Assembly (NCBI GenBank): GCA_016182415.1
Contig: JACPGR010000030.1
Span: forward strand, 1-39,369
DNA from: Candidatus Magasanikiibacteriota bacterium
Lineage (GTDB): Bacteria; Patescibacteriota; Patescibacteriia; Magasanikbacterales; UBA922
Direction of reading: 5' to 3'
Length of the DNA stretch: 39,369 nucleotides
Shown: one piece after another, positions 1-39,369 of the stretch
Numbering within the stretch: position 1 is the stretch's first letter
How the letters are laid out: every line of letters starts with the position of its first letter
The notes under the pieces: model-generated
The model's input: the letters and a program-made list of their open reading frames with translations, nothing else
What the model was told of the DNA's origin: nothing
The model's database searches: none
Position numbers and translations under genes: made by a program

Positions 1-1020
1 GATGCAGATCCCTGTACGATCAACGACGTTTGGCAGGCCGGCGTCTGCAAAGGCGCCGCGAAGGTATGCAACGACGGAAACGTCTGCACCACCGACACCT
101 GCCACCCCACCTCGGGCGTGTGTCAATACACGCCCAACACGGCAGCCTGCGACGACGGAAGCATGTGTACGAGTGACGACGTTTGTCTCGGAGGGGCTTG
201 CCACGGAACACCCGTGTCTTGCTCCGACGGCAACATCTGCACCACCGACGCGTGCGACCCGGCTAGCGGGTGCGCCCACCTCGAAAACACGCTCAGCTGT
301 GACGACGGCGACGTATGTACCGATGGCGACAAGTGTTCGGACGGCAACTGCCAGCCCGGCACCGACATCGACTGCGACGACGCTGATCCGAACACGGCCG
401 ACGCGTGCGACCCCGAAGAGGGATGTGTCCACGAGCTCTTGCCCGAGTGCACGATCGACAACGATTGTGACGACGGCAATCTCGACACCACGGACACTTG
501 CGAGGATGGGGGTTGCATCTACACCCCCGTTCCTCCCCCCCCGCCAGAGTGTGAGAACGCCAGCGACTGCGACGACGCAGATCCGTTCACCACGGACACC
601 TGCGTTGGAGGCTTCTGCCTCCATGTCGTAGTCGAGGGCGACCAAGACAAAGATGGGCGCATCGCCTGTGGTCACCCGGAGGCTCCCCAAGCCCCCAACT
701 GTGACTGCGACGATGCGCGGGACGACTTGATCGGACCTTCGCGACTGTGCCAGTCGTCGGGTGGCGCGCGTTTCCTTCTCATCAAGTTCGATGAGGTTGG
801 GAGCGTGCCACCCACGTGTCCTAGTGGCACGACGTCGTTGTTCTGGACTGATGGTTCGTTTCTCAATGGTCCTCAAATGGGCCATGATACGACGGATGAT
901 CAGTTCGACAACGACTGCGACGGGCAGATCGATGAAGGGCCGACCGGAGCCTCGTGTAGTTTCGTCCCTATCGGGAACGGAATCACAGAGGTCTCCTGCA
1001 GTTGGTTCAGTCAACTGTAG
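1..1020 (+). CDS. Cysteine-rich CTDC/MopE-repeat protein, 5' end missing
   Basis: The frame is open from base 1 and ends at TAG 1018-1020, so the gene starts upstream of the window; 339 residues are visible. The protein is an array of units of the form C-D-D-G-x-x-C-T-x-D-x-C (for example CNDGNVCTTDTC and CSDGNICTTDAC), roughly 25-40 residues apart, resembling the Dictyostelium-type CTDC repeat. Near the C-terminus DNDCDGQIDEG matches the putative metal-binding motif of MopE-like proteins. Such Cys/Asp-rich arrays occur in secreted or surface proteins and probably bind divalent metal or form disulfide-braced rods; the function is unknown. The sequence is far more GC-rich than the genes after 4300. 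A related protein follows at 2021. The N-terminal export signal is not visible. Confidence 0.85.
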   Translation, partial: DADPCTINDVWQAGVCKGAAKVCNDGNVCTTDTCHPTSGVCQYTPNTAACDDGSMCTSDDVCLGGACHGTPVSCSDGNICTTDACDPASGCAHLENTLSCDDGDVCTDGDKCSDGNCQPGTDIDCDDADPNTADACDPEEGCVHELLPECTIDNDCDDGNLDTTDTCEDGGCIYTPVPPPPPECENASDCDDADPFTTDTCVGGFCLHVVVEGDQDKDGRIACGHPEAPQAPNCDCDDARDDLIGPSRLCQSSGGARFLLIKFDEVGSVPPTCPSGTTSLFWTDGSFLNGPQMGHDTTDDQFDNDCDGQIDEGPTGASCSFVPIGNGITEVSCSWFSQL

Positions 1021-1280
1021 AAGGTCGTTTCGGAGGCGTGGAGCCTCCAAACCAAAAGGGCATCACGCCCAACTCCACCACTGCGTGCCGGACGACCATG
1101 CAGTGTAAGACAATTCCGCTTTTCGGAAAGTCGTCCTCAAGGAGGGTCGGGATGTGTATATGTTCGATAGTTTCACTTCGGTGAGACAGTCGGCGAATGC
1201 ACATCCCGTTTCCACATATTATTGGCATGCACTACTTGATTTATTTGAGTGGGTATGGTGGTAAGATGTGGGAAGATTGA
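1021..1280. other. GC-rich 3' flank grading into AT-rich spacer, with hairpins
   Basis: No coding sequence is supported here. CGGGATGTGTAT at 1148-1159 pairs with ATGCACATCCCG at 1198-1209 (11 of 12), and inside it TTTCAC-TTCG-GTGAGA forms a smaller hairpin. Base composition falls sharply from about 1100 onward. Short open frames here have no ribosome-binding site and no protein-like pattern. Confidence 0.4.
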
Positions 1281-1531
1281 AAATTCACCTAATTTCCATT
1301 CGGCTTGAGCTCATTGCCGAAAGCTAATTGTCTAATTCACCTAATAAAATTTCTAATAATCAAATGACCAAAATTATTGTGAATTACGAAATCTCTCATC
1401 ATCCCTCCGCTACGGCCTTTATTTCATAAGGCCTCCGGTCGGGATGACGTTTCGTAATTCAAAGAAATTAAAAAAATTTGATTTTTTGGAATTTGATATT
1501 TTATTAGGTGAATTAGAAATTAGGTGAATTT
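1281..1531. repeat. Nested palindrome of iterated TTCACCTAAT words
   Basis: The outer arms are 1281-1297 against 1515-1531 (16 of 17 paired) and 1331-1350 against 1498-1517 (20 of 20). Inside lies a second palindrome, GAATTACGAAA at 1381-1391 with TTTCGTAATTC at 1450-1460, and within it ATCATCCC/GGGATGA and GGCCTT-TATTTCAT-AAGGCC. Positions 1498-1531 are identical to 9570-9603, a 34-base match to the palindrome in the polysaccharide region. It separates the two GC-rich genes. Confidence 0.85.
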
Positions 1532-1684
1532 ATAATTCTTGGTTACGTACTGTATGTCACAATACTCATTCTGCATGAGTTTACTGCTATATAGCACGTA
1601 CCCAATAATCTGAGTTCCTTACAACTTACCGATTTAATCCGTTTTTCAAAACGGAAGTTTTTCGTATTATTTTTTTCTGAGTGT

Positions 1685-1888
1685 TAAACTCTAGGTTGTG
1701 TGTGTGCTAAATTCTCCCCCTACCAGACTTCGGTGAGCTCAGTCGAACCGGGGGAGTTTCAGCCAAAGGCTGATCCGTCCTTTGGAGGAAGAGAGGGTCT
1801 TTTGTAAGATGAATTTTGTTTTGCTAAAGACCCCACCTCGCCTCCCCTGATAGGGGAGGAAAATACTACCCACACAACCTAGAGTTTA
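1685..1888. mobile_element. MITE-like element with 18-base terminal inverted repeats
   Basis: TAAACTCTAGGTTGTGTG at 1685-1702 is the exact reverse complement of 1871-1888. The interior is GC-rich and folds on itself (CTCCCCC with CCGGGGGAG; CTCCCCTGATAGGGGAG). It contains a CTTCGGTGAGCTCAGTCGAA segment of the kind often dispersed in bacterial genomes. No open frame and no clear target duplication are visible, so it could be a non-autonomous transposon or another repeat type. Confidence 0.5.
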
Positions 1889-2020
1889 CCGGCTTTTCGT
1901 CGGTACTCAGGGAGAGGTCACCGCGGGCAGAGTGCTCGTGGTGACCGCGGTCGGGGCTAGTCCTTGGCCGTTGAACTTCAAAATGCGCCCTCGAAAGGGC
2001 GCGAGGAGGAGGACGCAGCG

Positions 2021-4018
2021 ATGCGCTCCACGGAAAAAACCTTGGTCGGCGGTCAGTCGACTCGGCAGAGCAGTGCCGTAAGCGCGATCTTCGCGTTTCT
2101 GCTCACGGCCATTTTGGCCACCTTCCCGACATTGGTCATGTCGGGATGTAACGATGAGGCGGGCACCTCAGTGAAGGTCACCCGCAAGACCCCGCAGCCG
2201 ACGGACAACGGCACGACGAGCGATGGGGGAAAGCAGTGCGACGTCGACGGGGACGGATACCCCGACGACCAGGACTGCAACCCACTCGCGACGGTTGAAG
2301 GAGCTCTCAAGTCTGGCTACAACGGTCAGGCTGATTGCGACTTCAACTGGAAAGACGATGCGCCCGTTTGTGGCGCAGACCCCAAGGCAGTGGACTGCAA
2401 GGTCCCGGCCATGAGTGTCTGTGCCAAGTGCGTCAACCCCGGCGCACTGGAGGTGTGCGACGGGGTGGACAACGACTGCGATGGACAGATCGACGAGGCT
2501 GTCGCCAGCCTCTGCAACGATGGCGACCCGTGCACGACGGATTCGTGCGATAGTGGCACGGGATCGTGCGTCCACCAGGACAACACGGCTCAGTGCGACG
2601 ACGGTGACGCATGCACGATCGGCGAGACCTGCGCGGGCGGAGTCTGCGTCGCAGGTCCGGAGACGGACTGCGACGACGGCAACGTCTGCACGAACGACAA
2701 CTGCGACGCCGCGACCGGCTGCGTCAACACAAACAACACAAACCCGTGCGATGATGGAGACATCTGCACGGAGAACGACATGTGCGTGGGTGGGGTCTGC
2801 ATCGCAGGAGAGGACGACCTCGACTGCGACGATGCGAACCCCTGTACCGCAGACTCCTGCAACCCCACGACGGGGTGTGTCAACGAGGGCGGGCCGATGG
2901 ACGGCACCCTTTGCGACGACGGTAGCGAGTGCACAGCACTGGACGAGTGCGAGGCTGGCATCTGCGGTGGTCTCATGGCCATCTGCGACGACGCCAATCC
3001 CTGCACGAACGACTCATGCGACCCGGAAACGGGTTGTGTGTTCACCAATAACAGCAACCCGTGCGACGACGGAGATGTCTGCACGGTGAACGATACCTGC
3101 ATCGGCGGGGTCTGCCTTGGTAACCCCAACGACTGCGACGATGGCGAGTTTTGCACCACCGATACCTGTGATCAGGAGGCGCAGGAGTGCGTGCATTCGG
3201 CGTTTGTCTGCCCGACGATCGGAGAAATGTGCAGTGAGGGTGCGCAAGCCCCGATCTGTTCTCCACCGGCTTGTCAGGTAGCAAATGGCGACGAGGCAGA
3301 CTCGTCTTTGAAGACCGAGGCGAATGTGCCTGAGGGCTATGGATTTGCCTGTGCGGCGTCCTTCGGGGTGTACTTGCCCTATGAGGATGCTGACGGCGAT
3401 GAATGGCCTGATGGCGAAAACGATTGCGCGGACGGAGTTGATGGCGATGCGGACTGGTTCTTCGGAATCTATAGTCCGGATTGCGACGACCCCGACTGTG
3501 CAAACTTCCCTGCCTGCGAGTGCAGCGTGGACGGGGATTGCGACGACAGCAACGACTGCACGAGCGACACCTGCCAGCCGGGCATCGGGTGCGTCAATGA
3601 GACGACACCCATGAACGGCCAGCCCTGTAGCGACAACAACCTGTGCACGACGGCAGACACGTGCGCGGGTGGGCAGTGCCAGGGCGGGCCACCCTTGGCC
3701 TGCGACGACGGCAACCTCTGCAGCAACGACTCGTGTAATCCAGCCACCGGGTGTGTGTTCGAGCAAATCGGCACGTGTCCGGGTGGCGCGGATCAGCTGG
3801 CGGTTATCACGGTGGAAGGTCGGGTGATGAACTTCGACCAGCCACCAAACGTGATGACAGCAACGGGTGGCTTTGACGTGCTCCCGGCTGGGTCGACCTT
3901 CGTGACCATCTCGGCCACGAACTCGACTGAGCTGTGCGAGTGCTTCTACGACGCAGTCTACCTGGGTGCCTGCGGGGTTCTCAACCCGCAAACCAGGTTC
4001 TGCATCGCCACCCCCTAA
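2021..4018 (+). CDS. Cysteine-rich CTDC/MopE-repeat lipoprotein
   Basis: A 665-residue protein. ATG at 2021 is preferred over the upstream TTG at 1964 because GAGGAGGAGG lies just before it and because it places a lipoprotein signal at the N-terminus: a hydrophobic stretch at about 22-40 followed by VMSGC with Cys43 as the lipidation site. A MopE-type segment (DVDGDGYPDDQDC, then CDGVDNDCDGQIDEA) is followed by about a dozen CDDGNxCTxDxC units, and a C-terminal domain of about 80 residues (starting near GGADQLAVITV) with two further cysteines. It is probably anchored outside the cytoplasmic membrane; the Asp/Cys pattern suggests metal binding or disulfide cross-bracing, but no reaction can be assigned. 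It is strongly GC-rich, unlike genes downstream of 4300, and paralogous to the protein ending at 1020. Confidence 0.9.
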   Translation: MRSTEKTLVGGQSTRQSSAVSAIFAFLLTAILATFPTLVMSGCNDEAGTSVKVTRKTPQPTDNGTTSDGGKQCDVDGDGYPDDQDCNPLATVEGALKSGYNGQADCDFNWKDDAPVCGADPKAVDCKVPAMSVCAKCVNPGALEVCDGVDNDCDGQIDEAVASLCNDGDPCTTDSCDSGTGSCVHQDNTAQCDDGDACTIGETCAGGVCVAGPETDCDDGNVCTNDNCDAATGCVNTNNTNPCDDGDICTENDMCVGGVCIAGEDDLDCDDANPCTADSCNPTTGCVNEGGPMDGTLCDDGSECTALDECEAGICGGLMAICDDANPCTNDSCDPETGCVFTNNSNPCDDGDVCTVNDTCIGGVCLGNPNDCDDGEFCTTDTCDQEAQECVHSAFVCPTIGEMCSEGAQAPICSPPACQVANGDEADSSLKTEANVPEGYGFACAASFGVYLPYEDADGDEWPDGENDCADGVDGDADWFFGIYSPDCDDPDCANFPACECSVDGDCDDSNDCTSDTCQPGIGCVNETTPMNGQPCSDNNLCTTADTCAGGQCQGGPPLACDDGNLCSNDSCNPATGCVFEQIGTCPGGADQLAVITVEGRVMNFDQPPNVMTATGGFDVLPAGSTFVTISATNSTELCECFYDAVYLGACGVLNPQTRFCIATP

Positions 4019-4027
4019 CCCCACCTC

Positions 4028-4070
4028 AACCCGCGAGCTGATGTCAGCTCGGCTCGTGGGTTGTTCCTTC
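4028..4070 (+). terminator. Terminator-like hairpin after the cysteine-rich lipoprotein gene
   Basis: AACCCGCGAGC at 4028-4038 pairs with GCTCGTGGGTT at 4052-4062 with one mismatch, ten bases after the stop codon. The following GTTCCTTCC is only moderately T-rich, so termination is plausible but not certain. Confidence 0.6.
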
Positions 4071-4265
4071 CCTCTTCGCCCGCCATAGTCCGTCGATTCG
4101 GTGGACGACGGCGGGTCCTCTTTCGCATCGGACGCTGACCTCTGCCGATGCGACCTACCCCCCTGGCTCTGCCTGACCTCCCCGGTCGGGTACGAGCCGG
4201 TTCAAATACCCGGCGTGTCTGACGATCTCAAAACGATCGACCCAGCACGCCGAGGTTCCATAGTG
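4071..4265. other. GC-rich non-coding stretch with three hairpins
   Basis: No convincing gene is present. CCCGCC/GGCGGG near 4079-4114, TCGCATCGG 4123-4131 with CCGATGCGA 4145-4153, and CGGCGTG 4211-4217 with CACGCCG 4246-4252 (enclosing CGATC/GATCG) give consecutive stems. GGTTCAAATACC at about 4199-4210 resembles a tRNA T-arm but the stem geometry does not fit. This could be a structured RNA or the remains of the GC-rich block; composition switches to AT-rich at about 4265. Confidence 0.4.
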
Positions 4266-4433
4266 GACATCTTTTTTACTAAATAATAAAGATGTATACT
4301 ACAGAATTCCTTATTGTTGAATAAGGGATAAAACTTTTTAAGATTTAAGATTGAAGAATGAAGAATGTTGAATTTAGAATTCAGAATAAATTATTATTGG
4401 TGGGTGGAGAGTGGTTTGTTCTAGTAATTTAGA

Positions 4434-4526
4434 GGTAACTAAAAGTAACTATAGGTAACTTAATGTAACTTTAGTTTCTTATAGTTACTTCCGGTTACTT
4501 CCGGTTACTTTAATTACATATAGTTA
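4434..4526. repeat. Word palindrome, GTAACT/AGTTAC
   Basis: The left arm 4434-4470 iterates GGTAACT or GTAACT four times; the right arm 4483-4526 iterates AGTTAC or GGTTAC. It has the same architecture as the hairpins between genes downstream. Just upstream, 4335-4390 carries loosely iterated AAGAT/GAAGAATG words without a clear partner arm. Confidence 0.75.
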
Positions 4527-4545
4527 TGAGTTGTGGATAGTTTGA

Positions 4546-4574
4546 TTGACAGGAATTATAGTTTATGATATTCT
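4546..4574 (+). promoter_or_regulatory. Sigma70-type promoter of a short transcript
   Basis: TTGACA (4546-4551), a 17-base spacer and TATTCT (4569-4574). The start would fall near 4581, and a perfect terminator follows at 4625-4654, so the predicted product is only about 75 bases. Confidence 0.65.
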
Positions 4575-4580
4575 AATAAT

Positions 4581-4655
4581 GAAATATGGCTGGCTCGTTT
4601 CACGAGTCAAAGCATCTGTCGAAAAAAAGAACACTTTGTAAAAAGTGTTCTTTTG
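4581..4655 (+). ncRNA. Candidate small RNA between promoter and terminator
   Basis: Bounded by the promoter at 4546-4574 and the hairpin at 4625-4654. It contains GGCTCGT-TTC-ACGAGTC, a seven-pair hairpin, and GCATCTGTCGA at 4612-4622, the exact reverse complement of TCGACAGATGC at 4733-4743 in the anticodon-arm region of the tRNA-like gene downstream. A 20-codon frame (ATG 4579 to TAA) fits the same interval, so a leader peptide cannot be excluded. Confidence 0.4.
4625..4654 (+). terminator. Rho-independent terminator
   Basis: A perfect 13-base stem (4625-4637 with 4642-4654), loop GTAA and a terminal run of four T. It is nearly symmetrical in A and T and could work in both directions. Confidence 0.8.
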
Positions 4656-4679
4656 TATTATGTATAGATATGGTATACT
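4651..4679 (+). promoter_or_regulatory. Promoter of the tRNA-like gene
   Basis: TATACT at 4674-4679 with TTTTGT at 4651-4656 and a 17-base spacer; initiation would be near 4686, sixteen bases before the tRNA-like 5' end. The -35 box is weak and overlaps the preceding terminator. Confidence 0.45.
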
Positions 4680-4701
4680 GTGCGGTGCGTAGTGAGATCT
4701 A

Positions 4702-4773
4702 GGGCTCGTGAGGTAATGGTAGCCGGCCATTCTCGACAGATGCGCAGTACGGGTTCGAATCCCGCCGGGTCCA
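4702..4773 (+). tRNA. tRNA-like gene with atypical anticodon arm
   Basis: A 72-base tRNA fold can be drawn. The acceptor is GGGCTCG (4702-4708) with CGGGTCC (4766-4772) including two G-T pairs, discriminator A 4773. The D-arm loop is AATGGTA. The T-arm is CGGG-TTCGAAT-CCCG. The anticodon arm is poor: four pairs (CATT/GATG), loop CTCGACA, giving anticodon CGA with an unusual C at position 37 and no long variable arm as expected for tRNA-Ser. It may be a decayed or diverged tRNA, or a tRNA-like regulatory RNA. No CCA is encoded. Promoter and terminator flank it closely. Confidence 0.4.
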
Positions 4774-4786
4774 CACGCATACCACG

Positions 4787-4816
4787 CCGTCCCACAAGGG
4801 CGGTGTTGGTTTTTTG
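4787..4816 (+). terminator. Terminator of the tRNA-like gene
   Basis: CCGTCCC (4787-4793) pairs with GGGCGG (4798-4803) with one bulged T, followed after TGTTGG by six T. It lies fourteen bases after the tRNA-like 3' end. Confidence 0.6.
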
Positions 4817-4859
4817 GACAATAAAACAATGTAGCAATACAGCAACTGAGCAAGATATA

Positions 4860-4975
4860 TTACGAATATTAGACAAATATTTATCATATATGAAACGAAT
4901 ATTAGTGATCGTTCACTAATATTCGTCATAATATCTGCCTAATATTCGTTTTGTATATTTGTTTCATATCTATTT
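4860..4975. repeat. Word palindrome, GAATATTAG/CTAATATTC
   Basis: The core is a perfect 13-base stem (4896-4908 with 4913-4925) with loop TCGT; outward, the words CGAATATTAGACAAATATT and AATATTCG repeat in opposite arms. The core GTGATCGTTCACTAATATT recurs after 19799 in the palindrome behind the large M23 protein. Confidence 0.8.
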
Positions 4976-5024
4976 AGTATTTGATAGGTTGATGTGGATA
5001 GTTTGACACGGGGAGTTTTTTTTA

Positions 5025-5053
5025 TTGACAAATCAGTGGTTGATTGATATAGT
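5025..5053 (+). promoter_or_regulatory. Promoter of the DUF433 gene
   Basis: TTGACA (5025-5030), 17-base spacer, TATAGT (5048-5053). It overlaps the far upstream in-frame TTG, which therefore cannot be the translation start. Confidence 0.8.
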
Positions 5054-5065
5054 ATATCTAGATAA
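5053..5065. promoter_or_regulatory. Putative antitoxin operator with TATCTAGATA palindrome
   Basis: TATATCTAGATAA contains the 10-base palindrome TATCTAGATA at 5055-5064, one base past the -10 box and over the likely transcription start. The same 13 bases occur at the same distance from the -10 box of the HEPN/MNT promoter (minus strand, near 6400). Confidence 0.5.
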
Positions 5066-5075
5066 TCATGATAAT

Positions 5076-5315
5076 ATGGATACAAAAGAATTGTTACAAC
5101 GTATTGAAATAAATCCAAAAAAATTGGTTGGCAAACCGGTTATTCGTGGTACTCGTATTGCGGTTGAACAAATTTTACGTATGCTTGCCGTAGGGAGAAC
5201 CGGTGATGAAATTCTATTGGATTTTCCTCAATTGACAAAAGAAGATATTCAAGCCACCATATTATATGCTGCAGAACTCGTGGAAGATTTTGATGTGTAT
5301 CCGAGGAAAAAATAA
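5076..5315 (+). CDS. DUF433 family antitoxin-like protein
   Basis: A 79-residue protein starting at ATG 5076, which follows the promoter by about 16 bases with no Shine-Dalgarno sequence. It matches the DUF433 pattern: INPKKLVGKPVIRGTRIAVEQIL, then a helix-turn-helix-like segment with LLDFPQLTKEDIQATILYAAE. DUF433 proteins are usually antitoxins next to a DUF5615 or PIN-like toxin and bind their own promoter. No such toxin follows: the next 400 bases lack a supported gene. It may be an orphan antitoxin or act on another toxin in the cluster. A shared palindrome in its promoter and the HEPN/MNT promoter supports cross-talk. Confidence 0.85.
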   Translation: MDTKELLQRIEINPKKLVGKPVIRGTRIAVEQILRMLAVGRTGDEILLDFPQLTKEDIQATILYAAELVEDFDVYPRKK

Positions 5316-5731
5316 AAATTTCTGAAATCTCTTCGTATGTATGGATAGTGACAGATACACGTATACGGAAAAGATAGCATGAGGAATAACACGCATGCAA
5401 GACATATTGTATTGTACAAGACTTTTGATTCTGAGTTGCTATAATACTTTCAAAAGCTCCCTTCGGGGAGTTTTTTATTACTGATTCATATCCAGGATAT
5501 TCAATGTCTATCACGAGGCCACGTACCTGTTTTACAGATGTATTAATTGCAATGCAAATCGCCACGGCAAAGCTAATCGGCGCGTATTGTTTGGGTCGGC
5601 CATGGATTCTAAAAAGTTCATACAGATGGCGTTTGATGTGTGTAGATATAAGAATGGAGTTTTTATTGGAGAAAAAAGTTGAGTGTGGAGAGGGTATATA
5701 CTAATAGATTGTTTTTATTAGTGATAGGTGC
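5316..5731. other. Gap with terminator and possible decayed coding sequence
   Basis: Besides the terminator at 5457-5476 no intact gene is supported. An extended -10 (TGCTATAAT, ending about 5446) sits directly before that hairpin. One plus-strand frame, from about 5490 to TGA 5680-5682, reads a protein-like string ending MDSKKFIQMAFDVCRYKNG (ATG at 5602) but has no start with a ribosome-binding site; it may be the tail of a lost gene, possibly a toxin partner of the DUF433 protein. Confidence 0.3.
5457..5476 (+). terminator. Rho-independent terminator
   Basis: CTCCC-TTCG-GGGAG (5457-5470) followed by six T. Located about 140 bases behind the DUF433 gene, which it may end. Confidence 0.75.
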
Positions 5732-6067
5732 TTAGATAAAATATCCTTCTTTTTTGATTTGTCTGAGAATTGGCGAGTCCACTGTATCCATTTCGGCGAA
5801 TTCTTCGGGGGTGTAGCCAAAACTGTCGATGGCGACTTGTTGTGCGAGTGGTAGATTTGCTCGTGATAGCAACTGGAGACGTCGCATATATGGAATGTGC
5901 TCAAAATCTTTTGATATGATAATGACATCAATATCACTGTCCGTGCGCATACGGTTTGTCGCCGCGCTTCCAAACAAAAATACATCGTCAATATGAATGT
6001 CTTTGGCGACTTCTGTCAGATAACTTTTCAGTAGGCGGTCGATTATTGGATTTGTGTTTTTAGCCAT
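5732..6067 (-). CDS. MNT-type nucleotidyltransferase antitoxin
   Basis: A 111-residue minimal nucleotidyltransferase. The polymerase-beta fold signature is present: FLFGSAATNRMRTDSDIDVII, i.e. Gly33-Ser34 followed by Asp45 and Asp47 as metal-binding carboxylates. MNT proteins of HEPN/MNT pairs counter the HEPN ribonuclease, in studied cases by adding AMP to it. Its start (ATG 6067) lies inside the end of the HEPN gene, a 25-base overlap implying translational coupling. The order toxin then antitoxin on the minus strand is typical of the pair. The C-terminus (PILRQIKKEGYFI) is a conserved-looking tail. Confidence 0.9.
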   Translation of the reverse strand: MAKNTNPIIDRLLKSYLTEVAKDIHIDDVFLFGSAATNRMRTDSDIDVIIISKDFEHIPYMRRLQLLSRANLPLAQQVAIDSFGYTPEEFAEMDTVDSPILRQIKKEGYFI

Positions 6068-6360
6068 ATAATAATTTGTTTAGCGGAGCCAATAATTTCC
6101 TCTGTATTTTTTCTAGTATAGGTATATATGAAGTTTGGACGAAAGCCAAGATCGGGATAACGAATTGGCGCGTAATGTGGGTTGAGATCCGCAATCGCTT
6201 GTGCAATTGTGGGAGGTGCCTCAAGTCCAGTAAGCCCAAGCAAGCGTACCAAGTGATGAATTTTTGGAATGTCTTTTTCGTGTTCATTGAGTACTGCTTT
6301 GAGCATTTTTTCCACTGCCTGATGACAATGATACACCGCAATGTGATAGCCGTGACTCAT
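6043..6360 (-). CDS. HEPN domain protein, short N-terminus
   Basis: A 105-residue HEPN protein with YHIAVYHCHQAVEKMLKAVL, IHHLVRLLGL and YAPIRYPDL, the conserved blocks of the HEPN family found with MNT proteins. The start at 6360 has a strong AAGGAG upstream, and an in-frame TGA directly before that site excludes a longer product. It therefore lacks much of the usual first helix. Near the C-terminus RPNFIYTY has the spacing of the R-x4-H-x-Y ribonuclease motif but with Tyr in place of His, so RNase activity is uncertain. It is probably the toxin half of a HEPN/MNT module, possibly attenuated. Confidence 0.85.
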   Translation of the reverse strand: MSHGYHIAVYHCHQAVEKMLKAVLNEHEKDIPKIHHLVRLLGLTGLEAPPTIAQAIADLNPHYAPIRYPDLGFRPNFIYTYTRKNTEEIIGSAKQIIIWLKTQIQ

Positions 6361-6399
6361 TTTTTCTCCTTTTTTAGGTCATCGTGTTTGGTCTAGTTT

Positions 6400-6439
6400 T
6401 ATCTAGATATATCATAACAGATCTCTCGTATCTTGACAA
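6400..6439 (-). promoter_or_regulatory. HEPN/MNT promoter with TATCTAGATA operator
   Basis: On the minus strand TTGTCA (6439-6434), a 17-base spacer and TATGAT (6416-6411), then one base and the palindrome TATCTAGATA (6409-6400). The -35 box overlaps the -35 box of a divergent plus-strand promoter at 6433. Confidence 0.6.
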
Positions 6440-6461
6440 ATATCATAAAATGTGCTATAGC
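6433..6461 (+). promoter_or_regulatory. Divergent promoter upstream of hicBA
   Basis: TTGACA (6433-6438), 17-base spacer, extended TGC-TATAGC (6456-6461). The transcript would start near 6468 and run about 145 bases before hicB; the interval is GC-richer than its surroundings and has only a five-codon frame, so it may be a long leader or a small RNA. Confidence 0.5.
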
Positions 6462-6554
6462 ACTCCGTGCGTTACTCGTGACCGCAACCCATCCCTTGTC
6501 CCATGGCTCGCGTATTCTAAAACATAGTCATATATCCAACTACAAGACTGGTTT

Positions 6555-6582
6555 TTGACAAAAACGCAGGCCTTGCTATACT
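6555..6582 (+). promoter_or_regulatory. hicBA proximal promoter and possible operator
   Basis: TTGACA (6555-6560), 16-base spacer ending in TGC, TATACT (6577-6582). The inverted repeat TAAGA-AATA-TCTTA (6600-6613) overlaps the hicB start and would suit autoregulation. Confidence 0.7.
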
Positions 6583-6612
6583 AATGGTAAGTTAATACGT
6601 AAGAAATATCTT

Positions 6613-6852
6613 ATGATGAAATTTTTTACCTATCGAGTCATTATTGAACCGGATGAAAACAATACGTTTCATGCATATGTTCCCACACTACCTGGTTGCC
6701 ATACCTTTGGTTCAAGTATTGAAGAAACTAAAAAATATATCAAAGAAGCAATAGAACTATATGTAGAAGAGTTGCTTGCTCGAAACCAACCTGTTCCCGA
6801 AGAAAACAGTCTGGATACGTTTGAAACAGTGGTTATTCCAAACGCTGTATAA
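6613..6852 (+). CDS. hicB: HicB antitoxin
   Basis: A 79-residue HicB-type protein with the partial RNase H-like fold: FTYRVIIEPDENNTFHAYVPTLPGCHTFGSSIEETKKYIKEAIELYVEEL. It neutralises the HicA mRNA interferase. ATG occurs at 6613 and 6616; either may be used and there is no clear Shine-Dalgarno. It lacks the C-terminal DNA-binding domain seen in longer HicB proteins. It precedes hicA by six bases, an antitoxin-first order. Confidence 0.92.
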   Translation: MMKFFTYRVIIEPDENNTFHAYVPTLPGCHTFGSSIEETKKYIKEAIELYVEELLARNQPVPEENSLDTFETVVIPNAV

Positions 6853-6858
6853 TACGAT

Positions 6859-7086
6859 ATGCCACCACTTCCAATCATCACTGCAAAAGAATGTATCAGG
6901 GGCTTGGAAAAAGCAGGGTTTGTATTCTCTCGGCAAAAAGGCAGTCACTATATGATGAAAGATAATAGAGAACACATGGTAGTGATACCAATTCATGGGA
7001 GAAAAGAAATTCCACGAGGGACATTAAATGGTATTATCGATGATGCCGGTATGGAAGTTGAGGAGTTTATTGAATTATTAAAATAA
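6859..7086 (+). CDS. hicA: HicA mRNA interferase toxin
   Basis: A 75-residue HicA with the double-stranded-RNA-binding-like fold. ITAKECIRGLEKAGFVFSRQ, GSHYMM with catalytic His30, VVIPIHGRKEIPRGTLNGII and EFIELL are all conserved blocks, so the toxin looks intact. HicA cleaves mRNA independently of translation. It is six bases behind hicB and is followed by a strong terminator, giving a closed two-gene operon. Confidence 0.94.
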   Translation: MPPLPIITAKECIRGLEKAGFVFSRQKGSHYMMKDNREHMVVIPIHGRKEIPRGTLNGIIDDAGMEVEEFIELLK

Positions 7087-7104
7087 TAATATACAACCAT
7101 GTCT

Positions 7105-7137
7105 AAAAAACTTCTATCAATGAGATAGAAGTTTTTT
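7105..7137. terminator. Bidirectional terminator between hicA and the methyltransferase gene
   Basis: A 14-base stem, AAAAAACTTCTATC (7105-7118) with GATAGAAGTTTTTT (7124-7137), loop AATGA. It serves hicBA from the left and the convergent methyltransferase gene from the right. Confidence 0.9.
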
Positions 7138-7167
7138 TATTTTGTATCGTATTATCTGTATCCTGTA

Positions 7168-7803
7168 TCATGAAGAATTTTTTTGAAACACCACCAAAGA
7201 ATCATAAGATCCAATATATTTTAGTCCATCAAAACTACCCAATTCTTCCACGAGACGAATTGGTCCCTCATACCCTTGATGAGGATTGTGTGGGTCTGAG
7301 GTGACCGGAGCAGCATCATGAAATGCAACAAACCCATTGTCTGAAAGTAGGGGATACCAGTCTTCAAAATCTTGTTTGACTGCGTCATATCGGTGGTCGC
7401 CGTCGATGAAGATAAAATCAAACGCGTTATCCCAGGTTTTTACTACGTTGTAACTATAGTCATTGAAAAAATGAAACTGTGTGTAAAATTTCATGTTGTT
7501 TTTCACAATATCAATACTTCCGTGCAAATTGCTATCCATACTATCGGGAATGAGTGGATCAATGCCGTAGATAGGTACATGCGCGACAAGACCCATTTCA
7601 CGTGTAGTGCCTGCATCGAGTACCCCTATTTCGATTATTCCTCTTGTCGCTCGCTTTGCATAGTATTGCAAAGTTTCTATTTCGAATTGTGTGATGCAGG
7701 CTTTGCCCTCATAGGTTTCGAGTTTGAGCAATTTTCGTTTGAGTGCATTTAAGATTCGGCCGGGGTTTCGGATGAGAGATAGGGTAAAAGTTTTTGAGTT
7801 CAT
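7168..7803 (-). CDS. Class I SAM-dependent methyltransferase
   Basis: A 211-residue protein of the Methyltransf_24 type. The SAM-binding motif is GIIEIGVLDAGTT; the second conserved block is FDFIFIDGDHRYDAVKQDF, followed by LLSDNGFVAFHDAAP. Related enzymes sit in polysaccharide clusters and are thought to methylate sugars or nucleotide sugars; the substrate here is unknown. It is transcribed divergently from the O-antigen ligase-like gene, and the two promoters are back to back (7840-7905), suggesting joint control. The first about 35 residues are basic and could contact the membrane or RNA. Confidence 0.85.
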   Translation of the reverse strand: MNSKTFTLSLIRNPGRILNALKRKLLKLETYEGKACITQFEIETLQYYAKRATRGIIEIGVLDAGTTREMGLVAHVPIYGIDPLIPDSMDSNLHGSIDIVKNNMKFYTQFHFFNDYSYNVVKTWDNAFDFIFIDGDHRYDAVKQDFEDWYPLLSDNGFVAFHDAAPVTSDPHNPHQGYEGPIRLVEELGSFDGLKYIGSYDSLVVFQKNSS

Positions 7804-7839
7804 ATGTAATCATATTATGAGTATTCTCTAATGGAATAT

Positions 7840-7869
7840 AGTATAACGCCTCTTGATACCATAGGTCAA
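7840..7869 (-). promoter_or_regulatory. Promoter of the methyltransferase gene
   Basis: Minus strand: TTGACC (7869-7864), 18-base spacer, TATACT (7845-7840). The -35 box lies only seven bases from that of the divergent promoter at 7877. Confidence 0.65.
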
Positions 7870-7876
7870 TTTTTTA

Positions 7877-7905
7877 TTGAAATAATCATTTTTTCTTGGT
7901 ATACT
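7877..7905 (+). promoter_or_regulatory. Promoter of the polysaccharide ligase gene
   Basis: TTGAAA (7877-7882), 17-base spacer, TATACT (7900-7905). Initiation near 7912 leaves a 60-base leader that contains a 15-codon upstream frame. Confidence 0.7.
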
Positions 7906-7927
7906 ATTCTTACTTTTTGTGTATTCA

Positions 7928-7975
7928 ATGCCTCGTAAGCTCACACATTCTGCGGGTAAGCCTATCAACGTATGA
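7928..7975 (+). CDS. Possible 15-residue leader peptide
   Basis: ATG 7928 to TGA 7973-7975 encodes MPRKLTHSAGKPINV and its stop overlaps the start of the next gene as ATGA. Neither this ATG nor the downstream one has a ribosome-binding site, so termination-reinitiation could set expression of the membrane protein. The peptide is basic; no known leader family is recognised. Confidence 0.35.
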   Translation: MPRKLTHSAGKPINV

Positions 7976-9402
7976 AAAAACAAACCCCATTTATTATATG
8001 GTTTGCATGGGTTTTAGCAATCTTGGGATTCTTGGCCGTTCTTGTGGTATCAAAAGGATTTTTGTTATTACTATGTATTTTGCTTATCGCCGGGATTTTA
8101 CTATTATCTTTTTATCTAGAGTATGGTTTGTATATTCTAGTTTTTCTTGCACCCATGATGCACTGGACTTTCCGGCTTGAGTCTTTTAGATTTTTTTTGC
8201 AAGATTACTTCCCACAATTTTTGGGATTTTTTGCCCCAATGGTAGATGTCTGGGCTGTGGCATTGCTCATTGCATTTGGTGTAAATTGTGTGTATCGATG
8301 GCTCAATGGAGAACGCCAGACTATATATTTGCCCGGTCTTTTTGTGTATGCCCTTTTTTTATTTTCGGCATTTCTGTCCATTTCAAACGTATATCCATGG
8401 GAAGTAGTTTCAAGTCTCAAATATATTATTCGTTTTCCGTTATTTGTATATATTGGGTATCTTGTGCTTGGTACAAATTTGATCAATCAAAAATATATTT
8501 TGAAAAATGCACTGTTATTTTTTCTTGGATCTGCACTTTTGGGCGCACTTATGGGTTTTGTATCTTTGATTCTTGGTGTGTACACCCAAGGTGGATTACA
8601 TAGAGCCGTGCCATTTGCAATCGGCTCGTGGATGCCCTTTGGAGATCAACATATTTTTTTGGCAGAAGTCATTACTGTTGCTCTGCCGATTGTGATGTAT
8701 TTTTGGTATAGTGAAAAAGATATTTCAAAAAAATTTTTGTATGCGTGTATTGGGATTTTTATGTTTTTGATTAGTCTTGCAACTTTTTCCCGAGCAGGTT
8801 GGCTCACGATGGTAATGCAAGTCTGTGTATTTGGATTTTTGATGCGCAAATCTATAGATTGGCTGTCAATTATTAGACGATGGATTTGGTTACTCATTGT
8901 GTCTATCCCTTTTGTGTGGTATATGTTTATTTTTTTAGGAAGTAAAATCGTTGCTTCTTCGAATGAAGCACGTATCGCTCTCGCTGATATTGCGTGGCAT
9001 TTGTTTAAGACACATCCAATAATTGGGCAAGGTGTCGGAACTTTTGTGGATCGTGTCTCGGATATCTATCTTTTTGTATATGAATTTGGCACACCGATTG
9101 ACGCACACAGTATTGTCAGTAAGTTGACGGCAGAACAAGGTTTGTTTGGTTTATTCACTTTTAGTTTGTTTATTGTGTGGATTTTGTATCGAATCTACCA
9201 TCGTATGCGAGATGCGCGCCATACTGAACAAGCCAGACTTATTGCATTTTTATCATTTTTTTTGCAATATTATTCCGCCAAGATGTGGGTACCGATTATG
9301 CTTGCGATTGCGCAGGGGGTTTTGTATAAACAGGAAAAAGAGAAAATGTCTGCATATATTTATTTTGAACCGGAGAGGAATAAGATTAAAACGGATGTTT
9401 GA
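7972..9402 (+). CDS. O-antigen ligase/polymerase-like membrane protein
   Basis: A 476-residue protein with about ten to twelve hydrophobic segments, matching the O-antigen ligase (PF04932, WaaL/Wzy) family. After the conserved stretch TFSRAGWLTMV comes a large extracytoplasmic loop (roughly residues 310-385) with SSNEARIALADIAW, HPIIGQGVGTF and HSIVSKLTAEQGLFGL, the usual family signature with its loop His. It should join or polymerise lipid-linked glycans outside the membrane. Whether it polymerises or transfers to a protein acceptor cannot be decided from sequence. A glycosyltransferase and GHL15 protein follow in the same direction. The stop codon's last base is the first base of a long palindrome. 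Confidence 0.88.
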   Translation: MKKQTPFIIWFAWVLAILGFLAVLVVSKGFLLLLCILLIAGILLLSFYLEYGLYILVFLAPMMHWTFRLESFRFFLQDYFPQFLGFFAPMVDVWAVALLIAFGVNCVYRWLNGERQTIYLPGLFVYALFLFSAFLSISNVYPWEVVSSLKYIIRFPLFVYIGYLVLGTNLINQKYILKNALLFFLGSALLGALMGFVSLILGVYTQGGLHRAVPFAIGSWMPFGDQHIFLAEVITVALPIVMYFWYSEKDISKKFLYACIGIFMFLISLATFSRAGWLTMVMQVCVFGFLMRKSIDWLSIIRRWIWLLIVSIPFVWYMFIFLGSKIVASSNEARIALADIAWHLFKTHPIIGQGVGTFVDRVSDIYLFVYEFGTPIDAHSIVSKLTAEQGLFGLFTFSLFIVWILYRIYHRMRDARHTEQARLIAFLSFFLQYYSAKMWVPIMLAIAQGVLYKQEKEKMSAYIYFEPERNKIKTDV

Positions 9403-9603
9403 AATTCACCTAATTTCTAATTCACCTAATTGTCTAATAAAATTTCAAATGGTCAATAATAATACAGTCTGTTAAAATTCGTTTAATTCGTTTAATCTGC
9501 TGTTTGATTTCGTGATTGGGACAGCAGATTAAACGAATTAGAACAGATTAAACAGATTTTACATTTGAAATTTTATTAGGTGAATTAGAAATTAGGTGAA
9601 TTT
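9402..9603. repeat. Nested word palindrome, CACCTAAT outside and AGATTAAAC inside
   Basis: The outer arms 9402-9430 and 9575-9603 are exact reverse complements over 29 bases, continued by 9439-9451 with 9562-9574. Inside, 9485-9503 and 9521-9539 form a perfect 19-base stem with a 17-base loop. The element fills the whole gap between two genes and ends ten bases before the next ATG. Positions 9570-9603 are identical to 1498-1531. Confidence 0.92.
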
Positions 9604-9612
9604 GAAATTTTT

Positions 9613-10719
9613 ATGAGTATGTCAAAAAAAACAAAAATATTGCATATCATTCCTATCTTTGCGACCGGCGGGGCAGAGAAGTTGGTGTTGCAATATGCAA
9701 AAATGTTTGATCCAAAAAAATATGAAGTACATGTCGCCTCATGTGTCGAGGACGGAGAGCTACGGACAGAGTTTGAGAAATTAGCACATGTACATATATT
9801 TGTTGGCTCGCGAACAGCAGATGGTGGCCGGCGAGCAGTGTATGCACGTTTGGAAAAATATGTTGAAGAAATTAAACCTGATATTATTCATACACATATG
9901 CTCAGCGCCGATTGGGCTGGTTTTGTGTTTAGACGAAAATATGGAAAAAATATAAAGTGGGTGAGTACCATGCATAATGTCGAGACTGCGACATCGTGGT
10001 GGCGTCAGATGCTTTGGAAATATATTTTGAAGCGAGCTGACAAAGTCATATCGGTTTCTCAAAAAGTAGAAGATTTTGTCTTGGATAATTTTGGTATACA
10101 ACGAAATAAGTCTGTTGTATTGCAAAATGGGATTGAGCTTACAAAATGGATAAAAGTTTCAACCGATGGATTGTTTTCAAAAAAGAAATTGAGAATTGCA
10201 TGTGTGGGGCGTTTTTGGGAACAGAAGGGGCATATATATTTATTACAGGCGTGTGCGTTGCTCGGTGATCTCGAATATGAATTGCATTTATTCGGGGGTG
10301 GGCCTCTTGAAGAAAATCTTAAAAAAGAGGCTCAGAGGCTGGGGATTCAACAAAATGTAGTATGGCATGGCATGGTGTCTGATGTCGAGCGATATATGGC
10401 AGACATTGACATCGTGGCGCAACCGTCTTTATGGGAAGGATTGAGTCTCGTCGTAATGGAGGTAATGGCAGCTGGACGACCAGTTATCGCGACCCCTGTT
10501 GCGGGAGCTGAATTGATTGACGATACAAAAAATGGCTATATTGTGCCTGCAAAAAATCCTCAAGCACTTGCAGAAAAAATACACTACGTGTCACAACATC
10601 GTGAAGAAGCACTTCGTGTCGCCTTGCCAGCTCGAACCTATGCTACAAGTCACTTTGATATTGTACAAAATGTGCAAAGTTTGGAAGGTATATATAGTCA
10701 ATTGAAGAAATATGAGTAG
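9613..10719 (+). CDS. Family 4 glycosyltransferase
   Basis: A 368-residue retaining GT-B glycosyltransferase. The N-terminal acceptor domain opens with ILHIIPIFATGGAEKLVLQYA, the C-terminal nucleotide-sugar domain has IACVGRFWEQKGHIYLLQA and the E-x7-E motif in LWEGLSLVVMEVMAAGRPVIA. No transmembrane segment is seen, so it acts at the cytoplasmic face on lipid-linked sugars. ATG 9613 or 9619 may start the protein; no Shine-Dalgarno is visible and the palindrome ends just upstream. It overlaps the next gene by eight bases (10712-10719), so the two are translated together. The sugar donor is unknown. Confidence 0.92.
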   Translation: MSMSKKTKILHIIPIFATGGAEKLVLQYAKMFDPKKYEVHVASCVEDGELRTEFEKLAHVHIFVGSRTADGGRRAVYARLEKYVEEIKPDIIHTHMLSADWAGFVFRRKYGKNIKWVSTMHNVETATSWWRQMLWKYILKRADKVISVSQKVEDFVLDNFGIQRNKSVVLQNGIELTKWIKVSTDGLFSKKKLRIACVGRFWEQKGHIYLLQACALLGDLEYELHLFGGGPLEENLKKEAQRLGIQQNVVWHGMVSDVERYMADIDIVAQPSLWEGLSLVVMEVMAAGRPVIATPVAGAELIDDTKNGYIVPAKNPQALAEKIHYVSQHREEALRVALPARTYATSHFDIVQNVQSLEGIYSQLKKYE

Positions 10720-12733
10720 AAATAAAATACAGAAAATTTTGATAGTAGTACTTACTCTTGGTATGAGTTTTTTGTATTATCCCAAGACGAATGTGCACGC
10801 ACAGATAGATACACATAGTTTTCCTCGAAAAGCGAATTATTTTTTGAGTTGGTCTATGACAGATGCACAGGCTGTTGAGCTTGCAAAATGGGATTTGCTT
10901 ATTTTAGATATGGAGAATCAAATAACCAGTCCTCAACTACTTAAAAAAATTCGCTCAATAAATAAAGACATTGTGATACTTGCATACATTACGCCACAGG
11001 AGATTTTTGATCCATCGGTAAGACAATATAGTACCATGCGTAAAAAATTGGCCGGAGGCCTGCATGAAGATTGGTATCTCAAAAATAATAATGGTACACA
11101 CGTAAGTCTGTGGGCAAATACTAAAATACTTAATATTTCTTCAGAATGCCCGATAATTAATGGTCAACAGCTCAATGAGTATATTGCACAGTTTGTTACA
11201 AAAGAAGTGCTCTCTACAGGATATTGGGATGGGGTATTTTATGATAATGCGTGGGATACACTCACTCACTTTGCGGGTACTAATGTCGCGATAAGTAATG
11301 GGCAACCAAATGCATTATCTGTCGATACTGCGTGGAGAGCAGGCATGAAAGTTCTGTATGACAAGACGCGTAGCTTTGCCCCCAAAAATACCGTAATCGT
11401 GGGGAATGCCCCGACAACACAGTACAAAGATACCCTCAATGGAAATATGATTGAAAGCTTTACACAGGAAGATTGGGTTTCTAGAATGGATGTGTATAAA
11501 CAAAATAGTCGTACGGTCACTCCTGATCCGCGAGTGAATATTATCAATGCAAATACGGGTAATACAAACGCGCAGTTTGATTATCGAAATATGCGTTATG
11601 GCCTCACAAGTGCATTGCTTGAAGATGGGTATTATTCATTTGATTATGGTAATCAAAATCATGGTCAGACCTGGTGGTATGATGAGTATGCGATTAATTT
11701 GGGTAAGCCGAGCGGATACGCAGTTTCAAAATTAAATTATAATTCATATATACCTGATATTTGGATGAGAAATTTTGAACAAGGTATCTCAGTTGTAAAT
11801 AGTTCACAAAATACACAAAAAGTTGCACTCGGTGGTGAGTACGAAAAAATTCATGGGACACAAGACATAAAAACAAATGATGGTTCTATTGTCTCAGAAT
11901 TGAGTATCGAGCCCGAAGATGGTCTTATTTTACTTCGAACGTTTGAGACTTTGCAAAATGTGATATTCACCAATGGCGCCTTTGCACGGTTTTTTCGACC
12001 GGATGGATCTCGGGTACGAAATGGATTTTTTGTATTTGAGGAAACGTATAAAGGAGGGGTGCAGATTGCACATATAGATCTTGACGGAAATAATAAGCCC
12101 GAACTCATTGTATTTACCAACACAAAAATGGAAGTATGGCGTGATGATGGAATCAAATATTTGCGTGTGCATCCCTTTACGGCAAATTACACAGGAACTC
12201 TTAAAGTTGCGATAGGGGATATTGATGAAAATGGGCGTAAAGAAATTTTTGTGGCACCAAGTAAGGGACATGCCGGCCCAATTAAAATATACAATAGATA
12301 TGGCGGTATGCTACACGAAGATTTTTATCCATTTGGCAAAGACTATGCCGGCGGATATAGTCTTGCAATTGGAGACGTGGATGGAAAACTTAATACTGAG
12401 CTTATAGTTGGTCGAGGAGGAGACAAGACCGAGGTCGCTGTGTTTGGTCGAGATTATAAACTCAAATATGCGTGGAAGCCTTTTGAAAGTTCATTTTTAG
12501 GCGGAGTGACTGTCGCGGTAGGTAGTGTCGATGGAGATTATATCGATGAAATTATTGTGGGTAGACGTGAAGGCAAACCGGAGATAAAAGTGTTTAATGC
12601 AAAAGGTACCTTGCTTCATAAACAGTTTAGTGCGTATGATACGTTTGGAAATCCAGGTATTGATGTGCGTGCACTCGATCTTGATTTTGATGGAAAAGAT
12701 GATATTATTGGACTCAGTGATGATGCGTTTTGA
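10712..12733 (+). CDS. Exported GHL15-type putative glycosidase with FG-GAP repeats
   Basis: A 673-residue exported protein. Residues 1-30 form a signal peptide (hydrophobic ILIVVLTLGMSFLYY, then VHAQ). Residues about 35-340 resemble the hypothetical glycosyl-hydrolase-like family 15 (a TIM-barrel fold): LLILDMEN, VILAYITPQE, YWDGVFYDNAW and TVIVGNAPTT are placed like its strands, with Asp residues in WDGVFYDN as likely catalytic candidates. After about 410 come FG-GAP/VCBS-like units with Asp-rich loops (IAHIDLDGNNKPELIVF, VAIGDIDENGRKEIFVA, LAIGDVDGKLNTELIVG), probably a calcium-binding beta-propeller. It may trim or bind the polysaccharide made here. The C-terminal repeats resemble those of the subtilase at 21622. 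Confidence 0.78.
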   Translation: MSRNKIQKILIVVLTLGMSFLYYPKTNVHAQIDTHSFPRKANYFLSWSMTDAQAVELAKWDLLILDMENQITSPQLLKKIRSINKDIVILAYITPQEIFDPSVRQYSTMRKKLAGGLHEDWYLKNNNGTHVSLWANTKILNISSECPIINGQQLNEYIAQFVTKEVLSTGYWDGVFYDNAWDTLTHFAGTNVAISNGQPNALSVDTAWRAGMKVLYDKTRSFAPKNTVIVGNAPTTQYKDTLNGNMIESFTQEDWVSRMDVYKQNSRTVTPDPRVNIINANTGNTNAQFDYRNMRYGLTSALLEDGYYSFDYGNQNHGQTWWYDEYAINLGKPSGYAVSKLNYNSYIPDIWMRNFEQGISVVNSSQNTQKVALGGEYEKIHGTQDIKTNDGSIVSELSIEPEDGLILLRTFETLQNVIFTNGAFARFFRPDGSRVRNGFFVFEETYKGGVQIAHIDLDGNNKPELIVFTNTKMEVWRDDGIKYLRVHPFTANYTGTLKVAIGDIDENGRKEIFVAPSKGHAGPIKIYNRYGGMLHEDFYPFGKDYAGGYSLAIGDVDGKLNTELIVGRGGDKTEVAVFGRDYKLKYAWKPFESSFLGGVTVAVGSVDGDYIDEIIVGRREGKPEIKVFNAKGTLLHKQFSAYDTFGNPGIDVRALDLDFDGKDDIIGLSDDAF

Positions 12734-12758
12734 CAAGTGGATATTTGTGGTGTATACT
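12730..12758 (+). promoter_or_regulatory. Promoter of the coiled-coil gene
   Basis: TTGACA (12730-12735), 17-base spacer, TATACT (12753-12758). The -35 box overlaps the stop codon of the preceding gene. Confidence 0.75.
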
Positions 12759-12795
12759 GCCTACGTGGGACTTAATTTTTTTATACATACTCACT

Positions 12796-13327
12796 ATGGA
12801 AGATCAAAATTTTTCACAAATTGTGTTAAAAGAGTTGTCTCTTATTAGAGAAGATATTTCCGAGATTAAACAAGATATTTCTGTTCTCAAACAAGATGTC
12901 TCTGGTCTTAAAGACGATGTCTCTGGTTTAAAACAAGATGTCTCTGGTCTTAAAGACGATGTCTCTGGTTTAAAACAAGATGTCTCTGGTCTTAAAGACG
13001 ATGTCTCAAGATGTCTCTGGTTTTAAAGACGATGTCTTTACGCTTAAAGAAGGTGTGGAGTTTTTAATGGAAAACGCAGTGAATAAAGACGAATTTAACC
13101 AAGCTATTTCTTCGCTTGAAAATCGAATGGAAGATGGATTTGTAAACACCCAAGCGCAGATAACACAGGTTGAACAGGAACTTACTCAAATAAAAAATGA
13201 AATTAGAAAACTCGAACTGAGAACTCGGGAAGATTCGGATGCGCATGTGGAAGATATGATACACCTAACAAGAAGGGTCTCGTATTTGGAAACTCAAGTG
13301 AAGTTTTTGCAACGGCAAACTATATAA
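12796..13327 (+). pseudogene. Frameshifted coiled-coil protein with heptad repeats
   Basis: ATG 12796 opens a coiled-coil protein (MEDQNFSQIVLKELSLIRED...) that runs into 21-base repeats encoding LKQDVSG and LKDDVSG and stops at 13024-13026. The next frame continues the same pattern (QDVSGFKDDVFTLKEGVEF) to TAA 13325-13327. Restoring 11 bases (TGGT plus TTAAAAC) expected from the repeat between 13007 and 13008 joins the frames into a protein of about 180 residues. It is either a real 11-base deletion inactivating the gene, a switching tract, or an assembly error in a repeat. The downstream half is otherwise intact. Such heptad proteins are common near envelope genes; the role is unknown. Confidence 0.75.
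12886..13042 (+). repeat. 21-base tandem repeats in the coiled-coil gene
   Basis: Two alternating 21-base units, (C/T)TTAAAACAAGATGTCTCTGGT-like and CTTAAAGACGATGTCTCTGGT-like, make a 42-base higher-order period encoding two heptads. Copies at 12907-12927 and 12949-12969 are identical; the copy after 12991 is shortened by 11 bases. Confidence 0.9.
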
Positions 13328-13349
13328 AAGATCCTTTCCTCAAATAAAT

Positions 13350-13376
13350 AAAAAACCATCATTATAATGGTTTTTT
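13350..13376. terminator. Bidirectional terminator between convergent genes
   Basis: AAAAAACCAT (13350-13359) pairs with ATGGTTTTTT (13367-13376), loop of seven. It ends the coiled-coil gene and the minus-strand glycosyltransferase. Confidence 0.85.
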
Positions 13377-13392
13377 AAACTTTTGATATAGA

Positions 13393-14580
13393 TTATGCAC
13401 CTATCTCTCTAAGGGTCTGTACATGTTTTTTGGTATGAGCTGTATAAAGATTTTTATAGTATACAGTGATTACCTCTTGTGCCAACACTTGCCAGGTATA
13501 TTTTTCAATAATAACCTCTTTATTTTTTTGTCCGATCTCCTCTCGTTTTTCTGTGGACATAGAAAGGAATTCCATAAGTCTCTTCTCAAGAGAGTCGACA
13601 TCATTTGTCTTGAAAAATATACGTATGTCGTCGGTAAGTTCCATGTGTTCTGGTATAGCCGAAAGTAATACAGGTCTCGAAAAACTCATAGCTTGTAAGA
13701 CGGTGATAGGTAATCCTTCGGCAAATGAGGGATGTATCAGTGCTTTTGAGTGTGCATAGATCTGATCTAATATTTCTCCTGATTGGAAATCAGTGAATAT
13801 AATATCATTGACACCTGAAGCTTGTATATGTAGTTTTTTCACATAGTCATCTGTATACGCTGTACCACCCACAATTACGAGTTTCAAATTTTGTATGTCA
13901 GTATTTTGTGGATTGTTTGCTTTGAGATTGTGAAACGCTTCGATGAGAACATGTGCACCTTTGTGAGGGACAAGTCTAGAAACCATTACAATAAAATTAT
14001 TTTTTGTAAGGCCATATTTTTTTAGTGTGCTCGTATCTGTAGGTATTTCTTTTGAAGTTACACCATTTGGAATATATACGGTTTTTTTGTTGTATTCATT
14101 TTCACAATATTGTGTGAGACTTTGAGATATGGTAATTGTCTCGTGTGCAAATAGACATGCAGTACGTTCACCGAGTCTCAAAAAGAATTTGGCAAAGTTT
14201 TCCCATTTTTGGTGATACCTATCAATCGAGTGAAATGTCGTAATTACTTTTGTTCGCGGACTGAACAGGCGAGGGATCCATGAGAGTAGTGAAGGTCCTA
14301 CACCATGATAATGAATAATATCAAAATGACTGAATAAGGCGTGAATTGTTGCGGTGAAGGTTCCGGTTATTGCATCAAGGTGTTTGGTATGGATAGATGG
14401 AGTATGAACCAATTGTACGCCATCAATTGTTTTTTTATCGGTTTTGGTATACCATTTTCTACCATAGACTGTCACCGCATGTCCATGTTTGACCAGGCGT
14501 GCACTAAGATCATGGACATGTCGTTCGACACCACCATAGTGGGCTGGCATTCCTTTTTGTCCGATCATGGCGATATGCAT
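13393..14580 (-). CDS. Family 4 glycosyltransferase with DUF1972-like N-terminus
   Basis: A 395-residue GT-B enzyme. The N-terminus IAMIGQKGMPAHYGGVERHVHDL matches the DUF1972/GT4 type seen in rhamnosyl- and other deoxyhexosyltransferases of exopolysaccharide clusters. Further blocks are IIHYHGVGPSLLSWIP, ITISQSLTQYC, VYIPNGV, MVSRLVPHKGAHVLIEAF and the E-x7-E motif in FAEGLPITVLQAMSFSRPV. It should work at the cytoplasmic face on lipid-linked glycan. It is a single gene on the minus strand with its own consensus promoter at 14731-14759; the roughly 145-base leader contains the TACGAA palindrome. Confidence 0.92.
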   Translation of the reverse strand: MHIAMIGQKGMPAHYGGVERHVHDLSARLVKHGHAVTVYGRKWYTKTDKKTIDGVQLVHTPSIHTKHLDAITGTFTATIHALFSHFDIIHYHGVGPSLLSWIPRLFSPRTKVITTFHSIDRYHQKWENFAKFFLRLGERTACLFAHETITISQSLTQYCENEYNKKTVYIPNGVTSKEIPTDTSTLKKYGLTKNNFIVMVSRLVPHKGAHVLIEAFHNLKANNPQNTDIQNLKLVIVGGTAYTDDYVKKLHIQASGVNDIIFTDFQSGEILDQIYAHSKALIHPSFAEGLPITVLQAMSFSRPVLLSAIPEHMELTDDIRIFFKTNDVDSLEKRLMEFLSMSTEKREEIGQKNKEVIIEKYTWQVLAQEVITVYYKNLYTAHTKKHVQTLREIGA

Positions 14581-14621
14581 ATATGTTAGTTATTTGAGTT
14601 TATCGAGTTTAGGGTATATAT

Positions 14622-14712
14622 GGATACGAAATACGAAATTTACGAAATTACGAACGTGAACATAGAGAGTTCCTTATTTTTCGTAATTTTGTACTGTTCG
14701 TATTTCGTATCC
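14622..14712. repeat. Word palindrome, TACGAA/TTCGTA, in a 5' leader
   Basis: Left arm 14622-14654 and right arm 14680-14712 each contain TACGAA (or TTCGTA) four times at 7-10-base spacing and pair almost throughout. Relatives with the same word lie at 23664-23748 and 32992-33067. The transcript from the minus-strand promoter at 14731-14759 would carry it between start site and ATG. Confidence 0.88.
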
Positions 14713-14730
14713 CAAGATAAATAACCGTAA

Positions 14731-14759
14731 ATTATAGCATAAAATGAGACTTTTGTCAA
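14731..14759 (-). promoter_or_regulatory. Consensus promoter of the minus-strand glycosyltransferase
   Basis: Minus strand: TTGACA (14759-14754), 17-base spacer, TATAAT (14736-14731), both boxes perfect. Initiation near 14724 precedes the palindrome. Confidence 0.88.
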
Positions 14760-14785
14760 GTGTTTTTGTGTATATTTAGAATTAT

Positions 14786-14812
14786 AAAAAACGTTTATTT
14801 AAGCGTTTTTTT
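14786..14812. terminator. Terminator-like A/T hairpin
   Basis: AAAAAACGTTTA (14786-14797) and TAAGCGTTTTTT (14800-14811) pair with one G-T and a two-base loop, followed by T. It stands between the minus-strand promoter and the genes at 14938 onward and may insulate them. Confidence 0.55.
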
Positions 14813-14901
14813 GAGCTTGTCAAGAGTAAGCATCGTTGTACTTTTTTGCACGCATCAATATTTTATCCACATATTTATTTAATCTTATAAGCTCGCTGTG
14901 C

Positions 14902-14907
14902 TATACT
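14902..14907 (+). promoter_or_regulatory. Probable extended -10 box for the 14938 gene
   Basis: TGC precedes TATACT (14902-14907), with a poor -35 (TTAATC, 14879-14884) at 17-base spacing. The start would be about 25 bases before the ATG at 14938. Confidence 0.45.
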
Positions 14908-14937
14908 CAAAATAATTTTTACCTCTAAAATCTAACT

Positions 14938-15522
14938 ATGAAAATTTTTTTAAATAAGTTTTTTATTGTGCTTGTGGTGTTGGTGTTGCTTGTGTCCGGA
15001 TATTATGTGTATATAAATAAATTTGAAGATACGGAAAATAATGTGAGTGTGGATACTGAGTTTGAAGAAAATAATTTGCCAGAGGGGGTGGAGATTGTGG
15101 AGCGAGATGGGGGGAGGGAGCTTATAGATAGTGTGAGTAACTATAAAATTTTTTTAGATGATAATTGGAAAGTTTCCAGTCCAACCAATATCGTTAATAT
15201 AAGTTTGAACCAAGAACTTTTTCCAATAGAATTTTCACAGTCTTTTTATATCTTAAAAAATGACATCAGAAGTAGTGATTTAAAAGCTGAAACAGATGAT
15301 TGGTTATCTTTGCAAAATGAAGATTGTCCAGAGTGTTACAAATTTGAAAAAAATATAAATATTGAAAATTTAAAAATATCTGTGATACAAGACGTAGTTG
15401 CCTTAGGTGATTATAAGGATTATTTATTTATCAAAAATGGAAAGTTATATGATTTCTCTACTATTAATATCTCTGAGGAAGATGCTATTATTTTGATTAA
15501 AAAAACAAAATTTGATTTGTAG
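14938..15522 (+). CDS. Membrane-anchored protein of unknown function
   Basis: A 194-residue protein with one N-terminal transmembrane segment (about residues 6-27, FFIVLVVLVLLVSGYYVYI) and an acidic extracytoplasmic part. One CPEC pair (in DWLSLQNEDCPECYKF) could form a disulfide or bind metal. No family is recognised. It ends four bases before the ATG of the large M23 protein, so the two are probably translated together and may work together in the envelope. It shares the strongly AT-rich codon use of the first 0.7 kb of that gene. Confidence 0.75.
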   Translation: MKIFLNKFFIVLVVLVLLVSGYYVYINKFEDTENNVSVDTEFEENNLPEGVEIVERDGGRELIDSVSNYKIFLDDNWKVSSPTNIVNISLNQELFPIEFSQSFYILKNDIRSSDLKAETDDWLSLQNEDCPECYKFEKNINIENLKISVIQDVVALGDYKDYLFIKNGKLYDFSTINISEEDAIILIKKTKFDL

Positions 15523-15526
15523 TTTT

Positions 15527-18500
15527 ATGAGGAAGACACTTTATTCCATTTTACTTTTTTTATTTCTGTTTTTGCCTCATTATACATTAAGTATCAGTGA
15601 TTATCCTTTTTTTGGTTTTCCTACTTCACATGAGGGTTCAAATAGTTGGTATATTTCTAATAAAATGGGAGCCAATTATTTTTTAGAAACTTTAAATAAA
15701 TGGTTGATTGGGCATTTGGGTGATGATTTTGTTGAAGATGTAGGCACCCCAGTATACTCTGTTTCAGATGGTGAAGTTTTTATTAAAAAAGATTGGCCAA
15801 AATGTTCTGGTTACATAGAAGTTTGTGAAACAGATAGTTCGGGTGTAGAGATATGTAAAGATAAGAAACTTAACAATCATGGTTGGGGTCCAGTTTTGAT
15901 AATAAAACATGATATTTCTCCTAAAAAGTTTAATTCAGTAGGTGCTATTTTAGAGACTTCCACAGCAGAAGAAAATCCAAGTGTAGTTTATAGCCATTAT
16001 GGTCATTTGGACAATGTAGATAGTTTGGGAGTTGGACAACAGATTATAAAAGGTCAACAGGTTGGCGAAGTTGGGCTTGTGTGCTGGTATTGGCCACATT
16101 TACATTTTGAGATAAAAGACACTTACGCTTTGCAAACCGAATTGCATGACGGAGTGGGTGTTGGTTATTCAAGCGTAAATGGCGTTGTAAACCATCACTA
16201 CTCACCCTCCAAATTCATCGAACTCAACAAAAATCTCGTTCTTGCTGAAGAAAAACCAGAACCCCAACAAGATCAAAAACCAAAACCATCCTTCTTCTCT
16301 TTCCTCAAAAACCCCCTCGACATCTTCTCCGTCTTTCTCGCAAAAAAAGATGCAGATATTAAAGGAGAAAAAGTGGCAGACGAAAAAAATCAAAAAGCAG
16401 TAGAGCAAGAAGCAATTACGCAAGAAGAATCACAAACAAATTATAATGCCCAAATTATCAACTCGTCAGAGAAATTTACTGCCTTACCCGTACAAGAAAT
16501 ACAGATTACAATCTCCGCACAAAATACCGGCACTACTCCATGGCTTCAAAAAAATGTCTCAATCAATGTCGCCCTAGGTGAGGCTCTAAATGCGAAATTC
16601 AAACACAGCTCATGGCTTACCAATTTGCGAACCACGCGTTTAGACCAATCACAAATTAATGCGGGAGAAACAGGTACATTTAGTTTTAGCATCACCGCAC
16701 CCCAAACTCTTGGAGACCATACGTTCAAGAGTTTTTTAGTTCTCCAAAATGGCTCAAGTTTCACGAGTATTGGAACAGGTATCTACACCGCCACGATACA
16801 GGTGGTGGAAAAAATTGAGCAAGAATCCCAAAAAACACCTGTAGCAGAAAATCCACAAAAAAATACCTTTACCAACATCCTCGGAGACACCCTCAAAAAG
16901 ACTCAAGAGACAAGTAAACAAGTGGTGGATACGATTATTGACACGATTAAAAAAATTCCAGAATTGATTCCACACATCAATTTTTCATCCGGAAGTGGCA
17001 GTGGTGGAGGATCATCCAATCAGACATCATTAGAAGTTACCACAACGACGATAGGCACGACAACCAGCACCATACCGTCAGATGTAGTAACCACCACAAC
17101 TACTATTACTACTACCACCATAACAACCACAACTCCTCCTACTCCTCCTGATGATCCTGTTCAAGGTGAAGAAGAAACAGGGCAAGAATTTCCTCAATTG
17201 TGGATTACCGTAACTGGAGCAGATACCTTTCCGCTTACGACCACTGCCACGACGACGACCATCTTAGGAACTAAGAGTACTGCTGTTGAGACGATATTTG
17301 TAAACGACGTGACGCTGGATACTGAGGATATGAGTTCCAGCACCTGGGAATTTGAAACTACCCTGAGTGAAGGTTTAAACATATTTCAATTTTTTGTGAA
17401 AGACCAAGAGGGAAATCCAACTTCAACAATTAGTATTGAAATAATCTCAGATACTACTGCTCCTCAAATTCCAAACGTAATACTCACACAAGAAACCTTT
17501 GCATCACCGACGATGGCTATTTCCTGGTCAAGTGAAGGTGGAATATATTATGATGTTCAACTCAAAGAGTTTGATGATGCGGATTGGACGAGTTTGTTTG
17601 AAAGTACCTCAACGACAGAAACAATTATTGACGTTGAGCGATATGGTACATACCAAGTTCGAGCTCGCGCACGTGATGCATTGGGAAATATTTCAGAATG
17701 GAGTGAGCCAGTCTCGTTTACTGTTGACTGGTCAAAAACTCTTGTACTCAACGAAATCAATTGGATTGGCGTTGGCGCAAGCAGCAATTCCTGCAAAAAT
17801 CCCGAATGGATAGAACTGTACAATACGAGCAATGAGGTGCTTGATTTAAGCGGCTGGAGTCTTAAGGTAAATTCTAAAAATACGACGTTTTCAATACTGC
17901 TCGCCGGTATGCTCGAAGCACATACCTATTATCTCATCGAAAACATAGAGAATGTCATCAGTACCATGAGCGCCAATGCACTTTTTCCCTCCAAAACCTC
18001 TCTGCCTGACACCGGAGCCTATCTTGCAGTAGTAAATTCTTTAGGTGAGATAATTGATGAATTAGATCAACAGACGGGATGGGTTGCCGGAGGCATTGTT
18101 GGGGACAAGTATCTGCCTATGGAACGTGTTGACACTACACAAACAGGAACTCAGGCCTCAAATTGGAAATCCGCACCGTATCGCAGTTATGGCATTGCAA
18201 GTAATTGTAAAAATCCGGTCTATGGTAGCCCTAAACTTTCATCTAATAAGAACATTTTATTGCCTAACAACATCACCCAAGTCTATGACTTTGGCGCAGA
18301 TAAGACACGTATACTCGACGCTGCACATAGCCCCTATATCTTTGATTCAGAAGTCTCTATTCCTCTCGGATATACCATTCAGATAGAACCCGGTGTTGAG
18401 TTGCTCGCCTCGACCGTAAACTCAGGTTTTAAAGTCGAAGGAAACCTCGAGTTTTTAGGAACTACCGAACATCCCATTATGCTTACCTCACTTAAGGATA

Positions 18501-19735
18501 CCAAACATGGTAACTGGTGCAGTGATTCCTATCTGTCCACCTATTGCATTAAAACAGCCGCACCCGGAGATTGGAAGTTTATTCGGGTCATGAGTGGAGG
18601 AGTCTTGAACATGCACCACACCGAGCTCTATTACGCCGGCGCAAAGTATACATACGGAATTTGTCCGACCTGTTATGTCTCCCAAGCGATTCGAAACGAA
18701 GGCGGTATCGTTTCGATTTCAGAATCCACTATCTCAGACAGCTATGCCCTTGCTCAGAATCATACGAGCGACGCATTTATCTACGCAAGTGGCGGACGTA
18801 TTACGATAAGTAGCTCGCAACTCACAAACGGGTGTCGAGCACTTCAGGCACAAGACCTTACAGATGTTTCAGTAGACAACACCACAATGAGCAACTTCAA
18901 TCTAAGCTGCACCTATCCAGTTGTACTCAACTCCATATTCCCTACATCATGGACGGGGAACCAACTCAGCAATAATACATATGATGCAGTCTATATACCC
19001 TCATTAATCATTGATGCAGATACTACATTTGATAGTAACACTGCTTTCGCTTTCGCAAGTCTCGAAGTGCCTCCTCCTTATACCCTGAGTATATTATCGG
19101 GAGCAACAATTCTCCTTGAGAAAAATGGACTCATGCGCATCTATGGAACTCTCGATATGCAGGGAACAAGTGATAATCCAATTCAGATATTACCCGGCAC
19201 AGGTGGAGGATTTGGCGGAATATATGTGGATGGGGGAACTGCGAATATGTCCGGAGTTGAAATAAGCGGTGGCGGATATTTCCCCAAAATCTCAAGTTAT
19301 CCTTTGCAATCCACTGAACCAGTGTCACTGTGGATTGACCATGCACAGGTGATGATGCATGACGTCACTATTGCAAACTCGAGAAGACCTGGCGGTATAC
19401 TGTATGGCATTGATAGTACCATTTCTATCTACACGAGTACATTCGGATGGGATACAGACTATGATAAATTGCCAAACTGGTTTGACAATGGTATTACGGT
19501 CAAAAATTCACTGCTCCACATCGACAATGTTAATTTCAAAAAAATGAACACCGCGCTTTCTATACTAGATGGTTCAACCTTTACCTACGAAAATTTCAGT
19601 GCGTCAAATTTCATCGATTCCTATCATACAGAGTACAAAAATTGGCAGCCCGCGGGGTTACTGGATTTTGAGTTGTGGAAATCTGTAGAAGATGATGTTG
19701 TGGAAGAAGAAGTTCTAGAAGAAGATGAGGGATAA
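15527..19735 (+). CDS. Large exported protein: M23 peptidase-like, Ig, FN3, lamin-tail and beta-helix-like parts
   Basis: A 1402-residue protein. ATG 15527 is chosen over the TTG at 15512 because it gives a clean signal peptide (KTLYSILLFLFLFLPHY). Residues about 55-230 form a LytM/M23-like domain with Zn-ligand candidates His63 and Asp67 (HLGDD), YSHYGHLDN and PHLHFEIKD, so it may cut peptidoglycan. Then come a Lys/Pro-rich linker, an NBR1-type Ig domain (about 305-425), a Thr-rich linker near 510-550, an FN3 domain (about 645-740), a lamin-tail domain starting VLNEINWIGVG, and long right-handed beta-helix-like repeats (IEPGVELLASTVNSGFKVEGNL). The C-terminus is acidic. Codon use changes abruptly near 16200: the M23 part is AT-rich, the rest richer in C and G. 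Confidence 0.85.
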   Translation: MRKTLYSILLFLFLFLPHYTLSISDYPFFGFPTSHEGSNSWYISNKMGANYFLETLNKWLIGHLGDDFVEDVGTPVYSVSDGEVFIKKDWPKCSGYIEVCETDSSGVEICKDKKLNNHGWGPVLIIKHDISPKKFNSVGAILETSTAEENPSVVYSHYGHLDNVDSLGVGQQIIKGQQVGEVGLVCWYWPHLHFEIKDTYALQTELHDGVGVGYSSVNGVVNHHYSPSKFIELNKNLVLAEEKPEPQQDQKPKPSFFSFLKNPLDIFSVFLAKKDADIKGEKVADEKNQKAVEQEAITQEESQTNYNAQIINSSEKFTALPVQEIQITISAQNTGTTPWLQKNVSINVALGEALNAKFKHSSWLTNLRTTRLDQSQINAGETGTFSFSITAPQTLGDHTFKSFLVLQNGSSFTSIGTGIYTATIQVVEKIEQESQKTPVAENPQKNTFTNILGDTLKKTQETSKQVVDTIIDTIKKIPELIPHINFSSGSGSGGGSSNQTSLEVTTTTIGTTTSTIPSDVVTTTTTITTTTITTTTPPTPPDDPVQGEEETGQEFPQLWITVTGADTFPLTTTATTTTILGTKSTAVETIFVNDVTLDTEDMSSSTWEFETTLSEGLNIFQFFVKDQEGNPTSTISIEIISDTTAPQIPNVILTQETFASPTMAISWSSEGGIYYDVQLKEFDDADWTSLFESTSTTETIIDVERYGTYQVRARARDALGNISEWSEPVSFTVDWSKTLVLNEINWIGVGASSNSCKNPEWIELYNTSNEVLDLSGWSLKVNSKNTTFSILLAGMLEAHTYYLIENIENVISTMSANALFPSKTSLPDTGAYLAVVNSLGEIIDELDQQTGWVAGGIVGDKYLPMERVDTTQTGTQASNWKSAPYRSYGIASNCKNPVYGSPKLSSNKNILLPNNITQVYDFGADKTRILDAAHSPYIFDSEVSIPLGYTIQIEPGVELLASTVNSGFKVEGNLEFLGTTEHPIMLTSLKDTKHGNWCSDSYLSTYCIKTAAPGDWKFIRVMSGGVLNMHHTELYYAGAKYTYGICPTCYVSQAIRNEGGIVSISESTISDSYALAQNHTSDAFIYASGGRITISSSQLTNGCRALQAQDLTDVSVDNTTMSNFNLSCTYPVVLNSIFPTSWTGNQLSNNTYDAVYIPSLIIDADTTFDSNTAFAFASLEVPPPYTLSILSGATILLEKNGLMRIYGTLDMQGTSDNPIQILPGTGGGFGGIYVDGGTANMSGVEISGGGYFPKISSYPLQSTEPVSLWIDHAQVMMHDVTIANSRRPGGILYGIDSTISIYTSTFGWDTDYDKLPNWFDNGITVKNSLLHIDNVNFKKMNTALSILDGSTFTYENFSASNFIDSYHTEYKNWQPAGLLDFELWKSVEDDVVEEEVLEEDEG

Positions 19736-19745
19736 TATTATACAT

Positions 19746-19830
19746 ATATTAGACAAATATTATGGCGAATATTAGACAGATATTGAACAAATATTTATGT
19801 GATCGTTCACTAATATTTGTCTAATATCTG
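19746..19830. repeat. Word palindrome, ATATTAGACAAATATT
   Basis: The words ATATTAGACA and GAACAAATATT on the left are answered by AATATTTGTCTAATAT on the right, starting just behind the stop codon at 19735. GTGATCGTTCACTAATATT is shared with the palindrome at 4896-4925. Confidence 0.75.
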
Positions 19831-19886
19831 AACTTTGGCAAATTTTTAGAATGAAAAGAAATTTTGTAATTACTCAGCTTTGGTGA

Positions 19887-20076
19887 AACACCCCCCTGCC
19901 CCCCGTTCGGCTGAACGCTCACGGTGAAGCCTCAAGGGGGGATTACGACGATCTTGCTCAGCAGGATTCCCTCCTTGAGGGGGGGCAGGGGCACGTAAAG
20001 CCACGACGTAAAGTCGTCCCGATTAAATCGGGATCGCTATACGCGAGGTGGCACGTGCCACTTTTCGTGGGGTGTT
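19887..20076. mobile_element. GC-rich MITE-like palindromic element
   Basis: AACACCCC (19887-19894) is repeated inverted at 20069-20076. Inside, CCCCCCTGCCCCC pairs with GGGGGCAGGGG, CCTCAAGGGGGGA pairs with TCCCTCCTTGAGG, and GTCCCGATTAAATCGGGAT and GTGGCACGTGCCAC are further palindromes. There is no reading frame and no clear target duplication. Its composition differs strongly from the flanking AT-rich sequence. Confidence 0.5.
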
Positions 20077-20156
20077 AAACGCGAGTAGAATCAATAAGAC
20101 ACAATTTAAATATATCTGAGTAGTTACTACATTTCTAATATTCGTCAATCTTCAAA

Positions 20157-21599
20157 TTATTGTCCCATCCCTCGTAACACCACATTAATCGTCTTAAGTA
20201 TAATCGCTACATCAAGCAAAAAGGATCGATTTTTGATATAATATAAATCATATTGGAGTTTTTGCAAGGAGGTCTCAAGCGTGTCGGTATAATTTTGATG
20301 TATGACGGCCCAACCTGTCATGCCGGGGCGTACGGTATGTCGAAGCGGGTAGTAGGGCATAAGTGAGGTGAGTTGTCCCACGATTTCGGGCCGCTCGGGT
20401 CGTGGGCCGATCAAGGTCAATTCTCCTCGAAGCAAATTAACCATTTGAGGCAGCTCATCAAGTCGCATTTTTCGTAAGACTTTCCCAACTTTGGTAACGC
20501 GAACATCATTTTTGCTGGCAAATTGCGCTCCCTCAGTCTCCGCACTTCCATCTTGTGCAAGCGCATACATGGTTCTAAATTTATAGATCCAAAATGTTTG
20601 TCCTCCCAAGCCGACTCTTTTTTGTCTGAAAATAATTGTTCCCGGTGATTCGAGTTTAATGAGAATGACAATCAGTGGTCCAAGCGGTATTAGTATGCCT
20701 GCGATCAGAAGAGCAGCGATAAGATCCGTAGCGCGTCTGACTTTGGTATATAATGGAGAATTGCCAATACTCAAATGTTTTAAAAACCATCCTTCAGAAA
20801 AAGTGGAAGATGTAATACGTCCCACAATATTTTCATAAAATGCGGGCAAATCAGTAATCTGGACAGACCAAAATAATAATTCATACAGTTCTTGCGTTGC
20901 GTTGCCAATATCATGAATATGCGGGGCGGTTACTACGGTTTGAATTTTGTTTGTGGTGATAGATGGCCGTAGCGCCTGTAAGGTATGATATATATCTATA
21001 TCTGGAAAATCCGGTGATTTGATTTTATATTCAGGATCGATAATCACGCATATTTTATACCCCAGATCAGTTTCTTTTTGTAAAATGTGTATAATTTCTT
21101 GTACTTCAGGCGTATAACCTAAAAATAAAATATTAGTATATAATTTTTTATTTTGTATAAATTTTTTGTATAACAGTCTGAACATCCAGGCAAGTCCATA
21201 TCCAAACGCGACGTTTAACAAAAGAATTGTTTTTGGGGTAATATGTCCCTGCGGGAGGATATAAAAAAATATGATACTCATCACAAAAGATACTGCCGCA
21301 GATTGAAGAATGAGTGTATATCTTTTTTTGCTTTGAATAATATGGAGATCATAGAGTCCATTGATATAGTTCACCAGAACCCACAATAAGAAGAGAAAAA
21401 AGAATAGTGAAAAATTTTGTGCAAGAAGTTCTTTAGGTGGCACCTCAAGATAGCGCAGGCTCAAACTCATGATAAAAGCTACTACGAAAGATAGGATATC
21501 CCCGCCGAGGAGTATACATTGTTTTGCTCGATACATAAATTTCATAGGTTGTATAAGGTCGCGTGATTTGATATACTTGGATGTACCTGATTTTAACAT
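20157..21599 (-). CDS. Polyprenyl-phosphate sugar-1-phosphate transferase
   Basis: A 480-residue enzyme of the WbaP/WcaJ/EpsE type, which starts glycan synthesis by moving a sugar phosphate from a UDP-sugar to undecaprenyl phosphate. The first about 150 residues hold four or five membrane helices; the middle resembles a CoA-binding/Rossmann domain (NILFLGYTPEVQEII). The catalytic C-terminal domain has a membrane hairpin (AALLIAGILIPLGPLIVILI), SPGTIIFRQKRVGLGGQTFWIYKFRTM, MRLDELPQMVNLLRGELTLIGPRPERPE and VRPGMTGWAVI. Length and motif order are complete. It is transcribed divergently from the subtilase gene 22 bases away. The sugar is not determinable from sequence. Confidence 0.93.
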   Translation of the reverse strand: MLKSGTSKYIKSRDLIQPMKFMYRAKQCILLGGDILSFVVAFIMSLSLRYLEVPPKELLAQNFSLFFFLFLLWVLVNYINGLYDLHIIQSKKRYTLILQSAAVSFVMSIIFFYILPQGHITPKTILLLNVAFGYGLAWMFRLLYKKFIQNKKLYTNILFLGYTPEVQEIIHILQKETDLGYKICVIIDPEYKIKSPDFPDIDIYHTLQALRPSITTNKIQTVVTAPHIHDIGNATQELYELLFWSVQITDLPAFYENIVGRITSSTFSEGWFLKHLSIGNSPLYTKVRRATDLIAALLIAGILIPLGPLIVILIKLESPGTIIFRQKRVGLGGQTFWIYKFRTMYALAQDGSAETEGAQFASKNDVRVTKVGKVLRKMRLDELPQMVNLLRGELTLIGPRPERPEIVGQLTSLMPYYPLRHTVRPGMTGWAVIHQNYTDTLETSLQKLQYDLYYIKNRSFLLDVAIILKTINVVLRGMGQ

Positions 21600-21621
21600 A
21601 CATAAATTTTAAATACAAGAT

Positions 21622-23661
21622 ATGCGCTATATATTTTATCTTATTTCTATTCTGATGCTTTGTGCGTTTCCGCATTCAGTTTTAGCAAAATTTTCAAATG
21701 ATCCGCATGTAGAACAATGGGCATATGCAGATACAGGCATGTATGAGGCATGGGACTATAGTACTGGTTCATCAAATGTAATCGTGGCAATTATCGACAA
21801 TGGGTTTGATACGTTCCATCCGGATTTAGATGATAATGTATGGGTAAATACCGATGAAATTTCAAATAACGGAATTGATGATGACGCAAATGGCTATATT
21901 GATGATGTATATGGCTGGAATTTTTGGGATGGTAATAACGACCCGCGGCCCGATGTATCTACCTTAGGTGAGAATGAAAAGAAAGAAGGGGTCTATAATC
22001 ATGGCACGATCGTCGCGGGTATTATCGGAGCTAAGGGGAATAATGATCGAGATGGCGCAGGAATCAATTGGGATGTACAGCTTATGAATTTGAAAGTTTT
22101 AGGAAACGAGGGATCAGGTAATCTCGATGGCCTTGCGGACGCAATCAGGTATGCGGTTGATAATGGCGCCCATGTAATCAATATCAGTATGGTCGGATCA
22201 GGTAATGTTCAAGAGATCAATGATGCAATCGAATACGCACGCACACGTGAGGTAATCATCGTGGCAGCCGCAGGTAATACGATGAGTAATTTGAATATGA
22301 TACCCATGTATCCAATATGTGCCGATGCAGCATTCAATTATCAAAATATCTTGGGAGTGAGTGCGATACAAGAAAGCCATCGGTTGGCAGGTTTTTCAAA
22401 TTTTGGATCCACGTGTATTGATATTACCGCCCCGGGTGTAGATATTTTTTCAACCGTTCGTTTTTCTCCCACCAATGGTCTGCCTGACACCTATGCCACG
22501 AAAGGCTGGAATGGCACTTCGTTTGCCGCACCTTTTGTGAGTGGCGCTGCCGCTCTCGTCAAAAGTCTTCAACCCACGTGGTCTGCGTCAAAAGTTTTTG
22601 ATACACTCTTATCAACAGTCCATCATACGCCAAGTCAAGATGAAACGGCCTATGCCAATTTATTCGGATCTGGTTTGCTCCAAATAGATAAAGCCGTACA
22701 ATATGCAGCGCAATATAACTTGCCAGCTACTCCTCAAGCGAATGAAAAAGTACCCTATGAAGAGAATTCGACATCTGTTCCCCTTGAAATGATACAGTCA
22801 AACACAGTCATTTTCGTCGCACCCAATACGGGTGAGTATGAAAAACATGCCTATGCCACGCAAGAAGAGCTCATACAATTACGTGCTTCCTTTCTCAACA
22901 TAGACGATATCAGCTCTAGTAAAAAAATTGGCGCGCTGATGTTTTATGCGACGCTCAAACAAGATACAAACGGAGTGGTATCGGTATATATCTATGACCA
23001 AGATTTTCGTTTTATCAATTATTGGCCCATTGTACAAAAAGGAGATTTCAATATCAAACTTGCGGATCTGATGGGGGATACTCAGTTTGAAATTATACTT
23101 ACACCGCGATTTTCAAGTGATGTATATATATCTGTGTATTCTATTGAGGGCGTGTTGCTTAAGACATATGCAAAAAAAGAAACCCATCACGGTTGTGTTG
23201 CCGAGGTAGTCAATGGTTTACATGATCAAAAAGATCAACTTGCGCTTTTGTGCGTACAAAATGATGAGAGCCATATTGAACTGCTTGATAGCACTCTTGT
23301 ACCCTCTCAGGCCCTCGTGACTGTCGGGATTCAAGGAGGAGAATTGGATCTCTATGATGTAGACAAGGATGGTGTGGATGAATATATTGTCGCAGCACGT
23401 GCAGGAAAACAGCAGTTTGTTCGGATATTTGATTCGGCCGGAATCGAATTGTCAAATTTTAGAGCCTACCCTTCTCAATATAAGGGCGGTTTTGATTTTT
23501 TATTGAGTGATTATGACGGAGACGGAAAAACAGATTTTATCTTAGCTCCGCACGAAGACGGTATGCCAGTCCGAGCCCTTGATTTTTCTGGGAATTATAT
23601 TGAAAGTTGGTATCCGTTTAATAGTGCACAGAATGGGCATGTTTTTATATTACCTAATTAA
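21622..23661 (+). CDS. Exported subtilisin-like serine peptidase with FG-GAP-like repeats
   Basis: A 679-residue S8 peptidase. Signal peptide 1-22 ends VLA. The catalytic triad is Asp59 (AIIDNGFD), His127 (NHGTIVAGI) and Ser300 (NGTSFAAPFVSG), with oxyanion Asn219 in AAAGN; all are present, so it should be active. No pro-domain is seen. An insert with NNGIDDDANGYIDD (82-95) looks like a calcium-binding loop. The last about 250 residues carry FG-GAP-like units (LDLYDVDKDGVDEYIVA, FLLSDYDGDGKTDFILA) similar to the C-terminus of the GHL15-type protein at 10712, probably a propeller anchoring or targeting the enzyme at the surface. The stop codon is followed at once by a TACGAA palindrome. Confidence 0.93.
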   Translation: MRYIFYLISILMLCAFPHSVLAKFSNDPHVEQWAYADTGMYEAWDYSTGSSNVIVAIIDNGFDTFHPDLDDNVWVNTDEISNNGIDDDANGYIDDVYGWNFWDGNNDPRPDVSTLGENEKKEGVYNHGTIVAGIIGAKGNNDRDGAGINWDVQLMNLKVLGNEGSGNLDGLADAIRYAVDNGAHVINISMVGSGNVQEINDAIEYARTREVIIVAAAGNTMSNLNMIPMYPICADAAFNYQNILGVSAIQESHRLAGFSNFGSTCIDITAPGVDIFSTVRFSPTNGLPDTYATKGWNGTSFAAPFVSGAAALVKSLQPTWSASKVFDTLLSTVHHTPSQDETAYANLFGSGLLQIDKAVQYAAQYNLPATPQANEKVPYEENSTSVPLEMIQSNTVIFVAPNTGEYEKHAYATQEELIQLRASFLNIDDISSSKKIGALMFYATLKQDTNGVVSVYIYDQDFRFINYWPIVQKGDFNIKLADLMGDTQFEIILTPRFSSDVYISVYSIEGVLLKTYAKKETHHGCVAEVVNGLHDQKDQLALLCVQNDESHIELLDSTLVPSQALVTVGIQGGELDLYDVDKDGVDEYIVAARAGKQQFVRIFDSAGIELSNFRAYPSQYKGGFDFLLSDYDGDGKTDFILAPHEDGMPVRALDFSGNYIESWYPFNSAQNGHVFILPN

Positions 23662-23663
23662 AG

Positions 23664-23748
23664 GGATACGAAATACGAACAGTACGAAATTACGAAAATT
23701 AAGGAATACATTTTTTTCGTAATTTCGTACATTTCGTATTTCGTATCC
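23664..23748. repeat. Word palindrome, TACGAA/TTCGTA
   Basis: Left arm 23664-23696 (GGATACGAAATACGAAC...) and right arm 23714-23748 (...TTCGTATTTCGTATCC) pair nearly throughout. It begins two bases after a stop codon and ends sixteen bases before the next ATG. The loop contains TTAAGGAA, whereas the relative at 14622-14712 has TTCCTTA in its loop, as if the same element lay inverted. Confidence 0.9.
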
Positions 23749-23763
23749 AATTAATCTCGTCTT

Positions 23764-24783
23764 ATGCTCAACTCTACCCCTATCTTCGAAAAGAAAAATG
23801 TATTAGTAACAGGCGGAGCCGGTTTTCTTGGTTCCCATGTTTGCGAACGGCTTTTGCGCGAGGCAAAGGTAATTTGCATGGATGATTTGTCCAATTCACA
23901 CATCCAAAATATCCAACATTTGCTTCAGTATCCTGATTTTGAATTTATCAAATATGACGTCAATGAACCTTTGGATATGTTAGCATTTCCTGAACTCGAT
24001 AAATTCAAAGTGCGTTTTCAGGGAATTCAGGAAATTTATCATTTGGCATGTCCGACAAGCCCCAAGAATTTTGAAAATCTCAAAATGCATTCACTGTGGG
24101 CAAATTCTCGAGCCATGCTCAATACGCTTGATCTGGCAGTCGAATACAAGGCAAAATATGTCTTTGGCTCAAGTTCGGTGGTTTATGGCGAGCCCTTTGA
24201 AGAACACACAACATTTTCCGAAGATGAAGAGGGGGTAGTGGATCATTTGTCGCCTCGTGGGTGTTATGATGAAGGAAAACGCTTTGCTGAGACCTGTGTC
24301 GAGACCTATAGACAAGTCTATGGCCTCGATGCGAAGATCGCACGTATCTTCACGACCTATGGACCTCGCATGAAATTGCGCGACGGCTTGCTTATTCCGG
24401 ATTTTATTTTAAATGCACTTGAGGGAAAAGATTTGGTCGTATATGGCGATGGAAATATGGCACAATCGCTCTGTTATGTATCAGATATGGTCGATGGTCT
24501 CATGAGACTTATGCAAACTGATCCTGAAGTAACTATTGTCAATTTGGGTCTTGATGAGCCATACAAAATAAGTGAAGTTGCGAGTAAGATTATTGCGATG
24601 ACCGGCTCAAGTTCCAACATTTCTTACGAAAATCCATTGGTGTTTCTCTCAAAAAAAGGTATGCCCGATTTACGACGTGCCAAAGATGTGTTGAGTTGGA
24701 TTCCGTTGGTTCGATTGGAAGAAGGATTGCAACGAATGATTGATTATACGCTTGCAAATAAAGAAATGCTTCTTAACAATTAA
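23764..24783 (+). CDS. UDP-glucuronate decarboxylase-like NAD-dependent epimerase/dehydratase
   Basis: A 339-residue extended short-chain dehydrogenase. The Rossmann motif is G17-x2-G20-x2-G23 (VTGGAGFLGSH); GSSSVVYG supplies the catalytic Ser/Thr region; Tyr168-x3-Lys172 lies in SPRGCYDEGKRFAET, a block typical of UDP-xylose synthase (UDP-glucuronate decarboxylase); RIFTTYGPRM and LVVYGDGNMAQSLCYVSDMV follow. YHLACPTSP also fits that subfamily. The product would be UDP-xylose or a related nucleotide sugar for the glycosyltransferases nearby. Other nucleotide-sugar epimerases are possible. It stands in a co-directional run from 21622 to 27438. Confidence 0.88.
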   Translation: MLNSTPIFEKKNVLVTGGAGFLGSHVCERLLREAKVICMDDLSNSHIQNIQHLLQYPDFEFIKYDVNEPLDMLAFPELDKFKVRFQGIQEIYHLACPTSPKNFENLKMHSLWANSRAMLNTLDLAVEYKAKYVFGSSSVVYGEPFEEHTTFSEDEEGVVDHLSPRGCYDEGKRFAETCVETYRQVYGLDAKIARIFTTYGPRMKLRDGLLIPDFILNALEGKDLVVYGDGNMAQSLCYVSDMVDGLMRLMQTDPEVTIVNLGLDEPYKISEVASKIIAMTGSSSNISYENPLVFLSKKGMPDLRRAKDVLSWIPLVRLEEGLQRMIDYTLANKEMLLNN

Positions 24784-24802
24784 GGAAAGGGACAATTTGG
24801 AT

Positions 24803-25039
24803 CATATCAGATTAAGAATAAGATTGAGATTGTCTAAAATAAATAGAGATACAGTAGAGATACAGTAGAGATAATCTCAGTCTGAATCTAAATCTAAAAT
24901 AATATCTCAATATATCTCAATATATCTCAATTTATCTCTCTTTTATCTCAATTTATCTCAATTTATCTCAATTTATCTCAATTTATCTCAATTTATCTCA
25001 ATTTATCTCTCTTTTATCTCAATTTTATCTAACTCATTT
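24803..25039. repeat. Word array: TAGAGATACAG and tandem ATTTATCTCA
   Basis: The left part repeats TAGAGATACAG (24844-24872). From about 24899 to 25039 a 10-base word ATTTATCTCA or ATATATCTCA is repeated about a dozen times, with two TCTCTCTTTT breaks. GAGATA on the left is complementary to TATCTC on the right, so the whole can fold as an unequal hairpin. It fills the gap up to seven bases before the next ATG. It is not a CRISPR array: there are no spacers. Confidence 0.88.
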
Positions 25040-25045
25040 TTTATC

Positions 25046-25705
25046 ATGTTTCTCGCGATAGTTCCAGCTTATAACGAAGAAAAACGAATCAGCTCAGTGA
25101 TCCAGAGCCTTTTTCAGTGTGTTGACGAAATTGTAGTAGTTGATGATTGTTCTACTGATAAAACGGCTGAAGTTGCAAAAAAGGCCGGAGCAAGGGTTCT
25201 GCGGCATAAAATAAATCTTGGACAAGGCGCTGCACTTGAGACCGGTCATGTCTATGCTCGAGAGCGGGGGGCAGAGTTTATACTTCATTTTGATGGTGAT
25301 GGACAGCTTTCAGTTGAAGATATTTCTCCGGCATTTGAGCAATTAAAAACAAGCGGGGCTGATATTATTTTGGGATCTCGTTTTTTGGATACTAGATCAC
25401 AGGTGCCATGGTTTAAGCGCACTGTCTTGTTACCGGTCGGAGTTTTGATAAATAAATTTTTTACTGGTTTGAAATTGACCGACGCACATAATGGATTTAG
25501 AATTTTAAACGCACGAGCACTTGATAAAATTAGAATAACTCAGGATCGGATGGCACATGCCACAGAAATTATTTCGCTTATTAAAAAATATAATCTTAAA
25601 CATGTCGAGTTTCCCGTCAAGGTTGTGTATCACGAATATGGGCAGCGGTCGATGGCAGGGTTTAGAATTTTGAAAGATTTGGTTTTTGGAAAGTTTATGA
25701 AGTAA
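25046..25705 (+). CDS. Family 2 glycosyltransferase, DPM1-like
   Basis: A 219-residue GT-A enzyme without membrane helices. AIVPAYNEEKRI, EIVVVDDCSTDKTAEVA, LGQGAALETGH and the metal-binding LHFDGDGQ (DxD) follow the family order, with DIILGSRF and LTDAHNGFRI after it, a pattern of dolichol-phosphate-mannose-synthase-like enzymes. It probably makes a polyprenyl-phosphate sugar. DUF2304 proteins, as in the next gene, are frequent neighbours of such enzymes. No ribosome-binding site is visible; the start codon comes right after a tandem TTTATCTCAA array. Confidence 0.92.
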   Translation: MFLAIVPAYNEEKRISSVIQSLFQCVDEIVVVDDCSTDKTAEVAKKAGARVLRHKINLGQGAALETGHVYARERGAEFILHFDGDGQLSVEDISPAFEQLKTSGADIILGSRFLDTRSQVPWFKRTVLLPVGVLINKFFTGLKLTDAHNGFRILNARALDKIRITQDRMAHATEIISLIKKYNLKHVEFPVKVVYHEYGQRSMAGFRILKDLVFGKFMK

Positions 25706-25719
25706 ATAAATTGGGTTTA

Positions 25720-25798
25720 TAGACACACGGATTAAACGGATCGAACGGATTATCACTGTCCGTGTAAATCAGTTGTATCCGTTTAATCTGTGTATCTA
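25720..25798. repeat. Word palindrome, GGATTAAAC/GTTTAATCC
   Basis: Arms 25720-25741 and 25777-25798 pair at 20 of 22 positions; a second inner word, CGAACGGATT, repeats the motif. It occupies the gap between two genes and ends twenty bases before the ATG at 25818. Confidence 0.85.
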
Positions 25799-25817
25799 TT
25801 AATTTGTTTTAAAAAGT

Positions 25818-26150
25818 ATGCTGGTGTTATTCCAACTTCTCGTCGTCCTATTCGCACTATTCGCCATCCTATCTGTCTTGTCAAAGAAAAAAGAAGGCCT
25901 ACTTGGGTTTAAAGGAACTATTTTTTGGATATTATTTTGGGTTGGCATTGGGGTGGTTGCAGTGTGGCCCAATACCATACAAAATCTTGCCGACCGCTTT
26001 GGGATTGGCCGTGGTGTGGATCTCGCTTTTTACATTTCTATTGCATTGTTATTTTTTCTTATTTTTAAAATGAATGTAAAGATTGAAGGATTGAAAAGAG
26101 ATCTGAGTCGATTGACGAGGGAGGATAGTTTGAGAGATTTAGATAAATAA
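25818..26150 (+). CDS. DUF2304 family small membrane protein
   Basis: A 110-residue protein with three hydrophobic segments (about 1-19, 32-52, 68-86) and a charged tail (KIEGLKRDLSRLTRED). The block LGFKGTIFWILFWVGIGVVAVWP and the spacing of helices fit DUF2304. Members are commonly encoded next to DPM-like glycosyltransferases, as here, and may help present or flip the lipid-linked sugar; this has not been shown for this protein. Confidence 0.82.
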   Translation: MLVLFQLLVVLFALFAILSVLSKKKEGLLGFKGTIFWILFWVGIGVVAVWPNTIQNLADRFGIGRGVDLAFYISIALLFFLIFKMNVKIEGLKRDLSRLTREDSLRDLDK

Positions 26151-26160
26151 TTATTTGATT

Positions 26161-26236
26161 ACATACAAATTACAAATTCTACAAATGTACAAAATCCTTA
26201 TTATTTGTATATTTGTACCATTTGTAATTTGTATGT
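26161..26236. repeat. Word palindrome, ACAAAT/ATTTGT
   Basis: The left arm 26161-26193 has ACATACAAATTACAAAT, ACAAATGT and ACAAA; the right arm about 26204-26236 has TTTGTA and ATTTGTAATTTGTATGT. The region is an open frame by chance, which gives a false 31-residue extension to the next gene. The arm ends eleven bases before the ATG at 26248. Confidence 0.85.
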
Positions 26237-26247
26237 ACATTTTATAT

Positions 26248-27438
26248 ATGAAAATTGCCCACATCGTCTGCACCTATCCTCCATATTTTGGTGGCATGGG
26301 AAATGTCGCGTTTCAGATGGCAAGTGAATTGTCGAAACTCGGACACGAAGTCGTGGTGTTTACGCCAGATTATTATGAAAAAGAAGAAATAAAAGAATCA
26401 GACGAGCCAGAAGCCGAGGAACATACGCAGAAAGTGGAAGCTCAGATTGATTTTGCAAAACGTCTGCCAACACCGGTAGCCTATGGCAATGCAGGCTATA
26501 TGCCTCAAATTGGCAAAGAACTCGATGAATTTGATCTCGTGCATTTACATTATCCTTTTTTTGGCACGGCGAATTTGGTGCGCAGATGGAAACTCAAAAA
26601 TCCACACAAACCATTTGTCGTCACCTATCACATGGATACACGTGGTTCAGGATGGAAAGGACTCATCTTCAAATTATATGCAAAATACTGGATGCCAAAA
26701 ATTTTGGGAGTTGCAGACAAAATTATCGTGAGTTCGTTTGATTATGCATCTGTGAGTGACGCAGGGCACTTGTTTCAAACACACAAAGAAAAATGGATAG
26801 AGCTACCATTTGGAGTAGATATTGAGCGTTTTGTTCCTGCATCAAATCCAGATGAAGTAATATATCCATCTGGTCTAGATCCATATGTGCCAATACTTTT
26901 GTTTGTAGGGGGGATGGATGTTGCACATTATTTTAAAGGAATCCCCGTATTACTCGATGCATTACGTATACTCAAAGAAAATAATACTCCTGTGCAAGGA
27001 GTGTTTGTGGGAGATGGAGAAATGCGTGAAGGATTTGAAATGCGCGCACGAAGTTATGGATTATCAAAATTAGTTACCTTTGCAGGGCATGTGTCTGATG
27101 AAGATTTACCTATGTATTATCGTATGGCTGATTTGTGTGTTTTGCCCTCTATCAATCAAGGTGAGGCATTTGGGATGGTCTTACTTGAAGCGATGGCAAG
27201 TGGCACCCCTGTCATCGCAAGTGATTTGCCTGGTGTGCGAACTGTTGCCATCGATGGTGGAATGGTGTTTGAACCCGGAAATGTAAACGCGCTTGCACAA
27301 ACTATCGCAGGATATTTTGACCCGGAGACTGAAATAGACGCATGGAGAGAGAAAGTTCGAAAAGTTGCAGAAGAGAAATATAGCTGGGAGAGTATTGTGC
27401 GTAGTTTAGAGCAGGTATATTTAGATTTGATTAAGTAG
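26248..27438 (+). CDS. Family 4 glycosyltransferase
   Basis: A 396-residue GT-B enzyme. ATG 26248 (MKIAHIVCTYPPYFGGMGNV) is the proper start; the frame stays open upstream only because the palindrome lacks stops. Conserved blocks: FDLVHLHYPFFGTANLV, YHMDTRGSG, IVSSFDYA, ELPFGVDIERF, LLFVGGMDVAHYFKGIPVLLDAL and the E-x7-E motif in GEAFGMVLLEAMASGTPVIA. It ends the co-directional polysaccharide run. Donor and acceptor sugars are unknown. Confidence 0.92.
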   Translation: MKIAHIVCTYPPYFGGMGNVAFQMASELSKLGHEVVVFTPDYYEKEEIKESDEPEAEEHTQKVEAQIDFAKRLPTPVAYGNAGYMPQIGKELDEFDLVHLHYPFFGTANLVRRWKLKNPHKPFVVTYHMDTRGSGWKGLIFKLYAKYWMPKILGVADKIIVSSFDYASVSDAGHLFQTHKEKWIELPFGVDIERFVPASNPDEVIYPSGLDPYVPILLFVGGMDVAHYFKGIPVLLDALRILKENNTPVQGVFVGDGEMREGFEMRARSYGLSKLVTFAGHVSDEDLPMYYRMADLCVLPSINQGEAFGMVLLEAMASGTPVIASDLPGVRTVAIDGGMVFEPGNVNALAQTIAGYFDPETEIDAWREKVRKVAEEKYSWESIVRSLEQVYLDLIK

Positions 27439-27455
27439 GTTTTTTTTGGTATACT
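27427..27455 (+). promoter_or_regulatory. Promoter of the YtxH-like gene
   Basis: TTGATT (27427-27432), 17-base spacer, TATACT (27450-27455). It overlaps the end of the preceding gene and would give a leader of about 145 bases. Confidence 0.6.
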
Positions 27456-27461
27456 TACGTT

Positions 27462-27607
27462 AGTATCTCGAAACGAAGTGAGAGACCTTTCGAAGAATGG
27501 TATTTTCTTATCACAAATATCTGTGTATTAAGGAAAATTTTCTTATGAAAGATCCCTCGTCGCCTGCGGGCTCGCTCGGGATTTATTAAAAAATTTAACT
27601 CACTACT
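27462..27607 (+). other. Structured leader with palindromic repeats
   Basis: TCTCGAAACGAAGTGAGAGA (about 27466-27485) and GATCCCTCG...CTCGGGATTTA (about 27549-27583) form hairpins of a type that looks repeat-derived. No reading frame is supported. It may influence expression of the gene at 27608. Confidence 0.4.
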
Positions 27608-27913
27608 ATGGGAAACTTTAAAAAAGGAATATTTTTAGGAGGATTACTCGGAGCGGGGCTCATGTGGCTCAATGCGACCAAAAAAGGTAAGCAAACCCGT
27701 GACAAAATGCTTGACTATTCTGCCGATGTCTATGCTGACGTCAAAGAAAAAGTCATGGCATCTGAAGGCTGGGATAAGATGACAAAGTCTAAGTATTATC
27801 AGATTGTCGAAGAAGCGGTAAATAAGTATGCTGTGGAAAATGATTTGGTGGATAGTGTGCGAAATATGGTCGAAAAAGTGGTGAAGGCGCAGTGGAAAAA
27901 GGGGAAGAAGTGA
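27608..27913 (+). CDS. YtxH-like small protein
   Basis: A 101-residue protein. The N-terminal glycine-rich hydrophobic segment FKKGIFLGGLLGAGLMWL followed by a basic stretch (TKKGKQTRDKM) and a long amphipathic helix (DVYADVKEKV) is the YtxH layout, a family of small membrane-anchored, stress-related proteins. Its role is unclear. It precedes two further small helical proteins in the same direction, which may form one transcription unit from the promoter at 27427. Confidence 0.75.
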   Translation: MGNFKKGIFLGGLLGAGLMWLNATKKGKQTRDKMLDYSADVYADVKEKVMASEGWDKMTKSKYYQIVEEAVNKYAVENDLVDSVRNMVEKVVKAQWKKGKK

Positions 27914-27960
27914 TTTATTTTCGAAGTGATTAATTTATTTATTTTTAATACACATAAACT

Positions 27961-28113
27961 ATGGCACAATCACAAAATAGTTCCATTTCTGATGATTTGG
28001 ATACACTTGCAACAGATATTGAGGAGGTCAAAAAAGAAGAGCGTGTACTTGAACAAGATTTGCAAGATAAGGTGGATATCGAAAAAGTACAACAATCTAT
28101 ACATGAAAATTAA
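27961..28113 (+). CDS. Small 50-residue helical protein
   Basis: ATG 27961 to TAA 28111-28113 encodes a 50-residue Glu/Asp/Lys-rich coiled-coil peptide beginning MAQSQNSSISDDLDTLATDI. Codon use resembles its neighbours, and it fits precisely between the YtxH-like gene (47 bases away) and the next gene (17 bases away), which is why it is called real. The overlapping frame at 27926-28120 is not supported. Function unknown. Confidence 0.65.
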   Translation: MAQSQNSSISDDLDTLATDIEEVKKEERVLEQDLQDKVDIEKVQQSIHEN

Positions 28114-28130
28114 TCTGTAAATAAATTTAT

Positions 28131-29228
28131 ATGACTAAGCATGAATTAGCGGGGCAAACAGCCGTAGTAGAGAAAAAACGCGAGGGGGGGGGGAGTTTAG
28201 AAGTTCCTGAGCAAGGACAAGAAGGAAAAGAACAACTCACAATACAGGAAATGGTTTCTGAGATGGATAGAAAATTGAAGGAGGCAACTAGGAATTTGGA
28301 AGCCGTATCCCAAAAAGCAAGTCCTGAAGGGGTTTTAGGAAAGTTGGCGGGATTATTTAGAGGAAAAAAAGCTCGTGAGGAGGCGATGAAACGAGTAGGA
28401 GATTTGCAGAGTGAAATCGCAGTTCTTACCCAAAGGAAAGAGGAATTATCTAGGGATGCGGGATTGGTAAGAGAGGTTTTTAGTTCTGATATGCAATCTG
28501 ACAATCGGGTAAAGAATGCATGGACAATAGATGAAATGCATAGAGTTGATGAATTATCCAGTAAGCTAAGAGAAAGCCCCCGTGCTCTGGAAGAAGCTAA
28601 GAAGATTTTGGAAAAAGGTGGAGAGGAAAATTTTGAGATGGGTGAAGATCTTAAAGTTAGTATATCGGATGCAGCCGATGCATTTGATTTTGTTTATGTA
28701 GACTCCTCATCTCGTTCCACAAATAGGAAAGAGGACTTATTAAGAAAATATGGGCAAGCTGTTTCGGATGAAACGGGTGCTGAAAAAGTTCTTGATATAG
28801 GAAAAGTGCCGGATACAGAGTTTGACTCTATGATCGGTACGATCGTAAGAGATATGGACAAACAGTTGGATTACTTCACTGGATCCGAAAAATATTTAAA
28901 GCTCACCTCCCCTGATAAAAGAGAAAGAGTCGAAACAGCATCAAAAATTCGTGCTGTATTGACATCTGTTTTAGAAACAATGCAAAAACAAAATGAGCGA
29001 ATGAGATTGGTGGAAAGATCTCGTAGCATCGATTCGGTAGTTTTGGCTCAAATGCCCGGTGATAAAGAAGAAAGAGAAAAACAGGAACGTTTAATTTTGG
29101 AAGGCAAAGTGGCAAAGCCTACAGGATATGACCAAAAATATGCCGTCGATTCGATGAAAGACAGAACACAAAACGTGCTTGGGCTATGTCAACGTCTGGA
29201 TAATTTTATCGAAAAAAATAAAACTTAA
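28131..29228 (+). CDS. Coiled-coil protein of unknown function
   Basis: A 365-residue soluble, charged, mostly helical protein. The N-terminus is disordered and Gly/Glu-rich; residues about 36-125 form a coiled coil (MVSEMDRKLKEATRNLEAV). A block LGKLAGLFRGKKAREEAMKR sits in the middle of it. The remainder (about 130-365) is alpha-helical with several Arg/Lys/Glu-rich stretches (RERVETASKIRAVLTSVLET). No signal peptide or membrane helix is visible and no family is recognised. It follows two small helical proteins and may be part of their transcription unit. Confidence 0.7.
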   Translation: MTKHELAGQTAVVEKKREGGGSLEVPEQGQEGKEQLTIQEMVSEMDRKLKEATRNLEAVSQKASPEGVLGKLAGLFRGKKAREEAMKRVGDLQSEIAVLTQRKEELSRDAGLVREVFSSDMQSDNRVKNAWTIDEMHRVDELSSKLRESPRALEEAKKILEKGGEENFEMGEDLKVSISDAADAFDFVYVDSSSRSTNRKEDLLRKYGQAVSDETGAEKVLDIGKVPDTEFDSMIGTIVRDMDKQLDYFTGSEKYLKLTSPDKRERVETASKIRAVLTSVLETMQKQNERMRLVERSRSIDSVVLAQMPGDKEEREKQERLILEGKVAKPTGYDQKYAVDSMKDRTQNVLGLCQRLDNFIEKNKT

Positions 29229-29281
29229 TAAAGTTAAAAGGTATTTTTATTGTTTAGATTTTTCGGTTTTCACTGATTTTT

Positions 29282-29428
29282 ATGGAACAGAAATTTTTTG
29301 TTGCCTGCAAAGCGATTATTGTACAAGATAACAAAATGTTGTTGCTTCGAGATAGTGGTGGTAAAAGGTACGCACGTATAAATCGTCGGTGTAGGGTAAC
29401 TTATTTTTCTAATCCAAGAGATTTTTGA
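29282..29428 (+). pseudogene. Nudix hydrolase remnant
   Basis: ATG 29282 encodes MEQKFFVACKAIIVQDNKML LLRDSGGK..., the start of a Nudix domain (first strand and the KMLLLRDSGGK turn). The reading then leaves the family pattern and stops at 29426-29428, after 48 residues. The Nudix box (G-x5-E-x7-R-E-x2-E-E) is absent, so no pyrophosphohydrolase can be made. About 400 bases of a typical gene are missing, and the next gene's promoter starts at the stop codon, implying loss of the 3' part by deletion. Confidence 0.6.
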
Positions 29429-29453
29429 CAATATTTTTTAAGTATGCTATTAT
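29425..29453 (+). promoter_or_regulatory. Promoter of a leaderless gene
   Basis: TTGACA (29425-29430), 17-base spacer, TATTAT (29448-29453). The predicted start site coincides with the ATG at 29462, so the mRNA would have essentially no 5' leader. Confidence 0.75.
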
Positions 29454-29461
29454 AAAATCAT

Positions 29462-29875
29462 ATGATACAAAAAATAATGGACAAATTAAAAGAACACGAT
29501 AAAATATTTTCTGAACACAGTGATATACTCAATAGTCACAGTAAAATGCTACACGAGCATGGTGAGCAACTCGATACCATTGCTCAAGTTGTGGCTGAGC
29601 ATTCAGATCGGTTTGATCATATCGAAAAAAGATTGGATGGTCATGATAAACAATTTGATATACTTATTCACACTGTTTTAGATCATACTGATCGTTTGAA
29701 TCACATTGAACAAAACATGGCGACCAGATCTGATATACGAGATATTTCAGATACACTTGATGTACTTGTAAATTTGGCTAAAAAGAATGATCAAGAAATT
29801 ACATTCATGGGTGAACGAGTAGGACGTATAGAGAGTGATGTAAAAAGAATGAAACCACTTTTGGGTTTGACTTAA
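29462..29875 (+). CDS. His/Asp-rich coiled-coil protein
   Basis: A 137-residue coiled coil with a near-heptad pattern in which H recurs: KEHDKIFSEHSDILNSHSKMLHEHGEQL, then AEHSDRFDHIEKRLDGHDKQFDIL. The polar face is unusually rich in His, Asp and Glu, so divalent-metal binding is conceivable but unproven. Similar short coiled-coil proteins occur elsewhere in the window (12796). Start at 29462 is set by the promoter directly upstream; a second ATG at 29477 is possible. Function unknown. Confidence 0.7.
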   Translation: MIQKIMDKLKEHDKIFSEHSDILNSHSKMLHEHGEQLDTIAQVVAEHSDRFDHIEKRLDGHDKQFDILIHTVLDHTDRLNHIEQNMATRSDIRDISDTLDVLVNLAKKNDQEITFMGERVGRIESDVKRMKPLLGLT

Positions 29876-29937
29876 AGACATTGATTTCGTAGATTTTTAT
29901 TGGATTACACTGATGTAAAAAAATTCCACGTAACGTT

Positions 29938-30621
29938 ATGAATTCAAAATTACGAAGTTTGTTGCCCTCGATATTATTTTTTGTTTTTGTTGGATCTATT
30001 TTTATATTTCCGGTCTGGCGTTCTTTTTTCTTTAGACATCTTATGTATCTATTTGAGCTCATGTTTTTGTATGTCGCATGGATTGTTTTTTCTATAATGA
30101 AACAAAAGAGCAAAATTGCCAGACGACCAATATTATTTTCCATTTTTTTATCTTTAACTAAAAATCCTAAGCTTATTGAAATCTTGCTTACTGGCATCAA
30201 AAATAATCTTATTGGTATCTTTGTTGCGTTATTTTTAGGCTCTCCGTTTGTTTTTCCTATTTTTCTGTGGGGTTTGTCAGAAAAATATTTTTTTATAAGT
30301 ATTTCTTTTGAAACCCTTGCTTCAATTGTGTACTTTGCTTTTGTGATTTTTATGCAGATTTGTGCCGGTTACTGGACTTTTAGATCTTTTAAATCTAGGG
30401 CATGGGCATGGGGATTCTTATTTTTTGTTGTATATACACTTATTTTTTGGTTCCTCTTACTGATAATAGCTTTTAGTCGTTTGGATAAAAAGTCTCTTGA
30501 TTTGATAACAGATTTTTTACAGGAACCAACTGCATTTGTACTGTTGAGCCTTGAGGTGGGATTCTTTTCGGGGATTAGTTTTTTTCTTGGTTCAGTTTTT
30601 GCTTCAGTTAGAAAAAAATAG
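29938..30621 (+). CDS. Polytopic membrane protein of unknown function
   Basis: A 227-residue very hydrophobic, Phe-rich protein with about six membrane segments (about residues 9-27, 35-53, 89-111, 121-142, 157-180, 200-222). Short charged loops (KQKSKIARRP, KSLDLITDFLQEP) separate them. No catalytic motif and no family is recognised. It ends 16 bases before a terminator shared with the convergent swivel-domain gene. Confidence 0.7.
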   Translation: MNSKLRSLLPSILFFVFVGSIFIFPVWRSFFFRHLMYLFELMFLYVAWIVFSIMKQKSKIARRPILFSIFLSLTKNPKLIEILLTGIKNNLIGIFVALFLGSPFVFPIFLWGLSEKYFFISISFETLASIVYFAFVIFMQICAGYWTFRSFKSRAWAWGFLFFVVYTLIFWFLLLIIAFSRLDKKSLDLITDFLQEPTAFVLLSLEVGFFSGISFFLGSVFASVRKK

Positions 30622-30637
30622 TTTTTGGCTTATACAT

Positions 30638-30667
30638 AAAAAAAGACTTTTTTGCAAAAGTTTTTTT
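30638..30667. terminator. Bidirectional terminator
   Basis: ACTTTT (30646-30651), loop TTGC, AAAAGT (30656-30661), extended by A and T tracts on both sides with one bulged G. It serves the membrane-protein gene and the convergent gene ending at 30666. Confidence 0.75.
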
Positions 30668-31754
30668 ATTTTACGGTTCCTAATCCCGCATTTATCTCAA
30701 TTTCTTGCCCATTATGTAAGACTTGCGTTGCATTTCCCGTGCCGACGATGCAGGGCTTGCCGAGTTCTCGACTCACGATGGCGGCGTGACTGAGGATGCC
30801 ACCTCGGTCGGTGATGATTCCGGCGGATTGCATCATGAGGGGAAGGTAGAGCGGATTGGTCATGTCGCAGACGAGGATTTCGTCGGGCGCTAGATTTGTG
30901 TGTAAAACTTGTTCTGGTAAAACAATTCTGACTGTTCCTCGTGCACTGCCTGGAGATCCTGTTTGTCCGTAAACCAGATAATTTTCTTGAGTATGAATTG
31001 TGTTCAAGTTCAAATCTGCATGAATTCGTCCGAGTACACGATTGTAGTCGATGAATTGTAGGGGGATTGTCACATCAGAAACTGTTTCAAAATATCCAGC
31101 AAGATGATTATTGTGAAATGTTGCATCAAGTGCATTTTGCAAATCACCTTGTTTTTCAGATTCCGGAACATGCAGAAATGAACGGATATGTTCAAGATGT
31201 TTTACTAAGCCATCTACATCTTGGCTCAGATTCCATTTGTCAAAATCATAAGAAAATGCTATTGGTTTCGATTCATGAAATCCTTGGGTGAGTTGATTGT
31301 GTCCGCCAAATACTGTTTCTCCAATAATACCATTTTTATTTATCACAAAAATTGTCGCCCACTCAGGTTGCGTCGTGAAGCTGAGGAAATGTGCTTCGTA
31401 GTTGTCCGGATCTATCTGTTGTTTCTCCAACCATGTGACAGAGTCCGCGACAGACTGTCCGACTGTCCGAAGTTTTTGTCCTGCACTTTCGTTAATCGGT
31501 AACAAACGCAAACGACAAATTACATCTTTATTTTTTTCAAAATATTCTACAAAGTCTCCAGTTTTTTCTATAATATCTCGCGCACTAAAAATATCTGGCT
31601 TATCAAACGGCAGACCAGTCACCTGATATAATTTTTCGAGCCGTTTTTGTCGGCTATAATCCTCATCACGCACAGCCGTGGCATCTTTGTGGTCTATGCG
31701 TTCAAACCATTCGTGCATGGAGATTTGAGTGGTGTAGAGGTCGGGGAGAGACAT
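30666..31754 (-). CDS. PEP-utilising enzyme mobile-domain protein
   Basis: A 362-residue protein starting at ATG 31754 (MSLPDLYTTQIS); the longer frame to 31895 would run through a word repeat and is not used. The C-terminal about 90 residues are the swivelling phosphohistidine domain of PEP synthase and pyruvate phosphate dikinase: LAPDEILVCDMTNPLYLPLM, then RGGILSHAAIVSRELGKPCIVG with the phosphorylatable His. The N-terminal 270 residues do not show the ATP-grasp motifs or a PEP-binding barrel. FVINKNGIIGETVFGG and the downstream stretch resemble the C-terminal part of an ATP-grasp lobe, so it may be a reduced phosphotransferase. It lies convergent to the membrane-protein gene. Confidence 0.78.
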   Translation of the reverse strand: MSLPDLYTTQISMHEWFERIDHKDATAVRDEDYSRQKRLEKLYQVTGLPFDKPDIFSARDIIEKTGDFVEYFEKNKDVICRLRLLPINESAGQKLRTVGQSVADSVTWLEKQQIDPDNYEAHFLSFTTQPEWATIFVINKNGIIGETVFGGHNQLTQGFHESKPIAFSYDFDKWNLSQDVDGLVKHLEHIRSFLHVPESEKQGDLQNALDATFHNNHLAGYFETVSDVTIPLQFIDYNRVLGRIHADLNLNTIHTQENYLVYGQTGSPGSARGTVRIVLPEQVLHTNLAPDEILVCDMTNPLYLPLMMQSAGIITDRGGILSHAAIVSRELGKPCIVGTGNATQVLHNGQEIEINAGLGTVK

Positions 31755-31769
31755 GGGATTTTTGGAATT

Positions 31770-31812
31770 AAGAATTATGAATGAAGAATTAAGATTTAAG
31801 ATTTTATAAAAA
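31770..31812. repeat. One-arm word repeat, AAGAATTA
   Basis: GGAATTAAGAATTATGAATG and GAAGAATTAAGATTTAAG follow each other upstream of the swivel-domain gene. No partner arm is seen. Similar words occur at 4335-4390 and 34863-34890. Confidence 0.5.
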
Positions 31813-31950
31813 ACTGGATGAATGTAATAATAATTTGAGTTTTTATACAAGAAGTATAGGTGAATAAGTCGTAGAGGACAAGTGGGTACTTCCATTGTCC
31901 CCCTCTTCCAAATATGTTAAAATACCCCCATATTATTAAACACTCTAGCT

Positions 31951-32985
31951 ATGAAAACCATAAAGTCTTATTTTGAGCTTGCCATAAGCGAAAAAGCCTC
32001 AGATTTACATCTGGTTGGCAATGAAAAACCGGTATTGCGTATAGAAGGGGAATTGAAAGAAATAGAAGACAAAGCTCTTGATGCAGACGCGCTTGAGACA
32101 GCTGTCTTAGGCTTGCTTTCATCTGATCAAAAGAAAAAATTCAATGATGCGCTTGAACTTGATTTTGGATATGAAGTAGGTGAGGGGAGATTTCGGGTGA
32201 ATTTGCATCGACAGGAAGGAGCGATCGGCATGTCGGCACGTCTGATTCCAAAAAAAATTCCAAGCGCTGAAGCCTTGCGATTTGAGCCGGCACTTATCAA
32301 TTTTAGCAATCTACTTGATGGGCTTGTGCTTGTCGTCGGTCCTACAGGCCATGGGAAATCGACCACGCTTGCTAGTATGGTTGAACAGATCAATGCAAGT
32401 CGTAAAGCGCATGTTGTGACGATTGAAGACCCAATTGAATTTTTGTTTGAAGATAAACAGTGTCTTATCGAACAGCGTGAAGTGGGGACAGATACGCATT
32501 CATTTGCGGAAGCGTTGAAACACGTTTTACGACAAGACCCCAATGTGATCTTGGTTGGTGAAATGCGAGATCCAGAAACTATCGCAACAGTATTGACTGC
32601 GGCAGAAACAGGTCACTTAGTTTTTTCGACACTGCATACCTCAAGCGCGGCAGAAGCGATTGAGCGTATTGTGGATGTATTTGATGGTGCAAAGCAAAAA
32701 CAGATTTTAATACAGCTCTCGGCAGTACTTCGTGGTGTGGTGGCACAGCAATTGTTGCCGAGTGTCAATGGTGGACGGGTGTCAGCGCGTGAGATTTTGG
32801 TAAATAATTCTGCGATATCAAATTTGATTCGTGAAAATAATATCGCGCAGATCTATAGTGCAATCCAAACCGGCGCAAAAGAGGGGATGATCACGATGGA
32901 AAACTCAATCAAAGGGTTGTTGAAAGAAGGACTGATCAGCGAAGAGATTGCACAGAAGCGTGTGGGGAAACAGAGACGGATATGA
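31951..32985 (+). CDS. pilT: PilT-type twitching-motility ATPase
   Basis: A 344-residue secretion ATPase. The N-terminal PAS-like domain starts KASDLHLVGNEKPVLRIEGEL; Walker A is at 130-137 (GPTGHGKST, with His where Ser is usual); then the Asp box VVTIEDPIEFLFED, Walker B NVILVGEMRDPETI and the His box HLVFSTLHTSSA. These features and the length match PilT, the hexameric motor that retracts type IV pili at the inner membrane. The lack of an N-terminal GSPII_E domain separates it from PilB. Other pil genes are not in the window. A TACGAA palindrome follows six bases behind the stop. Confidence 0.93.
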   Translation: MKTIKSYFELAISEKASDLHLVGNEKPVLRIEGELKEIEDKALDADALETAVLGLLSSDQKKKFNDALELDFGYEVGEGRFRVNLHRQEGAIGMSARLIPKKIPSAEALRFEPALINFSNLLDGLVLVVGPTGHGKSTTLASMVEQINASRKAHVVTIEDPIEFLFEDKQCLIEQREVGTDTHSFAEALKHVLRQDPNVILVGEMRDPETIATVLTAAETGHLVFSTLHTSSAAEAIERIVDVFDGAKQKQILIQLSAVLRGVVAQQLLPSVNGGRVSAREILVNNSAISNLIRENNIAQIYSAIQTGAKEGMITMENSIKGLLKEGLISEEIAQKRVGKQRRI

Positions 32986-32991
32986 TTATGG

Positions 32992-33075
32992 GGATACGAA
33001 ATACGAACTTTACGAAATTACGAATTTAAAATTGTTATTTTGTAATTTCGTAAAGTTCGTATCTTATATCTTGGT
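32992..33075. repeat. Word palindrome, TACGAA/TTCGTA
   Basis: The left arm 32992-33024 is almost the same as at 23664 (GGATACGAAATACGAAC..TTACGAAATTACGAA); the right arm 33041-33067 has TGTAATTTCGTAAAGTTCGTAT and then decays to CTTATATC. It fills the gap between pilT and the transpeptidase gene and has no stops in one frame, which creates a false 46-residue N-terminal extension. Confidence 0.85.
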
Positions 33076-33085
33076 TATTGTTTAC

Positions 33086-34855
33086 ATGAAACATATATAT
33101 TCTCGTACAAATCGAACTTTACAAGATTTTCATGAGGTACGAATACGTGTACTAAGTATTATATGTACAGGCGCATTTTTAAGTATTATGGTGCGTTTAT
33201 TTATACTCATGATTATAGAGCACGGTTTTTATACCGCGCTTGCTTCGGGTTCGCATGATCTGTATGCCGAATTATTTCCGGCGCGCGGGTCGATTTATCT
33301 TGAATCCGAAGATGGCATGGAGCAATTTTCCATATCACTCAATCGTGATTTGTATGTGATGTTTGCTGACACGCGAGAAATAGAAGATGATGAGACTGCA
33401 GAGGTGGTCGCAGAAAAATTGGCAGAAGTATTTGGCTATGATGATGAAAAAAAAATAGCAGTATTTTTGCAGCTCAACAAACGTAGCGATCCGTATGAAC
33501 CAATTGAACAGAAAGTTGAGGAAGATATTGTCCATAAAATAGGGGAGATGAATTTGAAGGGTATACATTTTATCAGCATGCCTCATCGATTTTATCCGGA
33601 AGGAAATTTGGCAGCGCAAGTAGTCGGATTTTTGGGAAAAGATGATGCAGGAAATGATGTGGGGCGCTATGGGCTTGAAGGCTATTGGAATAAAGAACTT
33701 GCAGGAAGTGGCGGGTTTCTCGAAGGTGTGCGCAGTGCAAAGGGATCGTGGATTCCGCTTGCCGGACGTTTGTTTGAACCGGCGCAAGATGGGGTGGATT
33801 TGACACTCACGATAGATCGGGTATTGCAATATAAGTCGTGTGAAATGTTGCGCACGCGTCAGGAAGAATATGGTGCGCAGACCGCCTCGCTTATCATCAT
33901 GGATCCAAAAACTGGGGCGATACATGCGATGTGTTCATTGCCTGATTTTGATCCAAATAATTATGGAACCGTCGAATCAGCAAATGCCTACAATAATACG
34001 ACTATTTTTACTCCTTACGAACCCGGATCAGTTTTTAAACCGGTTGCCATGTCTGCGGCGATTAACGAAGATGTTTTAAATCCTGAATCTACGTTTGTGG
34101 ATAATGGAAGTACTGATGGTGGATGTACTAAGCCAATTCAAAATGCAGATTTCAAAACGTATGGGTTGCAAACGATGACCGGCGTATTGGAACATTCGAT
34201 CAACACCGGCATGGTATATGTGGTCAAGACCTTGGGAAAGTCATCGTTTCGCGAGTATGTAGAACGATTTGGCTTTGGTGTAAAAACAGGAATCGAACTT
34301 GATAGTGAAAGTTCCGGCACTATCCAATCTTTGTATGAAAATAAAAAAAATTCTGTCGATTGTTATACTGCCACTGCGTCATTCGGACAGGGTCTTACTG
34401 TTACGCCTCTGCAAATGGTAAGTGCCTTTGCGGTAATTGCAAACGGTGGATCTTTAATGGAGCCATATATTGTTAAAAAAGTAACCTATCCAAATGGGAA
34501 AGTAGAAGAAACCAAACCAAAGGAAATTCGCAAAGTGCTTGAAAAACGTACGAGTCAATTGGTTTCCGGAATGCTTGTTCGTGTTATTGACAACGCAGAA
34601 GGAAGCCTTGCAAAAGTACCGGGCTATTATATTGCGGGAAAGACCGGAACTGCCCAAATTGCCGGACCGGGTGGCTATACCAATGATTTTAATCATTCCT
34701 TCGTTGGTTTTGGTCCGGTCGATGATCCAAAATTTGTCATGATTGTAAAGTTTGAAAAACCCCGCCGAGCATACGCTTCCACTACTGCCGCTCCGACATT
34801 TGCCGAAATCGCAAAATTTATTATGCAGTATTATCATGTGGAGGCGGATAGGTAA
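33086..34855 (+). CDS. ftsI: Class B penicillin-binding protein (FtsI-like transpeptidase)
   Basis: A 589-residue monofunctional transpeptidase that cross-links peptidoglycan outside the membrane. ATG 33086 (MKHIYSRTNRTLQDF) is preferred; the longer frame translates a palindrome. One membrane anchor (about 20-45), a dimerisation domain (to about 240), then the catalytic motifs S-x2-K at Ser315/Lys318 (EPGSVFKP), S-x-N at Ser371 (HSINTG) and K-T-G at Lys519 (AGKTGTAQI). All three motifs and spacing are intact. The C-terminal AYASTTAAPTFAEI resembles FtsI more than PBP2, but a cell-elongation role cannot be excluded. It sits behind pilT, separated by a palindrome. Confidence 0.92.
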   Translation: MKHIYSRTNRTLQDFHEVRIRVLSIICTGAFLSIMVRLFILMIIEHGFYTALASGSHDLYAELFPARGSIYLESEDGMEQFSISLNRDLYVMFADTREIEDDETAEVVAEKLAEVFGYDDEKKIAVFLQLNKRSDPYEPIEQKVEEDIVHKIGEMNLKGIHFISMPHRFYPEGNLAAQVVGFLGKDDAGNDVGRYGLEGYWNKELAGSGGFLEGVRSAKGSWIPLAGRLFEPAQDGVDLTLTIDRVLQYKSCEMLRTRQEEYGAQTASLIIMDPKTGAIHAMCSLPDFDPNNYGTVESANAYNNTTIFTPYEPGSVFKPVAMSAAINEDVLNPESTFVDNGSTDGGCTKPIQNADFKTYGLQTMTGVLEHSINTGMVYVVKTLGKSSFREYVERFGFGVKTGIELDSESSGTIQSLYENKKNSVDCYTATASFGQGLTVTPLQMVSAFAVIANGGSLMEPYIVKKVTYPNGKVEETKPKEIRKVLEKRTSQLVSGMLVRVIDNAEGSLAKVPGYYIAGKTGTAQIAGPGGYTNDFNHSFVGFGPVDDPKFVMIVKFEKPRRAYASTTAAPTFAEIAKFIMQYYHVEADR

Positions 34856-34862
34856 TTGGGTC

Positions 34863-34895
34863 AAGAATTAAGATTCAAGATTCAAGATTGGTGAT
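34863..34895. repeat. One-arm word repeat, AAGATTC
   Basis: AAGAATTAAGATTCAAGATTCAAGATT iterates a 7-base word right behind the transpeptidase stop codon (described here by word, not as one motif). No complementary arm is evident nearby. Confidence 0.55.
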
Positions 34896-34957
34896 TGAGG
34901 GTGGTGTGTAATACAATAGATATAATGTTGAGATAATATAAAACAAATACAGTTGGA

Positions 34958-34986
34958 TTGACAAAATCATCATTTTATTATATATT
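34958..34986 (+). promoter_or_regulatory. Promoter of the tRNA pair
   Basis: TTGACA (34958-34963), 17-base spacer, TATATT (34981-34986). It lies sixteen bases before tRNA-Glu. Confidence 0.75.
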
Positions 34987-35001
34987 TATGACCGCCTTTA
35001 T

Positions 35002-35073
35002 GGCCTGTTCGTCTAGTGGCTAGGACGCTAGGTTCTCATCCTAGTAACAGGGGTTCGATTCCCCTACGGGCTA
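35002..35073 (+). tRNA. tRNA-Glu (CTC)
   Basis: A complete cloverleaf. The acceptor GGCCTGT pairs with ACGGGCT (first pair G-T), D-arm GTCT/GGAC with loop AGTGGCTA, anticodon stem CTAGG/CCTAG with loop TTCTCAT giving anticodon CTC, T-arm AGGGG-TTCGATT-CCCCT, discriminator A. CCA is not encoded. It is the first of two tRNAs from one promoter. Confidence 0.92.
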
Positions 35074-35080
35074 CTGGAAA

Positions 35081-35166
35081 AATCCGAAATCTGAATATCG
35101 AAATTCGAAAAAGAGGTGTAATATTTGGGGTGTTTTCGGATTTTGAGTTTCGGTTTTCGAATTTTC
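35081..35166. repeat. Word repeat between two tRNA genes, CGAAA/TTTCG
   Basis: The left side has AATCCGAAATCTGAATATCGAAATTCGAAAA (31 bases from 35081), the right side TTTTCGGATTTTGAGTTTCGGTTTTCGAATTTTC to 35166; stems form by pairing words CGAAA with TTTCG, not colinearly along the arms. It lies inside a tRNA operon transcript. Confidence 0.65.
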
Positions 35167-35170
35167 AAAA

Positions 35171-35244
35171 GTCAGGGTAGCTCAGTTGGTAAGAGCGTAG
35201 GATTCATAACCCTAAGGTCGGGAGTTCGACTCTCCCTCCTGACA
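35171..35244 (+). tRNA. tRNA-Met (CAT)
   Basis: Acceptor GTCAGGG with TCCTGAC (last pair G-T), D-arm GCTC/GAGC with loop AGTTGGTAA, anticodon arm TAGGA/CCCTA (inner A-C mismatch) with loop TTCATAA giving CAT, T-arm GGGAG-TTCGACT-CTCCC, discriminator A. Without experimental data it could be elongator Met or, if the C is lysidinylated, Ile; the acceptor lacks the first-pair mismatch of initiator tRNA. Confidence 0.88.
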
Positions 35245-35319
35245 CTAGTCTTCGCTTCGCTACGACTAGCAGGCCATTTTACATAAGCCTGTTTGATCGT
35301 AATCGTGTGGAGTGAATGC

Positions 35320-35345
35320 AAAAAACACCCGGATGGGTGTTTTTT
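35320..35345 (+). terminator. Terminator behind the tRNA operon
   Basis: AAAAAACACCC (35320-35330), loop GGAT, GGGTGTTTTTT (35335-35345). Before it, CTAGTC...GACTAG and CAGGC...GCCTG form two more hairpins after the tRNA-Met 3' end. The stem is symmetrical and could also stop the convergent lipoprotein transcript. Confidence 0.88.
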
Positions 35346-35375
35346 GTGTGTTAATTGGATATCTCTTCTTGTATC

Positions 35376-35885
35376 TCAATTATCCGTTTCGACACTCGTG
35401 TTATTCAGATTTTGAGTGGTCGTTGTTGTCAATCCTTCACCTGGAATATCCACTTCGACATTATTACTATAACTCATACACGCTTCACCAACCACTTTAC
35501 ACAATCGAAAATATGCATGACCTGCAGGTAAACCTGACCAGAGTTTTTTTCGATGTGGTTTACTGCGTTCAAACCACCAGGTACTTGGGTATGTCGGATT
35601 TGGTTCTGTGCCGTATAAAATACGCCAGCCCTCGCTAGACTCTGCAATTCTGTCTGCGACTTTCCATTCAAAATCTACCGCATTGTTTCCGACCGCTGTA
35701 GCTATTAGAACTAATTCATCTGTTTTTTGAGGATTCTCTGGGATGGTTTCCTTTGTTTGCGTTTCCAAATTTTTTGATGCCACAGTTTTATCTGAAGTAT
35801 CCTTCATTTCGTCTGTTCCACTACACCCGGCTCCGAGTAGTATGATACTCGCAAGTGATATGAAAAAAAGCTTTAAATTGTTCAT
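35376..35885 (-). CDS. Lipoprotein of unknown function
   Basis: A 169-residue protein. ATG 35885 (MNNLKLFFISLASIIL) is used because AGAGG lies seven bases before it; the longer TTG start at 35891 would break that spacing. The lipobox is LGAGC with Cys21. After a Thr/Lys-rich linker, residues about 60-155 form a beta-rich domain (LVLIATAVGNNAVDFEWKV, WRILYGTEPNPTYPSTWWFE) that resembles a fibronectin-type fold, closed by a Thr-rich tail. No family is recognised. A 252-base transposon-like element is inserted directly upstream of the ribosome-binding site, so its original promoter has been separated from it. Confidence 0.78.
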   Translation of the reverse strand: MNNLKLFFISLASIILLGAGCSGTDEMKDTSDKTVASKNLETQTKETIPENPQKTDELVLIATAVGNNAVDFEWKVADRIAESSEGWRILYGTEPNPTYPSTWWFERSKPHRKKLWSGLPAGHAYFRLCKVVGEACMSYSNNVEVDIPGEGLTTTTTQNLNNTSVETDN

Positions 35886-35898
35886 ATACAAACCTCTA

Positions 35899-36166
35899 AG
35901 AATTAGGGTTCTTCGTAAATTATTGTGGGTAAAGCTCTAACAGCTTACTATGGTGAACCACCAAATTTGTATACAAAGCCCTGTAAGGGCGATATATGTT
36001 AGCCAGGCACGTGAGTGCCTGGTAAGATATGGTACAATCATGAGTGTAACGGTACTCATTCATTTAATATACGCAATACAGGCACTTAAGTGCCTGCCTA
36101 ATATATTCCATCCCTTACGGGATTGGAATTAGGTACCCACAATAATTTACGAAGAACCAGAATTAG
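35899..36166. mobile_element. MITE with 25-base terminal inverted repeats and 8-base target duplication
   Basis: 35907-35931 (GGTTCTTCGTAAATT...) is the exact reverse complement of 36134-36158 over 25 bases. The element is 252 bases and is flanked by AGAATTAG at 35899-35906 and again at 36159-36166, a perfect 8-base target duplication. Inside are hairpins GCCAGGCAC/GTGCCTGG, CAGGCACTTAAGTGCCTG, GCCCTGTAAGGGC and ATCCCTTACGGGAT. There is no open frame for a transposase, so it would need one from elsewhere. Family not recognised. Confidence 0.9.
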
Positions 36167-36218
36167 CATATTGTGTATCATATATTAATAACGGGAATAA
36201 TACAAGTTTAGTACACTA

Positions 36219-36247
36219 TTGACGTATTGCAGATGGCTTTGTACAAT
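36219..36247 (+). promoter_or_regulatory. Candidate uvrA promoter
   Basis: TTGACG (36219-36224), 17-base spacer, TACAAT (36242-36247). The start near 36254 would give a leader of about 245 bases containing the tandem repeat, hairpins and the uvrA 5' duplication. Confidence 0.6.
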
Positions 36248-36254
36248 GTATCAG

Positions 36255-36286
36255 TCAATCACTCAATCACTCAATCACTCAATCAC
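36255..36286 (+). repeat. 8-base tandem repeat (TCAATCAC)n
   Basis: TCAATCAC is repeated four times. It precedes ACGCCCACTTTTTGGGCGT, a six-pair hairpin without a following T run, in the presumed uvrA leader. Confidence 0.8.
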
Positions 36287-36362
36287 GTATATTACGCCCA
36301 CTTTTTGGGCGTGTTGTGGTATTATGGAGAAAAGACAAGGAAATTGTAAATAATGAAGGTTA

Positions 36363-36410
36363 GTGGCCTTGTAAGCCTCGTGAGCGTCGTAAGCCTTGTA
36401 AGCGTAATTT
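36363..36410 (+). repeat. One-arm word repeat, TGTAAGC
   Basis: CTTGTAAGCCTCGTGAGCG, TCGTAAGCCTTGTAAGCG: the word GTAAGC or GTGAGC occurs four times in a row upstream of the truncated uvrA copy. Confidence 0.55.
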
Positions 36411-36412
36411 AT

Positions 36413-36484
36413 ATGCAAGAAAAGATAATTATCAAAAGAGCTCGTGAACACCGCGTAAAATTCGCTACGCTCATCACGCGGTAA
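36413..36484 (+). pseudogene. Truncated, diverged duplicate of the uvrA 5' end
   Basis: ATG 36413 begins a 23-codon frame: [16 protein letters not shown], then a short unrelated tail to TAA 36482-36484. uvrA, which starts 88 bases later, begins [16 protein letters not shown]. The two share GAGCTCGTGAACAC exactly and an overall pattern over about 40 bases; after that point the first copy runs into the palindrome ACCGCGT/ACGCGGT (36450-36483). It could be a decayed duplication or a leader peptide that affects uvrA translation. Confidence 0.65.
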
Positions 36485-36500
36485 ACATCCGACTAAATAT

Positions 36501-39176
36501 ATGCAGGATAAAATAGTAATACGGGGAGCTCGTGAACACAATTTGAAAAATATCAGTCTCGAACTTCCTCGAAATAAAATGATTGTATTCACCGGACTTT
36601 CAGGTTCGGGAAAATCGAGTCTGGCTTTTGATACCATTTTTGCGGAAGGGCAGCGTAGATATATCGAAAGTTTGTCGGCCTATGCGCGGCAATTTTTAGG
36701 TGGAATGAGTAAGCCAGATGTGGATGAAATTGAAGGCTTGAGTCCCGCAATTTCAATAGATCAAAAAGCGCATAGTGCAAATCCGCGTTCGACAGTGGCG
36801 ACGATTACCGAAATTTATGATTATTTGCGTGTTTTATTTGCACGTGTAGGCGAGCCGTATTGTCCTGCCTGTGGAACTAAAATAGAAAAGATGACGACAG
36901 ATGAAATAAATCAGCGCATATTAGAAAACATTCGAATTACGAATACTACGAATGTACGAAAAAAAAATGGAAAAGAGATAATTATTCTTGCCCCCGTTGT
37001 TCGTGGAAGAAAAGGAGAATATTATCAAATGCTTTATGATACATATAACTCTGGATTTTTGGAAGTGCGTGTGAATGGGAAAATGCACTCGCTTAAAGAA
37101 CGAATTATTTTATCAAAAAATAATACGCATACGATTGAAGTAGTTGTGGATAAAATACCAGGAACGGAAAAAGAATTTGCCGGAGAAAAGGCTTTTTTCG
37201 AACGTCTTGCCACAGCAGTCGAAACAGCAGTGGATTTGTCAAATGGATTATGTACCGTCATCTATCCCGATGCCGCAGAACAAATTTTTAGCACCGAATA
37301 CGCATGTCCAAACGATGGATACAGTTTTCCAGAAATTGAACCACGCTTATTTAGTTTTAATAGCCCATATGGATATTGTAGTTTTTGCACCGGTCTTGGA
37401 ACTAAGGAACTTTTTTCCGCCATAGGCGGATCTGCCTCTGGCGGAAGTGAAGAAGCCTGTCCAAAATGTGAGGGTAAACGTTTGAATGAAAACGCGCTCA
37501 GTGTCAAAATTGATAACAAAAATATTTGGGAACTTACCTCGCTGACGATTGGATATGCGATAGATTTTTTTATCGGACTATTTGATGTGTTTCCACCAAA
37601 AAAACTTGAGATTGCAAATGCCGCCTTACATGAAATAAATAATCGTCTTTCTTTTTTGTTTGATGTCGGATTGCACTATATTACATTAAATAGACGAGCG
37701 GGTACATTATCCGGAGGAGAAGCCCAGCGTATTAGACTCGCATCGCAAGTTGGTCAACAGTTGGTTGGTGCTTTGTATGTCCTCGATGAACCTACAATCG
37801 GATTGCATCAAAAGGATAATGATAGATTAGTTTCGACCTTACGTGAACTCTGTGATAAGGGTAATACGATTATTGTGGTTGAGCATGATGAAGATACAAT
37901 ACGGGCAAGCGACTGGGTGGTTGACATTGGACCGGGCGCGGGAATTCATGGAGGTGATGTGGTTTATTCAGGTACACTTGAAAATTTGATCGGTAGAGAA
38001 GTCACACGAAAAAAAAACTTTGATCCGTATGAACGGAAAGATTTTGGATGCAAGACCTATGGAAATCCTGCAAAATCTCTCACCGGAAAATATGTGCGAA
38101 AAGAAGAACAGGTCCCGATTCCAAAAACACGACGTATGGTAGATAGAGCAACTCCCAAAATAAAAATAAAAGGTGCGTGTGAAAATAATTTGAAAAATAT
38201 TACGGTCGAAATTCCGCTTCGTCGATTTGTATGTTTGACTGGAGTGTCCGGATCAGGGAAATCAACGTTGATGCATAAAATTTTATACCGTGAAGTCGCC
38301 AATCGTTTGAATCACGTCAAAAAGAAAGTCGGATCTCATACAGAGATTCTTAATACCGAGTACATCGATAAAATTATCAAAATAGACCAAAGCGCAATTG
38401 GCCGGACACCTCGATCCAATCCTGCAACCTATACCCAAACATGGGGTCATATTCGTGAGTTATTTGCGTTAACACCGGAGGCGCGTATTCGTGGGTATAA
38501 AACAGGACGTTTTAGTTTTAATGTATCGGCCCGTTCGGCAGGCTCAGGGCAAGGGGGTCGATGTGAAAATTGTGAAGGACGTGGTGTACTTGAAATAGAA
38601 ATGCACTTTTTGCCAAGTGTAGAAATTTTGTGTGATGTGTGTAAAGGAAATCGATTCAACAATGAGACCTTGCAGGTGTATTATGATGGAAAAAATATTG
38701 CCCAAGTTCTTGCGATGACGATAGAAGAAGCTGAAGATTTTTTCAAGGATATTCCACTTATTAATGATAAGTTGAAAATGCTCAATAGTGTCGGCTTGGA
38801 TTATCTGACGCTTGGACAATCCGCAAAGACCTTGTCCGGCGGAGAAGCGCAACGAATCAAACTGAGTAAAGAGCTCGCCAAAAAAAACACGACTAAAACC
38901 TTATATTTGCTTGACGAACCGACGACAGGTTTGCATTATGATGATGTAAAAAAATTGATTGGCGTGCTTCAGGATTTGGTTTCAAAAGGAAATACCATTA
39001 TGGTGATTGAACACAATCTTGATGTCATCAAGTGCGCGGATTGGATTATTGATTTAGGTCCTGAAGGAGGGGATAAGGGTGGTGAGCTCGTTGCATGGGG
39101 AACACCCGAAGAAGTCGCGCTCAAATCTACGACGAGTTTTACAGGGAAGTATTTGAGGAAGTATCTCAATCTGTAA
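36501..39176 (+). CDS. uvrA: UvrA excinuclease subunit with shortened insertion domain
   Basis: An 891-residue UvrA (typical length about 940). It contains two ABC modules: Walker A at 32-39 (GLSGSGKSS) and 581-589 (GVSGSGKST), signature motifs LSGGEAQRI twice, Walker [10 protein letters not shown] and LLDEPTTGL. The UvrB-binding region ([18 protein letters not shown]) is present. Of the zinc sites, CPNDG has Asp where the second Cys is usual; CSFC...CPKC and CENC...CDVC are intact. Between the two halves of the middle Cys4 site, where well-known UvrA proteins hold an insertion domain of about 110 residues, there are only about 18 residues encoded partly by a palindrome (37415-37446). Two further in-frame repeat-like segments lie at 36929-36960 and 38529-38550. 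Confidence 0.96.
36929..36960 (+). repeat. In-frame word repeat in uvrA, ACGAAT
   Basis: ACATTCGAATTACGAATACTACGAATGT is built from ACGAAT words with ends ACATTCG/CGAATGT complementary. It encodes roughly residues 143-153 ([13 protein letters not shown]), a segment longer than the same loop in E. coli UvrA as recalled. The word resembles the TACGAA palindromes between genes. Confidence 0.6.
37415..37446 (+). repeat. In-frame 32-base palindrome in uvrA
   Basis: TTCCGCCATAGGCGG..GCCTCTGGCGGAA reads the same on both strands at 28 of 32 positions. It encodes [13 protein letters not shown] (residues 306-318), in place of the insertion domain. Confidence 0.75.
38529..38550 (+). repeat. In-frame repeat-like segment in uvrA
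   Basis: GCCCGTTCGGCAGGCTCAGG plus GC, of the TTCGGCAGGCTCAGG type often dispersed in intergenic DNA, encodes ARSAGSGQ inside the otherwise invariant block GRFSFNV(K/R)GGRCE. Confidence 0.6.
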
Positions 39177-39369
39177 TTTCGTAATATATGTCAAATAATT
39201 AGCTGTATTGTGTATAGGGAAATATGCTGAGTTTAATTTTTAGAATATGAACTTAGAACCTGCGTGATTTAATCAAATATACATAAAATAATACCATAAC
39301 CATCGTACTTTCACAATTTATCACACTTGCAGAGAAACCGTATATAATGTACGCTTTCTCTGTATGGCA
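39177..39369. other. AT-rich end of the window
   Basis: No gene is supported. TATAAT at 39343-39348 could be a -10 box (upstream ATCACA or TTATCA is a weak -35), so a plus-strand gene may begin beyond the window. Confidence 0.3.

Follow-up and report, generated by a model that had tools for sequence, protein, structure and literature searches.

A probable ISL3-type MITE in a patescibacterial lipoprotein leader carries an inverted pair of Acido-Lenti-1 motifs

Introduction

The window analysed here, a stretch of 39,369 nucleotides from a Candidatus Magasanikiibacteriota bacterium (assembly GCA_016182415.1, contig JACPGR010000030.1), contains a short sequence with inverted-repeat ends directly upstream of a predicted lipoprotein gene. 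The locus raises the questions of what this sequence is, which transposition system brought it there, what lies between its ends and what its arrival means for the gene. A sequence-only reading had proposed a recently moved miniature inverted-repeat element (MITE) whose transposase gene lies outside the window.

Structure of the element

The element spans 252 bp (35907-36158) and ends in perfect 25-bp inverted repeats, GGTTCTTCGTAAATTATTGTGGGTA, at 35907-35931 (plus strand) and 36134-36158 (minus strand). An exact 8-bp duplication, AGAATTAG, lies on both sides (35899-35906 and 36159-36166), and these dimensions agree fully with those first read from the sequence. The outermost 35 bp on the left (35907-35941, plus strand) equal the right end of an ISL3-family insertion sequence (IS) present elsewhere in the same genome, with one mismatch to contig C54 (C54:32794-32828) and none to contig C14 (C14:3493-3527). 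The interior beyond these 35 bp is not IS leftover but an inverted pair of Acido-Lenti-1 motifs (Rfam RF01687), a difference from known ISL3 MITEs. Half 1 (35977-36022, minus strand) scores 55.8 bits against a gathering cut-off of 37 and consists of a long hairpin (36003-36022), a TTAG foot and an outer hairpin (35978-35990). Half 2 lies inverted at 36078-36124 (plus strand) and scores 33.6 bits, below gathering, or 44.6 bits with model R1. Between the halves, 36039-36064 is a remnant of inner hairpins that is partly deleted relative to the copy on C58 in the copy alignment. The predicted fold of the whole element is very stable (z about -12). While the element itself had been recognised correctly, its interior had been passed over, and this is itself a mobile-element remnant.

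Insertion into the leader of the lipoprotein gene

The lipoprotein gene (169 aa, 35376-35885, minus strand, ATG at 35883-35885) has no Pfam family match; it is transcribed divergently from uvrA, a pairing conserved in several relatives. Between their lipoprotein and uvrA genes, these relatives have neither the 25-bp ends nor the Acido-Lenti-1 motif. The ribosome-binding site AGAGG (35893-35897, minus strand) adjoins the left duplication and aligns with AGGAG in the orthologues. Read by eye from an alignment with two close orthologous leaders (L260 and L262), the likely ancestral promoter lies on the far side of the element at 36177-36205 (minus strand), with a -35 box TTGTAT (36200-36205), a 17-nt spacer and a -10 box TATGAT (36177-36182); a consensus promoter scanner did not list this site. 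Orthologous leaders, also compared by eye, read TTGCNC-17-TATNCT with about 30 nt to the ATG, and ATTCTTA-AGGAG in L260 and L262. Removal of the element and one AGAATTAG from the window leaves TTGTAT-17-TATGAT followed by CTAATTCT-TAGAGG and the ATG, with the same spacing and the same -10 to ATG distance as in L260 and L262; the CTAATTCT-TAGAGG context around the left duplication is recognisable in the MITE-free orthologues. As an ancestral-like leader is restored in this way, the insertion falls within the 5' leader, a few bases past the point where the transcript is expected to begin. The initial description of an insertion between the gene and its regulatory region can therefore be narrowed to one between a conserved promoter and the ribosome-binding site, and the ancestral promoter is likely retained upstream, now split from that site by the element.

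Other short repeats occupy the interval between the element and uvrA. The 8-mer ATCACTCA is present in four to five tandem copies (36250-36289), and a run of 9-mers (GTAAGCCTC, GTGAGCGTC and similar) at 36365-36405 has counterparts at about nine further positions in the genome; a similar run precedes uvrA in the relative G033 (L266). Just before uvrA, a small frame (36416-36487) that contains the palindrome ACCGCGTAAAATTCGCTACGCTCATCACGCGGT repeats the first uvrA codons, as if the start of that gene had been partly duplicated.

Related copies and a likely transposase source in the same genome

In the 1.11-Mb draft genome, the 25-mer end has 18 exact occurrences and three with a single mismatch, compared with no occurrence of a reversed-pattern control, which excludes a chance origin of the ends. 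A DNA search recovered about ten related copies, none with an open reading frame of note, five of which are complete (C73, which is the window, C85, C71, C60 and C79). The ends are identical in all five in the alignment, and each has its own exact 8-bp duplication, all five of them different (AGAATTAG, AAAAATAT, ATTTTTTC, ACTAATTC and AACGGATT). A further element has been split by assembly into two halves at contig ends (C2 right and C22), both bordered by GTTAGTTC. Copies are near-identical where they overlap and range from 171 to about 300 bp through internal deletions around the central palindrome, with the caveat that the draft is fragmented, several copies stop at contig ends and the length variants could partly reflect assembly collapse at palindromes.

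An ISL3-family IS at C54:31494-32828 has the same ends as the element, with one mismatch each. Its transposase frame is open, matches PF01610, PF13542 and PF14690 (the DDE, HTH and zinc-ribbon domains of ISL3 transposases) and is the sole PF01610 match in the genome; the window itself holds no ISL3 transposase, in agreement with the sequence-only reading. A second, truncated IS copy with an exact GGTTC end runs off contig C14. Since this IS shares its ends with the element in the same genome, we consider the element an ISL3 MITE with a likely resident transposase source. The domain composition of the transposase (DDE_Tnp_ISL3, HTH_Tnp_ISL3 and Zn_ribbon_ISL3), 25-bp ends beginning GGYTCTTCG, 8-bp duplications and small transposase-less derivatives are all shared with known ISL3 ISs and their MITEs. 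The near-identical copies, the differing exact duplications, the IS with the same ends and the element-free orthologous sites together support the view of an intact, recently moved MITE.

The C54 IS is not flanked by a target duplication (ACAAATTA on the left, AGTTTTGT on the right). Its left flank ACAAATTA is also the right flank of a MITE half on C14 (C14:29-140), which suggests either recombination between the two elements or a chimeric assembly.

The Acido-Lenti-1 cargo and associated Y1 transposase genes

Matches to RF01687 are numerous in the window genome (51 at E-values up to 10, 11 of them over the cut-off), and many are arranged, away from any MITE, as inverted pairs with a spacing of 100-230 bp. 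Such pairs are found in the MITE and on C2, C85, C51, C74, C39, C12 and C9; the copies outside the MITE lack the 25-bp ISL3 ends. One of them (C12:11817-12136) was considered as an ancestral ISL3 MITE with cargo and rejected, having only a decayed right end and no left end. Two Y1 transposase genes (PF01797) lie within the same motif pattern: that at C80:1855-2535 sits between left and right half-sites, and that at C51:8478-9158 follows a complete pair. The dispersed pairs look like the C80 unit minus its gene, i.e. like REPINs.

Scattered inverted pairs of palindromes, together with a Y1 transposase gene that has these palindromes on its flanks, are features shared with the REPIN, REPtron and TIRtron systems of RAYT (TnpA-REP) transposases (PMC3116915, PMC3733652, PMC6006769). 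At the hairpin foot, where REPs have a GTAG-type tetranucleotide, the window genome reads TTAG and the planctomycete relatives L119 and L129 read GTAG. However, each cargo-type half is built from two or three hairpins (termed long, outer and inner) in place of the single 20-40 bp hairpin of a REP, and the transposases carry the signature Y---Q--HH where class 2 RAYTs have ..NP. A relationship to CGTC-type REPs, considered because the inner hairpins read CGTCCC..GGGACT, was rejected, as no transposase is reported beside CGTC REPs (PMC3733652).

An alignment of the two Y1 proteins of the window genome, used as query, retrieved 80 relatives from many phyla. The signature Y---Q--HH is present in 77 of 78 relatives and in both query proteins, and an inverted repeat of at least 11 nt flanks the gene at 28 of 78 loci, compared with none of 78 when the flanks were displaced. 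With no further input, Rfam places RF01687 52 bp after the Y1 gene in an acidobacterium (L118) and 22 bp after it in a planctomycete (L119); a second batch of 20 Y1 loci gave no match at the Rfam cut-off. The flanks of L117, L118, L129, L131, L136, L137, L153 and L165 are alike, with an outer hairpin, a TAGCC-hairpin and an inner hairpin, then the gene, then the mirror image. A covariance model built mainly from dispersed RF01687 matches of other genomes placed 29 of its 41 matches at the 80 loci within 150 bp of the gene (8% expected). These near-gene matches come from 15 of the 80 loci, flank both sides in 12, and are mostly on the minus strand upstream and the plus strand downstream at 46-63 bp. 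Across four phyla, the motif lies about 50-65 bp either side of Y1 genes in fixed opposite orientation. Most Bacteroidetes relatives lack it, so the association covers only part of this protein group.

Any match to the motif is found in only 5 of 287 Patescibacteria, above the cut-off in the window genome alone, and because of this rarity the association was tested in Acidobacteria. Among 20 acidobacterial Y1 loci, two of which (L239 and L240) repeat L118 and L153, 19 have a match within 150 bp and 11 have matches on both sides. Across 199 acidobacterial genomes, RF01687 occurs in 47, the Y1 protein in 44 and both in 36 (odds ratio 59, P about 3e-22, without correction for relatedness). In a Korobacter-like genome, RF01687 is also found tandemly repeated, each unit measuring 136 bp (L219; G373:C10:8-325).

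Distribution of the composite among relatives

The composite element was found in one of 95 related genomes (G016), which belongs to another genus of the same family. Its two halves lie on two contigs, are 84 and 92% identical and are both flanked by AAAAATGT. The corresponding IS in G016 (G016:C12:3887 onward) has identical ends and is about 92% identical, with an internally deleted transposase gene, and its MITE may now be stranded. As the lipoproteins of the two hosts are only 41% identical, transfer of the composite between lineages appears more likely than inheritance.

Origin and effect of the insertion

Taken together, we consider it very probable that the window element is a non-autonomous ISL3 MITE carrying a REPIN-like Acido-Lenti-1 pair and inserted in the 5' leader of the lipoprotein gene. 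In this account, the element comprises both ends of an ISL3 IS but not the transposase gene. While the 25-bp ends, the duplications and the intact frame are observed, mobilisation would proceed by the transposase of the intact ISL3 copy cutting at these ends and inserting with an 8-bp duplication. The REPIN-like unit between the ends would consist of two inverted end structures of a second transposon type, for which the genome likewise encodes a Y1/HUH transposase. The duplications and ends show that the composite has spread by ISL3 transposition, while the anatomy of the cargo family points to separate spread by single-strand HUH transposition. This account is built on sequence, from which the movement itself is deduced.

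A different mover, with the Y1/HUH transposases carrying the whole element including its ends, could be argued from the genome encoding such enzymes and from the interior carrying their end structures. However, HUH transposition of the IS200/IS605 type produces neither a target duplication nor long, perfect inverted repeats at the termini. Both features are present in all complete copies, whose ends agree with those of an ISL3 IS, and the REPIN copies outside the MITE lack the 25-bp ends, which makes this route very improbable. Even less credible is that the inverted repeat represents a conserved cis-regulatory structure of the lipoprotein gene: it does adjoin the ribosome-binding site and fold stably, but orthologous leaders keep promoter and ribosome-binding site while lacking the repeat, and the same element recurs at unrelated sites with new duplications.

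The consequence for the gene is less clear-cut. The sequence-only reading held that the element must now either provide the promoter or silence the gene, and we regard either outcome as possible but somewhat doubtful. Its separation of promoter from ribosome-binding site, a terminator-like hairpin on the minus strand (35990-35978) and the stability of its fold speak for such an effect. Against it, a scan found no promoter-like site inside the element, the total found being at the level of shuffled sequence, and in the predicted fold the stem of the 25-bp ends closes about 9-13 nt before the ribosome-binding site, leaving it outside. The choice is not forced, because the promoter shared with the orthologues survives upstream and can read through the element as leader. 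Given an insertion between conserved promoter and ribosome-binding site, the likely result is a transcript that keeps its promoter but has a leader extended by about 260 nt of strongly folded sequence; read-through, termination at the 35990-35978 hairpin and normal expression are all compatible with the sequence.

Acido-Lenti-1 as a probable transposon end

The cargo poses a further question, as RF01687 is listed by Rfam as an sRNA gene and was described as probably RNA by Weinberg et al. 2010 (PMC2864571). Recent genome papers still treat Acido-Lenti-1 as an ncRNA present in many copies and raise the possibility that it regulates protease genes. The element might accordingly be a plain ISL3 MITE dispersing a genuine ncRNA gene in its interior; covariance-model matches to the Rfam entry exceed its curated cut-off both in the window and across many genomes. 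However, the motif comes in inverted pairs, and it brackets Y1 genes at a fixed distance and in opposite orientation in several phyla. In 89 distinct motif copies, 274 pair cells are changed on both sides, yet only 6 of 1120 standard pairs are G-U (a count that the search model could somewhat bias), compared with 25 of 270 pairs in tRNAs from the same loci. Because the stems change almost exclusively by Watson-Crick exchange, the motif seems to be under selection as DNA, and the near absence of wobble pairs is what would be expected of a palindrome kept for its DNA. Covariation nearly free of G-U and the adjacency to Y1 genes both speak against an RNA function of RF01687, and we therefore consider a dispersed ncRNA gene improbable.

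Although catalogued as an RNA gene, RF01687 behaves here like the DNA terminus of a transposon. Di Nocera et al. (PMC3733652) reported Y1 genes, some of them acidobacterial, with REPs or terminal inverted repeats on their flanks. The signature Y---Q--HH is the defining feature of TnpA-Y1 subclass 1.2 (Quentin et al. 2018, PMC6006769), which was described as largely confined to Cyanobacteria and Bacteroidetes and in which typical terminal structures were found to be generally absent. The proteins retrieved here resemble this subclass in their signature, short core and low copy number and are candidate members of it. In contrast to the published description, a conserved terminal repeat made up of several hairpins accompanies those from Patescibacteria, Acidobacteria, Planctomycetes and Verrucomicrobia. 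In a literature search that extended to texts other than subscription papers and supplements, we found no link of RF01687 to a transposase or to REP/RAYT systems, nor of ISL3 MITEs to REPs.

We consider it likely that RF01687, rather than being an RNA gene, represents the DNA ends of a widespread Y---Q--HH Y1/HUH transposon group, in which such ends had until now been described as generally absent. In the same reading, its non-autonomous form has become the cargo of an ISL3 MITE in this patescibacterial lineage, placing one element in two independent transposition systems.

Significance

On its own the element is an ordinary ISL3 MITE, and the locus illustrates how a gene leader can receive such a MITE and its strongly folding cargo while the promoter is kept. 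It is the cargo that raises the interest, as it connects an orphan RNA family with transposases whose ends were not known and places one mobile element inside another, which carries it. If this interpretation is true, a catalogued 'non-coding RNA' family would be reclassified as transposon ends, and a group of Y1 transposases that lacks known DNA partners would gain a concrete, testable substrate.
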